DNA of 64,000 nt from Streptosporangium lutulentum (GTDB lineage: Bacteria; Actinomycetota; Actinomycetes; Streptosporangiales; Streptosporangiaceae). This document shows positions 1 through 64,000 of this stretch, one piece after another; the first letter of the stretch is position 1; each line of letters begins with the position of its first letter. The notes beneath the pieces were generated by a model. The model was not told where the DNA came from. It saw nothing but the letters and a program-made list of their open reading frames with translations, and searched no databases. The stretch spans positions 7,564,001-7,628,000 of the forward strand of contig NZ_JAUSQU010000001.1 of assembly GCF_030811455.1 (NCBI RefSeq), written 5' to 3'. The translations under genes and the position numbers were made by a program.

Positions 1-2
1 GC

Positions 3-65
3 CGGCCCGGCCCCACCGTGGCGGACATGACCCGAAAGATCACCGAGGCCCTCGACGCCGCTTGA
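3..65 (+). CDS. C-terminal end of an unidentified CDS (partial)
   Basis: An open frame enters from the left edge and stops at TGA 63-65. It ends with residues PTVADMTRKITEALDAA, which reads like the amphipathic C-terminal helix of a cytoplasmic enzyme. Lysophospholipid acyltransferases often end this way, but 20 residues cannot identify a family. A GC-rich hairpin follows about 50 bp downstream, consistent with the end of a transcription unit. Confidence 0.4.
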   Translation, partial: RPGPTVADMTRKITEALDAA

Positions 66-112
66 CGGAAGGTCGGTCTGCGCAGCCACCGCTTGTCAAG
101 GGGTCCTCTCCG

Positions 113-132
113 GCCCCCGTGACACGGGGGGC
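113..132 (+). terminator. Hairpin downstream of the first CDS
   Basis: An 8-bp GC stem (GCCCCCGT / ACGGGGGGC) with a 3-base loop lies 48 bp after the stop of the preceding gene. There is no U tract, so it is a plausible actinomycete-type terminator, not a proven one. Confidence 0.45.
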
Positions 133-515
133 ATGGCTGGTCAGGAAAGGGCCGAGCCCCGCCGGGGCGGCCAAGTCGGCTCGCTCACCCTGGCCGGGCT
201 GGTCGACCCGGCTCATCACCGCCGATGAGGACGTCGAGCCGCTCATCATGCCCGGGGCCGAGCACCGATTCATCGGCTGTCCGCACTACGCGGCCACGGG
301 GTCATGCCCGGCTGGCTACTACGTCAGGACGGCGACGGCCCAGTATCAGAGCGGTTGGCGATGGTGGATGCCAAGAACAGTTCAGCGATTGCGCCCTCGG
401 GGCTGCGAACCGGGCCACGCCGAGCTCACCGCCGACCCCCGTGCCACTCATCGAAGTCATGAGCGCCAGGCCGGGACGGGTCTCGCAAGATCGAACACTA
501 TAAGCAAGGAGATTC
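133..515. other. Intergenic stretch upstream of the serine hydrolase
   Basis: I see no convincing gene here. The overlapping open frames on both strands are rich in Arg/Pro/Ser and look like GC-driven shadows. The only clear signal is the AAGGAG ribosome-binding sequence at about 505-511, which belongs to the downstream gene. Confidence 0.5.
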
Positions 516-1757
516 ATGATGGGAACTGGCAATAGCGGCTTCTCCGAGGCGGGGCTGCGCAGACTGCGCGACGTGCTGGAGCGGCATGTCGAGTCCAAGA
601 AGATCCCCGGACTGGTCGCCCTGGTCGGCCGGGGCGACCAGACGCATGTCGAGGCGCTCGGGACGATGCGCCATGACGGTGGCGCACCGATGAGCCGCGA
701 CACCATCTTCCGGATGGCCTCGACGACCAAGCCGGTCGCGGCGGCGGCGACGATGGTCCTGCTGGATGAGTGCCGGCTGCGGCTGGACGACCCGGTGGAT
801 CGGTGGCTGCCCGAACTCGCCGACCGCCAGGTGCTCAAGCGGCCCGACAGTCCGCTGGACGACACCGTGCCGGCCCGGCGGCCGATCACCGTGCGAGACC
901 TGCTCACCTCCACGTTCGGGCTCGGGCTGGACACGACGGCGATGGGTTCGCCGATGATGAGCGCGCTCTTCGCGCAGGGGGTCTACGGCCAGGAGGACGG
1001 ATGGCTGTTGCCGGGGTCGGGGCCGGATGAGTGGATGCGCCGCCTGGGCACGCTCCCGCTGATGTACCAGCCCGGAGAGCGCTGGCTGTACAACCTCGGC
1101 GACGACGTGCTCGGCGTGCTGGTGGCCAGGGTCACCGGCCAGTCGTTCGAGGCGTTCCTGCGCGAGCGCGTCTTCGGTCCGCTGGGCATGAAGGACACCG
1201 GTTTCCACGTGCCCGCCGACAAGATCGACCGGTTTCCGCCCCTGTACGCCCCCGATCCGCAGACCGGAGAGTTCAACGTGGCGGACGAGGTCGAAGGGGG
1301 ACACCACAGCACGCCTCCGGCCTTCCAGTCAGGCGGCGGCGGACTGGACTCGACCGTCGACGACTACCACGCCTACTTCCGGATGCTGCTCAATGGCGGA
1401 ATGCACGGGACCCAGCGGATCCTGTCCCGGGCCGCCGTCGAGCTGATGACCACCAACCGCCTCACGCCCGAGCAGCAGGCCGCCCGGGAGGCCTGGGCCC
1501 GCAGTGTCGTCCATCTGTCATACGGCCAGGGCCAGCACGGCGGCTGGGGCTTCGGGATGGCGGTGCGCACCTACCGCGGTGACTACGCGCCCGTCGGCCA
1601 GTTCGGCTGGGACGGCGGAAGCGGCACCTCGACCTATGCCGACCCGGTCAACGGGCTCACCGGAATCCTGATCACCCAGGTCGGGATGTCCACCCCGGAT
1701 TCGGCGCGGGTCATCCACGATTTCTGGACCACGCTCTACCAGGCGATCGACGACTGA
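516..1757 (+). CDS. Serine hydrolase, class C beta-lactamase fold
   Basis: This 413-aa protein belongs to the beta-lactamase/esterase family (Pfam Beta-lactamase, EstB/LpqK-like). The nucleophile motif S-T-T-K is at about residues 69-72 (context MASTTKPVAA). A YNL tyrosine motif near residue 191 (WLYNLGDD) and a GWDGGSGT segment near 364 take the place of the KTG box. The length is normal for the family. No signal peptide is visible, so a cytoplasmic esterase or amidase is more likely than a true beta-lactamase; the substrate is unknown. Two ATGs are possible (516 and 519), and AAGGAG lies just upstream. The stop is followed 30 bp later by the left boundary repeat of the genomic island, so this is the last intact chromosomal gene before it. 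Confidence 0.9.
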   Translation: MMGTGNSGFSEAGLRRLRDVLERHVESKKIPGLVALVGRGDQTHVEALGTMRHDGGAPMSRDTIFRMASTTKPVAAAATMVLLDECRLRLDDPVDRWLPELADRQVLKRPDSPLDDTVPARRPITVRDLLTSTFGLGLDTTAMGSPMMSALFAQGVYGQEDGWLLPGSGPDEWMRRLGTLPLMYQPGERWLYNLGDDVLGVLVARVTGQSFEAFLRERVFGPLGMKDTGFHVPADKIDRFPPLYAPDPQTGEFNVADEVEGGHHSTPPAFQSGGGGLDSTVDDYHAYFRMLLNGGMHGTQRILSRAAVELMTTNRLTPEQQAAREAWARSVVHLSYGQGQHGGWGFGMAVRTYRGDYAPVGQFGWDGGSGTSTYADPVNGLTGILITQVGMSTPDSARVIHDFWTTLYQAIDD

Positions 1758-1786
1758 CACCAAACCCACTTTCGGCCACCGTTGAC

Positions 1787-1988
1787 AGGGGTGACGCGTC
1801 TGCGGGTGATCATCTGGACGTGCTGTTGCCGGGCCACGCTGTATGAGCTGTGCCAGACCGGCGGACAGGCTTTCATCCGCCGCACGCTCCAGCTCGACGG
1901 CGACCGGCAGGTTCACGAGACCTATCGCCGGCTGATCCGGCAGGCAGAGGAGGTGTGGAGGGCGTTGCTCTCCGGCGAGGCCCGATAG
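1787..1988 (+). pseudogene. Truncated 3' copy of the gene at 27417-27704
   Basis: From VTRLRV to the stop this frame is nearly identical to the last 65 residues of the protein at 27417-27704 (shared CCCRATLYELCQTGG). The N-terminal 30 residues and the start are missing. The similarity begins exactly at the edge of the 390-bp direct repeat, so this is a duplicated tail, not an independent gene. It has no ribosome-binding site. Confidence 0.85.
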
Positions 1989-2081
1989 GGGTGACGCCAC
2001 GGCAGGCCTCTGCCGCCCGTGTCGCGGGTGAGGGCCTCATCGCAACTCGAACTGCAACCATGACGCCCTTGAAGATCAAAA

Positions 2082-2112
2082 AGGCCCTCTCCCAAGTTTC
2101 GGGAGAGGGCCT
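2082..2112 (-). terminator. Terminator hairpin, left repeat copy
   Basis: A perfect 12-bp stem (AGGCCCTCTCCC / GGGAGAGGGCCT) has a 7-base loop and a run of T on the minus strand after the stem. It is identical to the terminator of the intact tRNA-Ser at 27798-27828. Confidence 0.85.
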
Positions 2113-2120
2113 CTGACCTG

Positions 2121-2176
2121 CGGAGGCTCGGGGATTTGAACCCCGGATGGGCGGTAAACCCAAACCGCATTAGCAG
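2121..2176 (-). pseudogene. 3' fragment of tRNA-Ser(GCT)
   Basis: Read on the minus strand, this matches tRNA-Ser(GCT) from the anticodon loop through the variable arm, the T arm (GGTTCAAATCC) and the 3' acceptor strand. The 5' acceptor, the D arm and half of the anticodon stem are absent and replaced by unrelated sequence. It is the hallmark remnant at the distal end of an element inserted into the tRNA. Confidence 0.9.
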
Positions 2177-2459
2177 CTCGGGGCGTGACCGTTCAGGACA
2201 GTCCCACGTGGACCAACGCCCCTCGGCGGGCCTCCTGGAACGAGCTGGTACGGCAGTGAACTGCAACCCAAACTGCAACCCTCTACGGTCTCTGACTGCC
2301 CTGGATCAAAGTCTGTGAAGTAGTGACGCAATGTGACCCGTGACAAGCGGGACGACGGTTTCCCTTCCCGCGACCCGACAGGCTACAGCCGAAATGACGG
2401 AAGGGGGCTTTGCCCGATCAAAGCCGGGCAAGCGATGCGCCTACGCTCTAGACAGGAGC
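2177..2459. other. Intergenic segment at the left end of the island
   Basis: No gene is visible. Short repeats such as CTGCAACC (near 2265-2280) and a GTGACxxGTGAC-like stretch near 2330-2345 recall arm-type integrase sites. They also resemble the GTGA-rich spacers elsewhere in the island. This is only a resemblance. Confidence 0.35.
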
Positions 2460-3014
2460 CTATGAAACGTGAAGCCCTTGGACGATCGCGTCGAGCGCAC
2501 CCTTTGCAGACTCGGACGTGGTGACCCTGAGCACCAACCCGTGATCTGCCACCCACATCATGTCTGTGCGGTCCTCGGAGACCACTGGATCGGTGGCCTT
2601 CCTAGGCTCTACGGGTTGCTGCATGACATTCAGCGCAAGAATGTCCAGAGCATCACTGATCTTCTGCTGTGGGCGGTAGACGGACACCTGGACCATCCGA
2701 CCGCCTTCGCTGTCTCGCCAGCGAAGCGCCTTCCCGTGCAGGTCCGCGGCCGTCGCGGGCACGGCTTTCGGCTGGCCGAGGCCATCAGGCAGGTAACGTA
2801 CTTCAACCCCATCGACCTTGGGAGCAGGAGTGCCCGCAACAGGGGTGCTAGCGGCGGTTTGAGCAGGCTGTGAGTCAACGGCACAGGCGGAGCCTGCCGC
2901 CGCCGCAGCGAGTACGACCGCGATCGCGAAGATCGCCTTGGCCCGGGCCACGCTCCGCTGAGGCGCTATCGAAATGGTTTCCTCGGCCAGTGCCCGGGGC
3001 TCAAACTGCGACAA
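2460..3014 (-). CDS. Putative secreted or lipid-anchored protein of unknown function
   Basis: I chose the TTG start at 3014 because GAGGAGG lies 6 bp upstream; the upstream ATG extension has poor codon use. The 184-aa product has a positively charged N-terminus and a hydrophobic Ala-rich segment ending in GSACA, so it is exported and possibly a lipoprotein, although GSAC is a weak lipobox. The mature part is Pro/Ala/Thr-rich at first. A compact domain follows (VEVRYLPDGLG, VSVYRPQQKISDALDILALN, DMMWVADHGLVLRVTTS). Its pattern recalls anti-sigma-linked or secreted sensor domains, but I do not recognise the family. Spacer copy A follows on the other side. Confidence 0.65.
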   Translation of the reverse strand: MSQFEPRALAEETISIAPQRSVARAKAIFAIAVVLAAAAAGSACAVDSQPAQTAASTPVAGTPAPKVDGVEVRYLPDGLGQPKAVPATAADLHGKALRWRDSEGGRMVQVSVYRPQQKISDALDILALNVMQQPVEPRKATDPVVSEDRTDMMWVADHGLVLRVTTSESAKGALDAIVQGLHVS

Positions 3015-3132
3015 ACCGTCCTCCTCGTTACAACGGGGGCCAACAGTAACGCAGACGCGCGGATACATGGATGCGGATTCGAATTCCTTCAGGGACACAA
3101 ACGGCAGTGGTGTAGCCGGCGACGGCACTGAA

Positions 3133-3490
3133 GGTAGCGATTTCAAGAGCGCTATGTTCCGAACGGCGACAGAGCCTCTGACCAGGGCAGGAGTCTCTTC
3201 CCGCCCCTCATCCTCAGAAGATCATCCCGCGCATATTCCGCAAGCTCGCCTTTTGATCCGTAGATCCCCAAACGATGTCCAGGATCGTTCAGAACAGTTC
3301 GCCGTGCAGGTCGTCGACGATTCGGCTGTTCACATCAGTCCAACTCGGTTCATGATCGTCCGCTCGGTTGGCTCCCAAGGTGGCTCCCGGAAGACCTCCA
3401 GACCGCCTGCTTGCAAGTCGACCCGATCGTGAGCCGCTATGGCCCCGACCCGTGCGGCGAACACCCGTGACTAACTGTCATTGGCCACGC
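3133..3490. repeat. Spacer repeat copy A (uninterrupted)
   Basis: A non-coding stretch whose parts recur in diverged form elsewhere in the island. 3136-3250 matches 7270-7328 plus 8909-8965 (shared AAGATCATCCC and GCATAT motifs). 3252-3385 matches 14503-14636 (shared ATCCGTAGATCCCCAAACG). 3407-3437 matches 9789-9819 (shared CCTGCTTGCAA). It ends in a GTGACTAACTG run like the GTGA-rich ends of the other copies. It may be the remains of attachment or integrase-proximal sequence. Confidence 0.7.
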
Positions 3491-4098
3491 GATGCACCGC
3501 TCCTCAATGGCACGACGACCACGCTTCCGACCGCCCTCTAACCTGGTCAGCGGGGATCGGCTGAGTTCCGGTCCTCGCTTCGGCCGGTGTGACCTCCAAC
3601 TCTTGATGTGGTTGGTGCAACCGGTACTTGCCTGGTGAACTTGGCAGATGATCGGGAAGACACGGTGGGAGCGGCAGCTCCATCAGAGGATTTCCGCTTC
3701 GGCGGTGGCGGTGGCGGAAGATCGCGTCGTCGTCCATGAGCGCCATACTCGGCTTGTCTGCCTGGATCGCTACGACGGCTCGGTCCGTTGGGACGTTCCG
3801 ATAGGAACCTGGCCGCGTGCCGTCGTTGTCGCCGGCGATCGCTGCCTGGTTCTGGCGCAGGACACCGATCAATTGTCCTGCCTCGATCTCACGACAGGGG
3901 CTGCGCTGTGGCGTGCCGGGTTGCCGCAATACTCGGGGCATGTCGTGGCTACCGCGGAGACGGTCATCGTCGGTGGCTGGCGCGGTTACACACCCATGGC
4001 AGCTTTCAACCTGAAGAACGGACGGCCTCTGTGGCGGGCACAGCAGCCCACGGCCACGGTGCTCCCGGGCCTTGGCCCCAAAATGTGGACACCAGCTG

Positions 4099-4989
4099 TC
4101 ATGCGGCGAGCAGGACCCTATCGGACCGCTGCTCGTAGGTGATCGGGCTGAGGTAGTTCAGGCTGGAGTGCCTCCTTCGGGTGTTGTAGCGAGTGATCCA
4201 CTTGAAGACCTCCAGGCGAGCCTGGCGGGCCGAGGACCAGCGTTTGGCGCCCTGCAGCGTCTCGCGTTTGAGAGTGGCGTTGAACGCCTCGGCGGCAGCG
4301 TTGTCCGCGCTTGTCCCGACGGCGCCCATCGACTGGCGAACACCGAACTCCTTGCACACGGCGGCGAAGTCGGCGGAGGTGTATTGCGCCCCGTGATCGG
4401 AGTGAAAGACCGCCCCGGCCAGGTCACCACCCCGCGTGGCGGCGGCTGCCCGCAGCGCGTCGGTCACCAGCTCGGTGCGCATGTGATCGGCGATCGACCA
4501 ACCAGCCAGGCGACGTGAATGCAGGTCCAGCACCGTCGCGAGATACAAGAACTGTCCCTCACCGACGGGCAGATAGGTGATGTCGCCCACGTACCGCTGG
4601 TTCGGCGCGGCCGCGGTGAAGTCCCGCTTGATCAGGTCGGGCATCTTCTGATGGGAGGGCTCGGGCACCGTGGTGCGGACCCTCTTACGCAGATGCAGCC
4701 CGACGATGCCGAAGACCCGCATGATCCGCGCCACCCGCTTGTGATTGACCCGCCGGCCCGCATCGCGCAGCTCGGCAGTCACCCGCGGGCTGCCGTAGGT
4801 GCCATCGAAGTCGGCGTGGATCTGCCTGATCTCCGCCGCGAGCGCAGCGTCGGCCGCCGTCCGCACCGCCCTCGCCGGTGTGGCGGCCACCCACCGATAG
4901 AACCCCGACCGGGAGACCTCCAGCACTCGGCACAGTCGCTTCACCCCGAAGGCGTCACGGTGATCGGCAACGAACTGGAAGCGACTCAC
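4099..4989 (-). CDS. IS3-family transposase OrfB (DDE integrase core), copy 1
   Basis: Catalytic subunit of the IS. It has an HTH_21 region (KRLCRVLEVSRSGFYRW), then an rve core with D in YVGDITYLP, D in FHSDHGAQYTS and E in ADNAAAEAFNATLK, and ends in the usual RRHSSLNYLSPITYE tail. The GTG at 4989 overlaps the orfA stop in a GTGA arrangement, so translational coupling is possible. The frame is open further upstream inside orfA, which also allows an OrfAB fusion by programmed frameshifting, as is usual in IS3 elements. Length (296 aa) is normal and no lesion is seen. Confidence 0.92.
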   Translation of the reverse strand: MSRFQFVADHRDAFGVKRLCRVLEVSRSGFYRWVAATPARAVRTAADAALAAEIRQIHADFDGTYGSPRVTAELRDAGRRVNHKRVARIMRVFGIVGLHLRKRVRTTVPEPSHQKMPDLIKRDFTAAAPNQRYVGDITYLPVGEGQFLYLATVLDLHSRRLAGWSIADHMRTELVTDALRAAAATRGGDLAGAVFHSDHGAQYTSADFAAVCKEFGVRQSMGAVGTSADNAAAEAFNATLKRETLQGAKRWSSARQARLEVFKWITRYNTRRRHSSLNYLSPITYEQRSDRVLLAA

Positions 4990-5309
4990 CAGTTCGTCTC
5001 CCCGGCGAAATACTTGGCCGCCCGCCGCAAAATCTCGCGCTCCAGCTCCAGTTCCCGGATCCGGGCCCGCAACTGCTTGTTCTCCTCTTCCAGCACGTTG
5101 CCGGAGGTTACCAATCCCGTCGGCGGCCTCTTCACCGAGCCCGTCTTCGGAGCAGTGCCGGCAGACCGCGCCTGGTGCACCCACAGGCGCAACGTCTCAC
5201 GGTTGACGCCCAGGTCCTTGGCCACCGACGCGTACGTCCGCGACGGGTCCGACAGATACAACGCGACGGCGTCTGTCTTGAACTCAACTGAGTAGGCCTT
5301 CATGGCCAC
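4986..5309 (-). CDS. IS3-family OrfA (HTH DNA-binding), copy 1
   Basis: A 107-aa protein with an HTH_Tnp_1 domain (YSVEFKTDAVALYLSD..VAKDLGVNRETLRLWV) and a C-terminal leucine-zipper-like coiled coil (LEEENKQLRARIRELE). It binds the IS ends and pairs with OrfB. The GTG at 5309 has AAGGAG 6 bp upstream, which favours it over the ATG two codons later. Confidence 0.9.
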   Translation of the reverse strand: MAMKAYSVEFKTDAVALYLSDPSRTYASVAKDLGVNRETLRLWVHQARSAGTAPKTGSVKRPPTGLVTSGNVLEEENKQLRARIRELELEREILRRAAKYFAGETNW

Positions 5310-6119
5310 GAGGAACTCCTTGGTCTCCAGATCTCTATGATCTGGCACTCAAGATGTCCACACCTCGGGGTGAAGGCCCCCCTTTGCCCTGGGACGGCGG
5401 TGTGCTGTCGGGGAGCGGTTCGGAAGCGTGGCTGATCGATCCACATGATGGCAGGGAACTGGGCCGCTGGCGGTTGCCGGAGCCATTGGCGGACACCGAC
5501 CATCGGCCGGCGTTCACCCTGGTCAACCCTGACCGCTGCCTGATGCCGTGCGGCCCACGGTCCGTTGTGGCCATTCGACTGTCATCGGGTCTCGTCGATC
5601 AGTTCTTCCGTCACGATGCCGACCTCTCGGCTTCGGCTGCCGAGTTCACCGGTGGCGTGGTGTGGTTGCGAGAGCGGCGGGCCGGTTATCTCGCCGTCGA
5701 CCCCGACGCCGGATCGAAATTGTGGAACGTAGATGTCAGGCAGCCACTCGTCAACGGGGTGGTTCGAGACAGCGAGGGATTCGTGGTGGTCAGCGAGGGC
5801 GGCGTGTTCTTTCGCCTGCGGTCTGATGGACATGTTTTGGAACGGTGCTCGTCGGTTGCCAGGGTTGCCGCACTGCGAGACCTTGGAGCAGGGGAGATAA
5901 TCATGGCGACCAAGGGAACTCTGAGGGTGATCACCGTCAACCCGCGCAAGGAATGACGTATCCCCTTGCGTCCCTTTCATTGGGTACGCCATGACACGGC
6001 GACGCACTGCCGACGGTTTTACAGGCCATGCCCGTTCCCGGTGCGGCACGGCTTCTGACCTGCTGTCTTATATCTCCGCGCCACTCTCGACACCATGATC
6101 ATTGCACGCATATTGCACG

Positions 6120-6599
6120 TCATGGCAGGTGAGGCCGAAGGTTCAGCCAGCGATCGATCTGAGTTCTTACCGGCCCTGTCGCCAGTCGATCTGTGATCAG
6201 CTCCATCGGGCCAAGGAGGTTCTTGCACGTGCGCAGGGCCAAGATCTCGTGTCGAGGACGCATGCGCCAATCGATCACCCATACTCTCGCCTGCTCCAAG
6301 CCCAGAGGCAGAGCTTCCAAGACGTCTGAGGCCAGCCGGTCTGGGCTCCACAGCGGATCATCATCCGGAGCGAGATCAGCGATCAGCAATGCCCGAAGGT
6401 TGAAGCGGTCTGCGTCCGCATTCCTCGCGGGGTAGCCGGCCTGTTCGGCGCCGTCGAGCGCGGCGAAGGCGACCCGTGCCCAGATTCGCCGGGCCTCACC
6501 TCGATTGCGATCCTGCGCATAGAGCTGGTTGAGCTGCCATGCACCCAACCACTCGTTGATGTGATCCGCAGTGACCCCGGCGCCGTCAGTACTCTCCAT
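6120..6599 (-). CDS. Hypothetical protein, orphan island gene
   Basis: A 159-aa soluble protein starting at the ATG at 6599, preceded by a G-rich Shine-Dalgarno (GGGGG); an in-frame ATG at 6611 is an alternative. It is acidic and mostly helical, Trp- and Arg-rich (NEWLGAWQLNQLYAQDRNRGEARRIW.., DDPLWSPDRLASDVLEALPLG). No family is recognised. Small, soluble, single-gene islands of this sort are often immunity or accessory proteins, but nothing in the sequence proves that. It is divergent from the gene at 6876. Confidence 0.6.
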   Translation of the reverse strand: MESTDGAGVTADHINEWLGAWQLNQLYAQDRNRGEARRIWARVAFAALDGAEQAGYPARNADADRFNLRALLIADLAPDDDPLWSPDRLASDVLEALPLGLEQARVWVIDWRMRPRHEILALRTCKNLLGPMELITDRLATGPVRTQIDRWLNLRPHLP

Positions 6600-6875
6600 A
6601 TCCCCCACCATCGCGTGCGTGGTCCTCAGCGAGGAGGTCGTGCCTTGTGGCGGAGCGCACGCCTCGCCCTGCTGATCATCCTGTCTATCGATCGCGGGAT
6701 ACTGGCCCGGTGGATCCGCTTTCGGCACTCAGAAATCGTCTGGCCGACCTTAGAGGCGAACTCCTTTGGGGCCGGCTTCCTGGGACCGCGTCTGATGCCG
6801 GGTGGTTGGCGTGTGAGCTCTCTCGATACGGCCGCGGTCTGGGAGCTTGCGGGCCACACGTTGTCCGTCGGGCCG

Positions 6876-7238
6876 ATGTCCGACGTCGAGTCGCTGGTTC
6901 GCCAGGTGCTGACGGAGAGTAGCTACCCGCCTGTCGATCTGCAGCGCACGCCGTGGGCGGTCGCCAAGGACGTGGCGCAGGGCATTGTGGACGGCACGCT
7001 GCCCATCGGCACGGGCGGTGACTTCCTGATCCTTGAGCTCGGAGACAGATGGTCGATTCCCCAGGAGGTTCAGGAACTGATCTTTCTTATCGACGACTGG
7101 GAAGATCTGCACAGTACTCCGCCGACCGACGACGAGCTTCGAGAGCTGGTAGGAAAGATCGTCGATTTCGCAAGGGCGGTGCTTGAGGCGAAGGCGGATC
7201 CGGGGTCGCAGTACGGGAAGCTGTCGTCAGGCTGGTGA
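6876..7238 (+). CDS. Hypothetical protein, possibly missing its 5' part
   Basis: The reliable part is 120 aa from the ATG at 6876 (MSDVESLVRQVLTES), ending at 7238. It is acidic and helical, with FLILELGDRW and ELIFLIDDWEDL segments. Upstream, coding-like sequence (VDPLSALRNRLADLRGELLW, from about 6710) sits in a different frame up to about 6830. The original gene may therefore have been longer and be frameshifted, or the two may be separate. No family is recognised. Spacer copy B begins directly after the stop. Confidence 0.55.
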   Translation: MSDVESLVRQVLTESSYPPVDLQRTPWAVAKDVAQGIVDGTLPIGTGGDFLILELGDRWSIPQEVQELIFLIDDWEDLHSTPPTDDELRELVGKIVDFARAVLEAKADPGSQYGKLSSGW

Positions 7239-7360
7239 TCACCCCAGAGCCGAGTGCCCTCGCCGCAGGCATAGCGGTTTTCAAGAGGGCTGTGTTCCAG
7301 GTGGCGACATGCCCTCTCACCAACGGAACCTGTCAATTTGATCAAGGCAGTTGAGCTGGG

Positions 7361-8428
7361 CTAATTCTGTGTCGGCTTCTCTGGTGTGTCCTTCTGCTCG
7401 TCCGTCTGGTCCTGTTTGGGTTTGTTGATCCACGTCGGGCCGGGCAGGTTGGGAGGGGTGGGGGCGCCGCCGCTGGCGAAGCGTTCGGGGTGGGCGGCTT
7501 GGGCGGTGGCCAGGACGTGGGCGCGGCGGTCTCGGACGGCGGCAGCGCGACCGTAATGCGCGTCAGCCGGGTGGTGGTAGCCGATCCCGGAGTGGTAATG
7601 CTCCTGGTTGTACCAGGTGTAAAAGTCCTGGCAGAAGGCGCGGGCGTCCTCGATCGAGCCGAACCGGCCTGGGAAGGCCGGACAGTACTTGAGCGTTTTG
7701 AAGCTCGCCTCGATGTGCGGGTTGTCGTTGGATGTCTTGGGGCGACTATGCGACTTGGCCACGCCCAGGTCGATGAGCAACTCGGCGACGGTCTTGGACT
7801 TCATCGAGCTGCCGCGGTCGGCATGCAGGGTCAGGGCGTCACGGTTGACCTTCTGCTTGATGATGGTCTGAGCGATCAGCCGCTTGGCCAGCGCGGCCGA
7901 CTCGCGGGAGGCGACCATCCAGCCGACCACGCAACGGCTGTAGATGTCGATGATCGTGTACAAGTGGTACCAGATGCCCTTGTGCGGGCCGCGTAGCTTG
8001 GTGATATCCCAGGCCCACACCCGGTTCGGGGCGTCGGCGAATAGCTCGGGGATGGTCTTGGCCGGGTGGGTGGCCTGACGGCGCCGATCGCGGCCGACCT
8101 CGCCGTGTTCGCGCAGGATCCGGTACATGGTGGATTCGGATGCCAGGTAGGTGCCCTCGTCCAGCAGCGTGAAGTACGCCGTGGCCGGGGCCGCGTCAGC
8201 GAACCGCTCATTCAGCACGGTGCGGATGCGCTCGCGCTCACCGTGCGAGAGCGCGGCCGGGTGCGGCGTGCGCGGGATGCTCGGCCGGTCCGGGGCGGGG
8301 CTGGTGCGGTTCTTGCGATACCAGTTGGCCTGTGGCACTCCGGCCGCCGCGCACGCGTTGCGCCGCCCAAGCAACGGAGTCAGTTCCTCAATCGCCTCGG
8401 CTTGGACGGTTTCGATGATCTCGGTCAC
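7361..8428 (-). CDS. IS3-type transposase OrfB (rve domain)
   Basis: A 355-aa DDE transposase. The core has D in [12 protein letters not shown] in [13 protein letters not shown] and E in [13 protein letters not shown], followed by a [24 protein letters not shown] tail region. The C-terminus has an extra hydrophilic extension rich in Lys, Gln and Pro. It starts with ATG overlapping the end of orfA (ATGA), implying translational coupling rather than frameshifting. It is distinct in sequence from the other IS3 elements of the island, and no lesion is visible. Confidence 0.9.
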
Positions 8429-8835
8429 TGCTCGCCCCGGCCCGTCGGTGCCTCGCTGCCGGTGGCGAACTGATCCAGCAGCGCGAAGAGCTTTCCCTGC
8501 ACCTCGATCACTTGGCGGGTCTTGTCGAGTTCGGCGCGCAGCCGCTCAACCTCGCCCTCCAGCGTGTCGATCTTCTTATCGCGTGGATCGGCCTTGGGGC
8601 GGCCGACCGGCCGGGCCAGAGCCTCGCTCGCGCCATGGTCTCGGGCTGTCTTCCAACTGGAGATCAACGACGAGTACAGGCCTTCCCGGCGCATCAGCGC
8701 GCCCTTGCCGGCCTTGTCGAGCTGGTCGTACTCCGCCAGGATCCGGGCCTTGTAGGCCGCGGTGTATCGGCGGACCGCAGCCCGCTCACGCACCTGCGGG
8801 TCAGGGATTTGCGGATCCAGCTTGCTTGCTTCCAC
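8425..8835 (-). CDS. IS3-type OrfA (HTH DNA-binding)
   Basis: The GTG at 8835 with AAGGAG 10 bp upstream is preferred, because the longer frame starting at 8916 would begin outside the IS. The 136-aa product has a helix-turn-helix ([35 protein letters not shown]) and a C-terminal coiled coil ([21 protein letters not shown]). It is coupled to orfB. Confidence 0.85.
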
Positions 8836-9148
8836 GAAGGGATGTCTCCTTCCCCGCCCTCGATACAGAGTTTTATGCCTACTTGCTACCTCTGTCCATT
8901 TTGGCAGGGAGGGCAAGGCGAAAGTACCTCATGCGTCCTTGACCATCGAAGATCATCCCACGCATATCCCGCAAGTCACAGGTGACCGTCCTTCAATCCC
9001 GTCGATCGAGAATGAGCGGTAAGGATCGCTCGTCTCCCCCGTCAGCCTCGGCACTCAAGACAAGGTATGCATGGGAGGCGACGAGACGTCCGACTCCGCC
9101 AGAGCAAGCCAACCGATGCCGCCGAAAGCGCTCGATGTTCCAGCGGCC

Positions 9149-9790
9149 TCAGGCGCCGACTCCCATCGCCCTCTCGGCGAAACGCAGGAGTTCGGTGATC
9201 CGGAGGTGACAGTCGGCCGGGTCCTGGTGGGAGAAGGAAGAGCCGCTCCAGAGTCCTCCGGGAACGAGAAAATCCGCAGCGCGGTCCATGCCCAGCACCT
9301 CATCGAGGTGGAGCAGCCCGCCGAGGACCCAGTCCTGGTCGTAGTGGCAGTCGCGCTGCGACAGGTACCGCTCCAGGTAGGCGGCGAGGACATCAGCGTC
9401 CTCGGACTGTCCGAACCGGGTGAGAGCGAAACTGTAGCCCTGACCGGCGTAGACGAGATCGCTCTCTAGGAGCAGGTCGGTGAGGACTCCCCGGAACCGG
9501 ATCCGCCGGTCGAGACCGATGAGCCACGCGGCAGTGAGCCGCTCTCGCCAGCCGGCGAACTCTCCCGGCGCAAGCATGCATTCAAGCTCAGCGTCAGTGA
9601 CCTGCCGGGCATCGCGGCCCAACGCCTGGAGGAAGTCGGCTTGCCTCCAATCGGGCAGATCGAGGAAGTTGCCGTGAAGAAGATCGAGGTAGCGGCCGGT
9701 CTCCGACTCTGGTGTGCCGATCATGTAGCGCTCAAAGACCTCGAACTCCGGATCGTCTATCGGATCAGTCATGAACGCATCTTCTGACAT
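9149..9790 (-). CDS. DUF6000-like protein
   Basis: A 213-aa soluble protein. The segments WRERLTAAWLIGLDRRIRFR, YAGQGYSFALTRFG and DCHYDQDWVLGGLLHLDEVLG match my memory of the actinobacterial DUF6000 family. I cannot run a search to confirm it. The fold is probably all-alpha, and no catalytic residues are recognised. The function is unknown; small DUFs of this type are common near polymorphic toxins, so an immunity role is possible but unproven. The start is ATG 9790 with AGCAGG close upstream; ATG 9772 is the alternative. Spacer copy C lies immediately upstream. Confidence 0.7.
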   Translation of the reverse strand: MSEDAFMTDPIDDPEFEVFERYMIGTPESETGRYLDLLHGNFLDLPDWRQADFLQALGRDARQVTDAELECMLAPGEFAGWRERLTAAWLIGLDRRIRFRGVLTDLLLESDLVYAGQGYSFALTRFGQSEDADVLAAYLERYLSQRDCHYDQDWVLGGLLHLDEVLGMDRAADFLVPGGLWSGSSFSHQDPADCHLRITELLRFAERAMGVGA

Positions 9791-9900
9791 CCTGCTTGCA
9801 AATCGGGCCGATCGCGGGCCGTACGGACCGTGAGCTAGGCGACGGGCTCCCCGTAAGTGACCGTGACTGACCGCTGTTGACCGCCCTTAATGGCCCGCTA
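9785..9900. repeat. Spacer repeat copy C
   Basis: 9789-9819 matches 3407-3437 of copy A (CCTGCTTGCAA..GATCG.GGCCG). It is followed by a GTGA-rich run (GTAAGTGACCGTGACTGACC) like those ending copies A, D, E and F. Confidence 0.6.
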
Positions 9901-9934
9901 ATGCTGTGACCGGAAAGGTTCACTGGGTCTGAGG
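9898..9934. repeat. Left arm of a 37-bp inverted repeat around the IS3/IS30 nest
   Basis: The core GCTGTGACCGGAAAGGTTC reappears inverted at 12741-12777. The two arms enclose the whole IS3-IS30 nest plus 360 bp, but are not the ends of either IS. Confidence 0.75.
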
Positions 9935-10235
9935 TGCCCTGCATATTCCGGACAGTCGGCTACATAAGCTGACAGAAGTCTGGAAGAGGTAGGTACGTGA
10001 CGAGGCGTCGTAGGCAGTTCTCGCCGGAGTTCAAGGAAGAAGCCACCCGCATGGTGCTGGAGGGCGAGCGGACGGTCGCGTCGGTGGCGCGGGAGTTCGA
10101 CATCAACGCCAGCACTCTGGGCAGCTGGGTGAACCGGCATCGGATCGTGAGCACCCAAGACGAGCAGCGGCCGGTTTCCGGGCCGGAGCGGGCGCGGATC
10201 CGGGAGCTGGAGCGGGAGAACGCGGAGTTGCGTGA

Positions 10236-11438
10236 CTTAGATTCAAACGATCAACGCAACGCTGCTAGTGGATGGGTGGATCGTGGCTCGGATGGGTCGG
10301 CCGGGAATGTCGGATGCGATGAAAGAAGACTTGTGGCGGCGGTGGCGCGCCGGTGACTCCATCAGCGTGATCTCCCGGGCACTGGGCAAGCCCCCGGGGT
10401 CGGTTTTCACGGTGCTGAAGCACCATGGCGGCATCGCGCCGGCCGAGCGGGTGCGCCGGACCGACCGTTTGAGCGCCGAGGACCGGGAATCGATCTCTCG
10501 CGGCATCGAGGCTGGAGCCTCACTACGTTCGATCGCCATGTCGATCGGCCGCCCGGCATCCACGGTGAGCCGTGAGGTCGCCCGCAACGGCGGCCGAGTG
10601 AAGTACCGTGCGGTCGCCGCCGAGCAACGCGCTCAAGAGCAGGCACGTCGCCCAAAACCGTCCGCCCTGCAGGACAACCCGGTGCTGCGCCAGCTGGTGA
10701 TCGAACTGCTCGACAACGAGTGGTCCCCGGAGCAGATCGTGGGACATCTGCGGCTGATGCACGCCGGCAACCCGCTCATGCGGATCAGCCACGAAAGCAT
10801 CTACCGCGCGATCTACACGACTCGCTGGAAAGTGATCCCGCGTGAGCTGTGCACCAAGCTGCGCACGCGCCGTCCCATCCGCAAAAACAAGAAGAACACG
10901 GTCAAGGGCCAGTGGCGTTCCCAGATCACCGGGGCACGGCCGATCGAGGAACGGCCTGACGCAGCCAACGCCCGAACCGAGCTCGGCCACCTCGAAGGCG
11001 ATCTCATCGTCGGAGCCAAGAACAGCCAGGTCGCGACGCTGGTCGACCGCAAGTCCCGCTACCTGACCATGGTCGCGCTACCCAGCCGTCACACCACGAC
11101 GGTCATCCCTGCCCTGCAGCAGGCGTTCTCACTGATGGATGCTCGCCTGCTCAGCACTCTGACCTGGGACCGCGGTATGGAACTCGCCAGCCACCAGCTA
11201 CTGACCGAAGCGACCGGCGTCGACGTCTTCTTCGCGGCACCGCGCAGCCCATGGCAGCGGGGCACAAACGAGAACACGAACAAACTGATCCGGCAATATC
11301 TACCAAAAGGCATCGATCTGAGCCTGTACAGCCAAGCTGACCTCGACGCCCTGGCCGCCCGACTGAACAACCGCCCCCGCAAGTGCCTCGGCTACCGAAC
11401 CCCGGCCCAATGTGTTGCCTTGACTCTTTGAATCTAAG
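10236..11438 (+). mobile_element. IS30-family insertion sequence (1203 bp), nested
   Basis: The ends share CTTAGATTCAAA, with further matches to about 25 bp (left ..CGATCAACGCAAC, right ..GAGTCAAGGCAAC). It lies inside orfA of the IS3 element. No target duplication is visible. Confidence 0.88.
10268..11431 (+). CDS. IS30-family transposase
   Basis: A 387-aa transposase. The N-terminal region carries HTH motifs (SIAMSIGRPASTVSREVARNG). The catalytic DDE core has D in GHLEGDLIVG, D in LTWDRGMEL and E in RGTNENTNKLIRQYLPKG, ending with the family signature RLNNRPRKCLGYRTPAQC. Full length and apparently intact. The GTG start gives the longest frame; ATG 10292 is an alternative. Confidence 0.92.
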   Translation: MDGWIVARMGRPGMSDAMKEDLWRRWRAGDSISVISRALGKPPGSVFTVLKHHGGIAPAERVRRTDRLSAEDRESISRGIEAGASLRSIAMSIGRPASTVSREVARNGGRVKYRAVAAEQRAQEQARRPKPSALQDNPVLRQLVIELLDNEWSPEQIVGHLRLMHAGNPLMRISHESIYRAIYTTRWKVIPRELCTKLRTRRPIRKNKKNTVKGQWRSQITGARPIEERPDAANARTELGHLEGDLIVGAKNSQVATLVDRKSRYLTMVALPSRHTTTVIPALQQAFSLMDARLLSTLTWDRGMELASHQLLTEATGVDVFFAAPRSPWQRGTNENTNKLIRQYLPKGIDLSLYSQADLDALAARLNNRPRKCLGYRTPAQCVALTL

Positions 11439-11464
11439 GCCGCCTTCTTCGCGGCCGAGAGTCG

Positions 11465-12349
11465 ATGACGCTCGCCAAGTACGAGCTGATCGACGCGGAG
11501 AAGGCCTGCCACTCCATCGTCAAGATGTGCGCCTGGCTGGGGGTGTCTCGCTCGGGCTACTACGAATGGCGTGAGCGGCCGGCCTCGGCCACCGCGCAAC
11601 GCCGGACACTGCTGGCAGCCCTGGTCGCCGAGATCTTCACCGACTCGCACGAGACCTACGGCTACCGGCGCGTCCACGCGGCCCTGCTGCGCCGCGGCGA
11701 GCACTGCTCAGCCGAACTGGTACGCGCCTTGATGCGCACACTGGGCCTGATCCCGGCCCAGGTACGGGCGTTTCGGCCCACCACCACCGTGCAAGGCGAC
11801 TTTCGCGGTATCCCCGACCTGGTCGGCCGCGACTTCACCGCCACCCGGCCGGGAATCAAACTGGTCGGCGACATCACCTATATCCGCACCTGGGAGGGCT
11901 TCCTGTACCTGGCCACCGTGATCGACTGCCACAGCAAAGCGGTCCTTGGCTGGGCAATGGCCGACCACTACCGCACCGACCTGATCAAGGGTGCGATCCG
12001 GATGGCCGTCGGCACTGGCCTGCTCCAGCTCGGCGCCGTGTTCCATGCCGACCGCGGCTCGAACTACACCAGCGACGAGTTCGGTCGTTTCCTGGCCGGC
12101 CTGGGCATCCGCCGCTCGGTCGGCCGCACCGGGGTCTGCTACGACAACGCGATGGCCGAGTCGTTCTTCAGCGCGATCAAGAACGAATGGCTGCACCGGT
12201 TCGTCTTCACCACCCGAGCCAAGGCAAGACGGCAGGTCATCCGCTACATCGAAGGGTTCTACAACCACCGGCGCCTGCACTCCGCGCTCGGCTACCGGCC
12301 ACCTCTAGAAGTACTCAACGAGTCCCTTTCAACCCAAACAGCCACATAG
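11465..12349 (+). CDS. IS3-family transposase OrfB
   Basis: A 294-aa DDE transposase whose ATG overlaps the orfA stop (ATGA). It has an HTH_21 domain (LGVSRSGYYEWRERP..ETYGYRRVHAALL) and an rve core with D in LVGDITYIRTWEG, D in FHADRGSNYTSDEF and E in NAMAESFFSAIKNEWLH, then the tail RRLHSALGYRPPLE. The coding sequence is intact, but its partner orfA is broken by the IS30, which may also alter its expression. Confidence 0.9.
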   Translation: MTLAKYELIDAEKACHSIVKMCAWLGVSRSGYYEWRERPASATAQRRTLLAALVAEIFTDSHETYGYRRVHAALLRRGEHCSAELVRALMRTLGLIPAQVRAFRPTTTVQGDFRGIPDLVGRDFTATRPGIKLVGDITYIRTWEGFLYLATVIDCHSKAVLGWAMADHYRTDLIKGAIRMAVGTGLLQLGAVFHADRGSNYTSDEFGRFLAGLGIRRSVGRTGVCYDNAMAESFFSAIKNEWLHRFVFTTRAKARRQVIRYIEGFYNHRRLHSALGYRPPLEVLNESLSTQTAT

Positions 12350-12378
12350 GCTACGCCCATAAGACGGCTGTCCGGAAT

Positions 12379-12866
12379 CACCATGGCCCCTCAGTCAGCG
12401 ACGCGTGCTGATGCTCGCGTTGGCCAGGGATCTGTGCATTGGTCATCTGTCGGCAGTGGTGGCTATGGTCGTGGTGCGCGGTCGGCATCCGAGGAATCCA
12501 ACTCCGTAATGAAGCAGCCTCCCTGGTTCTGTGTGGGGGTGGTCCCGAACTCACCCAAGGACCTATCCAACGGCCAGGCATCAGTCGAGGGCCGAGGGTC
12601 ACCTGTCAGCGCCGACCGCGCAGCACGCACCCGAGATCGGTTATTCCTGGCTGGTGCTGTGGCACGAAATGCTCATTGGCTCCGGCCATGAGGTCTCGCA
12701 AGAGCATCCCTCCAACGAGTGCTTTTCTCGCTACAGAGCGCCTCACAACTCGGTGAACCTTTCCGGTCACAGCACTAATGGCCCGGCGATCACCTTGGCC
12801 CGTCTCCTCGCGACCCTCGCAAGCTGCCTGCCAGGCGTGACATTGCAAGTGTGTGCGGAGCCTTGA
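12379..12866. other. Degraded region with short coding-like remnants
   Basis: No intact gene. A plus-strand frame around 12620-12740 reads like the end of a real protein (PEIGYSWLVLWHEMLIGSGHEVSQ), but it has no start and no recognised family. The right arm of the 37-bp inverted repeat lies inside. The rest looks non-coding. Confidence 0.45.
12741..12777. repeat. Right arm of the 37-bp inverted repeat
   Basis: Reverse complement of 9898-9934 with a few mismatches (core GAACCTTTCCGGTCACAGC). It lies 363 bp beyond the right end of the IS3 element. Confidence 0.75.
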
Positions 12867-13379
12867 ATGATGGTGAACACCTCAGACGAAGGCGGCATGG
12901 TGGACTTTGCGGTCAGATACGAACCCACTCCCGATGAAGTAGCGCGAGCACTCAAACAGGGCTTCAGGCGACAACTCAAAGCCACCTATCGGGTACTACC
13001 GCCGGTTCTGATCGTCTCGGGCCTCGTCTGCATCCTGGTTGGTAACGTCAGCCTGGGAGTCGGCATGCTCGTCGGCGCGGTCGTGTTCCCGCTCATAGCG
13101 ACCTGGTCGATCGGCCGGACTGCCAAGCGACAGCTCACATACCTCTGCGTGCCTACCACACTCCGAATGACCAGCGACGGGTACGAGTGTCGAACCGACC
13201 AATCCACCACCACGATGCAGTGGTCCCTGTTCGGACGAGTCGAGACCACCCCCGAGTTCTGGTTGTTCTTTGTGAACAAGCAGTGCGCGGGTTTTCTCCC
13301 CAGGCGCGCCTTCGACAGCGAGCAACAGGCCGAACTCGACGGCTTCTTCGCCGCGCGGCAGAACGCAGGAGTTACCTGA
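12867..13379 (+). CDS. YcxB-like membrane protein
   Basis: A 170-aa protein. The hydrophilic N-terminal segment (VRYEPTPDEVARALKQGFRRQ) precedes two closely spaced transmembrane helices (about residues 44-60 and 64-82). A C-terminal PH-like domain follows (TLRMTSDGYECRTDQSTTTMQWSLFGRVETTPEFWLFFV..FLPRRAF). This order matches the YcxB family (DUF/YcxB-like C-terminal domain), membrane proteins of unknown function. ATGs at 12867 and 12870 are both possible. It stands alone, without operon partners. Confidence 0.75.
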   Translation: MMVNTSDEGGMVDFAVRYEPTPDEVARALKQGFRRQLKATYRVLPPVLIVSGLVCILVGNVSLGVGMLVGAVVFPLIATWSIGRTAKRQLTYLCVPTTLRMTSDGYECRTDQSTTTMQWSLFGRVETTPEFWLFFVNKQCAGFLPRRAFDSEQQAELDGFFAARQNAGVT

Positions 13380-13789
13380 AATACTGACCTGTATTCCCCT
13401 TTTCTTCTAACGATTACGGCACCCCAAACCAGACCTCTTCCTTATCAGGGCCATCCCACCCATGATCAGAGGCCCCTGACCCGCCTTCGGATGGTGCTGG
13501 ACGGGTGCGATCGTGAGCTGTTGTGAGGGGCTGTTGCAGTACTCGTTTCAGTAGACAGCCTCTCGAACATCGCGTATCTCGAATCGTGATCCTGCGGATT
13601 AAAAGATCGCCCTCGGGCTGTTCCGGACAGTTCAATGCAGGTCGTGAGCCGCACACGATCCACCCTGAACGGCTCTGAACGCCCCTGTATTGCAACCCCA
13701 GTGCCCGAATGGAATTGGCATGGTGATCAGGAGACAGGTGCGCGACAGCACAGTGATCTTGTCAGTGGAGCCCCCTATGCTCCTCGACC
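13380..13789. other. Intergenic stretch in the island
   Basis: No supported gene. It is less GC-biased in codon structure than its neighbours and open frames on both strands are short. I see no hairpin or clear repeat of the A-F spacer family. Confidence 0.4.
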
Positions 13790-14323
13790 ATGGAAAGAGA
13801 CGAAACTCCTGCGGTGGAAACCGCACAGATGGATATCGAAGTGCACTACAGCCATGCTTACCTCGTCGATGAGGATGACGACTGCTATCCAGACGGCATG
13901 TTGGACGACTCTCCAACTCACCCCGTTGGGATCATCCGAGTGGAGAAGGGCATCGCCTTCCTGGTCACCGGCCTTCACACAGGCACGGTGAGCTTCACCG
14001 TAGCTGTAGCCGATCAGGATCCGGGTGCCGACCTTGAGGGCTATGAAGACATAGTAGAGATCAGCTTCGAGTCGCCGTCAGGTTACATCTCGCTGTATGA
14101 ATCGGGGGGTGCAGGCGTTCACGGCATCCCTTCGTTATCCGCCGGCCCCGGGACGTATCGCTTCCGGTATCACGCACGTGGAATGGACGCCGCCCGGGAA
14201 GAGAATTTTTCCGATGCGGTGATCGATCACTACCTCCTCCAAATTTGGCCGGCGTCACACCATGATTCCGTCGTACTCAAGTCCACCAGCTCATATTTCC
14301 GATACTGGCTGAGCGCCGGGTGA
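13790..14323 (+). CDS. Hypothetical soluble protein, beta-rich
   Basis: A 177-aa acidic protein with alternating beta-strand-like segments (IGFLV-like AFLVTGLHTGTVSFTVAVAD, VEISFESPSGYISLYE, GTYRFRYHARGMD) and the C-terminal motif IDHYLLQIWPA. That motif occurs in a group of actinobacterial proteins with no assigned function. There is no signal peptide or membrane helix. The start is ATG 13790; ATG 13829 (MDIEVHYSH) is an alternative since neither has a strong ribosome site. A single-gene unit, followed by spacer copy D. Confidence 0.65.
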   Translation: MERDETPAVETAQMDIEVHYSHAYLVDEDDDCYPDGMLDDSPTHPVGIIRVEKGIAFLVTGLHTGTVSFTVAVADQDPGADLEGYEDIVEISFESPSGYISLYESGGAGVHGIPSLSAGPGTYRFRYHARGMDAAREENFSDAVIDHYLLQIWPASHHDSVVLKSTSSYFRYWLSAG

Positions 14324-14354
14324 TGCGGTAAGACCAGTACGGAAGAGATCGGGC

Positions 14355-14640
14355 GGCGTCGTCAGCTTAGGAAGTCTCTGACGCACTTGGCCCCTGAGCT
14401 GGCGAAGCGCTGACCTGCGGGGGAGCGGGCCGAGTACCCGTGGTTCCCCGTGAGTCCCCCTTGTTCACCCTCCTGACGGGCACGCAACGGGCACGACGTG
14501 ACCTTCTAATCCGTAGATCCCCAAACGATGTCCAGGGACGTTCAGACTAGTTCGCCGCGTTGGGTGCCAGTGGTCCGGCCGTTCGTATCAGTCCAGCTCG
14601 GTCCGAGGTCGTACGGCCCGTTGGCTCCCACATCGCTGGG
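14355..14640. repeat. Spacer repeat copy D
   Basis: The first half (14358-14500, CAGCTTAGGAAGTCTCTGAC.., then GTGAGTCCCC and CCTCCTGACGGGCACGC) matches copies E and F. The second half (14503-14636, ATCCGTAGATCCCCAAACG..) matches copy A. It therefore links the two parts of the family and shows that they belong together. Confidence 0.7.
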
Positions 14641-15070
14641 AGTCCAGCGCTTCATGGCAGGCTGACCCCGGTGACCCGCGGCTCCGACAAGACCTTCCCA
14701 GTAGACAAGCTGAGCGCTCTTCGGCTTGGAAGGTCCCTCGTCGCTGAAGTCGAGGCGAGCCGGCCAGCGTACCGGGCCTGGGTCGAGATCCGCCCTCTAC
14801 GAACCCACGCCGACAATGGCGCTCGGCGAGAAGGCTGGACCCGCACCGATGCAAAACGTGCCTTCCAGCTGACACATTGCGAATATGTCACCGAGCACCT
14901 CGACGGCTGGGACTACGACATCGGAAGCAACGAGATCAAACGCACACTCGCCGCTGACGAGGCGCAACTTCTCGTCGTCCTCCAAGACTGGGGCGTACCA
15001 CTGTCAACGACGTCTGAATCCTGACCCCCTATCGTCGTCTGAAAATTGACCCCTCTCGCGTATTTGATCG

Positions 15071-15889
15071 TTACTGGTCGTTGCTGGGATTGGCCGCGGG
15101 CACGCGGCCAAGGTCACGGTTTTTGAGGCGGTAGCTGTCTCCCTTCAAACTGATGACTTCGGCGTGGTGGACCAGCCGGTCGATCATGGCGGCGGCCACA
15201 ACATCGTCGCCGAACACCTCGCCCCAGCGTCCGAAAGGTTTGTTGCTGGTGACGATCAAACTGGCCCGCTCATAGCGACTGGAGACCAACTGGAAGAACA
15301 GATTGGCCGCCTCCGGTTCGAAGGGGATGTAGCCGACCTCGTCCACGATCAGCACCGGGATCCGAGACAACTTGATGAGCTCGCCCTGCAGCATGCCGGC
15401 GGCATGGGCATCGGCCAGCCGGGCCACCCACTGGGCGGCGGTGGCGAAAGCGACCCGGTGACCGGCCTGACACGCCCGGATCCCCAACCCGATGGACAGA
15501 TGGGTCTTGCCGGTGCCGGGCGGGCCGAGGAAGACCACGTTGTCCTTGGCGGTGACGAAGTCCAGCGCGCCCAGATGCGCGATGACCTCACGCTTGAGAG
15601 AGCGCTGGTGGTCGTAGTCGAAGTCCTCCAACGCCTTGCGGGCCGGAAAGCGGGCGAAGCGGATCCGGGCCTCGCCGCCGTGTGATTCCCGGGCGGCGAC
15701 CTCGCGTTGCAGGCAGGCGGCCAAGAACTCCTCATGCGTCCAGGACTCGGCCCTGGCCCGCTCGGCCAGCCGATCGATGGAGGCCGCCAGGGATGGGGCC
15801 TTGAGCACCCGGGTCAGATAGGCCAGCTCGGCCGCGACGTTGCGGCCGCTGGTCGTGGTGGTGGTGTTCGTGCCGGTCGCGGTCATCAC
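15071..15889 (-). CDS. istB: IstB-like AAA+ ATPase, IS21 A
   Basis: A 272-aa transposition helper of the DnaA/DnaC-like AAA+ group. Walker A is GPPGTGKTHLSI and Walker B is IPVLIVDEVGYIP; a sensor-1-like SLIVTSNKPFGRWGEVFGD follows. It assembles on DNA and stimulates the IstA transposase, directing target choice. It overlaps istA by 4 bp (ATGA), the standard IS21 layout. Intact. Confidence 0.93.
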   Translation of the reverse strand: MMTATGTNTTTTTSGRNVAAELAYLTRVLKAPSLAASIDRLAERARAESWTHEEFLAACLQREVAARESHGGEARIRFARFPARKALEDFDYDHQRSLKREVIAHLGALDFVTAKDNVVFLGPPGTGKTHLSIGLGIRACQAGHRVAFATAAQWVARLADAHAAGMLQGELIKLSRIPVLIVDEVGYIPFEPEAANLFFQLVSSRYERASLIVTSNKPFGRWGEVFGDDVVAAAMIDRLVHHAEVISLKGDSYRLKNRDLGRVPAANPSNDQ

Positions 15890-17127
15890 GCCACTCCCTC
15901 GATGCCGAGCAACGCGTCGTAGTCACTCAACCGACGCTGCTCGACCTCAACCTCAGCGGGGGCCCCGGCTGTGGCCGGGGCAGGGGTCGTGCGCAGGCCG
16001 GTGCGGCGCATCGCGGCGGCCACCTGCGCATGCAGCGCATCGGTGATGGTCTGGTGCGGCGCCCAGCACCGCCGGTGGCGGGCCACCAACTGCCCGCCGC
16101 AGGTCACCGTGACCTCCTCCAAGGAGGCGACCACCTCCACCAGACGGCCGATCACCGAGGGATGGACCGAGTAGTCACACGAGGCGATCCGCACATAGTG
16201 ATCACGCGCCAGCCGAGTTGAGGTGCGCCAGCCCACGGCCGGCGCGATCGGCGGCAACGCCACCATCGCCGCCAGATCGGCGTGCAGCCGATCCAGCGGA
16301 CGGCACTGGATACGCCGGTGATGGCGGCTGTTGGCCCGGGGCAGCCAGGCGGCCAGCTGGGCGTTGAAGTCCTGCGGCGAAGCAAAATCGCGGCCGGGCA
16401 GAAACGAGGTCTCCAGATAGCCGTTGGCCCGCTCGACCAGCCCCTTGGCCTCGGGATCTCCCGGACGGCACTGCGCGATGCGCACCCCCAGCGCTCCGCG
16501 AAAAGCATGGGCGTCCGCGGTGAGCTGCGGTTTGCCGCCCCGCCACTGGCCGATCGCGGACTCGTTGTCCCACACCAGCGTCTTGGGCACCGCGCCCAGC
16601 TCCGACAACAAAGCCCAGTGCCCGGAAAACAGATCCCCCGCGGTGCGCGAAGGCAGCATCCGGGCCATCATCCACCGCGAGTATCCGCTGACGATGACCA
16701 GCACCGGCGGGCTGGCCAGATGCCCAGCCCCCACCGGCACCTTCACCGGCGGAAACCACAGATCACATTGGGCCAGCTCGCCCGCGTGATAGGTGGTCCG
16801 CGACGCCGGATCGACCGGCTGGAACTGCGGCCGCAGCACACGGATCCGGTCTTTGAGGACCGTGAGCGAGCGCTCCCAGCCGATCCGCTCGGCGATCACC
16901 GTCGCGGGCATGGTCGGAAACTCCGCCAGCAGCGCCCGGATCCGCGGTTCGGCCGCGTCCACGATCGATCCCTTGCCCACCCGCTCATATGCTGGCGGTG
17001 CATCGGCCGCCAGCGCCCGTTTCACGGTGTTCTTCGAGATGCCCATATGCCGAGCGATCGCCTTGATCGGCATCGTCTCGGCTCGATGCAACCGGCGGAT
17101 CTCCGCCCAGTCCTCCACCTTGATCAC
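15886..17127 (-). CDS. istA: IstA-like transposase, IS21 A
   Basis: A 413-aa DDE transposase. The N-terminal HTH (EIRRLHRAETMPIKAIARHMGISKNTVKRAL) is followed by an rve core with D in LAQCDLWFPP, D in TLVWDNESAIG and E in DPEAKGLVERANGYLE, and a C-terminal beta-barrel region (DHYVRIASCDYSVHPSVIGR). The length is typical. It is read from inside the right terminal repeats and has no visible lesion. Confidence 0.92.
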   Translation of the reverse strand: MIKVEDWAEIRRLHRAETMPIKAIARHMGISKNTVKRALAADAPPAYERVGKGSIVDAAEPRIRALLAEFPTMPATVIAERIGWERSLTVLKDRIRVLRPQFQPVDPASRTTYHAGELAQCDLWFPPVKVPVGAGHLASPPVLVIVSGYSRWMMARMLPSRTAGDLFSGHWALLSELGAVPKTLVWDNESAIGQWRGGKPQLTADAHAFRGALGVRIAQCRPGDPEAKGLVERANGYLETSFLPGRDFASPQDFNAQLAAWLPRANSRHHRRIQCRPLDRLHADLAAMVALPPIAPAVGWRTSTRLARDHYVRIASCDYSVHPSVIGRLVEVVASLEEVTVTCGGQLVARHRRCWAPHQTITDALHAQVAAAMRRTGLRTTPAPATAGAPAEVEVEQRRLSDYDALLGIEGVA

Positions 17128-17251
17128 CCTCCAGAGTGACTACAAGGGGGGTCAATTTTCGGCCGTCGCCACGGGGTCAGTTTTCACCCGTCGTCGACAA
17201 CCACCCGAGTATTTCTCCTACCCGTGGGACACCGAATTCCCGGCTTAGCGC

Positions 17252-17405
17252 ACTATCAGCTTGGGAAGCGGCTGCTGATCCTGACGTCCTGAGCTGGGGA
17301 AACGGGGGTGCAGGTCAAGGCGGGTCGAGTGACCGTGAGTCCCCGTGAGTGACCGCGGTTCCCCGCCTGTTCTGGCACGCATCTGGCACGCGATCAAGAT
17401 TGCGA
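17252..17405. repeat. Spacer repeat copy E
   Basis: It begins CAGCTTGGGAAGCGGCTG, contains CCTGAGCTGGGGAAA, GTGAGTCCCCGTGAGTGACC and a TGGCACGCATCTGGCACGC doublet, all matching copies D and F in the same order. It ends against the IS982 at 17411. Confidence 0.65.
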
Positions 17406-17410
17406 CCATA

Positions 17411-18397
17411 CCTAGACGAGTAAGTCCGATGTGATCAGTGGTCGTAGGCGATCAGCGAGCGGGTGACCGGGGCTCCGGTCTTGTTGTTGTGCCAGATTGC
17501 CGCGGCCATCGCCAGGATGCGCTGGGCGACGCGGACGGCGACGCCCTCGAAGGTCCGTCCGCCGTGTTGTTCCAGGTCGAGTTGGCCTTTGAGAGTGTCG
17601 TTGACCGACTCGATGAGCTGGCGGACCTTCTTGAGCATTGGCTCGCCGTGCCGCTGTTTCTCCCGCTTGCGGGAGGGACGCAGCAGGTCGATGCCGTGGG
17701 CGGCGAGTTCCTTCTCAAAAGGCTTGGAGGCGAAACCCTTGTCGCAGATGAGCAGAATGCCCTCGCGTTCGGCGATCAGGCCGGCATCGACCTCGAGCAT
17801 CGCGGCCAGCACCTCCCGCTCGCCGATCTTCGGGTTGGCCAGCGCCCATAAGATCGGCATGCCGGTCGGGGTGCACACCAGATACAGCCGCAGGCCCCAG
17901 AAGAACCGGGAGTGTGAGGCGCAGTAGCCGTAGCCGGCCCAGCCGGCCAGGTTCGAGCGCTGCACGGTTGGGCGCGACATCCCGCACGGCACCGGTGTGG
18001 AGTCAACGATCCAGTGGTTGTCGAACCAAAAGTCGCTGTCGGTGGCCAGCTCCCGGATCATCTGCTTGACCAGGGGCAATGCCGCGCGCAGGCGTTTGTT
18101 GTAGCCCGACTGCTGCGGCAGGTACGGGAACATGCCGGACAGGTGCGTGCGGGCGAAGCGCAGCCAGCGGGCCTCGGAGTGGTGACCGAGCAGCGCCTGG
18201 GCCACCGCTAGGCAGACGAGCTCGGAGTCGCTGAGCAGTGGCGGCCTGCCCATCGATCGGCTTCCTCCGATCTTGTCGTCGATCTTCACATATAGTGCGG
18301 TCAAGAGGGTGTTCAGGTCTTGCGTCACAACATGATCTTGAACGCCCTCTCTTCATGCCCGGTCACCGGCCCCAGACATCGGACTTACTCGTCTAGG
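17411..18397 (-). mobile_element. IS982-family insertion sequence (987 bp)
   Basis: Perfect terminal inverted repeats CCTAGACGAGTAAGTCCGAT(GT) lie at 17411-17432 and 18376-18397 around a single transposase gene. No clear target duplication is visible. The sharp, perfect ends suggest a recent insertion. Confidence 0.92.
17435..18328 (-). CDS. IS982-family transposase
   Basis: A 297-aa DDE transposase. It shows the N-terminal LLSDSELVCLAVAQALLG region and catalytic D in IVDSTPVPCG. It also has the LVCTPTGMPILWALANPK segment, D in LLICDKGFASKPFEKEL and the C-terminal E region (LIESVNDTLKGQLDLEQHGGR). Full length and apparently functional; the only gene of its IS. Confidence 0.92.
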   Translation of the reverse strand: MTQDLNTLLTALYVKIDDKIGGSRSMGRPPLLSDSELVCLAVAQALLGHHSEARWLRFARTHLSGMFPYLPQQSGYNKRLRAALPLVKQMIRELATDSDFWFDNHWIVDSTPVPCGMSRPTVQRSNLAGWAGYGYCASHSRFFWGLRLYLVCTPTGMPILWALANPKIGEREVLAAMLEVDAGLIAEREGILLICDKGFASKPFEKELAAHGIDLLRPSRKREKQRHGEPMLKKVRQLIESVNDTLKGQLDLEQHGGRTFEGVAVRVAQRILAMAAAIWHNNKTGAPVTRSLIAYDH

Positions 18398-18524
18398 CAT
18401 CAGAGTCCTCCGCCAGCGTGACATATCGCAGTGTCCGCTACTTGGCTGAGGACTGGGATATGGATGCGTTCGGTGCCCCGCTGTTCTCTCGACACGTTCG
18501 GGATCATGTGTAGATTGTCAGAGC

Positions 18525-19358
18525 ATGTCGGACCCCCAATTTCGCTCGATGCGAATGACTCGCCTTATCCGCCCCGACGGCACTCCCGGTATCCGGGAGT
18601 GGGCCAGGGCCAACGGTTACGGAGTCAGTGCGAACGGCATGATCTCGGGCGACGGCCACGAGGCCTACTTTGCCGCGAATCCCGAGGTGTACGAGGCGGT
18701 CCGCGCATCCGCGCAAGACGCCGGGGTCAGCCCAGACGTTTACGACTGGTCTGATGACGGGCAGCTCGGTCCCGTCTACGCGATCGTCTTCGTTCGCGGG
18801 CTGGATGAGCGCGAGGTCCTCCACCGTCTTGGTGCCGAAGAGCAGGACATCCGGCTCGTCTCCGATGAAGAGGTCGCCGAGCACCAGGCAGTGGGGAGCC
18901 TTGGGGAGATCATCAGGGTCGCTCGCATTGGGGACTGGACGGTTGCCGAGTGCAAAGGCCGGCAGGGAAGCCGACGGGAGTTCATCGAATCCCTCTCGCG
19001 CGACGGGGGCGAGGTCATCACCGTGCAACGCGACGGCGTCGCAGATGGCAGCTTCATCCACGCCGTGGATGGGCAGGTGGTAACCAGCTTCGTGCCATCT
19101 CGTCCCTTTGAACGCCAGGGAAGCGATCCCGATGGGTTGAACGGTCACTTACGCGTATTGGGCATCGATCCCACTGCGGACGACATAGTTGACAATGCCG
19201 TCCCTGCAGCCCTCGCTCTCGCTAGTAGAATCAGCGGCGTAGTGATCATCGATACAGTTGACAATTACATCCCTCCGCCCCTCGCTGGCAGATTCAGTGG
19301 TGCGGTGATCCTCGATCCGGCATCTCCCAGATTGGGCGCAGCGATCTCCATTCGGTGA
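18525..19358 (+). CDS. Lsr2-domain (H-NS-like) protein with a C-terminal DUF6461-like region
   Basis: A 277-aa protein. Residues about 20-53 (GIREWARANGYGVSANGM..EAYFAA) match the C-terminal DNA-binding domain of Lsr2, which binds the AT-rich minor groove. The usual R-G-R-like loop is less clear here. Residues about 80-210 (VYAIVFVRGLDEREVLHRLGA..IRVARIGDWTVAECKG) resemble the DUF6461 family, assigned from memory. The last 50 residues come from a degenerate tandem repeat of about 60 bp (19190-19320: TAGTTGACAAT / CAGTTGACAAT units), so the tail is probably a recent extension. No N-terminal Lsr2 dimerisation domain is present. It is a single gene and may act on the incoming DNA of the island. 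Confidence 0.7.
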   Translation: MSDPQFRSMRMTRLIRPDGTPGIREWARANGYGVSANGMISGDGHEAYFAANPEVYEAVRASAQDAGVSPDVYDWSDDGQLGPVYAIVFVRGLDEREVLHRLGAEEQDIRLVSDEEVAEHQAVGSLGEIIRVARIGDWTVAECKGRQGSRREFIESLSRDGGEVITVQRDGVADGSFIHAVDGQVVTSFVPSRPFERQGSDPDGLNGHLRVLGIDPTADDIVDNAVPAALALASRISGVVIIDTVDNYIPPPLAGRFSGAVILDPASPRLGAAISIR

Positions 19359-19550
19359 TAGGCCGCTATAGAGTGATTCCGCTTTGGTTACTTCCAAGCT
19401 CCGTGACTCAGCCCTTTGGAATGGAGCGGGCGACGGGAATCAACCCGCGTTGTCAGCTTGGGAAGTCTCTAACAGGCCTGGTCGCTGACCTGGGGAAGGG
19501 CTGGCCTGCGAGGGAGGGGGGCCTTGGCCCCAAAATGTGGACACCAGCTG

Positions 19551-20441
19551 TCATGCGGCGAGCAGGACCCTATCGGACCGCTGCTCGTAGGTGATCGGGC
19601 TGAGGTAGTTCAGGCTGGAGTGCCTCCTTCGGGTGTTGTAGCGAGTGATCCACTTGAAGACCTCCAGGCGAGCCTGGCGGGCCGAGGACCAGCGTTTGGC
19701 GCCCTGCAGCGTCTCGCGTTTGAGAGTGGCGTTGAACGCCTCGGCGGCAGCGTTGTCCGCGCTTGTCCCGACGGCGCCCATCGACTGGCGAACACCGAAC
19801 TCCTTGCACACGGCGGCGAAGTCGGCGGAGGTGTATTGCGCCCCGTGATCGGAGTGAAAGACCGCCCCGGCCAGGTCACCACCCCGCGTGGCGGCGGCTG
19901 CCCGCAGCGCGTCGGTCACCAGCTCGGTGCGCATGTGATCGGCGATCGACCAACCAGCCAGGCGACGTGAATGCAGGTCCAGCACCGTCGCGAGATACAA
20001 GAACTGTCCCTCACCGACGGGCAGATAGGTGATGTCGCCCACGTACCGCTGGTTCGGCGCGGCCGCGGTGAAGTCCCGCTTGATCAGGTCGGGCATCTTC
20101 TGATGGGAGGGCTCGGGCACCGTGGTGCGGACCCTCTTACGCAGATGCAGCCCGACGATGCCGAAGACCCGCATGATCCGCGCCACCCGCTTGTGATTGA
20201 CCCGCCGGCCCGCATCGCGCAGCTCGGCAGTCACCCGCGGGCTGCCGTAGGTGCCATCGAAGTCGGCGTGGATCTGCCTGATCTCCGCCGCGAGCGCAGC
20301 GTCGGCCGCCGTCCGCACCGCCCTCGCCGGTGTGGCGGCCACCCACCGATAGAACCCCGACCGGGAGACCTCCAGCACTCGGCACAGTCGCTTCACCCCG
20401 AAGGCGTCACGGTGATCGGCAACGAACTGGAAGCGACTCAC
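19551..20441 (-). CDS. IS3-family transposase OrfB, copy 2
   Basis: The same 296-aa protein as at 4099-4989: rve core with D in YVGDITYLP, D in FHSDHGAQYTS and E in AAAEAFNATLK. Its GTG overlaps the orfA stop. No differences from copy 1 were noticed, pointing to recent transposition. Confidence 0.92.
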   Translation of the reverse strand: MSRFQFVADHRDAFGVKRLCRVLEVSRSGFYRWVAATPARAVRTAADAALAAEIRQIHADFDGTYGSPRVTAELRDAGRRVNHKRVARIMRVFGIVGLHLRKRVRTTVPEPSHQKMPDLIKRDFTAAAPNQRYVGDITYLPVGEGQFLYLATVLDLHSRRLAGWSIADHMRTELVTDALRAAAATRGGDLAGAVFHSDHGAQYTSADFAAVCKEFGVRQSMGAVGTSADNAAAEAFNATLKRETLQGAKRWSSARQARLEVFKWITRYNTRRRHSSLNYLSPITYEQRSDRVLLAA

Positions 20442-20761
20442 CAGTTCGTCTCCCCGGCGAAATACTTGGCCGCCCGCCGCAAAATCTCGCGCTCCAGCTC
20501 CAGTTCCCGGATCCGGGCCCGCAACTGCTTGTTCTCCTCTTCCAGCACGTTGCCGGAGGTTACCAATCCCGTCGGCGGCCTCTTCACCGAGCCCGTCTTC
20601 GGAGCAGTGCCGGCAGACCGCGCCTGGTGCACCCACAGGCGCAACGTCTCACGGTTGACGCCCAGGTCCTTGGCCACCGACGCGTACGTCCGCGACGGGT
20701 CCGACAGATACAACGCGACGGCGTCTGTCTTGAACTCAACTGAGTAGGCCTTCATGGCCAC
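20438..20761 (-). CDS. IS3-family OrfA, copy 2
   Basis: Same 107-aa HTH plus coiled-coil protein as at 4986-5309, with the same GTG start and AAGGAG site. It should bind the ends of both copies. Confidence 0.9.
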   Translation of the reverse strand: MAMKAYSVEFKTDAVALYLSDPSRTYASVAKDLGVNRETLRLWVHQARSAGTAPKTGSVKRPPTGLVTSGNVLEEENKQLRARIRELELEREILRRAAKYFAGETNW

Positions 20762-21244
20762 GAGGAACTCCTTGGTCTCCAGATCTCTATGATCTGGCAC
20801 TCAAGATGTCCACACCTCGGGGTGAAGGCCCGGGCTCCGATTACCCGTAATTACCGCTTGTGACCCTCCTGACGGGCACGCAGCGGGCACGGCCTGAGAA
20901 CCCCGTGCGGACGCACGCACCCCTCTCGCCGGATCTTCCCGTCTGCCTCGTCCCACCCCGGAGGCTGCTGTTTAAGCTCGCAAAGCTGAGCGAGGGCGAG
21001 TTGTGTGAGGTGGATATGTCTGCTCGTGATCGGCGATTGGCTCGGGGGGCTTCTTGGCCGTTGACTCGGTCGGATCTGAGTGAGGTGCTCGGGGAGCACT
21101 TCCAGCATGTTCGTGAGCTGAATTTCTGGGGCGATGTACCGCAGCGCTTAGTGCTGGAGGTTAGATGGCATCCGGGCCGTGTCAATGGCCAGGTGCGTGT
21201 CGCCGCTGGTGGCCAAGAAAAAGTCCCCAGCTCTTCGTAGTTGA

Positions 21245-22024
21245 CTACTTCATGGTGGGTCGTCCTGGGCCTCGGATGCGGGCCTGTCGCATGCGGAAGG
21301 ACTCGCCCTCGGTGACCACGACGATGCTGTGGTGTAGGAGCCGATCCAGCAGGCTGACCGCGGTGGTGTGCTCGGGCAGGAAACGCCCCCACTGATCGAA
21401 AGGCCAGTGCGAGCCGATCCCGAGCGCGCGGCGCTCATAGGCGGCGGCGACGAACCGAAACAGTAACTGGGTGCCGGTATCGTCCAGCGGAGCGAATCCC
21501 ACCTCGTCGATGACGACCAGATCGGCGCGCAGTAGATTCTCGATCACGCGGCCGACGGAGTTGTCGGCCAGACCCCGATAGAGCGTCTCGACCAGCTCGG
21601 CGGCGGTGAAATAACGGACCTTGTAACCGGCCTGGATAGCGGCGACGCCGAACGCGATGAGGCTGTGGGACTTGCCGGTGCCGGCCGGCCCGACCGCGCA
21701 GTAGTTCTCCGCCGCTCGAACCCACTCCAGCGAGGCCAGGTAGTCGAACGTTGCCCGGGGGATCGAGGAGGCGGCGACGTCGAACTCCTCGATCGTCTTG
21801 ATGACCGGGAACGCGGCGGCCTTCATCCTCATTCGGGCGTTGGAGGCATCCCGAGCAGCCAGCTCGGCATCGATGAGCGTGCGCAGGAACTCCTCGGGGT
21901 TCCACCGTTGCGTGCGGGCAGTGAGGAGCAGCTCCGGTGCCAGAGCCCGGATCGTTGACAGCTTCAGACGGCGCAGCCCGCCATCGAGGTCGGCGGCCAG
22001 TGGCGGAAGAGCGGGCGCGGTCAT
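21245..22024 (-). CDS. istB: IstB-like AAA+ ATPase, IS21 B
   Basis: A 259-aa helper ATPase with Walker A GPAGTGKSHSLIA, Walker B ADLVVIDEVGFAPLDD and an IGSHWPFDQWGRFLP segment. It overlaps istA by 4 bp. It differs clearly from the IstB of element A, so the two IS21 elements came from separate lineages. Confidence 0.92.
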   Translation of the reverse strand: MTAPALPPLAADLDGGLRRLKLSTIRALAPELLLTARTQRWNPEEFLRTLIDAELAARDASNARMRMKAAAFPVIKTIEEFDVAASSIPRATFDYLASLEWVRAAENYCAVGPAGTGKSHSLIAFGVAAIQAGYKVRYFTAAELVETLYRGLADNSVGRVIENLLRADLVVIDEVGFAPLDDTGTQLLFRFVAAAYERRALGIGSHWPFDQWGRFLPEHTTAVSLLDRLLHHSIVVVTEGESFRMRQARIRGPGRPTMK

Positions 22025-23508
22025 GACACCTGCCCGATCTGGTTGAGCTTGTCGAGGGTATAGGCCGACAGCGGCCGGGTCGGCACCTGCGGCAGCTCCA
22101 AAACGAGGGCCTCTCCGGCCGGGCAGGGCTGCGCGGTTCCGGCTCCAGCGGCCAAGATCGAGCGCACGTCCTCGGCCCGCCAGCGGCGAAAAGCGACTGC
22201 GCGCTCCAGCGCCGACAGCAGGGCCGCTTCGCCGTGCGCGGCACGCAGTGCGGCCAGCTCCTCCAAGTCAGCGGCCAGGCGGGTGTTGCCGGAGGCGGCC
22301 GAGGCTGCCAAGAACGCCTCCGCGACCGGGCCGAGTCCCAGGAAGGTCTTCTCCGCCTCGGTCCTGGGCCGGGCGGGGCGGCGTGGTGCGGGCCGGGGAC
22401 CGCCGTAGTGTGCGTCGGTGACCGCTGCCTCGCCGGGAGCGACCGGGACGTGCTCGGCGACGATCTCACCGGTGGCCAGGTCCGAGACCAGCAGCCGCCC
22501 GTCGGCCTCCACGACGGCGACGGCGGCGCCGATCAGCCGGGTCGGCACCGAGTAGCGGGCCGAGCCGAAGCGCACGCATGAGAGTTTGTCGACCTTGCGG
22601 GTGGCCGGCGCCTTGCCGATCGCGGGCCGCAGCGACGGCAGCGCGCTCAGCAACTCGCGCTCAGCGGCCAGTCGCTCGACCGGGATCGCGCAGATCTCCG
22701 AGTGCGGCACCGCGTTGACCTCGGCGCACCACTGCCGCGCCGCGACGTTGGCCGCCGTCAGATCATCGAACGGGGCGTGCGGTGCAATCAGGTCACGCTT
22801 GGCATAGCCGACCAGGTTCTCCACGATCCCCTTCGATTCGGGATCAGCGGCCTCGCACCAGTCCGGCCGAAAGGCGTAGTGCGTCGCCAAGCGGACGTAA
22901 TCGGCGGTCGGGATGACCTTGTTGGCGACCACGCCGCCCTTCAGGCAGCCCATCCGATCGGCCAGCACCGCTTTGGGCACCCCGCCGAGTTCTTCGAAGC
23001 ATTCAGCCAGCATGGCCAGGGTGGTGGCGGCCCGCTGGTTGTCGGCGAAGCGCACGAACCGGATCCTGGACCAGGCCAGCACCGCGCAGAACACGTGCAA
23101 CCCACCGCCGGCGTCCCCCCAGTCGATGACCAGCATCTCGCCCGGCGTCCAGATCGCCGGACGCCGCCCGCGATGGTGATCGCGCCGCCAGGTCTTCTTC
23201 GCTGATGCGACCAGACGCCGCAGGTTACGCGCCGATCCGGTATACCCGGCGGCCTGGGCCAGCGGCAGCAGCCGCTTGGCCGAGATCTTCCCCGCGGTGG
23301 CCTGCACCTTGCCGGCTACCAGTTCGGTGACCGCGTCGAAGTTGTGTTCACGGCGTTTGCGGCAGGTCGGCTTGTTGCCGGTCAGGGAGCGCTCGATGAT
23401 GCGTCTGACGGTCTTGTGCGTGGTGCCGCATATCTGCGCGGCCCCGCGATAGGTGCCTACCTCGCGGTAGGCGGCGATGATGTCCATGACTTCCCCCGAA
23501 GATTTCAT
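22021..23508 (-). CDS. istA: IstA-like transposase, IS21 B
   Basis: About 495 aa from the ATG at 23508 (MKSSGEVMDIIAAYREVGTYRG, resembling the usual IstA N-terminus); the open frame extends to 23565, and ATG 23487 has the better ribosome site. It has an N-terminal HTH (YRGAAQICGTTHKTVRRII), an rve core with D in LVIDWGDAGGGL, D in AVLADRMGCLKGG and E in DPESKGIVENLVGYAKRD, then a C-terminal beta-barrel and an Ala-rich tail. Intact. Confidence 0.9.
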   Translation of the reverse strand: MKSSGEVMDIIAAYREVGTYRGAAQICGTTHKTVRRIIERSLTGNKPTCRKRREHNFDAVTELVAGKVQATAGKISAKRLLPLAQAAGYTGSARNLRRLVASAKKTWRRDHHRGRRPAIWTPGEMLVIDWGDAGGGLHVFCAVLAWSRIRFVRFADNQRAATTLAMLAECFEELGGVPKAVLADRMGCLKGGVVANKVIPTADYVRLATHYAFRPDWCEAADPESKGIVENLVGYAKRDLIAPHAPFDDLTAANVAARQWCAEVNAVPHSEICAIPVERLAAERELLSALPSLRPAIGKAPATRKVDKLSCVRFGSARYSVPTRLIGAAVAVVEADGRLLVSDLATGEIVAEHVPVAPGEAAVTDAHYGGPRPAPRRPARPRTEAEKTFLGLGPVAEAFLAASAASGNTRLAADLEELAALRAAHGEAALLSALERAVAFRRWRAEDVRSILAAGAGTAQPCPAGEALVLELPQVPTRPLSAYTLDKLNQIGQVS

Positions 23509-23913
23509 GGCCGAACAGACCCCCTGAGCGGTGATCTCGTGACTGGCTGACACCGTCACGATCACCGCTCAGGGCACACACCTCCCGACGACACGCGAAC
23601 GAGAAGCGGGGACCTAAATCGGCCATCAGTGGTGACCTCGAACTGGCCACCTGTGGGGACTTTTACATGGCCACGGACAGGCCGTGCGGGCGGTATCCAT
23701 CCGGACGTCTATGGGATTGCGCTGTCGGTTTATCCTGTCCGGTCTGCGGATCGCGCTGAGATCAGGGAAGCGCTACGCAGGGCTGCTCTGCCAGAGTTGC
23801 GAGACTGGATAACTCGCGCGGTGGCGGCTACTGAGACGTGGAAGGCGACGTCTCACCGGCGTTCGTGGCATTGGACTGAGCACGGGGTGTTGGAGCCGCA
23901 AGAGACGTCATGA

Positions 23914-24288
23914 GGTGCTCAACGACGGTGCGTCGCCGGAATCGGCGAGTGCGTTGGGTACGGCGGGTGCGTAGTGCGGCTACGGCCCAGGGCGCCGCCG
24001 GCCGGGACCGGCGCCCACGCCGCACGCCCGGACGGCGGGCGGCAGAGGGCCGGGTACGGCGGCGCGGCGCGCCGCCGCTTGATACCTATGAGAACAATTC
24101 GGCAGTGCCTGGGGGCTCGCTCATGTGTCGTGCCCTGGGACATGCTTGACACTTCAGTCCCACCAGATGCGTGACAGTCCTGACTGTTCCGAACCAGGCG
24201 ACGCTCACGATCCGCGGCAGAAGCGGATGTTCAGCGCCGTCAGGGCGGACAATCTGTTGCGCGTGGCGGCGATCGCAACCCGCGACGC
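23914..24288. other. Intergenic stretch rich in CGG repeats
   Basis: An Arg-rich frame at 23910-24149 is the product of GC-rich low-complexity sequence (CGGCGGG and GCGGCGC runs) and I do not accept it as a gene. The remainder shows no feature. Confidence 0.45.
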
Positions 24289-24657
24289 TTACGCGGCCTG
24301 CCCGTTCACCTCCAGCGTGACGCCTGGCTTCTCGGCCCAGAAGGCGAGCAATCCGGCGATCTCCTCCACCTTTGGGAACGGCTCCGGGTAGGACCAGACC
24401 ACGTCCTCGGCCACATCGTCACCGATCTGAACCGACCAGTAGGCGGCGTCGCCCTTGAACGGGCAGTGCGACGTCGTTGTCGATGATCTGAGCATGTCCA
24501 TCTTCACGTCCGTCGACGGCAGGTAGTACCGCGGTGGACAGCCCGTCTCGGTGAGCACGATCGGCTGGGAGGAGGTGGCGACGACCACGTTCTTGACTCG
24601 CACCACGACCTGATCCGATACAGGCGTGAGCTCGATTTCGTGTCCTCGTGTGTTCAT
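24289..24657 (-). CDS. DUF427 domain protein
   Basis: A 122-aa single-domain protein. The pattern VVRVKNVVVATSSQPIVLTETGCPPRYYLP, then TSHCPFKGDAAYWSVQIGD and VVWSYPEPFP is the signature of DUF427. This is a small beta-fold family of unknown function, common in actinobacteria, with conserved Tyr, Cys and Trp-Ser positions. The ATG at 24657 gives the normal family length. It is intact and the only broadly conserved housekeeping-type gene inside the island. Confidence 0.88.
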   Translation of the reverse strand: MNTRGHEIELTPVSDQVVVRVKNVVVATSSQPIVLTETGCPPRYYLPSTDVKMDMLRSSTTTSHCPFKGDAAYWSVQIGDDVAEDVVWSYPEPFPKVEEIAGLLAFWAEKPGVTLEVNGQAA

Positions 24658-24990
24658 AGACCGATTCCATCAAACGTCCCCCGCGGCCGCCAGCGTAACG
24701 CTTCGCGGCATGAGAGTAAGCTAACCAGCCGACGTGCGGATCGCGGCATGTGCGGACGGTTCTTTCGCGGAATGACGCACCTCGAGATCCGCGCGGAATG
24801 CGGTATGACCATGGCCTGGTCGGTAGAGCTAGCCAGCATCAAACGCCCCGTCGTGGCGCGGTTGAATCCCGACGTTCGCGGAGCGACGGGACGTGGGTTT
24901 CCACTGAACCGCAGGGCGTCGAGCCGTAGACTTCGGCAGTGAACGCCGACGACGTCTGGCCGTTGCGCGCCCCCGCGGGGAGGAGATCGC
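24658..24990. other. Intergenic region upstream of the 589-aa gene
   Basis: A plus-strand frame from ATG 24748 begins MCGRFFRGMT. MCGRF is the hallmark N-terminus of SRAP/HMCES proteins, but the following residues do not match that family and the frame ends at 24942. At best it is a decayed fragment. The end of the region carries the strong ribosome site GGGAGGAG of the next gene. Confidence 0.35.
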
Positions 24991-26760
24991 ATGCAGGACC
25001 CGTCGGACTCGATGGAGATCGCCGAGCCTGAGGAGAACGGCCAGAGCAATACCGCCGACTCACCTGTTGTGGACGATCCGACACCCAACTCGGACATCGA
25101 CTCAACGACGGCATCGATGGTCCTAGCGGAGGTGCTCCCAGGGGTTGCTGTCGTCTTCGGTGAGGTCCCGGCGGAACTCAAGCTCGATCTGATCGACTTT
25201 GGGCTCGTGTCGGCCGCCGACCGCACGCAGATCTCCACAGTCCTCGCCTCGATCGGAAACACGGCGACCGTGGCCGGCAACCTCGGAAACGCATTCGCCA
25301 GCGTGCAAGGGCTTTACAGGTTCAGCGACGCGACACTGGCCATGCTGAGGGCCGGCGGAACGCTCGCCGTCAAGGATGGCGCGAACCTCGGAGCAGTGAT
25401 GTCCTCCGGTCGCATCGTCGGTCAGGCCCGCTTGATCCCCTTGACTGCGGTGAGCGCGGCGCAGACCGCGGCTGCGATCGGGCCAGCGCTGGCCATGGTC
25501 GCCCTTCAGATGCAGCTGAGTGAGATCACGGGCCTTGTCAGAACCAACATCGCGCTGACAAGCCAGGTACTCACGACTATCCGCCACGGGCAGTGGGCCG
25601 AGCTGACGGCGCTCGTCGCCACCGTCGATCACGTAGTTGACCAGGCGCGAGAGGTCGGATCGGTCCCGACGTCCCTGTGGGACACCGTCGCGGGTAAGAA
25701 GGCGGACCTGCGTACGCAGCTCAACCTGTACCGACTGAACGTCGGCACGCACATCCGGCAGATCCATCGGCTCGACACACATGGCCGCCGTGAGTATCTC
25801 GAGACGAACGCCGAGGCAATCCTCTTCGACGCCAACGCCCTCCTGTCTTCCGTCAAGGCATGGACCGGATATCAGGCGCTCCACGCCGCGCGGGCGAGAA
25901 CCGCTGGGCCCGAAGACGCCGGCGAGGCCCGGCTCGTCGAGGACATTGCGCGCCGTACCGGCAAGGAGCTCGAGTCCGCTCTCGCCGAGACGACGAGCCT
26001 CGTCGACTCGCTGACGCGGGAGCTACGAATCATCGCCGAGCTCCCCGGACGCGGCGCACTGCCACTGCCGGGGAAGCGGAGGGACGCGAATGCGGCCCGC
26101 CAAACCTCCGCCCTTCTTCTCGCGGCGATCGAGCCTCTTGCCGATGCTCTCCATCCGCCGGCCCCTCCGCTCGAGGCTCCGGGCGTCGTCTGCGCACCCG
26201 AATCGCTGGCTCTCGAGCCGTACCTTCGCATCCTGCAATGGTTCCTCGAGGACGGTGAGACCCTACGTGTCCTCGGCTTCCCCGATCAGCTCGATGCTCT
26301 CGGTCCCATTTCTGCGATCTTCAGTGGAGCGAAGGAGAAGTTGGCGGCAGCGAGGGACAAGGTGGCGGCAAAGACACTGGTCGCCGTCACGGATCGCCGA
26401 ATCATCACGGCCAAGACGAACGCATTCCTTGAGCAAGGCGAGATCCGTCAGGACATCCCGATTGACCGGGTGCGATACGTCCGAACAGCGACCACACAGG
26501 ACAGAAGCGGGCGCTTGGCGATCGACCTCATCACGCGCGACGAGAACATCCGGTGGCTCTTCCACGCTGACATCGACAACACTCAAGTGGACGCGCTTGC
26601 CGCCGTGCTTGCCGAGTCGATGACGATCCCGGACGTTGAACGCGATGAGCTTCAACGGCGGCGCTACACCCCCATCGAGGCGGGCAGGAAGGGCGAGAGC
26701 ACTGGCACGAGGTCTACGGAACCGACTGGATCCGAGGCCACGACCTGCGATGCCGAGTAG
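24991..26760 (+). CDS. Large protein of unknown function with a C-terminal bacterial PH-like domain
   Basis: A 589-aa protein starting at ATG 24991, with GGGAGGAG 7 bp upstream. Residues 1-45 are acidic and disordered. Residues about 50-170 hold long Ala/Gly-rich hydrophobic segments (ASIGNTATVAGNLGNAF, AAQTAAAIGPALAMVALQMQ) that could be membrane-associated. Residues 170-350 are helical and probably coiled coil (ALVATVDHVVDQAREV; ELESALAETTSLVDSLTREL). Residues about 430-550 form a bPH-like domain (TLVAVTDRRIITAKTN..IPIDRVRYVRTATT..LIDLITRDENIRWLFHA). The tail is disordered. I recognise no catalytic motif. It is the largest cargo gene and lies near the tRNA end of the island; defence or membrane-stress roles are guesses. 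Confidence 0.75.
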   Translation: MQDPSDSMEIAEPEENGQSNTADSPVVDDPTPNSDIDSTTASMVLAEVLPGVAVVFGEVPAELKLDLIDFGLVSAADRTQISTVLASIGNTATVAGNLGNAFASVQGLYRFSDATLAMLRAGGTLAVKDGANLGAVMSSGRIVGQARLIPLTAVSAAQTAAAIGPALAMVALQMQLSEITGLVRTNIALTSQVLTTIRHGQWAELTALVATVDHVVDQAREVGSVPTSLWDTVAGKKADLRTQLNLYRLNVGTHIRQIHRLDTHGRREYLETNAEAILFDANALLSSVKAWTGYQALHAARARTAGPEDAGEARLVEDIARRTGKELESALAETTSLVDSLTRELRIIAELPGRGALPLPGKRRDANAARQTSALLLAAIEPLADALHPPAPPLEAPGVVCAPESLALEPYLRILQWFLEDGETLRVLGFPDQLDALGPISAIFSGAKEKLAAARDKVAAKTLVAVTDRRIITAKTNAFLEQGEIRQDIPIDRVRYVRTATTQDRSGRLAIDLITRDENIRWLFHADIDNTQVDALAAVLAESMTIPDVERDELQRRRYTPIEAGRKGESTGTRSTEPTGSEATTCDAE

Positions 26761-27156
26761 GCCTCGAGCCAATTGACGCAGGGCCGCCCCGACCGCACGT
26801 ACCGAGCTTGGTCACGTGCGGCGGTAGGTATGGGTGCCTGATGCGGGCACGATGGATGGAGCGAGTGAGCAGCTTTCCCGTGTGATCGATGCTCAATCGC
26901 TCCACTTGGTGGGCAGTGGTGTGCGGCCGACCGGCGCAGATATCGGCGCCACCTCTTGGATCACGTCCGCACCCGGCTCCGGGGAGTCCCGAAACGCCCG
27001 CTCATCGGCAGGAGCGGACGTAGCGGCTCCCGCTTGGGCCTGCGGTCACGGACGATGAGGAATCGATGCACGATCCCTAGACCAGCCGTCAAGCATCTCG
27101 TGGGACTAGTCCCTGATCCCCCTGCGGGGAGGCCCGTTCCGGATTGAAAATCGGGT
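26761..27156. other. Intergenic region
   Basis: No gene accepted. A short inverted repeat (GCACGTACCGAGCTTGGTCACGTGC at 26795-26819) follows the 589-aa gene by about 35 bp and may act as its terminator. The rest is featureless. Confidence 0.4.
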
Positions 27157-27420
27157 GTGGCCGCTTTGGGGATCGCCTCTGATGTTCATGATGGGTACGG
27201 CCTGGCTTTGGTGTCCGTCTGGTTCGAGTTGGTCGTGTGGACCGATGGCCGGGTGTTTCGCTGGTGGACGGGCCAGGAGTCCGGACGTGCTCGACGGCGG
27301 CGGTATGTCTTCTGCTCTGTAGGTGATCCGGTGACGGCTGCGCGTCGGGTCGCCGATCGCTGCGCCGAGCTTCAGAAGGAGCATCCCCGGCCGGTTCCGA
27401 TGGCGGGAGATCCGCGGTGA
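27157..27420 (+). CDS. Small hypothetical protein, first of a two-gene unit
   Basis: An 87-aa protein with a GTG start. The segment DGYGLALVSVWFELVVWTDGRVFRWWTG is Trp-rich and beta-like, followed by a basic RARRRRYVF stretch and a helical AARRVADRCAELQKE tail. The stop overlaps the next GTG (GTGA), so the two are co-translated. I recognise no family; its conserved look (DGYGL.L) suggests it is a common gene of actinomycete integrative elements, but this is inference. Confidence 0.6.
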   Translation: MAALGIASDVHDGYGLALVSVWFELVVWTDGRVFRWWTGQESGRARRRRYVFCSVGDPVTAARRVADRCAELQKEHPRPVPMAGDPR

Positions 27421-27704
27421 TCGGGGTGAGCGACTGCCTGAGTCCGCATGTGGCGATGACGCAGCGCGATCACATGCGGCTGGTCTGGCGGGAGCCGTAC
27501 CAAGGGGTGACGCGCCTGCGGGTGATCGCCTGGACCTGCTGTTGCCGGGCCACGCTGTATGAGCTGTGCCAGACCGGAGGACAGGCTTTCATCCGCCGCA
27601 CGCTCCAGCTCGACGGCGACCGGCAGGTTCACGAGACCTATCGCCGGCCGATCCGGCAGGCAGAGGATGTGTGGAGGGCATTGCTCTCCGACGAGGCCCG
27701 ATAG
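27417..27704 (+). CDS. Small hypothetical protein, second of a two-gene unit
   Basis: A 95-aa protein, GTG start at 27417 overlapping the previous stop by 4 bp. It contains a Cys triplet (AWTCCCRATLYELCQTGGQAF) and a helical C-terminus (HETYRRPIRQAEDVWRALL). Its last 65 codons lie inside the 390-bp direct repeat and recur as a truncated copy at 1787-1988. It ends 93 bp before the terminator of tRNA-Ser. Function unknown. Confidence 0.7.
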   Translation: MIGVSDCLSPHVAMTQRDHMRLVWREPYQGVTRLRVIAWTCCCRATLYELCQTGGQAFIRRTLQLDGDRQVHETYRRPIRQAEDVWRALLSDEAR

Positions 27705-27892
27705 GGGTGACGCCACGGCAGGCCTCTGCCGCCCGTGTCGCGGGTGAGGGCCTCATCGCAACTCGAACTGCAACCATGACGCCCTTGAAGATCAAAAAGG
27801 CCCTCTCCCAAGTTTCGGGAGAGGGCCTCTGTACTGCGGAGGCTCGGGGATTTGAACCCCGGATGGGCGGTAAACCCAAACCGCATTAGCAG
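27503..27892. repeat. Right 390-bp direct repeat bounding the island (attR side)
   Basis: Partner of 1787-2176. It runs from inside the gene at 27417 through the tRNA terminator to the anticodon loop of the intact tRNA-Ser(GCT). About ten to fifteen scattered substitutions separate the two copies, so the duplication is not new. Confidence 0.9.
27798..27828 (-). terminator. Terminator of tRNA-Ser(GCT)
   Basis: A 12-bp perfect stem with AAGTTTC loop, followed on the minus strand by TTTTT. It begins 9 bp after the tRNA 3' end. Confidence 0.9.
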
Positions 27893-27926
27893 TGCGGCGC
27901 CATAGACCTGACTAGGCGAAGCCTCC
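27837..27926 (-). tRNA. tRNA-Ser (anticodon GCT)
   Basis: A 90-nt class II tRNA. The acceptor stem is GGAGGCT / AGCCTCC with discriminator G. The anticodon stem is CCGCA / TGCGG with loop CTGCTAA and anticodon GCT. A long variable arm and the T loop GTTCAAATC follow. CCA is not encoded. Its 3' half is duplicated at 2121-2176, making it the integration target of the island. Confidence 0.95.
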
Positions 27927-28018
27927 TGGTTGCCGATCGGCTCAGCACAGAGTACCGGCCTTACGGCGAGGCGGCAAAGTGGTTCTCGTGCGCGTCGCGA
28001 ATGCCGATCACAGCCAAG

Positions 28019-28060
28019 TTATCCACAGATGGTGGATAACTTGCTCCACATCTGTGGACA
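28019..28060. promoter_or_regulatory. Cluster of DnaA-box-like sites
   Basis: TTATCCACA at 28019-28027 is a perfect DnaA box. GGTGGATAA at 28031-28039 is a one-mismatch box on the other strand, and TGTGGACA at 28053-28060 is a weaker inverted one. Together they form two nested palindromes. Three sites are too few for oriC. They lie just outside the intact tRNA-Ser. Confidence 0.55.
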
Positions 28061-28147
28061 GAGTAAGGAATTCCCAGCTAGAGGTGATGGTAACCCTGGG
28101 GATTCCTACTATGCGAGACGTCAAATCTCAACAAGCGATCACAACGA

Positions 28148-28178
28148 GGGCTCCTCCTCGTGAGCGAGGAAGGAGCCC
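28148..28178 (-). terminator. Terminator of the yceI-family gene
   Basis: The stem GGGCTCCTCCTCG / CGAGGAAGGAGCCC with a 4-base loop begins 17 bp after the stop of the minus-strand gene. Confidence 0.8.
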
Positions 28179-28194
28179 GTGGAGATCGTGAGGA

Positions 28195-28755
28195 TCAGGC
28201 GCGGTTGGCTTCGCCCTCGACCTCGATCTTGATCTTCTTGCTGACCAGGACGCCGCCGGTCTCCAGCGCCTGGTTCCAGGTCAGGCCGAACGCCTCGCGG
28301 TCGATCTCGGTCGTGAGGGAGAAGCCCCAGAGCTCCTGGCCCCACGGGTTGGTGCCGGCGCCGCCGTACTCGACGGTGAGCTCGACCTGCTTGGTGACGT
28401 CGCGGATGGTGAGGTCGCCCACGAGGACGAACTCGTCACCGGAGTGGCCCGCGACGCGGGTGCTGCGGAAGGTGATCTCGGGGAACTTGTCGACGGAGAG
28501 GAAGTCGTCGCCGCGCAGGTGGCCGTCACGGTCGGGAGAACCGGTGCTGATGCTCGCGGCCTTGATCGTGAGCTCGGCGGAGGACTCGAGGGGGTTCTCG
28601 GCGACCGTGACGGTGCCGGAGAACTCGTCGAAGTGGCCGCGGACCTTGCTCACCATCATGTGCTTGGCGATGAAGCCGATCCTGGTGTGAGCGACGTCGA
28701 AGGTGAAGGTGCCCGCGGTGGGGAGCTGAAGGTTTTCCCAAGTCCGAGTGCTCAT
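28195..28755 (-). CDS. YceI family protein
   Basis: A 186-aa lipocalin-like beta-barrel protein of the YceI family, which binds isoprenoid or other amphiphilic lipids. Family features seen: GTFTFDVAHTRIGFIAKHMMVSKVRGHF, DGHLRGDDFLSVDKFPEITFRST and LTIRDVTKQVELTVEY. There is no signal peptide, so it is cytoplasmic, as in many actinobacterial members. It is divergent from a MarR regulator with a perfect palindrome in the shared 100-bp promoter region, so control by that regulator is likely. Confidence 0.93.
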   Translation of the reverse strand: MSTRTWENLQLPTAGTFTFDVAHTRIGFIAKHMMVSKVRGHFDEFSGTVTVAENPLESSAELTIKAASISTGSPDRDGHLRGDDFLSVDKFPEITFRSTRVAGHSGDEFVLVGDLTIRDVTKQVELTVEYGGAGTNPWGQELWGFSLTTEIDREAFGLTWNQALETGGVLVSKKIKIEVEGEANRA

Positions 28756-28812
28756 GTCTACTCCCGAAGAGATGCTTGCTGCGTTGATGTTTGCGACAAC
28801 AGATTTCTACAC

Positions 28813-28826
28813 GAGGAATATTCCTC
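28813..28826. promoter_or_regulatory. Palindromic operator between yceI and marR
   Basis: The perfect 14-bp palindrome GAGGAATATTCCTC lies midway between the divergent starts, the size and position expected of a MarR-dimer site. Confidence 0.7.
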
Positions 28827-28856
28827 ACGTCAACTACTGTGGGATACAGTGGAAAG

Positions 28857-29394
28857 GTGATCCCTTTTGACGACCCACGCCTGACGGCCATGGGCCTCCT
28901 CGCGGAGGTCTACACCGGCATCGTGGCGAAGACGCACCACTCCTTCACCGCAGACGGACTGTCGGAGATCGACTTCGAGACTCTGATCCGGCTGGCGCGC
29001 TCACCCGAACATCGGCTGCGCATGAGCGACCTGGCCGCGCAGACGAGCCTGTCCACCAGCGGGGCGACCAGGGTCGTCGACCGGCTGGAGCGTGAAGGGC
29101 TGGTCACGAGACAGGCGTGTGACAGCGACCGCCGGGCCTCCTACGCGGTCATCACCGAGGCCGGCATCGACCGGCTCCAGGCCGTGATCCCGCAGCACCT
29201 GGCCGACATCGAGACCTGGTTCACAGGTCTGCTCTCCCCCGAACAGCTCAACGCCTTCCTGGAAACCCTCAGGATCATCCGCGACGCCGTACGGCCCTGC
29301 GCCACGGCGGGAGTCGAACCCACGTCGTCCTCGCACACGCCGTGCGATCCCACGCCGGCGAAACTCACACCCGCCCAGCGCGCGCCGGTCGAGC

Positions 29395-29411
<17 letters not shown>
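28857..29411 (+). CDS. MarR-family transcriptional regulator
   Basis: A 184-aa protein with a winged HTH (FETLIRLARSPEHRLRMSDLAAQTSLSTSGATRVVDRLEREGLVTR), the wing DRRASYAVITEAG, and dimerisation helices on both sides. A Pro/Thr-rich tail of about 35 residues (HTPCDPTPAKLTPAQRAP) is unusual for the family. The GTG at 28857 is chosen because family N-termini begin near there; ATG 28890 is an alternative. It probably represses itself and the divergent yceI. Its 3' end overlaps the convergent acyl-CoA ligase by 17 bp. Confidence 0.88.
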
Positions 29412-30966
<1,555 letters not shown>

Positions 30967-31072
30967 CGTGCTCCGCATCAATCGATGATGACTCGATTAC
31001 CGGACAAGCGCTAGGTCCGTCGCGCGGCGCCGTCCTGCGGATCCGAAGCCTTCGGCTCCTGAAGACCCGGGT

Positions 31073-31627
31073 TCAGGTCTGCGGCTCCAGTTGCCGCTGT
31101 TCCGGGACGGTGAGGTCGCCGCGGAGCTTGGCCATCGCCCGCGAGACCGTGCTCTTCACCGTCCCCACGCTGATGCCCAGGGCCTTGGCGATCTCCGGCT
31201 CGGTCATGTCCTCGTAGTAGCGCAGCACGACCGCGGCCCGCATCCGGGTGGGCAGCCGGTCCAGGGCCTGCTCCACCTGCTCCGGCAGGTGGCCGGTTCC
31301 GCCGCAGATCATCTGCTCGGGCAGGTACCCGGGTCCTCCGCTGAGCACCGGCTCGGGGATGTTCTCCGACGGATACTCCTCCAGCTTGCGCCGGCGCCAC
31401 CAGGAGATGTTGATGTTGACCATCGCCCGGCGCACGTAGCCGTCCAGTGCCCCGCGGTCCTCGATGCGGTCCCAGGCGAGGTAGGTCTTGACCAGCGCCG
31501 CCTGGAGCAGGTCCTCGGCATCACTGGGATGCCCGGTGAGCTGGTAGGCGGCATGGAGAAGCGCCGACCCGCGAGCAATGACATACTCGCGGAACTCCTC
31601 ATCGGTCCCGCCGGTCACCACGATCAC
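31073..31627 (-). CDS. SigE-family ECF RNA polymerase sigma factor
   Basis: A 184-aa ECF sigma factor. Region 2 runs through LLHAAYQLTGHPSDAEDLLQAALVKTYLAW..RRAMVNINISWWRRRK, and region 4 is LPTRMRAAVVLRYYEDMTEPEIAKALGISVGTVKSTVSRAMAKL. The inter-domain linker holds a near-duplicated block (GGPGYLPEQM then GGTGHLPEQV), absent from most SigE-family members. No anti-sigma gene is adjacent. It is divergent from the Cys-rich protein/MauE pair, which may be its regulon. Confidence 0.93.
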   Translation of the reverse strand: MIVVTGGTDEEFREYVIARGSALLHAAYQLTGHPSDAEDLLQAALVKTYLAWDRIEDRGALDGYVRRAMVNINISWWRRRKLEEYPSENIPEPVLSGGPGYLPEQMICGGTGHLPEQVEQALDRLPTRMRAAVVLRYYEDMTEPEIAKALGISVGTVKSTVSRAMAKLRGDLTVPEQRQLEPQT

Positions 31628-31925
31628 CAGCCTGCGCTCAGGGTGTGCCTCGTGTGGTCAGAATCGCAGCCGGAGCCCATAGTGCGGCTGAACCGAAATC
31701 TATATTTTATCCCGCCAACGGCAAAGATCGGCATTGTTGAGCGGTGAGGACCCCAAGGAACCCTAGGCGTGACTTTGACGATAAATGGGTGCAATGCGTT
31801 CTACGAAGGGGGGGAACTCTAGTACATGGTCGGACACCTGCCGTATTTATTGGTGGAGCGAACAGCGGGACTGCGCGAAGCATGTGACGCTGGCTGAAAC
31901 ACCTCGCCGAACATGGAGAGCGACA
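31628..31925 (+). promoter_or_regulatory. Promoter region between the sigma factor and the Cys-rich protein gene
   Basis: A 298-bp divergent intergenic region. It is relatively AT-rich around 31700-31720 (ATCTATATTTTATC). GGAACC at about 31757 and GGAACT at about 31814 resemble ECF-type -35 elements, so autoregulation by the adjacent sigma factor is possible. No gene is visible. Confidence 0.4.
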
Positions 31926-32876
31926 ATGCCCTATCGCAGCGCTGACCGCCGCCGCGTCCTGGCGGCTGCCGCGCTTGGCCGGACCGTCCAGGAGCCGGGA
32001 CCGGCTCCCGGTGAAGGTGAGCTCCTCCAGTCGGTCACCGGCGAGATCCTGGACATCAGCCCCCATCTGATCATCATTGACACGCCCGAGGGTCGCGAGG
32101 AGCGGCTCGTCATCGCGCCATGGGCGACCGCCTGGCGCGGCGAGACCGTCAATCCGGCCGACCTGCCGAGGGGCTCCAATGTGATCATCAGAGCGCTGCG
32201 GGCCGGCCGGGTCGTGGAGCGGATCTGGGCGGACGTCACCAGGATGACCGGGGCGATCCAGTCCATCGGCACCGACGGCAAGGACCGCGTCGTGGAGCTG
32301 TACTGCGGGCCGCATCGGGGACGGCGCACGATCGTCATCCCCTACCGCGCCTCGGGGCGGCTACGGGTCCGGCATCCGCAGTTCGAACCCGGCTATCTGT
32401 TCGACGCCATCGGGATCCGCGAGGACGACGTGACCCAGGCACGCCTGCCGGCGACCTCGCAGCCGCCCTACCGGTGGACGGCCGTGCCGCCGCCCCCTCT
32501 CGGCTACAGCGGCGTGCAGTCACGGATCTCGGGCACGGCCACCTGGTCGGACTCCTTCGACTTCGACGAACGGGGAGCCGCGTATCCCATGTTGGAGCGG
32601 TCCGACACGGCCTGTGACGAGACGGGGGTGTCCTGCGCGGGTCTGCCCTATCTCGCGTTGGGCTCGATGCTCAACGTGCGCAACGTGTGCGCGGGACGCA
32701 CCTCGGTCCTGCCGATCGTGGCGTGCGGTTGTATGGCCGGTCGGTTCTGCGACCGGTGCCTGGAGTGCGGAACCTCCCCACGTGGCCGGATCGTGGAGTT
32801 GTCGCCGACCTCTTTCGTGGAACTCGGCGGTGACCTGACCAACGGGTGCTTCAACGTCCGGCTCGGATTGGGGTGA
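31926..32876 (+). CDS. Cys-rich hypothetical protein
   Basis: A 316-aa protein from ATG 31926, with the upstream open extension rejected for lack of a ribosome site. The N-terminal half has OB-like beta segments (LLQSVTGEILDISPHLIIIDTPEGREERLVIAPWATAW, RGSNVIIRAL). The C-terminal part carries about ten Cys (DTACDETGVSCAG, VRNVCAGRTS, IVACGCMAGRFCDRCLECG), a likely metal- or disulphide-binding module. It has no signal peptide. It is 5 bp from the MauE-like gene and surely co-transcribed, which together suggests a redox or envelope-linked process. No known function. Confidence 0.75.
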   Translation: MPYRSADRRRVLAAAALGRTVQEPGPAPGEGELLQSVTGEILDISPHLIIIDTPEGREERLVIAPWATAWRGETVNPADLPRGSNVIIRALRAGRVVERIWADVTRMTGAIQSIGTDGKDRVVELYCGPHRGRRTIVIPYRASGRLRVRHPQFEPGYLFDAIGIREDDVTQARLPATSQPPYRWTAVPPPPLGYSGVQSRISGTATWSDSFDFDERGAAYPMLERSDTACDETGVSCAGLPYLALGSMLNVRNVCAGRTSVLPIVACGCMAGRFCDRCLECGTSPRGRIVELSPTSFVELGGDLTNGCFNVRLGLG

Positions 32877-32881
32877 CGCAG

Positions 32882-33721
32882 ATGCTGACGACGATTGCCG
32901 CCGCACAACTTCCTGTTCTGATCCTGCTGCTGGCGGCGGGCACGGTCGCCAAGATCTGGACGGCGGCGCGCGGGGCCGAACCGGGCGCGCTGAGCAAGCT
33001 CGGGCCGGCGGTGCTGGTGGCCGAACGCTGGCACAAGCCCGCGATGATGTGCTGCGCGTTCGGGGAGCTGTTTCTTCTGGTCGGTCTGCTGGCGACCGAC
33101 CTTCCGTTCTTCCGGTGGGGCACGACCGCGTTCTTCGCGGTGTCCACCTATGTTCTCTGGGAGCTGCGCCGCCGCCGCCCGGATGTGGGCTGCGGCTGTT
33201 TCGGCGAGGTCAGCGCCACCCCCGTGGGACTGCGCTCGCTGGGCCGCACCGTTGTCCTGACCGCCATGGCCGCGGGACTGCTCCAGCTCCCCGAGGCCAC
33301 CGGCTGGTCGATCCTGACCGGCATCACGTGGGCCCATGCGCCGGCCGCGCTCGGTGGATTGCTGGTGCTCCTCGCCCTCTCACCGGAGATCGAGGAGGGA
33401 GCCGCCCGGCTCAGGTATCGCGCCCCCTGCGAGCAGCGGTCTCTGGACACCGCCACCGCGCTCAACCGCCTGCGCGCGAGCAAGACCTGGCATTCACACG
33501 AACACCTCCTGTCGAGCACGGACCCGGCCGACAGCTGGCGGGAACTCTGCTGGCGGTTCTTTGCCTATCCGGGGCGCAGCCACACCGGCGAATCGGTGGA
33601 CGTGGTCTTCGCGATCTATCTGAGCGGGCGGCATCCGGCCGTGCGGGTGGCCCTGGTCGACATCGACGGCCGGCCGGTCAAGGCGAAGCCTCTGCCGGAT
33701 TCTCTCCCCATATCGGCGTGA
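32882..33721 (+). CDS. MauE/DoxX-like redox-associated membrane protein
   Basis: A 279-aa protein. The N-terminal 170 residues form four or five membrane helices and include the MauE-type motif VGCGCFGEVS, a Cys pair thought to take part in disulphide or quinone redox chemistry. A soluble C-terminal domain of about 100 residues follows (HEHLLSSTDPADSWRELCWRFFAYPG..VDVVFAIYLSGRHPAVRVALVDIDG). It follows the Cys-rich gene by 5 bp. The tail distinguishes it from plain MauE proteins. Confidence 0.85.
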   Translation: MLTTIAAAQLPVLILLLAAGTVAKIWTAARGAEPGALSKLGPAVLVAERWHKPAMMCCAFGELFLLVGLLATDLPFFRWGTTAFFAVSTYVLWELRRRRPDVGCGCFGEVSATPVGLRSLGRTVVLTAMAAGLLQLPEATGWSILTGITWAHAPAALGGLLVLLALSPEIEEGAARLRYRAPCEQRSLDTATALNRLRASKTWHSHEHLLSSTDPADSWRELCWRFFAYPGRSHTGESVDVVFAIYLSGRHPAVRVALVDIDGRPVKAKPLPDSLPISA

Positions 33722-33762
33722 CGCTAGAAACCCTTAGATTTCTTTAGCTCAGCATCATTCAG

Positions 33763-33806
33763 CTCTATATGGCTCTCTAGCTTCCCCACTAGAGAGCCAT
33801 ATAGAG
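33763..33806. terminator. Strong bidirectional terminator
   Basis: A perfect 18-bp inverted repeat (arms 33763-33780 and 33789-33806, CTCTATATGGCTCTCTAG on the left) has an 8-base loop. It lies between two convergent genes and probably ends both transcripts. Its low GC content stands out here. Confidence 0.9.
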
Positions 33807-33841
33807 GACTAGGAGTCTCTCACACTATATCGAACATGTGT

Positions 33842-35158
33842 TCAGACTGGCTGGGAACGAAGAAACTTTCCGAAATGTGGAACGGTGAAAGCGATCAGCC
33901 CACGCTCGGCGCTGTAGATCAGCCCCTTCTTGATGAGGCTGTCTCGGGCCGGGGAGAGGCTCGACGGTTTGCGGCCGAGGCCGTCGGCCACCTCGGAGGT
34001 GGCCACGGGCTCGTCACCGATGGAGGCCATGGCGTGCATGTAGTCGCGCTCGGCCGGGGTGGCCCGCTCGTAGCGACTGCCGAAGAAGCCGACCGCGAGC
34101 TCCTCCTCCGCCTCCGGCGCGGAGACCCGGATGTCGTCGGCGGTGATCGGACTGCGCAGTGCCAGGTCCCAGGCGACCTTGCCGTAGGCCTGGACGAAGT
34201 AGGGGTAGCCGTCGGCCGCCTCGTAGAGCGCGTCGAGGGCCTCCTGGGTGAATTCCACCCCCTCGCTCTCCGCCGGGGCGATGAGCGCCAGGTCCGCCGC
34301 CTCACGGTCGAGCCGGTCGATCCTGGCATAGCGGAACAGTCGCTCGGAGTAGCTCTTGCTGGCCGACAGCACGCTGGGCAGGTGCGGCAGGCCGGCACCG
34401 ACCACGATCAACGGGCCGCCGCTCTGGGAGAGCTCATGGCAGGCCGCGCAGAGCGCCGAGACGTCGGGGGCCTGCACGTCCTGCATCTCGTCGATGAACA
34501 GCGCGATGCCGACGCCCAGGTCGGTGGCCACCGCGGCGGCGTCGACGAACAACTCGGTGAGGTCGATCTCCAGATCTCCGGAGTCGGCACGGCCCCGCCC
34601 CGCGGGCACGTCGATCGCGGGAGACCAGTGTGAGGTGCCCTTGGCCGCGGACGGATCACGCATCGCGAACGCCTTGAGCACGCCGAGGAACTCCTCGATG
34701 CGCTCGGGCGCCCGATGGCGAGGGGCCAGCTCGCGGATCGCCATGTGAAGGGCCGCGGCCACCGGACGCCGGATCGACTGCTCGGGCCGGGCCTCGATCT
34801 TCCCGGTGCCCCACAGCCGCTGCATGGCCATCGATTTGAAGGTGTTGAGGAGCACGGTCTTGCCCACGCCTCGCAGGCCGGTGACGACCATGCTCCGCTC
34901 CGGGCGCCCTCGGGCCACCCTCTCCAGGACGATCTCGAACTGTTGTAACTCACGGTCGCGCCCAGCGAGCTCTGGGGGACGCTGCCCCGCACCGGGGGCG
35001 TAGGGATTGCGCACGGGGTCCACGCTCTCGGACTTTATGACGGGATATAGCGGCCAACGTAGATTTCCGTAGAAAGCGCTACGGCGTGTCGCGTCATCTT
35101 CGGCGGAAACCCGGGGACGGGGGGCGTGGGCCACCGGCGGAACCGCGAGCATCGCCAT
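33842..35158 (-). CDS. AAA-type ATP-binding protein (ORC/STAND-like)
   Basis: A 438-aa protein from ATG 35158, which has AGAGGGG 7 bp upstream. The N-terminus is proline-rich. Then come a Walker A (VVTGLRGVGKTVLLN), a Walker B (GIALFIDEMQDV), a sensor-like LIVVGAGLP and an arginine region (SERLFRYARIDRL). The C-terminal winged-helix-like part is AERDYMHAMASIGDEPVATSEVADGLGR..LIKKGLIYS. This architecture matches AAA_16/Cdc6-like ATPases of actinobacteria. The role is unknown, with possible ATP-dependent DNA-binding regulation. It stands alone. Confidence 0.85.
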   Translation of the reverse strand: MAMLAVPPVAHAPRPRVSAEDDATRRSAFYGNLRWPLYPVIKSESVDPVRNPYAPGAGQRPPELAGRDRELQQFEIVLERVARGRPERSMVVTGLRGVGKTVLLNTFKSMAMQRLWGTGKIEARPEQSIRRPVAAALHMAIRELAPRHRAPERIEEFLGVLKAFAMRDPSAAKGTSHWSPAIDVPAGRGRADSGDLEIDLTELFVDAAAVATDLGVGIALFIDEMQDVQAPDVSALCAACHELSQSGGPLIVVGAGLPHLPSVLSASKSYSERLFRYARIDRLDREAADLALIAPAESEGVEFTQEALDALYEAADGYPYFVQAYGKVAWDLALRSPITADDIRVSAPEAEEELAVGFFGSRYERATPAERDYMHAMASIGDEPVATSEVADGLGRKPSSLSPARDSLIKKGLIYSAERGLIAFTVPHFGKFLRSQPV

Positions 35159-35374
35159 GACACACCCCTCTACCTGGGCGGACACCGTCCGAACCCGCGT
35201 TCGATCCAACGCCTCCGACTGTAGCGCGGGTTCGAACACAGGAACGATGCTTTTCGAAGAAAGCCTCGATTAAAGAATGGGCACGGGCCGATCAACGCGC
35301 CTGAAATCCGGCCGCAAACCTCCCGAACGGGCGGCGAAGACAGCAACAGGAACGCCTACTAGGGGAGAAACGCC

Positions 35375-35800
35375 TCAGTCACGGACAGCCAGTCCCATCG
35401 AACGCGCCGTACCCGCGATGATCTTCTCGGCCTGGTCCAGGTCGGCGGTGTTGAGGTCGGGCATCTTGGTCCTGGCGACCTCCCGGAGCTGCGCGCGGGT
35501 TATCGTGCCGGCCACTTGGTGACCGGGGCGGGGGCTGCCTCCGTCCAGCCCGATGACCCGGCGGATCAGGGAGGCCGTGGTGGGCGTCTTGACCGCCAGT
35601 TCGAACGAACGATCCTCGAACACCGTGATGGCGACGGGCACGACGAACCCGCGCAGGTCCTGCGTGGCGGCGTTGTACTGCCGGCAGAACTCCATGAGGT
35701 TCAGGCCCAGCGGGCCGAGGTCCTTGCCGACGGTGGCCGGGCTCGCCTCACCGGCCCTGACCTGAAGCTTCGCGACACGGATGATCTTCTTTTTCGACAT
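35375..35800 (-). CDS. Ribosomal protein L11 paralogue
   Basis: A 141-aa L11-family protein. The N-terminal domain (KLQVRAGEASPATVGKDLGPLGLNLMEFCRQYNAAT) is joined to the rRNA-binding C-terminal domain (SFELAVKTPTTASLI..KMPDLNTADLDQAEKIIAGTARSMGL). It is not in a nusG-rplK-rplA context, so it is a second copy. In ordinary L11 the first loop reads A-x-P-A-P-P-V-G, and those prolines contact thiopeptide antibiotics; here it is SPATVG, so the proline pair is gone. It is divergent from a MerR regulator with a dyad operator between them. A conditional, possibly thiopeptide-insensitive L11 is my inference. Confidence 0.9.
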   Translation of the reverse strand: MSKKKIIRVAKLQVRAGEASPATVGKDLGPLGLNLMEFCRQYNAATQDLRGFVVPVAITVFEDRSFELAVKTPTTASLIRRVIGLDGGSPRPGHQVAGTITRAQLREVARTKMPDLNTADLDQAEKIIAGTARSMGLAVRD

Positions 35801-35814
35801 GCCCGCCACGCTAA

Positions 35815-35835
35815 AGTGTCCAGTTACTGGAGACT
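35815..35835. promoter_or_regulatory. MerR-type dyad operator
   Basis: The arms AGTGTCCAG and CTGGAGACT are 3 bp apart and match at 8 of 9 positions. The site lies 15 bp before the L11 paralogue start and 19 bp before merR. Short-spaced dyads of this kind are typical MerR sites. Confidence 0.7.
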
Positions 35836-35854
35836 CAACAGGAATAATCAGGTC

Positions 35855-36757
35855 ATGAACTACACGATCGGGCGGCTCGCCAAGCTCTCCGGGCTGCCGG
35901 TGAAGACGATCCGGTTCTACTCCGACATCGGGGTGCTCCCCGAGCGTGGCCGCACCGCGGCCGGATACCGCGTCTACGGCGACGAGGACCGGGTGCGACT
36001 GGAGCTCGTCCGGGCGCTGCGCGAGATCGGCGTCGACCTGGCGACCATCCGGTCGCTGGGCGACCGCGACCTGCACCAGGTGCTCTCCCTGCACCTGCGT
36101 ACGGTGGAGACGCAGATCAAGTCGCTGCAGCGGACCCGCGCGGTGCTGCGCGCCACGCTGGAGCGCGACGATCCCACCGACGACGACCTGCGCCGGCTCA
36201 ACGCCCTCGGGCGCCTCGGCACGGCGGAGCTGACCTCGCTGGTGAACGACTTCGTCGACGACGTCTCCGACGGAAGGCCCACGCTGGAGAAATGGCTCGG
36301 CGACCTGAGCGCGGCCATGGTGCCCGAGTTGCCCGACGAACCGAGGATCGAGCAGCTCGACGCCTGGCTGGAGCTGACCGAGCTGCTCGCCGACGACGAC
36401 TTCCGTACCTCCCTGCGCGATATGGGCCGCGAGTTCTGGGAGAACGCCGACGAGACCGATCTCGCCGATTGGAACGCGGTCAACGAGCTGGTCATGCGGG
36501 AGGCCCTGGCCGCGGTGGACGACGGCGTGCACCCGGAGTCGGAGGCCGCCGTCCCCATCGTGAGCCGGATCCTCACGCTCCTGGCCGAGTCGCAGGGCCG
36601 TACTCCCGAGGCGGTCGCGCGCGGCTACGCCGAGCACGATCCTCGCGCCACCCGCTACTGGGAGCTGATCGCCGTGATCAACGACATGCCCTGGCCCGTG
36701 GCGCCCACGATCGCGCACGGCTGGATCACCTCGGCGGCGAATTGTCACTTCGGGTAA
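35855..36757 (+). CDS. MerR-family transcriptional regulator
   Basis: A 300-aa protein. The MerR DNA-binding domain (YTIGRLAKLSGLPVKTIRFYSDIGVLPERGRTAAGYRVY) and the linking helix are followed by a large helical C-terminal effector region of about 190 residues (LEKWLGDLSAAMVPEL..DDFRTSLRDMGREFWENADETDLADW..ARGYAEHDPRATRYWELIAVIN). There are no metal-binding Cys clusters, so the ligand is probably organic. It faces the L11 paralogue across a dyad and likely controls it. The start ATG at 35855 has a weak AGGTC site. Confidence 0.9.
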   Translation: MNYTIGRLAKLSGLPVKTIRFYSDIGVLPERGRTAAGYRVYGDEDRVRLELVRALREIGVDLATIRSLGDRDLHQVLSLHLRTVETQIKSLQRTRAVLRATLERDDPTDDDLRRLNALGRLGTAELTSLVNDFVDDVSDGRPTLEKWLGDLSAAMVPELPDEPRIEQLDAWLELTELLADDDFRTSLRDMGREFWENADETDLADWNAVNELVMREALAAVDDGVHPESEAAVPIVSRILTLLAESQGRTPEAVARGYAEHDPRATRYWELIAVINDMPWPVAPTIAHGWITSAANCHFG

Positions 36758-36813
36758 TTGATCAAATACAATAGCGATTTGTCATGTTTGTCAGGTATGG
36801 GGGATGGCAACAG

Positions 36814-37602
36814 ATGAAAAAGTCTCAGCGCGTCATGCACCTGGGGACGACGCTCGTGGTGGCGGCCGGCTGCCTGTCAGGGACCGCGTGCGCCGCGTCC
36901 ACCACGACGCTCGCGCCGCCGTCCGCCTCGGCACTCACCTCGCCGTCCGTCTCGGCACCGGTCTCGCCGTCCGCACCTCCGGCCCCGGCCCCGTCGGCCG
37001 AGCCGACCACCGCGAGCCCCACCCCCACCGGACCGCCGAAGTTCTCCGCCGAGGTCTCCCGGGTCACCCGTAAGCAGCTCCCGTACTCCTGGCGGCCCGG
37101 ATGCCCGGTCCCCGTCGGGGACCTGCGGCTGATCACGATGAGCTACTGGGGCTTCGACGACAAGCCGCACACCGGCGAGATGGTCGTGAACAAGGACGCG
37201 ACCGACGCCGTCATCACGGTCTTCGGGCGCCTGTACGGCTGGCGGTGGCCGATCTACAAGATGCAGCTCGTCGACGCCTACAAGGCCAGCGACTTCGACT
37301 CGATCGACGCCGACAACACCTCGGCCTTCAACTGCCGCCCGGCGGAGGGGTCGAGCAGCTGGTCCGAGCACGCCTACGGCAGGGCCGTCGACCTCAACCC
37401 CCGGGAGAACCCCTACCGCTTCGCGAACGGCACGTTGTCGCACAAGAACGCCCGAAAGTTCGGCACCCGCCCGCTGGACGCGCCCGGTGTGATCAATCCG
37501 GGCGACCGGGTGGTCAAGGCCTTCGCGAAGGTCGGCTGGGGATGGGGAGGCGTCTGGGCGGGGGCCAAGGACTTCCAGCACTTCTCCGAAAGCGGCCGCT
37601 GA
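36814..37602 (+). CDS. Secreted M15-family metallopeptidase (D-Ala-D-Ala carboxypeptidase-like)
   Basis: A 262-aa protein from ATG 36814 (MKKSQRVM). The N-terminal signal sequence ends near a Cys (VVAAGCLSG or GTACA), so it may be a lipoprotein. A low-complexity Ser/Pro/Ala linker (about residues 30-75) leads to the peptidase domain. Zinc ligands are visible as H and D in SEHAYGRAVDLN and H in DFQHFS, with the usual GWGWGGVW before the last His. It acts in the envelope on peptidoglycan stem peptides (family knowledge). Confidence 0.88.
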   Translation: MKKSQRVMHLGTTLVVAAGCLSGTACAASTTTLAPPSASALTSPSVSAPVSPSAPPAPAPSAEPTTASPTPTGPPKFSAEVSRVTRKQLPYSWRPGCPVPVGDLRLITMSYWGFDDKPHTGEMVVNKDATDAVITVFGRLYGWRWPIYKMQLVDAYKASDFDSIDADNTSAFNCRPAEGSSSWSEHAYGRAVDLNPRENPYRFANGTLSHKNARKFGTRPLDAPGVINPGDRVVKAFAKVGWGWGGVWAGAKDFQHFSESGR

Positions 37603-37747
37603 GACCCGCGCGAGCGCTCCTCTCCGCGTCCCTTCGGCCGTCCGCGAACGGCCGGCCGAAGGATCGGCCCGTCCCGGGCCGCCGTACGGCCTGACCTGGG
37701 AGTGACACGTCCACCCGGCCCACCGGCGACTGCCGTACCGTGGCGAG

Positions 37748-38587
37748 ATGGGCAGTGACAAGCTCCTCGGCGAGTTCCTGCGCGCACGACGCGAGGTCAC
37801 CACCCCCGAACAGGCGGGGCTGCCGGACGTCGGTCCCCGCCGGACGCCGGGACTGCGCCGGGAGGAGGTGGCCACGCTGGCCGACGTCAGCACCGACTAC
37901 TACGTCCGTCTGGAGCAGGGACGCGAACACCACCCCTCCGAGCGGGTGCTCGACGCCCTGGTGCGCGTACTGTGCCTCGGGCCCGACGCCGCGGCCCACC
38001 TGTACGAACTCGCCCACCCGGGATCGCGGCAGCGCGGAACGGCGGGCGAACCGGACCGGGTCAGCCCGGCGCTGCTGCGGCTGATGCGGGGCTGGTCGCA
38101 CACCGCGGCGTTCGTGATGGGCCGCTGGCAGGACGTGCTGGCCACCAACCCCCTGGCCGACGCCCTCCACGACGGGCTGGAGTACGCGGACAACCTGCTC
38201 CGGCTGACCTTTCTGAACCCCGAGGCGCGGGTGTTCTACCGTGACTGGGAGCGGGTCGCCCGCTCCAGGGTGGCCCACCTGCGCGCCGCCGCCGGAGCGG
38301 ACCTCGACGACCCCCGGCTGATCGAGCTGGTCGGGGAGCTCTCCCTCATCAGCGAGGACTTCCGGCAGCTGTGGGCGCGCCATGACGTCTTCGGCATCAC
38401 CCGTGAGTCCAGGCGCATCCATCACCGCCAGGTCGGCGATCTGACCCTCACCACCGAGGTGTTCAACGTCGCCGGCACCCCTGACCAGCAACTGGTCGTC
38501 GTGCACACCGAGCCCGCGAGTCCTTCCGAGCGCGCCCTGGCCCTGCTGGCCGGCCTCGCCGTCATGACGCACGACGGCGGTCCCTGA
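37748..38587 (+). CDS. XRE-type regulator with MmyB ligand-binding domain
   Basis: A 279-aa protein. The HTH_31 region (FLRARREVTTPEQAG..RRTPGLRREEVATLADVSTDYYVRLEQGREHHPSERVLDALVRVL) is followed by the MmyB-like domain (MRGWSHTAAFVMGRWQDVLATNPLADAL..FYRDWERVARSRVAHLRAAAG). These proteins are thought to bind fatty-acid-like ligands. The ATG at 37748 is preceded by a GGCGAG-type site. No divergent oxidoreductase, the common target, is adjacent. Confidence 0.93.
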   Translation: MGSDKLLGEFLRARREVTTPEQAGLPDVGPRRTPGLRREEVATLADVSTDYYVRLEQGREHHPSERVLDALVRVLCLGPDAAAHLYELAHPGSRQRGTAGEPDRVSPALLRLMRGWSHTAAFVMGRWQDVLATNPLADALHDGLEYADNLLRLTFLNPEARVFYRDWERVARSRVAHLRAAAGADLDDPRLIELVGELSLISEDFRQLWARHDVFGITRESRRIHHRQVGDLTLTTEVFNVAGTPDQQLVVVHTEPASPSERALALLAGLAVMTHDGGP

Positions 38588-38624
38588 GGCCGGGTCCGCG
38601 TCACCGCTCCCGGAGGAGCCGGCG

Positions 38625-39527
38625 ATGTGCTTTCGCCGTACGGGCCGGTGCATCATGGAGCTCATGGCGGCCAAGGACGGCGACGGGTGGGCCCAGTGTG
38701 ACCGCGGGCATCGGCACTGGGGGGTGCACGGCGCGGCCGGGCTGCTCGCCGTCCACCATGACGCCACGGGGCAGCCTCACATCCTGATGCAGAAGCGCTC
38801 CATGTGGAGCCACCACGGCGGCACCTGGGGCCTGCCGGGCGGTGCCCGCGACAGCCACGAGGACTCCGTCACCTGTGCTCTCCGCGAGGCCCGCGAGGAG
38901 GCCGCCCTGAGCGGCGACGGGCTCCGGATCCAGGGTGTCTACCTCGACGACCACGGCGGCTGGTCCTTCGGGACCGTGATCGCCGAGGCCTCCGGTCTGC
39001 TGCACGCCGTCCCGGCCAACAGCGAGAGCGTCGAGCTGCGCTGGCTCTCTCCCGCGCGGATCGCCGCCAGAACGCTCCACCCCGGTTTCGCCGAGACCTG
39101 GCCGGAGATCAGCCTGGCCCTCGCCCCCTCGCTGGTCGTCCTCGACGTCGCCAACATCGTCGGCGCCCGCGCCGAACACGGATGGTGGAAGGACCGCGCC
39201 GGAGCCGCCGCCAAGCTGATCGCCGAGGTCGACGCCCTCAACCTCGGCGGGCTGCGCGCCGCACCCGATCGGTTTCCCCCCTTGGAGCGGTGGTTCCCCC
39301 GGCTCGCCGCGGTCGTGGAGGGCGCCGCCCGTGACGTCTCCCCGGTGCCCGGCGTCTCCGTCGTCGCCGCCCCCGCGAGCGGGGACGACGCCGTCGTTCA
39401 GGTCGTACGGGACACCCGCGCCTGGGAAGACGTCCTGGTCGTCACCGCCGACCGGGGCCTGCGCGAGCGGGTCACGGAGCTCGGCGCCGCCGTCGTCGGT
39501 CCCCGGTGGCTGCTGTCGCAGCTGTGA
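38625..39527 (+). CDS. NUDIX hydrolase fused to an NYN/PIN-like domain
   Basis: A 300-aa protein; GGAGGAG 6 bp before ATG 38625 decides the start. The Nudix box is G-G-A-R-D-S-H-E-D-S..REAREEA (about residues 75-98), preceded by the MQKRSMWSHHGGTWGLPGG strand and loop. After about residue 165 a second domain begins with LVVLDVANIVGARAEHGWWKDRAGAA and ends with VLVVTADRGLRERV. These spaced acidic residues resemble an NYN/PIN ribonuclease fold. Nucleotide hydrolysis and RNA processing may be coupled; substrates are unknown. Confidence 0.85.
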   Translation: MCFRRTGRCIMELMAAKDGDGWAQCDRGHRHWGVHGAAGLLAVHHDATGQPHILMQKRSMWSHHGGTWGLPGGARDSHEDSVTCALREAREEAALSGDGLRIQGVYLDDHGGWSFGTVIAEASGLLHAVPANSESVELRWLSPARIAARTLHPGFAETWPEISLALAPSLVVLDVANIVGARAEHGWWKDRAGAAAKLIAEVDALNLGGLRAAPDRFPPLERWFPRLAAVVEGAARDVSPVPGVSVVAAPASGDDAVVQVVRDTRAWEDVLVVTADRGLRERVTELGAAVVGPRWLLSQL

Positions 39528-39538
39528 GTGTTCCGCCG

Positions 39539-39556
39539 ATGTTCCACGTGGAACAT
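39539..39556. promoter_or_regulatory. parS-like ParB-binding site
   Basis: The perfect 18-bp palindrome ATGTTCCACGTGGAACAT lies 12 bp after the NUDIX gene. It matches the bacterial parS consensus (core TGTTTCACGTGAAACA) with one symmetrical T-to-C/A-to-G change per arm. Such sites are scattered near oriC. Confidence 0.75.
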
Positions 39557-39687
39557 TCACCCCAGCCGCCACGATCGGGGGCGGGTCCGAGCTTCGAGTC
39601 GATCCGCGTCGCGCCCGGTCCGACGAGGAAGAAGGGCCGGTGGTGCGTCACCCGCACGCGGATCGCCTGCCGCGCCGCCCCGGGAGG

Positions 39688-40497
39688 TCAGACCCTGGAC
39701 GGCTCCGAATCTAAGATCTCCTCCGGTTTCAGGCCGCGGGTGGCCCGGTAGAAAAGCCAGTAGCTCACGGCCGCGACGGCGATGAAGAGCAGCCGGGCGA
39801 GGCTGGGGATGTCGAGCACGAGCAGGCCGTCGTTGAGCGAGTGGAGCACGGCCGCCGTCACGAAGACGCCGACGATGGGAAGCGTGATCACGACGCGGCC
39901 CCTCGCCTCCCAGACCCCGAAGGCGACCGCGCAGATCAGGCCGGTCCAGACAAGGTGGCTGAAAGGGGTGGTGAGACCGCGCAGGAACAGCACCGTACCG
40001 GCGCCGATGACGCCGTCGGCGTGGATGCTCTTCCAGGCGTAGGACATCGACTCCATGATCGCGAATCCGGTCGCACACGACAGGCCCAGCGCGACGCCGG
40101 CGGCCTTGGTCAGGTAGCGGCCGTTGAGCGCGACCACGAGAGGCGGGACGATCTTGGCCGCTTCCTCGATCCACCCGACCCGCAGGATCGTGGGACCGTG
40201 CTTGTCCGGGATGAGAAGCGAGTCGAAGTATCCGCCGAGGATGAGGGCGACGCCCCCGCCGAACAGGAACATCCCTATCAGCGTGGTGCCCGGCACGCTG
40301 TTGCCGATCCCGGTCCGGTCGTGGATGGCGACCAGGAGCGCGGCAGGCCCGGCCGCGGCGCCGTAGAAGAAGGCCGCCGGTAGCACCGCCTGGTTTCCGA
40401 CCACCTGTATGACCGCGATGAGCGCGGCGGACAGCGCGATCATGGCGATCCACACCTTGAACCACCGATGTCGGTAGAACCTCAAATGCTCACGCAT
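39688..40497 (-). CDS. PrsW-family intramembrane metalloprotease
   Basis: A 269-aa polytopic membrane protein (about eight helices) of the PrsW/Abi-like glutamic-type protease group. The conserved motif I reads GWIEEAAKIVPP; later motifs include ATGFAIMESMSYAW, TTPFSHLVWTG and VTAAVLHSLNDGL, supplying the Glu and His residues of the active site. PrsW enzymes cleave anti-sigma factors in some bacteria. The ATG at 40497 is chosen because the upstream extension is hydrophilic and lacks a membrane start. It is not linked to a sigma/anti-sigma pair here. Confidence 0.9.
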   Translation of the reverse strand: MREHLRFYRHRWFKVWIAMIALSAALIAVIQVVGNQAVLPAAFFYGAAAGPAALLVAIHDRTGIGNSVPGTTLIGMFLFGGGVALILGGYFDSLLIPDKHGPTILRVGWIEEAAKIVPPLVVALNGRYLTKAAGVALGLSCATGFAIMESMSYAWKSIHADGVIGAGTVLFLRGLTTPFSHLVWTGLICAVAFGVWEARGRVVITLPIVGVFVTAAVLHSLNDGLLVLDIPSLARLLFIAVAAVSYWLFYRATRGLKPEEILDSEPSRV

Positions 40498-40567
40498 GGG
40501 GAGTTGTTCCCCGATTAAGGTGAGCCAAATTCGGACTAATCGCCTATATTTACATAAAATATGACAT

Positions 40568-41137
40568 TTAGTCGAAAATCGACTCGGCCACAATGACCAC
40601 ACCGATCACCATGAACACCGTCGGCACCAGCCACCTCCCGGACCGCTCGACCAGGGAAATGATCTTCTTGTGCGATCCGAGCCATGAGGCCGCGGCGCAC
40701 CAGAACCCGACCAGCACGGCGAACACCGCCACGGTGACGAGGGTGGGCGCCAGGCCGATCGTGCGGAACATCGGGGTGTAGACGGAGATGTTGTCGGCGC
40801 CGTTGGCGATGGTCACCCCCGCGATCGAGACCACCCCGGAGGCGACCGGTGCCGCCTCGTCGCCGTTTCCTTTCTTGATCAGCCCCCACACCCCCATGCC
40901 GAACGGCACCAGCCCGAGCAGCCCCACCCATCGGTCAGGGACCACGGTCAGCCCGAGGGCCGCCACGGCGGAGACGACCACCAGGACGGCGATCCCCGCG
41001 TACTGGCCGAGGACGATCTGCCAGGGGCGAGGGACCCCGCCCGCCCTGGACGTCAGGAACAGCACCGTCAGAATGATGATGTCGTCCACATTGGTCCCGG
41101 CGAAGACGGCGGCGGCCGTACCGATCGTTTGACCCAC
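40568..41137 (-). CDS. CadD-family cadmium resistance transporter
   Basis: A 189-aa membrane protein of the CadD/LysE-like fold with five or six helices. Motifs: AAAVFAGTNVDDIIILTVLF in helix 1 and GVTIANGADNISVYTPMF in the second half, the two N/D-containing signatures of the family. The GTG start at 41137 is preferred, since the longer frame has an Arg-rich leader that is unlikely to be real. It would export Cd2+ or a related cation across the membrane. It is divergent from the gene at 41285. Confidence 0.9.
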   Translation of the reverse strand: MGQTIGTAAAVFAGTNVDDIIILTVLFLTSRAGGVPRPWQIVLGQYAGIAVLVVVSAVAALGLTVVPDRWVGLLGLVPFGMGVWGLIKKGNGDEAAPVASGVVSIAGVTIANGADNISVYTPMFRTIGLAPTLVTVAVFAVLVGFWCAAASWLGSHKKIISLVERSGRWLVPTVFMVIGVVIVAESIFD

Positions 41138-41284
41138 GGACGCATTATGGAGGCCGGCGTCGCGTGCCCTCCAGTCGCGTCGCGACTCCCGGAGCCGCAC
41201 GCCCTCCACGGCCGCATGGTCAGCAGTGCGCGGCGAGCGTTACGATCATGTTGTCCGTTCCTGTCGGCCCCTCGGAGACCGCAC

Positions 41285-42034
41285 GTGGGCTATTCGCCGC
41301 AGTACGGCCCGCCGTCCCGGGGTGAGACAGGTCGTGGGTTGGCCGCGATACTGGTCATGGTCGTCGGCCTGCTCATCGGAGCCGCCATCATCGTGTTCAC
41401 GGTGCTCAACCCGCCCTCCGCGCCGGCGAGCTCTCCCGCGGCCGACGATGCCGGCCATTCCGAGACCTCGGTCCGTCAGGCCGCCCAGCTGGTGATCGAC
41501 ACCTATTCCAGCGGCTCCTACGGCGAGTTCTGGGACATGTGGACCACGGAGGCCCAGGGACTGATCGCCCGCGAGGAATACGTCAGGCTGTTCCAGCTCT
41601 GCCCCCCACCCGGACCGAGCACCCCGTTCACCATCACCGAGGTCACGGTCACCGGCGACGACGCGGAGGTCCAGACGACCCGGCCGAACGAGACGCTCGC
41701 CTTCCACTTCGTCTTCGAGACCGGTTCGTGGCGATCCGTGCCCTCGCCCACGCTGCGACAGGACTACCAGACCAAGACGGTCGAGCAGATGGTCCAGGAG
41801 CGGCAGGCCGCGGGATCCTGTGGCACGGCCACGGTCACCCCGCCCGCCACCCCGCCGGCCGACGTCGCGACCACCCCGCCTGTCACCCCGCCGACCACCC
41901 CGCCTGTCATTCCGCCCGCCACTCCACCGACCGGTTCGACGCCCGGTTCGACGCCCGGTTCGGCGACCGTCCCATCCGCCACTCCACCGACCGGTTCGGC
42001 GACCATCCCGCCCGTCATCTCGTTCACCGGGTGA
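41285..42034 (+). CDS. Membrane-anchored protein with a Pro/Thr-rich tail
   Basis: A 249-aa protein from GTG 41285, which has GGAG 7 bp upstream. One transmembrane helix (about residues 20-42: LAAILVMVVGLLIGAAIIVF) anchors an extracytoplasmic domain of about 120 residues (VRQAAQLVIDTYSSGSYGEFWDMWTTEAQGLI..ITEVTVTGDDAEVQTTRPNETLAFHFVFE) that resembles NTF2/DUF4878-like folds. The last 75 residues are a Pro/Thr/Ser repeat (TPPATPP, GSTPGSTPG) that probably spans the wall. The repeats are also visible in the DNA. Confidence 0.7.
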   Translation: MGYSPQYGPPSRGETGRGLAAILVMVVGLLIGAAIIVFTVLNPPSAPASSPAADDAGHSETSVRQAAQLVIDTYSSGSYGEFWDMWTTEAQGLIAREEYVRLFQLCPPPGPSTPFTITEVTVTGDDAEVQTTRPNETLAFHFVFETGSWRSVPSPTLRQDYQTKTVEQMVQERQAAGSCGTATVTPPATPPADVATTPPVTPPTTPPVIPPATPPTGSTPGSTPGSATVPSATPPTGSATIPPVISFTG

Positions 42035-42205
42035 TCCCCGGCGCCGGGGCCTTCCAGGACATCCAGGCCCGGTCACGATGCGCGAAGAATCGGCACGCCG
42101 TGAAAGATCGTGAACACCGGTGCCATCTTCGATCGGCGTATTGGTCAATCACAAAGTCATACAAAGGTGCTGCCATCGCCGGAATTCACAGCTACTGTCA
42201 AGCGT

Positions 42206-42628
42206 ATGGCCCACCCCCTGCCGGCCTGGCGAGACGGCACAGGATCGGACACGTCACAGCCGAATGACAAGGATTCCGCCAAGCAGGAATCGACACCGGT
42301 TCCCCTGTGGCTGGCGCACCTCCAGCCCCGAGAAGGACGGGCGGAAATCACCATTCCGAACCCTGACACCTCCATCACGATAGAGCTGGACAGAGCGGAC
42401 TACGAAGCGCTTTCCCGTAAGGCACGACTGAGCGGCAACAAGGTCTCCGACGTGATTCATGCCGCCGTCCAGCGAGAGATCGGCAGCAAACCCCATGTCA
42501 TCACCCTGATGCACCGCTGGAACCTGCACCGGGACGACCTCGACACGGCGGCCGAATCACTCGGAGTCGACCAGTTGTCCGAGGCCGAATGGGGCCAGAT
42601 CGGCATCCGTCATTTCCGGAGGGGCTGA
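42206..42628 (+). CDS. Putative antitoxin, partner of the PIN protein
   Basis: A 140-aa protein from ATG 42206. The middle holds a beta strand followed by two helices (ITIELDRADYEALSRKARLSGNKVSDVIHAAVQREI), like a ribbon-helix-helix DNA-binding unit. The N- and C-terminal parts are hydrophilic. Its stop is 3 bp before the start of the PIN-domain gene, a typical antitoxin-toxin arrangement in which the first protein neutralises the second and represses the operon. The antitoxin call rests on context more than on sequence. Confidence 0.65.
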   Translation: MAHPLPAWRDGTGSDTSQPNDKDSAKQESTPVPLWLAHLQPREGRAEITIPNPDTSITIELDRADYEALSRKARLSGNKVSDVIHAAVQREIGSKPHVITLMHRWNLHRDDLDTAAESLGVDQLSEAEWGQIGIRHFRRG

Positions 42629-42631
42629 AAT

Positions 42632-43018
42632 ATGCTTCCGGGTCGTGTGCTCGACGTAAGTGCGCTGGTGGACATCGCCGTGGCGAAGACCGAATACTCA
42701 CGCAGCATTGCCGCCATGTGCCTTTTCCGGGGTGGCGGGATATGCGTTCCGGCGACCAGCCTGGCGGCCGTGCTGTCCATCTCCCCCATGTCCACCCAGG
42801 AGGAGTTGTTCGAGCTTGTCACGGCGCCCGGTGTGAAGATCGATGACTTCACCCACGGCAAAGTGGGAGACATCGCGGAGATTCTCGACGGTTCACGCGA
42901 CATCACCGCCGGACACGTCATCTGGTGCGCCCGGAGCACGAAGTGGCCCATCCTCACGGATCGCGGCAGAGAGCTGATCCAATACGACCAGCACCTCGTG
43001 ATCGATCCCTTGCCCTAG
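42632..43018 (+). CDS. PIN-domain protein, VapC-like putative toxin
   Basis: A 128-aa PIN-like protein. The first acidic motif is in RVLDVSALVDIAVAK, the central Glu/Asp in SMSTQEELFELVTAPG / KVGDIAEI, and the C-terminal motif is DITAGHVIWCARSTKWPILTDRGRELI, with D near the end of the fold. VapC enzymes cleave tRNA or rRNA using Mg2+. The length is normal for the family and the pairing with the upstream gene supports the role. Confidence 0.75.
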   Translation: MLPGRVLDVSALVDIAVAKTEYSRSIAAMCLFRGGGICVPATSLAAVLSISPMSTQEELFELVTAPGVKIDDFTHGKVGDIAEILDGSRDITAGHVIWCARSTKWPILTDRGRELIQYDQHLVIDPLP

Positions 43019-43145
43019 CGAATGCCGATCGGCCGCGATTGGGCGGGCGCCTGTTCGCCTCCGTTCAGAACCCTTCCCAGGGAATGGGGTCGAATATTGT
43101 GCGCATACTGTCGATTTGTAGGGCTGCGCCCCCCACACTGAGAGG

Positions 43146-43382
43146 GTGACAGACCAGGTGAGGCGCATCAAACTCGACATTCCCGACAGCCCCGAATACG
43201 ACCAGGTACGCGATATGCACGGCCATGCCGTGTCGGTGTTCGCGTCCACGGAGAACAACGGTGAACGCTCGCTGAAAATCGGCAGCCGGACGCTGGCGCT
43301 GCGGAAGGTGGGCGTCGACGAGGACGGCGACGAGGCGATGGACGTCTACCGAGCCGAGGCGATCTCGGATCCCTCGTACTGA
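43146..43382 (+). CDS. Small hypothetical protein
   Basis: A 78-aa acidic, soluble protein with a GTG start. It is probably beta-rich (IKLDIPDSPEYDQV, HAVSVFAST, RSLKIGSRTLALRKVGVDEDGDEAMDVYRA). No family is recognised. It follows the VapC-like gene after 127 bp and is likely its own unit. Confidence 0.5.
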   Translation: MTDQVRRIKLDIPDSPEYDQVRDMHGHAVSVFASTENNGERSLKIGSRTLALRKVGVDEDGDEAMDVYRAEAISDPSY

Positions 43383-43741
43383 GGCCGGGCACGGACAAGC
43401 CCTGATCCGGGGCCGGACCGGACCCGGTCCGGCGGCGACGGGTCGGTATCCGGGCGATCACGGCCTCCTGAGAGCACGGACCCGACGACTCGGCACACGC
43501 GCCGGTGGACGCTGTCGCCTTCCGCGGTCTCGGTGCCCCTGCACGCACCGAGGCGCCAGGAACACGATCGAACCCTCAGGGGTTCCTCACGTCGGCCGAC
43601 CTCCAGGGCGCTTACGGTGATCCTCACGGAGGGGTCCGGCAGGACCGGGAGGAACCGGCGTCGGCCGGAGCCGTCGCGGAGAGATGCCCGGAAGGTCCCA
43701 TCACCTGCCGCCGGTGTCTTCGCGTGGATACCCTCGGCGCC
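43383..43741. other. Intergenic region
   Basis: GC-rich, with several overlapping but unconvincing open frames. I see no gene, repeat or clear terminator. Confidence 0.4.
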
Positions 43742-44269
43742 ATGATTATCTGGTTGAACGGGACCTTCGGTGCGGGCAAGACGACCACCGCCGGCGAGCT
43801 GGTCGAACTCATTCCAGAGGCGAGGATCTTCGACTCCGAGTACGTGGGCTACATGCTGCGCCATGTTCGGGATCTGCCGCAGGTCAGGAACTTCCAGCAG
43901 TGGCCCCCGTGGCGCGGGCTGGTCGTGGAGACCGCCTCCCAACTGCTCGGTTATCTCGGCGGAGTGCTCGTCATCCCGCAGACGGTTCTCGTCGAGGAGT
44001 ACTGGACGGAGATCCGCACCGGCCTCGAAAAGGCAGGCATTCCCCTCCACCATTTCCTGGTGCACACCGACCAGGACACCCTCATCCACCGGATCGAGAC
44101 GGACGGCGTGGAGAGAGAAGCGCGCCAGTGGCGCCTTGACCACCTGCCGGACTACCGCGACGCCCTGCCCTGGCTGAGCCGGGAAGCGACGACCGTCGAC
44201 ACCACCGGGGTCCCACCGGAGCGGGTCGCTCAGATCATCGCAGTCGACGTTCTCCCACACCGGGCGTAA
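43742..44269 (+). CDS. TmrB-like P-loop ATP-binding protein
   Basis: A 175-aa protein. It starts at once with a Walker A (MIIWLNGTFGAGKTTTAGEL), followed by RIFDSEYVGYMLRHV, FQQWPPWRGLVVETA, VLVIPQTVLVEEYWTEI and LHHFLVHTDQDTLIHRIE. The order and spacing match Bacillus subtilis TmrB, an ATP-binding membrane-associated protein that gives tunicamycin resistance, and related kinases. The resistance role here is inference. It is a single gene, 44 bp before the GNAT gene. Confidence 0.8.
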   Translation: MIIWLNGTFGAGKTTTAGELVELIPEARIFDSEYVGYMLRHVRDLPQVRNFQQWPPWRGLVVETASQLLGYLGGVLVIPQTVLVEEYWTEIRTGLEKAGIPLHHFLVHTDQDTLIHRIETDGVEREARQWRLDHLPDYRDALPWLSREATTVDTTGVPPERVAQIIAVDVLPHRA

Positions 44270-44312
44270 TTCTGATGCGATTCTTCCATCCGGGCTGAAA
44301 GAATCGGAAAGC

Positions 44313-44969
44313 ATGCGGCACTGGCCACTTTTCGCTCTCAAGGTGACGACTCCTCGGCTGGAACTTCGTCTCCCGTCGCTCGACGACCTTGATCAGCTCG
44401 CCGACCGGGCCGCCGAGGGCGTCCACGACCCTGATTTCATGCCGTTCGGCTTCCCCTGGACGGACGTGCAACCGCTGGAGCGCGCCCGCGGAACGATCCA
44501 GCACCACTTCAAGCAGTGGAGCTCCTGGTCACCTCAGAACTGGCAGTGCTCGTTCGTCACGATCTTCGAGGGCCAGGTGGTCGGCACTCAGGAAATGGAC
44601 GGCCTCGACTTCGCGGTCACGCGCCAGGTCTCCACCGGCTCCTGGATCGGGCAGCGCTTCCAGGGCAAGGGCATCGGCACCGAGATGCGCGCCGCCGTCC
44701 TCCACCTCGCCTTCGCCGGGCTCGGCGCCGAGTACGCGACGTCGGCCGCCTTCTCCGACAACCACCGCTCCCTGGCGGTCTCTCGCAAACTCGGCTACCG
44801 CGACGACGGCATCTCCATGCACAGCCGCAGGGGCAGAATCGCACGGCAGCAGCGTCTCCGCCTCGCCCAGGACGACTGGGTCACCCCCCAGGGGTTCGAG
44901 ATTCACCATCTCGAACCCTGTCTCCCCTTCTTCGGCCTCCAGCCGGACCCCGGCGAGGCGTCTCCCTGA
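44313..44969 (+). CDS. GNAT-family N-acetyltransferase
   Basis: A 218-aa RimJ/RimL-type acetyltransferase. The acetyl-CoA-binding motif A is GQRFQGKGIGTEMRAAVLHLAF, with the following AEYATSAAFSDNHRSLAVSRKLGYRDDG typical of this group. An N-terminal RLELRLPSLDDLDQLAD segment marks the fold start. The target (amine, antibiotic or protein N-terminus) is unknown. It may be co-transcribed with the TmrB-like gene. Confidence 0.92.
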   Translation: MRHWPLFALKVTTPRLELRLPSLDDLDQLADRAAEGVHDPDFMPFGFPWTDVQPLERARGTIQHHFKQWSSWSPQNWQCSFVTIFEGQVVGTQEMDGLDFAVTRQVSTGSWIGQRFQGKGIGTEMRAAVLHLAFAGLGAEYATSAAFSDNHRSLAVSRKLGYRDDGISMHSRRGRIARQQRLRLAQDDWVTPQGFEIHHLEPCLPFFGLQPDPGEASP

Positions 44970-45162
44970 CCTGCCCGTGCTCCCGCCGCCGTGTCCCGAC
45001 CGGCGACGACAAGCGGTTCGCCCGCCGGTTCGGCGGTCATTATCGCGGGCCGGGTGTTGTCGGGCGCCTCCGCCGGGAGAGCGGCGGCCTGCTGTCGCAC
45101 ACCCGGCCGCGCGGTGCTGTTCGACGAGATCGCGGTGACGCTCGATCCGTTGGGGTGAGGTG

Positions 45163-45681
45163 TCACGCGATGACCAGTGCCGCCATGGCGAGGATCGAGG
45201 CGCCGAACACCACGAAGTGGCGGACGTTTTGCAGGGTCCAGGTCCAGGAGGGGAAGCCGTCCTCGGCCGCCTTCAGGAGGGTCGGCACGTCGATGCTCGC
45301 GAGCATCGGGTCGCCCTTGCGGGCGAAGGCGGCCTGCACGGACGTGGTGGCGGTCAGCTGGCTGTAGAGGATCACACAGTTGATGAGTAGCACGATCGAC
45401 TGGAAGATCCAGGTCAGGGGCGTGGCCCAGTCGCCGCCGGACAGGTTCACCACGGCCGTCGCCGCCATCACCCCGGCGATCGAGACCGGAGCCCAGGTCT
45501 CGTGGCCGCCGGCGTCGAACCTCATCCCGTTCTCGGTCAGGACGGTGGTCCGTACGCCCTGGCGTGCCAGTTCGGCCTCGGCACTGGCCATCGCGGTGGC
45601 TCCGTAGCGGTGGCGCACCAGCGGGATGCTCACGAAGGCGGTGGCGACGAGCAGCTGCATGGAGGCGACGAAAGTGCTCAC
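45163..45681 (-). CDS. Four-helix membrane protein, divergent from TetR
   Basis: A 172-aa protein with about four transmembrane helices (MQLLVATAFVSIPLV; VSIAGVMAATAVVNL; WIFQSIVLLINCVILY; HFVVFGASILAMAALVIA). A soluble loop between helices 1 and 2 is rich in charged residues. No transporter motif is recognised. It is probably the regulated target of the adjacent TetR protein, whose operator-like sites lie directly upstream; efflux or membrane stress are possible roles. Confidence 0.7.
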   Translation of the reverse strand: MSTFVASMQLLVATAFVSIPLVRHRYGATAMASAEAELARQGVRTTVLTENGMRFDAGGHETWAPVSIAGVMAATAVVNLSGGDWATPLTWIFQSIVLLINCVILYSQLTATTSVQAAFARKGDPMLASIDVPTLLKAAEDGFPSWTWTLQNVRHFVVFGASILAMAALVIA

Positions 45682-45723
45682 GGTGGGTCTCCTTGATCGG
45701 GCGCTCTGTGGCGCCGGCTTCGA

Positions 45724-45795
45724 CTTGCACTAAGTTCAAGGGAAACCTACCACTTCCTGAACTAAGTTCAAGTCCTCACTTGAACTTTGTGCAAG
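45724..45795. promoter_or_regulatory. Three TetR operator-like palindromes
   Basis: The sites are 45724-45740 (CTTGCACTAAGTTCAAG), 45756-45772 (CCTGAACTAAGTTCAAG) and 45779-45795 (CTTGAACTTTGTGCAAG). They are variants of one 17-bp palindrome, CTTGAACTxAGTTCAAG, in the 140-bp divergent promoter region. Confidence 0.85.
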
Positions 45796-45822
45796 AAGGG
45801 GTCCGGCACCTATCGTGGAGGC

Positions 45823-46521
45823 ATGGCGCGCGACATGTTGACCAAGGACCAGATCGTCCAGACCGCGATCGAACTACTCGACGACGAGGGCCTGGAAGGC
45901 CTGAACATGCGAAGCCTGGGCAAACGGCTCGGCACCGCCGCAACGGCGGTCTACTGGCATGTCAAGAACAAGGACGACCTCATCCTGCTCGCCGGCGACC
46001 ACGTGTGGCACGAGATCGAACTGCCCGACCTCGACACCCTCGACTGGCGGACGGCGGCCACCGCGATGGCCACCAGCCTGCACACCATGCTCAGCAGGCA
46101 CCCCTGGCTGGTACAGGCGTTGGGCTCGCACCTCTTCTACGGACTCGGCAAGGCGCGCCACGACGACCACAGCCTCGCGGTCTACGAGGCGGCCGGCTTT
46201 GTCGGCGCCGAGGCCGACCGCGCCGCGGCCACCGTCTTCACGTTCGTCCTCGGCAGTGTCCTCGGCGCATCCGCCATGGTCTCCCTGACCCGGCGGCTGA
46301 GCCGCGACGGCGTGAACGCGCAAGAGCTGATCCAAGACACCATGGTCAAGGCGAGCGACGTCGCCATGCAATTCCCGCGACTACGCAGCCGCCTCACCAC
46401 ACCGGCCGCCGACTACAACGCCTCACCCGAGCAGACCTTCGAATCCGGCCTCAACGCCCTCCTCAACGGCCTTGAGGCCGAACTCCCCGACCGCGTACCG
46501 ACCGGCCCGGACGTGCGCTGA
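45823..46521 (+). CDS. TetR/AcrR-family regulator
   Basis: A 232-aa protein. The HTH is MLTKDQIVQTAIELLDDEGLEGLNMRSLGKRLGTAATAVYWHVKNKDDLILL. The C-terminal ligand domain is the TetR_C type (WRTAATAMATSLHTMLSRHPWLVQALG..VFTFVLGSVLGASAMVSL). The ATG at 45823 has GTGGAGG upstream. It faces the membrane protein gene across three operators, so it probably represses both. Confidence 0.93.
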   Translation: MARDMLTKDQIVQTAIELLDDEGLEGLNMRSLGKRLGTAATAVYWHVKNKDDLILLAGDHVWHEIELPDLDTLDWRTAATAMATSLHTMLSRHPWLVQALGSHLFYGLGKARHDDHSLAVYEAAGFVGAEADRAAATVFTFVLGSVLGASAMVSLTRRLSRDGVNAQELIQDTMVKASDVAMQFPRLRSRLTTPAADYNASPEQTFESGLNALLNGLEAELPDRVPTGPDVR

Positions 46522-46595
46522 GCAGCCGAATGGCGTGGGCAGTCCTCTGTGAACACAGGCCCGCCGAGATCAGGATCTATCGGGGGCAGGGGTAG

Positions 46596-46740
46596 CTGGG
46601 AGTCGAACGTCCGGAGCCCGTGGAGCCGGAGCATGACGGCCTGATCTTCGTGGGAGAGAAGGGCGCGCGACTCCGGCGCGGCAACTTCACGAAGGTCCGG
46701 GCGAGAGCGCTCAAGGCTGCCGAGCTTCCGCGCTGGGATC
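46596..46740 (+). pseudogene. Fragment of a tyrosine recombinase (integrase)
   Basis: The frame reads LGVERPEPVEPEHDGLIFVGEKGARLRRGNFTKVRARAL, like the beta-sheet and following segment between the active-site boxes of actinophage/AICE integrases. Neither the first Arg box nor the HxxR..H/Y end is present. It has no start and is followed by a terminator-like hairpin. Confidence 0.6.
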
Positions 46741-46774
46741 TGGCACGCGAGTGGAACACAGTCGTGAAAACAAC

Positions 46775-46812
46775 AAGGCCCAAGTCGGGATTGACACCCT
46801 GACCTGGGCCTT
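46775..46812. terminator. Terminator-like hairpin
   Basis: AAGGCCCAAGTC (46775-46786) pairs with GACCTGGGCCTT (46801-46812), a 12-bp stem with one mismatch. It lies between the integrase fragment and the convergent F420 reductase gene. Confidence 0.7.
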
Positions 46813-46914
46813 AGTGATTGGCTGCGGTGCTGCGTGGCCTGAAGAGGGCAACGGAGATCGGACCCGCACTGCCAAAGGGCCGACCGGCTTGCTGATACCT
46901 CGCCGGTCCGGATG

Positions 46915-47595
46915 TCAACGCCGGGCGGCGGCCAGCTTCGCGCCGAGCGCCGCAGCGTCGGCGGGTACTCCCGGTGACTCCCAGAAGTTCTCGATGCCCC
47001 CCGCATAAATAAAGCCGTACGCAGGGGTTCCCGGCTGGAAGCACCACCCGTCCGCGAGCGCTCCCGCGTCGACGGTGTCGTAGCCGATCCGGTCGAGGAA
47101 CGCGGTCGTCTCTCCCTTCGCGCCAACGTCATCGCCCGCGATCGCCAGGGCACTGCGGTCCGCCGCACCGGTGGGCCGGGCCAGCGCCCGCAGATGCTCG
47201 AAGTAGATGTTGTTGAAGACCTTGACGACCTTGGACGTCGTCAGGTGCCGCTGCAGCAGTTCGCTGGACGTGGTGGATCCGGCGTCGAGCTCCGGGAAGG
47301 TCCCGTCCCGCTGGGGGTAGTAGTTGTTGGTGTCGAGGACGGTCTTGCCGGCGAGCGGCTCCACTGGAACATCGCGATAGGCCTGCAGCGGAATGCTGAC
47401 GACCACCAGATCGCCGGCTGCGGCGGCCTCGGCGGAGGTCGCCGCGCTAGCCCTCGGCCCGAGCTCGTCGACCAGTTCCTTCAATGTCTGCGGGCCGCGC
47501 GAGTTGCTCAGCACCACGTCGTAGCCGGCCGCGATGGCGAGCCGGGCGACCGTGCCGCCGATATTTCCGCTGCCGATGAATCCAACAGTTGTCAT
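46915..47595 (-). CDS. NADPH-dependent F420 reductase family protein
   Basis: A 226-aa Rossmann protein (F420_oxidored). The N-terminus MTTVGFIGSGNIGGTVARLA is the dinucleotide-binding GxGxxG fold. NSRGPQTLKELVDELG, VVVSIPLQAYRDVP, VLDTNNYYPQRDG, VVKVFNNIYFEHL and ALAIAGDDVGAKGETTAFLDRIGYDTVDAG follow the family pattern. It exchanges hydride between NADP(H) and coenzyme F420, or serves as a related NADP oxidoreductase. The ATG at 47595 fits the fold start. It sits between two integrase fragments, so it may have been cargo of the decayed element. Confidence 0.9.
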   Translation of the reverse strand: MTTVGFIGSGNIGGTVARLAIAAGYDVVLSNSRGPQTLKELVDELGPRASAATSAEAAAAGDLVVVSIPLQAYRDVPVEPLAGKTVLDTNNYYPQRDGTFPELDAGSTTSSELLQRHLTTSKVVKVFNNIYFEHLRALARPTGAADRSALAIAGDDVGAKGETTAFLDRIGYDTVDAGALADGWCFQPGTPAYGFIYAGGIENFWESPGVPADAAALGAKLAAARR

Positions 47596-47820
47596 AACAA
47601 CTATCAACTTCCGCGCCACACCCGGCATTCCCTACCGGCTCCATGGACTGCGGGCAACGCGTATGACAGCACCCTCCTGATCGCCCCGGATCAGGGGTCA
47701 GGTTCTGGCTCGGCAAGGACCAAAGCGCTTATGACCGCGAACCTCCCGGGCTTCCATTTCACGATCTTCGTCATACGGGAAACCTCAGAAGAGCCAGAAC
47801 GTTTCGCTCCAGACATCATC

Positions 47821-48165
47821 CATATCGTCCGCGAGCACATCGAGGAGTTCGGCATCCACGAGGACGGCCGGCTGTTCCATGGCTCGCGCGGCGGCGTGAT
47901 CTCCATCGGGACCTACTGCGAGGTGTGGAAGGCGGTGCGGATCTTCGCTCTGACCCCCGATCAGCAGGTCTCGCCCCTGGCGGCCCGGCCGTACGACCTG
48001 CGGCACGCGGCGGTGTCCCTGTGGCTCGATGCCGGGGTGGCGGCCCCTGACGTGGCCGAGCGGGCGGGGCACGGGGTGGACGTGCTGCTCAAGGTCTACG
48101 CCAACTGCATCGACGGGGGCGCGGAGATCGCCAACCGCGGGATTGAGGACGCGCTGGCCGCGTGA
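47821..48165 (+). pseudogene. C-terminal fragment of a second tyrosine recombinase
   Basis: It reads REHIEEFGIHEDGRLFHGSRGG, then YDLRHAAVSLWLDAGVAAPDVAERAGHGVDVLLKVYANCIDG. This contains the LRH box, the GH box and the catalytic Tyr (VYANC) of actinobacterial integrases. The N-terminal domain and first Arg box are gone; upstream sequence in the frame is unrelated. It is close to tRNA-Ser(TGA), the sort of target these enzymes use. Confidence 0.8.
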
Positions 48166-48232
48166 GTCGCCGTTCAGCGAAGGGGCCTCGGAAACACCGG
48201 GATCTCTTCTGCTTTATCAAGGTGCGCCGAAG

Positions 48233-48817
48233 TCACGATAGGTACCTGCCGAACTCGCGCTCCATGAGGTCCCAGAACGACCTGTAGCGGACCTCGCCCG
48301 GATGCCAGGTCGCGAAGTCCCATGCCTCCCACTCGCCGTCCGGTCCGACGACGTGCGGGTTGAGCAGGTACACCTGCCCCTCGATGCACTCGGATATGTA
48401 GAGGCTGCCGGACATGGACTCCTGATGGAGATACCACTGATCCTGTGGGTCGTGATCGTCCTCCAACTGATCCCAGATCCGGGCGAGTTCTGGGTCGACA
48501 TCACGGGTCCAGCCGACTTCGGCCAGGGGCATCAGGCGGAGAGATGCATGGCTGTACTCGTCCCAGCCATTGGTGACCTGGAGGAACTCCCGATAGCTTG
48601 GCGGAAGACGCATGCCGAGGCGTTCCTCGTGTCGCGCGATCTCGGCCTCCCCGGCACCCGGCGCGCCGAGCCAGGTGGCACGGCCGAATCCGTCGTCCGG
48701 ATCCGCTCGCTGTTCCGGCGGAATAGCCCTGTACTCGGCGAAGTACTTCTGGGCCGCGTCGTTCACGGTGCGGAGAAGGTCGCCCCAGGGATAACGGGGG
48801 GTATTGGAGATCACCAT
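48233..48817 (-). CDS. SMI1/KNR4 family protein
   Basis: A 194-aa protein with the SMI1/KNR4 (SUKH) pattern: EAEIARHEERLGMRLPPSYREFLQVTNGWDEYSHASLRLMPLAEVGW, followed by YISECIEGQVYLLNPHVVGPDGEWEAWDFATWHPGEVRYRSFWDLM. In bacteria SUKH proteins are a major superfamily of immunity proteins against polymorphic toxins. No toxin gene is adjacent, so it is an orphan. The start at ATG 48817 gives the usual length. Confidence 0.9.
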   Translation of the reverse strand: MVISNTPRYPWGDLLRTVNDAAQKYFAEYRAIPPEQRADPDDGFGRATWLGAPGAGEAEIARHEERLGMRLPPSYREFLQVTNGWDEYSHASLRLMPLAEVGWTRDVDPELARIWDQLEDDHDPQDQWYLHQESMSGSLYISECIEGQVYLLNPHVVGPDGEWEAWDFATWHPGEVRYRSFWDLMEREFGRYLS

Positions 48818-49020
48818 GGCGGGGACCCTAACGGTCACATCCGACAGTTCGGCCGATGTAAGGCGCAACCGTCCCACCTGCCCGGTTTTGATTCTGCCCT
48901 TGGTTTCCCTGTATCAGCCGCCCGCTTCGCTCCAGCCCTCGTCAAGCCTGGCCAGCAGCAGCTTCGATCCCGCGAACACCGGCCGAGAGCCGCTCACGGC
49001 TGCACACCCCGGAAACGATC

Positions 49021-49062
49021 AACGGCGCCTCACCAAGGCCAAGTGCCTGGTCAGACGCCGTT
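49021..49062 (-). terminator. Terminator-like hairpin after tRNA-Ser(TGA)
   Basis: AACGGCG (49021-49027) pairs with CGCCGTT (49056-49062), enclosing a second stem TCACCAAGGC / GCCTGGTCA. It begins 12 bp after the tRNA 3' end. The rest of 48818-49020 holds no gene, only a short minus-strand remnant of coding-like sequence. Confidence 0.6.
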
Positions 49063-49074
49063 TGCGATGCTCAG

Positions 49075-49163
49075 CGGAGAGCGTGGGATTCGAACCCACG
49101 AGACCGGTCACCCGGCCTAGCGGTTTTCAAGACCGCCGCCATCGTCCACTAGGCGAGCTCTCC
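49075..49163 (-). tRNA. tRNA-Ser (anticodon TGA)
   Basis: An 89-nt class II tRNA with acceptor GGAGAGC / GCTCTCC and discriminator G. The anticodon stem is GCGGT / ACCGC with loop CTTGAAA and anticodon TGA. A long variable arm and the T loop GTTCGAATC follow. No CCA is encoded. Integrase debris lies on its 3' side. Confidence 0.95.
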
Positions 49164-49299
49164 TGGTGACACGTCCGAAGAACGTATCAGATTGCACCTT
49201 AGTCTCTCACTGTCCCAGACGTGCACGAGACTGCGGGCACATCGTCCATCCTTCGAGACGAGGTGCCCGCAGTGCCCGATTTCGCGTGCCGTACCGGAT

Positions 49300-51873
49300 T
49301 CAGGATTGCAATCCGGCGAAGCCGTCGCCTACCGAGGCGGCCAGGCGAAGGTAGGACTCGCGGGTGGCGGGTTGCAGCCTTTCCAGGTCGATCTCCGCGC
49401 CCTCTTCGAGGTGTGGGTCGTAGGGGACGCGGATCACGGCGCGGCAGCGGGCTGCGAAGTGGGCTTCCAGGCGGTCGAGGTCCACCGTGGACTTTGACCG
49501 GGGACGGACGCTGCACAGGACCACCGTGGCGGAGCGGACCAGGTCTTCGTAATGGTGGGCTTCCAGCCAGTCCAGCGTCGCCGAGGCGGCGCGGGCGCCG
49601 TCGACGGACGGTGAGCTGACCAGAACGAGCTGGTCGGCCAGTCCGAGCACTCCGGACATGGCCGAGTGAAGCAGGCCGGTGCCGCAGTCGGTGATGCAGA
49701 TCGAGTAGAAGTTCTCCAGGACCTGGGAGACCGACTGGTAGTCCGACGCGCTGAACGCCTCGGACACCGACGGGTCGCGGTCGGAGGCGAGGATCTCCAG
49801 GCGGGACGGGGCCTGAGAGGTGAAAGCCCTTATGTCGACATAGCGCTTGATCTGCTGGCGCTCGTTGAGCAGGTCACGGACGGTGGCGGAGGTTTCGAGC
49901 TCGACCTTGTCCGACAGGGTGCCCCGATCGGGATTGGCGTCGACCGCGATGACCCTGTCGCCGCGGACCTGGGCGAGGGTCGCGCCGAGACCGACCGTGG
50001 TGGTGGTCTTGCCGACACCGCCCTTCAGGCTGAGTACGGCGACGCGGTGATGACCGGTGGCGACGGGGGTGCGAGCACGGCTGACCAGCTCGCGGCGACG
50101 GCGGACCTCGGGGGACTCCCCGGGCTTGATCAGGCCTGCCGACGCCTTGTAGATCAGCTTTCGCCACCCTCCGGCGGGCGAGTTGCGACGGCCCTTGAGC
50201 AGCGATTCGGGGTCCAGGCTGTCCGCCGACTGCCGGGGAACACCCGGAACCTGCGGCCGGGACGGGGTGCTGAAGGCGGGTGGCGGAACCGGTGACTGGC
50301 GACGGCGTGCCTGGTACGGCTCTCGCGCGGGCGTGATCGTGTCCGGTCCCGGCGCGAAGGCGGTCTCCCTCTCCGGAGCGGAGACCGTGTCCCGGCCGGT
50401 CGGAACCTGTTCGGCCCGGTCAGGGGAGACCCGGTCGGCCCGGTCGAAAGAGACCCGGTCAAAGGAAGGACGATCGGCGGGGGAAGGCGTGTCCCGGCTG
50501 GGCCCGAAGGCCGTGTCCCGTTCGCGGCCGAAAGCCGAAGGCCCGGAGAAGCCGGAGAAACCCGGAGAGTCCTGAGGGCCGGAGAAGTCCGAGCCGAACG
50601 AACCCGGGGCAGAACGATCCGGGGCAGAACGATCCGGCGACGGGGCCGGCTGCGGCCTGTCGGCGCCGAAGGATTGAGGGGTCCGGAACGGCTCGACCGG
50701 CTCGGAGCCGAAATGCCCGGACGTCGTCCTGGGTGACTCCTTGGCCTCGGCCGGTTCGGCGGCCTTGAAGATGGACCGGTCTCTGTCGTGTTCGCCGCCG
50801 TCGGTGAACCCTTCGGAATCCGTGCCGCCGGAGGTGAACCGATCAGACTCGGCACCGCCGACCGCGAACTGGCCCGTGCCCGAGGCGGAATCCGTACCGC
50901 TGACCGCGAACTGACCCGTCCCCGAAGCGGAATCGGCACCATCGGAGGTGGACCGGCCGGAATCCACACCGCCGACCGCGAACTGACCTGTGCCCGAGGC
51001 GGAATCCGTACCGCCGACCGCGAACTGACCCGTCCCCGAGGCGGAATCAGCACCGCCGGGGGTGAACCGATCGGACTCGGCATCACTGACCGCGAACGAA
51101 CCCGTCCCCGACGCGGAATCGGCGTCGCCGACCGCGAACTGACCCGTGCCCGAGGCGGAGTCCGTACCGCCGACCGCGAACTGACCCGTCCCCGAGGCGG
51201 AATCGGCGCCGCCGGAGGTGGACCGGCCGGAGTCCTTGCCGCCGAACTCCGAGCTGCCGAAGGTGAACCGCTGGGTTTCGGAGACCGTGGGCTCGAACGA
51301 GCCGGTGTCGGGGCCGAGGGGCCTGGCCGGAACGAGTTTGAAGGGCTCGGCCGGCTCGGCCGGACGGTGGGGTTGCTCGAACAGACCGCGGGACGGTTCC
51401 GGTTCGGGCTCCACGTACGGCGTGCGGATCGCGGGCTCGGTGAACTCACTCGGGGTGTAGGTGTCGGCGTCACCCGGCTCCTGGCGAGGTAACGGCTTGA
51501 GCGGCGCGAGGAACCCGTCGTTGTCCTGCTTGGTGGACGCGCTGGGGGGCGGCACGGTGAAGGCGCTCACCGTTTCGGAGACCTCCATCCACTCGGCCGC
51601 GTCGGCGTCTTCGGCCGGAGGAACGATCACGGTCGTGGATGCGCTCGCAGGCTGGTAGGCCGAGTCGACGGCCGCGCGGAACAGTGGCGACGACGTCGCG
51701 TCCGACTCGGTCGGCACCGAGCTCCAGGGGTCTTTCGGGTATGGCGAGATGACGGCGTCTTCCACCACGGCGGCGCTCTTCGCCGCGACGACAGGCGCCT
51801 CCTCCTGCTCCTTGATGGCGTCGAGCCATGCGAGCTGTTCCTCGAGAGATTCCTCACGATCGTGTCTTGCCAC
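49300..51873 (-). CDS. ParA/MinD-like ATPase with long repetitive disordered N-terminus
   Basis: An 857-aa protein from GTG 51873 with GAGGGG upstream. The C-terminal 250 residues form a SIMIBI ATPase with a deviant Walker A (VLSLKGGVGKTTTT, near residue 615), a switch region VDANPDRGTLSD and a final CITDCGTGL. It resembles the EspI/MinD-like ATPases of actinobacteria. The N-terminal 570 residues are disordered (Pro, Ser, Asp, Gly) and hold seven copies of DSASGTGxFAV near residues 225-365. ATP-driven positioning or secretion assistance is likely. No ESX gene is nearby. Confidence 0.85.
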   Translation of the reverse strand: MARHDREESLEEQLAWLDAIKEQEEAPVVAAKSAAVVEDAVISPYPKDPWSSVPTESDATSSPLFRAAVDSAYQPASASTTVIVPPAEDADAAEWMEVSETVSAFTVPPPSASTKQDNDGFLAPLKPLPRQEPGDADTYTPSEFTEPAIRTPYVEPEPEPSRGLFEQPHRPAEPAEPFKLVPARPLGPDTGSFEPTVSETQRFTFGSSEFGGKDSGRSTSGGADSASGTGQFAVGGTDSASGTGQFAVGDADSASGTGSFAVSDAESDRFTPGGADSASGTGQFAVGGTDSASGTGQFAVGGVDSGRSTSDGADSASGTGQFAVSGTDSASGTGQFAVGGAESDRFTSGGTDSEGFTDGGEHDRDRSIFKAAEPAEAKESPRTTSGHFGSEPVEPFRTPQSFGADRPQPAPSPDRSAPDRSAPGSFGSDFSGPQDSPGFSGFSGPSAFGRERDTAFGPSRDTPSPADRPSFDRVSFDRADRVSPDRAEQVPTGRDTVSAPERETAFAPGPDTITPAREPYQARRRQSPVPPPAFSTPSRPQVPGVPRQSADSLDPESLLKGRRNSPAGGWRKLIYKASAGLIKPGESPEVRRRRELVSRARTPVATGHHRVAVLSLKGGVGKTTTTVGLGATLAQVRGDRVIAVDANPDRGTLSDKVELETSATVRDLLNERQQIKRYVDIRAFTSQAPSRLEILASDRDPSVSEAFSASDYQSVSQVLENFYSICITDCGTGLLHSAMSGVLGLADQLVLVSSPSVDGARAASATLDWLEAHHYEDLVRSATVVLCSVRPRSKSTVDLDRLEAHFAARCRAVIRVPYDPHLEEGAEIDLERLQPATRESYLRLAASVGDGFAGLQS

Positions 51874-51990
51874 CGTGTTCCCCCTCGGGATGGGCATAAA
51901 AGGGCAGCAAACACATAGCAGGTTAACGCCTTGTGTTCTCGTCAACGCTCGCAACCACCAAGTTAGGGCTCAGCGGATACCTTTGGAAGC

Positions 51991-52947
51991 ATGCGCGCCA
52001 TCATGATCGACGAACCAGGTGGACCCGAAGTTCTGGTCTGGCGAGAGGTCCCCGACCCCCGGCCTGAGCGTGGCGAGGTCCTCATCGACGTGACCGCCTC
52101 GGCGGTCAACAGGGCCGACACGCTGCAGAGACAGGGTTTCTACAATCCGCCTCCCGGTGCCTCGCCGTACCCCGGGCTGGAATGCTCCGGCGTGGTCGCC
52201 GAGGTGGGTTCCGACGTCGAGGACTTCAAGGCGGGCGACCGGGTGTGCGCGCTGCTCGCCGGTGGCGGTTACGCGGAGAAGGTCGCGGTGCCCTGGCAGC
52301 AGGTCATGCGAATCCCTGACGGTGTGGACCTGGTCGAGGCCGCCGGACTGCCCGAGGTGGCGTGCACCGTCTGGTCCAACGTGTTCATGACCGCGCGGCT
52401 CAGGAAGGGCGAGACCCTTCTCGTTCACGGCGGTTCCAGCGGGATCGGGACGTTGGCCATACAGCTGGCGAAGGCGTTCGGCTCCCACGTGGTCGTCACC
52501 GCCGGCTCGGCCGAGAAGATCGCCCGCTGCCTGGAGCTGGGCGCGGACGAGGCGATCAACTACCGCGAGGAGGACTTCGCGGAAAAGGTCAAGGCCGATG
52601 TGATTCTCGACATCATGGGCGGCAAATATCTGCGGGGGAACGTGAAGGCCCTCAAGACCGGCGGACGGCTGGTCGTGATCGGGCTGCAGGGCGGCGCGAA
52701 GGGTGAGCTCGACCTGGGAGCGCTTCTGGCCAAGCGTGCCTCCGTGCACGGAACCACGCTCCGCGCGCGGCCCACCGACGAGAAGGGCGCCATCGTGCGC
52801 GGAACGGTGGACAACGTCTGGCCTCTCGTCGACGCCGGGGTGATCCGGCCCGTGGTGCACGCCCGGGTGCCCATGAGCGACGCCGCCGAAGCCCACAGGA
52901 TCATGGAAACCGGAGACCACATCGGGAAAATCCTGCTAGTAAGTTGA
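51991..52947 (+). CDS. NAD(P)H:quinone oxidoreductase (MDR family)
   Basis: A 318-aa zeta-crystallin-like medium-chain reductase without zinc ligands. The N-terminal GroES-like fold includes VNRADTLQRQGFYNPPPGASPYPGLECSG. The Rossmann motif is LLVHGGSSGIGTLAIQLAKAFG, followed by VVVTAGSAEKIARCLELGAD and the C-terminal RPVVHARVPMSDAAEAHRIMETGDHIGKILL. It reduces quinones with NADPH in the cytoplasm. Only 4 bp separate it from the bpa-like gene, so they form an operon; as I remember, this pairing also occurs in mycobacteria. Confidence 0.94.
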   Translation: MRAIMIDEPGGPEVLVWREVPDPRPERGEVLIDVTASAVNRADTLQRQGFYNPPPGASPYPGLECSGVVAEVGSDVEDFKAGDRVCALLAGGGYAEKVAVPWQQVMRIPDGVDLVEAAGLPEVACTVWSNVFMTARLRKGETLLVHGGSSGIGTLAIQLAKAFGSHVVVTAGSAEKIARCLELGADEAINYREEDFAEKVKADVILDIMGGKYLRGNVKALKTGGRLVVIGLQGGAKGELDLGALLAKRASVHGTTLRARPTDEKGAIVRGTVDNVWPLVDAGVIRPVVHARVPMSDAAEAHRIMETGDHIGKILLVS

Positions 52948-52951
52948 GGTT

Positions 52952-53467
52952 ATGAACGCTGAGGAGAGCACTCCGCACATCGTGGTCATGGGACCCCAGG
53001 GAGGTCAGAACGAGGAGGACGGCGGGGAGCGGTCCGTCGCCGACCTGGTCGAGCAGCCTGCCAAGGTGATGCGCATCGGCAGCATGATCCGCCAGCTCCT
53101 CGAGGAGGTTCGCGCGGCTCCGCTGGACGAGGCCAGCCGCAAGCGCCTCAAGGAGATCCACCAGAGTTCCATCAAGGAGCTTGAGGACGGTTTGGCGCCC
53201 GAGCTGGTCGACGAGCTTGAACGACTGTCGTTGCCCTTCACCGAGGACAACAACGGCACCCCGCCGAGCGAGGCCGAGCTGAGGGTCGCCCACGCGCAGT
53301 TGGTCGGCTGGCTTGAGGGGCTGTTCCACGGGATACAGACCACGCTTTTCGCCCAGCAGATGGCGGCTCGGGCTCAATTGGAGAACATGCGCAGGGCGCT
53401 CCCCGGCGGTGTGTCCCTCCAGCAGCAGGAAGGGCCGCAGGGCGGCAGTTCGGGTCCCTACCTGTAA
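52952..53467 (+). CDS. bpa: Bacterial proteasome activator (Bpa/PafE-like)
   Basis: A 171-aa protein of the DUF2587 family. The helical core is RSVADLVEQPAKVMRIGSMIRQLLEEVRAAPLDEASRKRLKEIHQSSIKELEDGLAPELVDELERL, followed by VAHAQLVGWLEGLFHGIQTTLFAQQMAARAQLENMRRALP. It ends in GPYL; the canonical C-terminal GQYL motif docks on the 20S proteasome and opens its gate without ATP. Here Gln is replaced by Pro, which keeps the Tyr-Leu end. It is translationally close to the reductase gene. Confidence 0.92.
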   Translation: MNAEESTPHIVVMGPQGGQNEEDGGERSVADLVEQPAKVMRIGSMIRQLLEEVRAAPLDEASRKRLKEIHQSSIKELEDGLAPELVDELERLSLPFTEDNNGTPPSEAELRVAHAQLVGWLEGLFHGIQTTLFAQQMAARAQLENMRRALPGGVSLQQQEGPQGGSSGPYL

Positions 53468-53525
53468 CAGGCCCCGCTCCCGGAAGCCTTTAGCCGCGAG
53501 AGCTCGTCGAGAGTCTCGGAAGGCC

Positions 53526-54323
53526 TTACCCGTAGAGCTCCTCAAGGACTCTGGCGACCCCGTCGTCGTTGTTGGCCGCGGTCACGTGATCGACCGCGGC
53601 CAACACCTTCGTGTGGGCGTTGGCGACCGCGTAGGAAGTACCGGCCCACTGCAGCATGGGCAGATCATTGGGCATGTCCCCGAACGCGATCACGTCGGCG
53701 GGTTTGATCTCCTGTGTCTCCGCGAGATCGGCCAGTGCCGTGGCCTTCGTGACGCCCAGCGCGCTCATCTCGATCAGAGCCCGGCCGCTGGAGTGGGTGG
53801 GGGTGACCAGATCACCGACCAGTTCGCAGACCGTCGCCTGGAGAATGTCGGGATCCATCCGAGGGTGCAGGGCCAGGAGTTTGGCGCAGGGCTGTGAGGT
53901 GAGTGTGGCCATTCCGACACGGAGCCCGACGACCTCCCGCCTATCCCAGCCCCCGAGACGGAAGTCCGATTCGTGAGCGAATCCGCCTTCGTATTCCACC
54001 GCGAAGGCCAGCTCGGGAACCTTTTCGCGGAGTCGTCTAACGACCTCTTCGAGCACGTCTGAGTGCATTAGATGGGATTTGACGATCTGTTCGGTGTGCA
54101 GGTCGTAGACAAGGGCGCCATTGGCGCATATGGCCAGCCCCCGATGGTGCACGACTGCCGCAACCGTGTGCATCCATCGAGGTGGCCTACCGGTCACGAA
54201 GACCAGCGTGGCCCCGGCGTTCTCCACGAGCGCGAATGCGGCTGCGGTACGAGGGGAGACGGTGCCGTCCGAGCGCAGAGCGGTGCCGTCAAGGTCGGTG
54301 GCGACAAGCTTGGGGCTTCCCAT
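53526..54323 (-). CDS. Cof-type HAD-superfamily phosphatase
   Basis: A 265-aa HAD hydrolase. Motif I is LVATDLDGTALRSDG (two Asp), motif II FVTGRPPRWM, and motif III/IV GVTKATALADLAETQEI..VIAFGDMPNDLPML with the catalytic Asp pair. A C2B cap domain lies between. It dephosphorylates sugar phosphates or similar metabolites. The start ATG at 54323 (MGSPKLVATDLDG) fits the family better than the upstream ATG. Convergent with bpa. Confidence 0.92.
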   Translation of the reverse strand: MGSPKLVATDLDGTALRSDGTVSPRTAAAFALVENAGATLVFVTGRPPRWMHTVAAVVHHRGLAICANGALVYDLHTEQIVKSHLMHSDVLEEVVRRLREKVPELAFAVEYEGGFAHESDFRLGGWDRREVVGLRVGMATLTSQPCAKLLALHPRMDPDILQATVCELVGDLVTPTHSSGRALIEMSALGVTKATALADLAETQEIKPADVIAFGDMPNDLPMLQWAGTSYAVANAHTKVLAAVDHVTAANNDDGVARVLEELYG

Positions 54324-54559
54324 AACAGGTCCAGTCTGCACTGTGATCCTCACTGTGCCAGACCCGGGATCTCTGACAGAGGAATCTTCCTGATGGCGGG
54401 AACACGGTCTCTGCGGATAGTGTTAGATGTGATGGCGTTGTATTAGCTGAATCCCGTTGTGAAAACCAGTTTGACTGAGCCACCCCGGGGCCCGCTGTAC
54501 GACACATGGGGTTCACGAGGTGTGATTCCCAAAGTTTCAAATCCTGAGGGAGAGCTTTA

Positions 54560-54763
54560 ATGGCTCAGGGAACCGTCAAGTGGTTCAACGCTGAAAAGGG
54601 CTTCGGCTTCATCGCACCGGATGGCGGTGCACCGGATGTGTTCGTGCACTTCTCCGAGATCCAAGGCAACGGCTACCGTAGCCTCGAAGACGGCCAGCGG
54701 GTCGAGTTCGAGATCACGCAGGGCCAGAAGGGCCCGCAGGCCTCGCAGGTCCGCGCCGTCTGA
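54560..54763 (+). CDS. Cold-shock protein
   Basis: A 67-aa CspA-family protein with RNP1 ([11 protein letters not shown]) and RNP2 (DVFVHFSEI), binding single-stranded nucleic acid. GGGAGAG lies upstream of the ATG. The upstream region 54430-54555 is AT-richer and may hold a structured 5' leader, usual for csp genes. A strong terminator follows. Confidence 0.96.
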
Positions 54764-54785
54764 CGCATAGACCTCTAGTTGCCGG

Positions 54786-54822
54786 AGAAGGCGGAGTTCG
54801 CGTAAAGCGAACTCCGCCTTCT
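54786..54822 (+). terminator. Rho-independent-like terminator of the cold-shock gene
   Basis: A perfect 16-bp stem (AGAAGGCGGAGTTCGC / GCGAACTCCGCCTTCT) with a 5-base loop, 22 bp after the stop. Confidence 0.92.
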
Positions 54823-54970
54823 TCGTTCCCGGGGGCCCCTCACTCGTGGCCCGGGCCGGTGGGGCGCCGCCCCGGTGCCGTCTCACGGGTCGACCCGTCG
54901 AAGGGGCACGACCCGGTCACGAACGCCGCCTCACTCGAACCAGGTCGCATCGCGGCGGGTCTATTCGCCT

Positions 54971-56737
54971 ATGGAGCATCCGCGCGGTTCCGTCCTCGTC
55001 TGGCTCGGGCACCCGGCGACCGTGGTCGCCACCTTCGTATTGCCGGTCAACGACCATCTCCTCAAGGCCCGGTGGCCCGGTCCGGTCACCGGCAAGCTGA
55101 GCGACGTCGCGGGGCTGATGGTCGCCCCGCCCCTGCTCGCCCTCGTCTTCTCTCTGGCTCTCGCCCTGTCCCGCCTTCCGACCCTCACCCTGTCCCGGAC
55201 CGTCCCCTCTTCCCCTGCCCTCGCTCCTTCCCAGCCCGGCCCCCTCTTTCCCTCCCGAGCCGGCCCTCTCGATCTCTCCCGGATCGGCCCCCTCGTCGTC
55301 ACCCGGTTCGCCGCCCTCGCCGCGATCATCACCACCGGCGTCGGCTTCATCCTGGTCAAGAGCACGGGGGCGGGCGCGGAGTTCGCCTCCCGGGTATGGA
55401 CCCTGGTCGCGGGTCCCTCACGGGTCCTGGCCGACCCGACCGATCTGGTGGCCCTGCCCGCGCTCGGTGTCACCTGGCTGATCTGGCGCGGGTGCCAGAC
55501 CGATCAGGCCGTACGGCGTGCCCGCGCGCTGATCATCGTCCCCGTCGCCCTGTTCGGGGTGACCGCCACCTCCGCCACCTCTCCGCCGTCCACCGCGAAG
55601 CAGGTCTCCGCGAACGATGAGGTCATCACCGTCGTCCGCGACCACGACTTCGTCTCCAACGAGACGGTCCTGTCCTACGACGGCGGCCGCACGTGGACCG
55701 TCCCTTCCCGGCCCGGCGCCGCACCGATCCCGGTGTCTCCGTTCTTCCCGACGCCCCCGAGCCCCGCAGGCCCCCCAAGCCCCCGGAGCTCTCCGTTCTT
55801 CCCCGACTCCCCGGACCCCGCGAACCCTCCGGACTCTCGCCGCCCCACGAGCTCGCCGTACTTCCCGAATTTCCCGGACTCCCCGGCTCCCGGTTTCCCG
55901 CGAGCCACGCCCCCGCCCCTCGCGCCCTCTCCCGCGACCCGGGTCTGCGTGCCCGGCGAGCCCCTGCACTGCTACCGCGTAGCCCCACCGCGATTCGCCG
56001 TGGACGAGTCATGGGACGGCGGAGCCACCTGGGAGACATCCTGGGGCGTCTCGGAACGACGGGAGAGAGCCCTGCGGCGGTTGAGCCCGGACAGGCCCCC
56101 GGTCGCCTGGGAGGGCTCTCAGGCGGTCGCGGTGCAGCGGGTGACCGGCGGCCACGTGGTGGTCGTGGCCAACGGCCGCGACGGCATCGCCGTACGCGAC
56201 GCGCGGGGGACCTGGCGGCGACTCGGTTTCTCGGCCGAGGGCTTCTCCCCGGACACGGCGCCCCCGCTCCACCTGCCGGACGTCGACCTGGGGACGGAGC
56301 GCCTCATCGGCTTCTTCGTCGGCCTGATCGCCTTCATGGCCGGCATGGCCGGGGCCCGCCGCCATGAACCGCGGGTCAACGGCCTGGCCGTGTCCGCGTA
56401 CGTCCTCGCCTCCGTCGGGTTCGTCCTCAGCCTGCCGTCCGGCGGCCCTCTGCCGTTCGTGCTCGGCATCGCCTGCGCCCTCACCGCGGCGGCTCTCACG
56501 GCGACGGCGGCGGTCCGGGCCCGCGTATCCGTCCGGACCTGGTTCGCGCTGCTCGCCCTCGCTCCTTGCACGTCGTTCGTGATCTGGGCGACCTTCTCCG
56601 TCTGGAGGTCGGGCACCCTTGAGGACTACTCGACGGCGGGGTTCCTCGCCTGGCTCGCCGGCGGCGCCGGGGTCGGGGCATCCGTCCTGGTCGGCTGGAC
56701 GACCGCGAGGAAGGACGCGGGGCATCCGGCGGCATGA
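54971..56737 (+). CDS. Multi-helix membrane protein with a Pro-rich extracytoplasmic domain
   Basis: A 588-aa protein from ATG 54971. The N-terminal region has helices with the motif LPVNDHLLKARWPGPVTGKLSDVAGLMVAPPLLAL. Next come a Pro/Ser-rich loop, more helices, and an extracytoplasmic part with a beta-propeller-like strand (SYDGGRTWTV, WDGGATWETSWG; Asp-box or BNR-like) separated by low-complexity PSPR/PDSP sequence. Four or five C-terminal helices follow. No family beyond that is recognised. The Asp-box motifs may indicate a small sialidase-like propeller. Confidence 0.7.
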   Translation: MEHPRGSVLVWLGHPATVVATFVLPVNDHLLKARWPGPVTGKLSDVAGLMVAPPLLALVFSLALALSRLPTLTLSRTVPSSPALAPSQPGPLFPSRAGPLDLSRIGPLVVTRFAALAAIITTGVGFILVKSTGAGAEFASRVWTLVAGPSRVLADPTDLVALPALGVTWLIWRGCQTDQAVRRARALIIVPVALFGVTATSATSPPSTAKQVSANDEVITVVRDHDFVSNETVLSYDGGRTWTVPSRPGAAPIPVSPFFPTPPSPAGPPSPRSSPFFPDSPDPANPPDSRRPTSSPYFPNFPDSPAPGFPRATPPPLAPSPATRVCVPGEPLHCYRVAPPRFAVDESWDGGATWETSWGVSERRERALRRLSPDRPPVAWEGSQAVAVQRVTGGHVVVVANGRDGIAVRDARGTWRRLGFSAEGFSPDTAPPLHLPDVDLGTERLIGFFVGLIAFMAGMAGARRHEPRVNGLAVSAYVLASVGFVLSLPSGGPLPFVLGIACALTAAALTATAAVRARVSVRTWFALLALAPCTSFVIWATFSVWRSGTLEDYSTAGFLAWLAGGAGVGASVLVGWTTARKDAGHPAA

Positions 56738-56956
56738 ACGCGGGAAGGCCCCGCCGTGGGTGTGACACCGTTGGCGAAGTAGATAAGACAGAAGCGGCCC
56801 CGTGATCACTAATGTGATCACGGGGCCATTTCACGTGTTGGGGGGCGTGTGCCTGGCCAGCTTCACCGCTGGAGACCACCAAAACTCCTGTGACGACGGG
56901 GATGACAACCAGCTCAGGGATGCACGTCGGATCCGCGCGGCCTCTAGGCTTTGCCC

Positions 56957-57319
56957 GTGAAGACGGACGACTTAACCGGGCGCATCGTCGCCACTGTCGC
57001 AGTCCTGATTGGGGACGTGGCTCTGTTGGTGGCTACGAGCTTCGCGATCCGCTGGGCATTCAACCGGGGCGTGCTGTGCGACGGCGCCAGTGTGCTCTGC
57101 TCGGGCGGAGACCCCTCTCCCGCGCAGTGGCAGGCGGAGATGACCTTTCGCTCCACTGTCGCCTACGGTTCCTTCACAGTCATGGCCTTGATCTTGATCG
57201 TCACTGGGGTTGCTGCCTGGCGGCGCCGACGTCATGGCATCGTGGTCATGCAGCTCATGGCCTTCGCGGCCGTGGCGGCGCTCGCGGCCTTGTGGGAGCC
57301 GTACACTCCGCTGCACTGA
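56957..57319 (+). CDS. Small membrane protein, passenger of the IS1182-type element
   Basis: A 120-aa protein with three transmembrane helices (GRIVATVAVLIGDVALLVATSFAIRW; TVAYGSFTVMALILIVTGVAAW; IVVMQLMAFAAVAALAALW) and two Cys in the first loop (VLCDGASVLCSGG). The GTG at 56957 is preferred; TAGGCT 11 bp upstream could be a -10 for a leaderless mRNA. It lies inside the terminal repeats of the IS and convergent to the transposase. No transposition function is known for such a protein. Confidence 0.65.
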   Translation: MKTDDLTGRIVATVAVLIGDVALLVATSFAIRWAFNRGVLCDGASVLCSGGDPSPAQWQAEMTFRSTVAYGSFTVMALILIVTGVAAWRRRRHGIVVMQLMAFAAVAALAALWEPYTPLH

Positions 57320-57379
57320 CAGGTCTTTGCTCTGACGACTGGTAACAGGAGTTGCAGACACCTTCTTAGTTGAATCTCA

Positions 57380-59035
57380 TCATGCTGCCGGAAGCAGAGC
57401 GGCGAAATGCGAGGTGCGGGTCGGGGCCAGCGGCGTTCCGGTAAGCCATGCGTCGAGCCTGGTGAGGTTCATCGCCGCGGCGATGAGTAGGTGCTGGAGG
57501 TGGGTCTTGGCGGTCCCGCGGTAGCGGGATCTGCGCAGGCCAAAGCCTTTGACGCCTTGGGCGATGGTGCCCTCCACGCCTGCCCGGTGGGCATAGCGTT
57601 GCTGCCATTGGTCGGTGCTTTGCCGCTGCCGGGCGCGTTGCAGGGCTTCATGCTCCTGCTGTGGGCGCAGGGTGATGCGCCGACCTTTGGCCCCGCGGGT
57701 GCACAGGTCCCGGCTGAGACAGGCCTTGCAGTCACGCATGGAAAAGCGCACCCGGATGACCGGAGTTCCGCCTTGGTCGGTTTCGTTGGCCCAGGGCAGG
57801 CTGGTGGCTCCGGTGGGGCAGGTCATGGCGCGGTTGTCCCAGTCGATGGCGAAGTCGTTGACGGCAAAGCCGTTGCCCTCGGCGTTTTGCCAGGCATTGT
57901 CGGGCATCATCGGTCCCAGTAGTTCTATGCCGCGACGATCGGCGCGGGCGAGGTTGTGCGCGCTCATGTAGCCCTTGTCGGCCAAGTGCACCGCCGGTGT
58001 CAGCCCACGCGAGGCCAGGGCCTCCTGAACCTGGTCGGTGGCCTCGTAGTCGCTGCCGGGCGACGGCGCGGTGATCACGTTAGTGATCAAATGCGGGGCG
58101 TCGGTGTCGCACGTCTCGGTGAGGTGGACCTTGTAGCCGTCCCAGTGCGAGTCGCGCTTGGTACCGGATCGTGCGTCGCCGTCGTAGGGCGAGATCTGGC
58201 GGATCGTGCCTGGAGGCTGCTCGTCAGAAGTTAGCCAGCGCAGTTGATTGTCGATGGTGACGTACTGCTGGATCCACACGTGGCGCAGGGTCTGCACCGC
58301 GGGGATGTCGCGCAGCCATCCAGGAGCGGCCTGCGAATACACCGCGCACAGGACGCCGTTCCCGTCGGCGCCGATCTCGTGGCCGAAGTGGATGCGTTCG
58401 GCCTTGCTCTTGGGCAGTCGATAGTCCTCGACGCGGGCCTCATAACGTTCGAACCATCCGGGTTCGGCCTGAGCCAGCAGCCAGTCGGGTGCGGCGGCGG
58501 CCAGCGCGTTAAGCGCGGCGCGCACCGTTTCATGCACCTGCTCCAGCCGATTCATCGTGCGCATGGCCATGAGCACGTGGGTGGAGTCGGTCCGCTGCCG
58601 GCCCCCGGCTCGAAGCAGCCCGGCGGTCACGGCACGATCCAGGATCGTGTCCAGCAGGCTTTGTTCAAGCGATCCTGCGATCAGGCGAGCCCGAAACTCG
58701 CTGAGCACCGAGTAGTCAAAGCCCGCGTCGGTCAGCTCTAACCCGAGCGCGTACTTCCAGTCGATCCGCGCCCGCACGGCCTCGGCCGCCTGCCGGTCGG
58801 ACAGTCCCTCGCCGAACTGCAGGATCGACACCAGCGCCAGCCGAGCCGGGGACAGCGCTGGACGGCCGCGGGCGGAGAACGCCGCGGCGAAGTCCCTGTC
58901 CTGGAACAGGACACCCAACGCATCTCGGATACGGATCGCCAGGCTGCCCTTCGGGAAGGCTGCCCGAGCTACCGCCAGAGTGGCCGCCGGAATCTGATCG
59001 GAACCAGTCGAACGCAGCGACACCCACGACTCCAT
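57380..59035 (-). CDS. IS1182-family transposase
   Basis: A 551-aa transposase. It has the N-terminal DUF772 domain (GRPALSPARLALVSILQFGEGLSDRQAAEAVRARIDWKYALGLEL), and catalytic Asp in RTDSTHVLMAMR and LADKGYMSAHNL. The C-terminal DDE_Tnp_1_6 part has CPTGA, a Cys pair (CKACLSRDLCTRG) and HRAGVEGTIAQGVKGFGLRRSRYRG, with the third acidic residue in AGVEGT. Full length, and probably active given the matching flanks of the element. Confidence 0.92.
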   Translation of the reverse strand: MESWVSLRSTGSDQIPAATLAVARAAFPKGSLAIRIRDALGVLFQDRDFAAAFSARGRPALSPARLALVSILQFGEGLSDRQAAEAVRARIDWKYALGLELTDAGFDYSVLSEFRARLIAGSLEQSLLDTILDRAVTAGLLRAGGRQRTDSTHVLMAMRTMNRLEQVHETVRAALNALAAAAPDWLLAQAEPGWFERYEARVEDYRLPKSKAERIHFGHEIGADGNGVLCAVYSQAAPGWLRDIPAVQTLRHVWIQQYVTIDNQLRWLTSDEQPPGTIRQISPYDGDARSGTKRDSHWDGYKVHLTETCDTDAPHLITNVITAPSPGSDYEATDQVQEALASRGLTPAVHLADKGYMSAHNLARADRRGIELLGPMMPDNAWQNAEGNGFAVNDFAIDWDNRAMTCPTGATSLPWANETDQGGTPVIRVRFSMRDCKACLSRDLCTRGAKGRRITLRPQQEHEALQRARQRQSTDQWQQRYAHRAGVEGTIAQGVKGFGLRRSRYRGTAKTHLQHLLIAAAMNLTRLDAWLTGTPLAPTRTSHFAALLPAA

Positions 59036-59054
59036 CCGCGACCAAGAACGGCAG

Positions 59055-59122
59055 TAGCGGCCCCATGATCACAGACGTGATCATGGGGCCGCTACTTTTT
59101 GATCTACTTCGCCAACAGTGTC
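59055..59122. repeat. Right terminal repeat and hairpin of the IS1182-type element
   Basis: Inverted counterpart of 56764-56830. It holds a near-perfect hairpin (GCGGCCCCATGATCAC / GTGATCATGGGGCCGC) and the terminal ATCTACTTCGCCAAC. Confidence 0.8.
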
Positions 59123-59169
59123 GGGTGTACGGCGGGGCCTTCACTGCGAACGGTTGCCGACGGGCCGAC

Positions 59170-59209
59170 GTCGAGGTCGAGGTCGAGGTCGAGGTCGAGG
59201 TCGAGGTCG
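59170..59209. repeat. GTCGAG tandem hexamer repeat
   Basis: Six perfect GTCGAG units plus a partial unit end 10 bp before the serS stop codon. Read on the serS strand they are CTCGAC repeats just past the gene. Confidence 0.9.
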
Positions 59210-59218
59210 GCGAGGCGG

Positions 59219-60481
59219 CTACTTGACGGGTTCGAGGACGTCCAGGCCCACGTAGGGGCGCAGGGCCTCGGGGATCACGACGGAGCCGTCGGCCCGCTGG
59301 TGGTTCTCCAGGATGGCGACGATCCAGCGGGTGGTGGCCAGGGTGCCGTTCAGGGTGGCCACGTGCTGTGGCTTGCCGTTCGAGTCACGGAACCGCACGC
59401 CGAGGCGGCGGGCCTGGAAGTCGGTGCAGTTGGAGGTCGAGGTGAGCTCGCGGTACCGGCCCTGGCTGGGCACCCACGCCTCGCAGTCGAACTTCCGCGA
59501 GGCCGAGGACCCCAGGTCGCCGGCCGCGGTGTCGATCACCCGGTAGGGCAGCTCGACCTTGGCGAGCATCTCCTTCTCCCAGGCGAGCAGGCGCCGGTGC
59601 TCCTCGTGCGCGTCCTCGGGACGCGCGTAGGAGAACATCTCGACCTTGTCGAACTGGTGGACCCGGATGATGCCCCGGGTGTCCTTGCCGTACGAGCCGG
59701 CCTCGCGGCGGAAGCACGAGGACCATCCGGCGTAGCGGTACGGCAGCGCGGAACCGTCGAGGATCTCGTCGGCGTGGTAGGCCGCCATCGGCACCTCGCT
59801 CGTGCCGACCAGGAACAGGTCGTCCTCGGGCAGGTGGTAGACCTCGCTGGCGTGGGCGCCGAGGAAACCGGTGCCCTTCATCGACTCCGGCTTGACCAGC
59901 ACCGGGGTGATCATCGGGACGAAGCCCGCCTCGATCGCCTGCTGCATGGCCATGTTGAGCAGCCCGAGCTGGAGCCGTGCGCCGACGCCCTTCAGGAAGA
60001 AGAAGCGCGAGCCCGAGACCTTCGCCCCGCGCTCCATGTCGATCGCGCCGAGCAGCTCGCCGAGCTCCAGGTGATCCTTGGGCGTGAAGTCGAAGCTCGG
60101 CTTCTCCCCGATCTCCTCCAGCACGACGAAGTCGTCCTCGCCTCCGGCCGGAACCCCCTCCTCCACGATGTTGGGCACCGTGTAGAGCAGATCGTCGAGC
60201 TCTCCGGCCAGGTTCTCGGCCTCGGCCTCGGCCGACTTGACATGCGTCGAGAGGTCTTTGGCCCGCTCCAGCAGGGCCGTCTTCTCGTCCCCTGAGGCAC
60301 GGGACACCGACTTGCCGATGCTTTTCTGCTCGGCGCGCAGCGTCTCGAAGCGGTTCAGCGCGCCGCGCCGTCGCTCGTCGAGGTCAAGCAGCGTTTCGAC
60401 GACAGAGTCGTCCTCACCGCGGGCACGCTGCGACGCCCGTAGCCGGTCGGGATCCTCACGAAGGGTACGCAGGTCAATCAC
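59219..60481 (-). CDS. serS: Seryl-tRNA synthetase
   Basis: A 420-aa class II synthetase that charges tRNA-Ser (and tRNA-Sec) with serine. The N-terminal [21 protein letters not shown] leads into the antiparallel coiled-coil tRNA-binding arm (to about residue 110). Motif 2 is [26 protein letters not shown] and motif 3 is the [18 protein letters not shown] region, with [10 protein letters not shown] between them. Length and order are normal. A GTCGAG repeat and the IS1182-type element lie just beyond its 3' end. Confidence 0.97.
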
Positions 60482-60586
60482 AGCACAAGGCTACCGACGT
60501 ACTGCCGACACCCGCACATACATTAGGCCCGACCGGCGCAGAACGGCCCCGATCTCCCGATCGGTCCTGAGATCCCGGCCGCCCGA

Positions 60587-61507
60587 TCAGGCTTGACCGC
60601 CGCGGATCCTGGCGAGCCAGCCCTCGGCCTCGGCGAAGTCGGCGTCGGCCATACCGCGCTTGATCTGCGGGAAGAAACGGTCGGCGCGCGGGTAGCTGCC
60701 AAGGAAGCGCACATCGGTGCAGATCCGGTGGAGGCCGGAAAGGGCCTCGCCGACCCGGGCGTCGGCCACGTGGCCCTCGAAGTCGAAGTGGAAGAAATAG
60801 CGGCCGATGCCGTCGCCGGTGGGCCGCGACTCGATGCGGGTCAGGTTGACGCCGCGTACGGAGAACTCGGTGAGCATCTCCAGCAGCGCGCCCGGGTGGT
60901 CGTCGTTGAGGAAGGCGACCAGGGAGGTGCGGTCGGAGCCCGTGGGCTCGGGCATCGAGCCGGGACGGGACACGCGGACGAACCGGGTCACCGTGTCGGC
61001 GCGGTCACCGATGTTGGCCGCGAGCTCGACCAGTCCGTAGTGCTCTCCGGCGATGCGCGCGGCGATGGCCGCGTCGTACGGCGAACCGGGGAGGGCCACC
61101 TCCTGGGCCGCCGCCGCGGTCGAGGGCGCGGCGATCACCATGGCGTCGGGCAGCTCCCGGGCGGTGAAGCCGCGGCACTGGGTGATGGCCGCCGGGTGGG
61201 TGAAGACGCGCTTGATCTGGGCCATCGTGGTGTTCTTACGGACCAGGAGCGAGAATTCGACGGGAAGCAGCAGCTCGGCGGTGATGAGCAGCGGATCACC
61301 CCAGGCGAGCTCGTCCAGGGTCGTGGTGATGGCGCCTTCGAGCGAGTTCTCCAGCGGGACGACGGCTCCGTCGGCCTCACCGCGCCGGGCGGCGTCCAGC
61401 GCGGCGCTGACGTTCGCGCTCGGCAGGCGGTCGGCTTCCGGCGCCAGGATGCGCAGGGCCTCCTCGGTGAAGGTGCCCTCCGGTCCCAGGTAGGCGAGTT
61501 TGGGCAT
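60587..61507 (-). CDS. pheA: Prephenate dehydratase
   Basis: A 306-aa monofunctional PheA that converts prephenate to phenylpyruvate in phenylalanine synthesis. The catalytic domain starts AYLGPEGTFTEEA and includes NSLEGAITTTLDEL and the TRF motif (DTVTRFVRVS). The C-terminal ACT domain carries HPGALLEML and ESRPTGDGIGRYFFHFDFEGH, which bind phenylalanine for feedback control. There is no chorismate mutase domain. It is upstream of serS in the same direction; 105 bp separate them. Confidence 0.96.
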   Translation of the reverse strand: MPKLAYLGPEGTFTEEALRILAPEADRLPSANVSAALDAARRGEADGAVVPLENSLEGAITTTLDELAWGDPLLITAELLLPVEFSLLVRKNTTMAQIKRVFTHPAAITQCRGFTARELPDAMVIAAPSTAAAAQEVALPGSPYDAAIAARIAGEHYGLVELAANIGDRADTVTRFVRVSRPGSMPEPTGSDRTSLVAFLNDDHPGALLEMLTEFSVRGVNLTRIESRPTGDGIGRYFFHFDFEGHVADARVGEALSGLHRICTDVRFLGSYPRADRFFPQIKRGMADADFAEAEGWLARIRGGQA

Positions 61508-61606
61508 GGCCCCAGGCTATCCGGCGTCCGTCCGAAAGTGTGCACAGAACTCCACATTCGCGCAGCTCACCATCCTCACCCGCGCCGGGGAGGTGCTCGA
61601 AAAACG

Positions 61607-62842
61607 TCAGGGGAGCGCGCGGAAGGACTCTCGCCGTCTCGGCAGCCAGACTCCGAGCAGCCAGACCAGGACCAGCGCGCCCAGCCCGAACCCGTTCTGC
61701 ACGATCTTGCCCAGCACGGGACTGAGCACCGGGATCTCAGCGGCTTTGATCGTCACTCCCCACCAGGGGATCGGCAGCACGTAGTAGAGCCAGACCCCGG
61801 CGGCCACCCGGATCCTCACCGGGTCGCGTCCGTCGCCGACCAGCGCGCCGAGCACCACGACCACCCAGGCCAGGTGGTGGATCCAGGCCACCGGCGACAG
61901 CAGCACGGCCATCAGGCCCACCAGCGCCACCCCGGTCACCGGGTGTCCTTCGAGCAGCGCCCTGCGGGCGTAACGGAAGCCGTACCAGGCGACCACCGCG
62001 ACCAGGGCCAGCCAGAGCAGGCTGGTCAGCCAGTCCGGCATGTAGAGCCGGATGAGCATGCCGCGCATCGACTGGTTGGTGGTCGCCGCGTTGGCGCCGA
62101 GCCGTTCGGGGTCGAGCAGGGCGTGGAACCAGAACTCGACGGCGTCGTCCGGGATCACCAGGAAGGGCAACAGGGTCAGCAGCGCGGTGGTGAAGGCCGC
62201 CATGAAGAAGGTCTTGCGGTGTTCCTCCTTCGCGCCGGGGCCGAACCCGGCGATCAGGAAGTAGATCAGGAAGACCCCCGGGGTGAGCTTCAGCGCGGTG
62301 GCCAGGCCGATCAGCATGCCGCGCGGCCACACCGGGCGCCGGACCACGCAGTCCGCCAGGCAGAGCGCGACCAGCAGGATGTCCACCTGGCCGAAGCGGA
62401 CCTGGTCCCTGATCGGCATCAGGTAGGTGCACGCCACCATCAGGAAGGCGAACGCCATCGGCAGCCACAGGCCGCTCGCCCGGTTCAGGGCGGCCCGGAA
62501 GCCGAATCCGACCCCGACCGCTAGCGTGACGAAGATCAGGATCGTCCACACCCACTGCGCCACCGGCCACGACATCGCCGCCAGGGGCGTGGCCAGCAGC
62601 GCCGCGATCGGCGGATAGGTGAACGGCAGAAGCTGAGGAGCGGGCGTCAGGAAGTCGTAGACCGGCCGCCCCTCCAGGATCGCCTCGCCGCCGGTACGGT
62701 ACACATCCAGGTCGACCAGACGCTGGTCGTCGACGTTGCCCAGCCACTGGAACACCAGCGGGGCCACCGCCACCGCGACGAGCAGCAGCGCGAGCAGCCA
62801 CATCCACGGGGGCCGCTTGGTCGTGGTCACCTCGCCAGTCAT
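61607..62842 (-). CDS. GT87-family polyprenyl-phosphate mannosyltransferase-like protein
   Basis: A 411-aa polytopic membrane protein (DUF2029/GT87, about ten helices). An acidic residue pair in the first loop (RLVDLDVYRTGGEAILEGRPVYDF) matches the catalytic region of GT-C enzymes. TYPPIAALLATPL, GLATALKLTPGVFLIYFL and SPVAWIHHLAWVVV are family signatures. Such enzymes use decaprenyl-phospho-mannose to extend lipomannan or PIM-like glycolipids. ATG 62842 is preferred over an upstream ATG. Confidence 0.88.
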   Translation of the reverse strand: MTGEVTTTKRPPWMWLLALLLVAVAVAPLVFQWLGNVDDQRLVDLDVYRTGGEAILEGRPVYDFLTPAPQLLPFTYPPIAALLATPLAAMSWPVAQWVWTILIFVTLAVGVGFGFRAALNRASGLWLPMAFAFLMVACTYLMPIRDQVRFGQVDILLVALCLADCVVRRPVWPRGMLIGLATALKLTPGVFLIYFLIAGFGPGAKEEHRKTFFMAAFTTALLTLLPFLVIPDDAVEFWFHALLDPERLGANAATTNQSMRGMLIRLYMPDWLTSLLWLALVAVVAWYGFRYARRALLEGHPVTGVALVGLMAVLLSPVAWIHHLAWVVVVLGALVGDGRDPVRIRVAAGVWLYYVLPIPWWGVTIKAAEIPVLSPVLGKIVQNGFGLGALVLVWLLGVWLPRRRESFRALP

Positions 62843-62910
62843 CACGACCAGGCAGGTTACCGTGGGCCTGGGAGAAACGACCGCCAACGGTCACGGATAC
62901 GGGGGAACGG

Positions 62911-64000
62911 ATGGGTTCGACGCACGGCGGTCAGGGAGTCGTCCGCCAGGGCGCCGGAAGATCACCCGCGCTCTCGCGGTCGCGCTCCGCGGTGATCGTC
63001 GCGCGTCGTGACGGCCGGAGATCCCTGCGGGCACGGCCTCGCCCCTGGGTCGTCCGCACCGCGCTGGTCACCGTGTTCCTCCTGCTTTCCGGGATATCCG
63101 GACTCCCTGGATTTTTCGGGCTCTTCGGAGCCGGTACGGCCGGCGCCTCGGCCACGGGGTCGCCCGCCGTCAGGGTCGTGGTGATCGGAGTCCCCGGGCT
63201 GGAGTGGAGCGACCTGGACAGGGCGCGGACCCCGAACCTGTGGAAGCTGGTCGATCAGGGCGGGGTCGCGTCGCTGTCCACGCGGGCGGTGCCGCCGCCG
63301 AATCGGGGCACCTGCCCGGTCGCGGGCTGGCTGACCGTCTCGGCGGGGCAGCGGGCGGGCGCGCCGGGGGCGAACTGCGCGCCGCCGCAGGCACCGAGGG
63401 CGACGCCGGACGGCGGGGCGAGCGTGCCGGACTGGGCGGAGCTGGTGGCTTTCAACGCGACCACCTCCTACCGGCCGGTGCTCGGGCAGCTCGGGCAGCT
63501 CGCGGTGGACGCCGGACGGAAGGTGGCGGCGGTCGGGCCGGGGGCCGCGCTCGGTGCGGCCGACAAAGATGGAAAAGTCGCGAAATACGCGGCGACCGTC
63601 GATGACCTCGGCGACCTGGCACCGTACGCGCTGATCGTGGTGGAGGCCGGGGACCTGACCGAGGCGTGGTCCAGGACGGGCCTCGACAAGGACGGCGACC
63701 CGATCCCGATGACCGGCCAGGCGAGGCGGGAGGCGGTGGCGGGGGTCGACCGCCAGGTGGGCGCGGTCCTCGACCGGCTGCCGCCGGGGGGCACGGAGGG
63801 ACCGGGCGGCCCGGGGAGTCCGGAGACCACCGCCGGCCCGGGAACCGCGACGGGTCCAAAGAGCCCGGGGACCACGGTCCTGCTCGGGGGCCTGTCGGAC
63901 ACCACGATCGCGCCCCATCTGCACGTGGCGATCGCCCGCGGCGCCTCTCCCAGCGGGGAGCCGTACTCCCACGGCTACCTCACCGCCGCCTCCACCCGCC
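62911..64000 (+). CDS. Secreted/membrane phosphodiesterase-like protein (partial, runs off the window)
   Basis: The frame is open from ATG 62911 (GGGGGAA upstream) to the end. After an Arg-rich N-terminus come one membrane segment (VVRTALVTVFLLLSGISGL, near residue 50) and a Gly-rich hydrophobic stretch. A domain beginning VRVVVIGVPGLEWSDLDRARTPNLWKLVDQGGVASLSTR follows, the opening of alkaline-phosphatase-superfamily (type I phosphodiesterase-like) proteins. LGDLAPYALIVVEAGDLTEA and TVLLGGLSDTTIAPHLHVAIARG follow. The C-terminus is not in the window. Confidence 0.75.
   Translation, partial: MGSTHGGQGVVRQGAGRSPALSRSRSAVIVARRDGRRSLRARPRPWVVRTALVTVFLLLSGISGLPGFFGLFGAGTAGASATGSPAVRVVVIGVPGLEWSDLDRARTPNLWKLVDQGGVASLSTRAVPPPNRGTCPVAGWLTVSAGQRAGAPGANCAPPQAPRATPDGGASVPDWAELVAFNATTSYRPVLGQLGQLAVDAGRKVAAVGPGAALGAADKDGKVAKYAATVDDLGDLAPYALIVVEAGDLTEAWSRTGLDKDGDPIPMTGQARREAVAGVDRQVGAVLDRLPPGGTEGPGGPGSPETTAGPGTATGPKSPGTTVLLGGLSDTTIAPHLHVAIARGASPSGEPYSHGYLTAASTR

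What the first reader, a model, noticed from the sequence alone, without database searches (positions are those of the whole stretch)
35375..36757. L11 paralogue lacking the thiopeptide-contact prolines, divergent from a MerR regulator with a dyad
A stand-alone rplK with SPATVG in place of the usual PAPPVG loop, paired with an organic-ligand-type MerR. TipA, a MerR protein, is known to sense thiopeptides, and L11 is their ribosomal target. The pair could be an inducible target-replacement resistance or ribosome-specialisation switch.
Basis: partly seen in the sequence, partly recalled or inferred. Interest (0 to 1): 0.75.

Follow-up and report, generated by a model that had tools for sequence, protein, structure and literature searches.

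The report
Drug-sensor-controlled spare ribosomal protein L11
A soil actinobacterium carries, beside its normal ribosomal protein L11, a second L11 without the paired prolines that thiopeptide antibiotics lean on, under a promoter built for the neighbouring MerR regulator, whose sensing part resembles a known thiopeptide sensor; it looks like a switch that swaps a ribosome part to survive an antibiotic, but no experiment has tested it.

The parts
35375..35800 (-). L11 (rplK) paralogue, 141 aa, stop codon included; loop EASPATVGKDLG, linker KTPTTASLI
   Evidence: Pfam L11 N and C domains; TIGR01632 over cut-off; 53% identical to the host's main L11
35808..35838 (-). MerR-type promoter of the paralogue: -35 TTGAGT (35838-35833), 19-bp spacer, -10 TAGCGT (35813-35808); 7 nt then ATG, so the mRNA is probably leaderless (inference)
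   Evidence: layout found in 37 of 37 paralogue upstream regions; only site in the host genome within 3 mismatches of this 31-mer
35817..35833 (.). Dyad across the spacer, centre 35825: probable MerR operator
   Evidence: 7 of 8 pairs; MerR binding itself not tested
35843..35848 (+). Possible -10 (AATAAT) of merR, 6 nt before its ATG
   Evidence: read from the sequence; GGAATAATC recurs in part of the relatives; inference
35855..36757 (+). MerR regulator, 300 aa, stop codon included: HTH about residues 1-70, sensor domain about 107-300 (TipAS/AlbA-like part about 197-300)

Best explanation
The pair is an inducible target-replacement module. The MerR sits as a dimer on the dyad in the 19-bp spacer of the paralogue's promoter (layout shown; binding inferred). 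When its TipAS-like domain binds a thiopeptide or a similar ribosome-stalk antibiotic (inferred), it bends the DNA and switches on a leaderless mRNA for the paralogue (inferred from MerR mechanism and the sequence). The paralogue keeps conserved motifs of the C-terminal RNA-binding domain (shown), replaces ordinary L11 on the 50S stalk base (inferred), and, lacking the PP of the loop that thiopeptides contact, gives ribosomes that the drug no longer grips (inferred from published L11 resistance mutants). The antibiotic is probably foreign, since the host has no YcaO match and so probably no standard thiopeptide pathway.
Confidence: 0.55

Rival explanations
1. Ribosome specialisation without drug resistance: the paralogue changes the stalk base so that RelA or the translation factors behave differently (a relC-like switch), and the MerR senses a stress or own metabolite.
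For: The changed loop, and in class A the linker (PTT for PPA), lie in the N-terminal half and hinge of L11; L11's role in RelA activation is recalled, not from a call. The host has no YcaO match.
Against: The sensor resembles drug-binding domains and one class B copy faces a clear TipAS MerR. Class B lacks all prolines of the PAPP segment, which fits escape from a loop-binding drug better than a shared new function (inference).
Confidence: 0.2
2. Same switch, different drug: the module answers another stalk-base or translation inhibitor, not a thiopeptide.
For: TipAS-like domains bind unrelated drugs (AlbA with albicidin and pyrrolobenzodiazepines, titles). Distant relatives of the sensor domain (29-38%, apart from one short match at 50%) occur in 17 of 21 genomes searched, beside mixed genes.
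Against: The changed residues are among those named in published thiopeptide contacts and resistance.
Confidence: 0.15
3. The paralogue acts off the ribosome, as a decoy or regulator.
For: Stand-alone gene under its own control.
Against: C-terminal RNA-binding domain at Pfam E 6.2e-24; DLN and most of GTARSMG are invariant or nearly so in the alignment; class B keeps its C-terminal half closer to mains than its N-terminal half (0.529 against 0.407), though class A does not (0.521 against 0.563).
Confidence: 0.06
4. Redundant or decaying duplicate with no special role.
For: Patchy: 24 of 250 family genomes; one N-truncated remnant (L136); MerR lost or cut in 2 of 28 loci.
Against: dN/dS 0.08-0.22 in 10 pairs; loop change and promoter layout kept in every copy compared.
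Confidence: 0.04

Closest known systems
TclQ/TclT, L11 paralogues of thiocillin and micrococcin P1 clusters
   Same: Extra L11, in TclQ with an altered proline loop, proposed to replace L11 and give thiopeptide immunity; the micrococcin cluster also has a putative MerR gene, tclU (PMC12724294 and PMC10704990, passages).
   Different: TclQ lies inside the thiopeptide cluster (L116) and keeps PP, with T at position 26. The paralogue here lacks PP, has K at 26, is 48% identical to that TclQ, and the host has no YcaO match.
TipA (TipAL/TipAS) thiopeptide-sensing MerR regulators
   Same: MerR HTH, long-spacer target promoter, sensor of similar fold, weak profile match.
   Different: Under the TipAS cut-off, no conserved cysteine; apparent target is a ribosomal protein gene rather than itself and drug sequestration (TipA: PMC7762955, passages).
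AlbA, albicidin-binding MerR-like protein
   Different: AlbA binds and holds its drug (title and abstract start of PMC6078987); here a target gene seems to be switched.
TsnR-type 23S rRNA methyltransferases
   Same: Target-level thiopeptide resistance (recalled; rRNA methylation in the thiostrepton producer: PMC5960728, passages).
   Different: Modify RNA, not L11. The TSNR_N family is over its cut-off in 16 of 250 family genomes, none of them among the 24 class A or 7 class B carriers; expected overlap 2.0, P 0.23, so not significant.

Membership tests
Ribosomal protein uL11 | L11 N- and C-terminal domains; equivalog score | tested here: met
Ribosomal protein uL11 | Assembly into the 50S subunit | not testable with these tools
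   needs proteomics of ribosomes
TclQ-type immunity L11 | Encoded in a thiopeptide gene cluster | tested here: not met
   no YcaO match in the host genome
TclQ-type immunity L11 | Change in the thiopeptide-binding proline loop | tested here: met
   a different change from TclQ
MerR regulators | MerR HTH domain | tested here: met
MerR regulators | Target promoter with 19-20 bp spacer holding a dyad | tested here: met
TipA class | TipAS domain over the Pfam cut-off | tested here: not met
   P0002 16.9 bits against 23.8
TipA class | TipAS-like fold of the sensor | tested here: inconclusive
TipA class | Cysteine for covalent thiopeptide capture | tested here: not met
   no conserved Cys in the 14-member alignment
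TipA class | Thiopeptide binding | not testable with these tools
   needs a binding assay

The most novel reading that the evidence does not exclude
A scattered, stand-alone system of Actinobacteria in which a TipAS-like MerR senses a foreign thiopeptide and swaps the ribosome's L11 for a spare that the drug cannot grip: drug-inducible ribosome re-tooling in non-producers, found in two L11 classes (A and B) and with at least two kinds of MerR sensor.
Probability: 0.45. Interest if true: 0.8.

Novelty: new variant of a known kind. Interest (0 to 1): 0.66.

Why it matters
If true, this is target replacement by exchange of a ribosomal protein on demand, outside any antibiotic gene cluster. It would give a natural test of whether bacteria re-tool ribosomes in response to a drug, a marker for thiopeptide-like sensing in environmental actinobacteria, and a natural series of L11 loops (PPVGP, PPVGT, TVGK and the class B forms) for mapping which contacts thiopeptides and RelA need. 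I saw no description of such a module in the listings of ten paper searches (open-licence PMC papers only).

Tried and rejected
Producer self-immunity: the marker PF14028 (lanthipeptide and thiopeptide enzymes) occurs in 145 of 250 family genomes and so says little. It is commoner in class A carriers (21 of 24) than in the rest (124 of 226; Fisher P 0.002), but relatedness is not corrected for and it is not specific to thiopeptides; the host has two matches, best E 1.2e-11. YcaO: host 0; 19 of 24 carriers positive, with no baseline taken in non-carriers. On contigs shared with the paralogue the nearest YcaO is about 143 kb away (G172), the next about 237 kb (G121). Several carriers have the paralogue near a contig end, so linkage there is untested. 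Flanks of L003-L017 were compared by tblastn only, not scanned with Pfam. Nineteen of 54 ORFs listed in four class B regions were scanned and showed no thiopeptide enzyme domain.

Mutual exclusion with TsnR: no overlap, P 0.23, not significant. A regulon: no second site within 3 mismatches of the 31-bp promoter; more diverged operators are not excluded. Ligand from context of sensor relatives: mixed neighbours, no lead. Profile comparison with the host's three TipAS proteins: probability 4%; the alignments were thin. PDB sequence search with the sensor profile listed no TipAS chain. Fold search with the whole MerR returned DNA-binding parts, so the sensor was modelled alone.

Plasmid search: no class A copy (78 records, each under 60% identity). 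The spacing pattern was chosen after the sequences had been seen, and related sequences are not independent; A and B are the only nearly independent samples. One search used 27 class A rows (L106 dropped because a contig end cuts it); one search used 28. The 75 main rows are those left after dropping identical ones, ones under 130 aa and ones with a stop. In the tree A and B are each one group (100/99); the bootstrap had not settled and the root is for drawing only. Of nine family genomes re-searched for a second L11, seven gave class B, one a class A remnant and one a split main copy. In the class-wide search (394 genomes) two genomes outside the family gave class B; two others with two matches (G287, G332) were not examined. 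The genome-contig scan kept the best 80 of 218 loci.

Full report
What is there. Two divergent genes with 54 bp between their start codons. On the minus strand, 35375-35800, a 141-aa L11 that passes the NCBI equivalog cut-off for bacterial L11. On the plus strand, 35855-36757, a 300-aa MerR protein. The genome is 10.6 Mb and has one more L11 gene, in the usual place between nusG and rplA. The host is probably a Streptosporangium: the paralogue of a 'same genus' genome (L086) is identical to that of S. amethystogenes (L006) (inference). The two L11 proteins are 53% identical.

The pair is conserved. A scan of genome contigs returned 15 loci at 69-84% identity, all from Streptosporangiaceae genera (Nonomuraea, Sphaerisporangium, Streptosporangium, Sinosporangium, Thermocatellispora, Rhizohabitans, Bailinhaonella); the other 65 loci listed, at 59% or less, come from other groups (80 of 218 kept). 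In 250 family genomes, 24 carry it. After removing duplicates there are 28 distinct paralogues. Of these, 26 have a full-length divergent MerR; L006 keeps only about the HTH part and in L008 none was found, though both keep the promoter layout. Of 16 loci compared (window plus L003-L017), seven share flanking genes with the window; the other eight share with it only the pair, among them L011 and L012, which share flanks with each other. So the pair is the unit that is kept.

A second class. Seven more family genomes have an L11 paralogue of a different type, class B, and two genomes of one other family do as well. Its loop has no proline between AG and GK (for example AGDAAVADLGKTLG). In the tree, A and B are each one group with 100/99 support, both apart from the mains, but the root is arbitrary. 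L132 and L135 have a divergent MerR 36-37% identical to the window's; L139 has a divergent MerR with a clear TipAS domain, E 8.5e-27, that also matches solved TipA and SkgA. The other six class B loci showed no MerR match in the about 3.4 kb held.

The loop. Every one of 36 paralogues (27 A, 9 B) lacks the PP of PAPPVG, with a one-residue deletion in the alignment, and every one has K at the position of P26; all 75 main L11 rows keep PPVG. Class A also changes the linker TPPA to PTT; class B keeps TPP. Published work puts thiostrepton's thiazoles on P22 and P26 (PMC8183687, passages), reports P22S, P23L and G25V with resistance (PMC9769715, passages), and P26S in an isolate that escaped a micrococcin-containing treatment (PMC12285270, passages). 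One caution: the 21 mains that I assigned to this family, the host's among them, carry T at P26, the same residue as TclQ of pBac115, so the family may already be partly resistant to some thiopeptides. Class A differs from mains to a similar degree in both halves (0.563 and 0.521 mean identity); in class B the N-terminal half is the more changed (0.407 against 0.529). In the RNA-binding half, DLN and most of GTARSMG are invariant or nearly so. Ten pairwise dN/dS values lie between 0.08 and 0.22.

The switch. All 37 upstream regions (28 A, 9 B) hold TTG[AC]NN, exactly 19 bp, TANNNT; none holds it at 15-18 or 20-22 bp; Markov samples give 0.23 of 28 and 0.01 of 9. The pattern was set after inspection and the sequences are related, so this is a description, not a strict test. 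In the window the dyad centre is 35825 and the start codon follows the -10 by 7 nt, which suggests a leaderless mRNA. A 19-20 bp spacer is typical of MerR-regulated promoters (PMC9909328, passages). No other site lies within 3 mismatches of this 31-mer in the host genome.

Setting. The host genome has no YcaO match, so probably no standard thiopeptide pathway (that YcaO is required is recalled); 19 of 24 carriers have YcaO somewhere, the nearest on the same contig about 143 kb off. The less specific marker PF14028 is commoner in carriers (21 of 24) than in other family genomes (124 of 226), uncorrected for kinship. The rRNA methyltransferase family TSNR_N is over its cut-off in 16 of 250 family genomes and in none of the 31 carriers of A or B, which is not significant.

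Reading. The most economical account is an inducible L11 swap for thiopeptide resistance, joining two known ideas, the TclQ-type spare L11 (PMC10704990, PMC12724294, passages) and the TipA-type sensor (PMC7762955, passages), in stand-alone form. Shown: the second gene, the conserved loop change, the promoter layout, the conserved pairing, the sensor's resemblance in fold. Inferred: MerR binding, the ligand, ribosome entry, resistance. A relC-like specialisation and a non-thiopeptide drug remain open.

Noticed in passing
L139 (G418), L11 1495-1917 minus, MerR about 2065-2814 plus: Class B L11 divergent from a MerR with a clear TipAS domain, in another actinobacterial family; operator differs from class A.
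   Followed up: partly
L006 7699-7947 and L008 upstream of 8001: MerR reduced to about its HTH part, or not found, while the MerR-type promoter layout is kept; control may be lost.
   Followed up: partly
L136 (G248) about 1501-1716: N-truncated class A remnant: only the C-terminal half is readable, a loss in progress.
   Followed up: partly
Main rplK of the family, e.g. L001 1273-1704: All 21 mains assigned to this family read PPVGT, the same residue at P26 as the immunity protein TclQ; so do 18 of 54 other mains.
   Followed up: yes
Window 33842-35239 (minus) and 36784-37602 (plus): AAA_16 ATPase gene and M15 peptidase gene beside the pair; genes of both flanks recur in seven other loci, which suggests one old site in these.
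   Followed up: partly
L113, L114, L115 (host genome): Three other MerR-like proteins with TipAS-domain matches in the host genome; ligands unknown.
   Followed up: no
PLSDB hits (e.g. H17-H27, H6): L11 genes on 12 Clostridioides and other 'plasmid' records; may be chromosome fragments or real extra copies.
   Followed up: no
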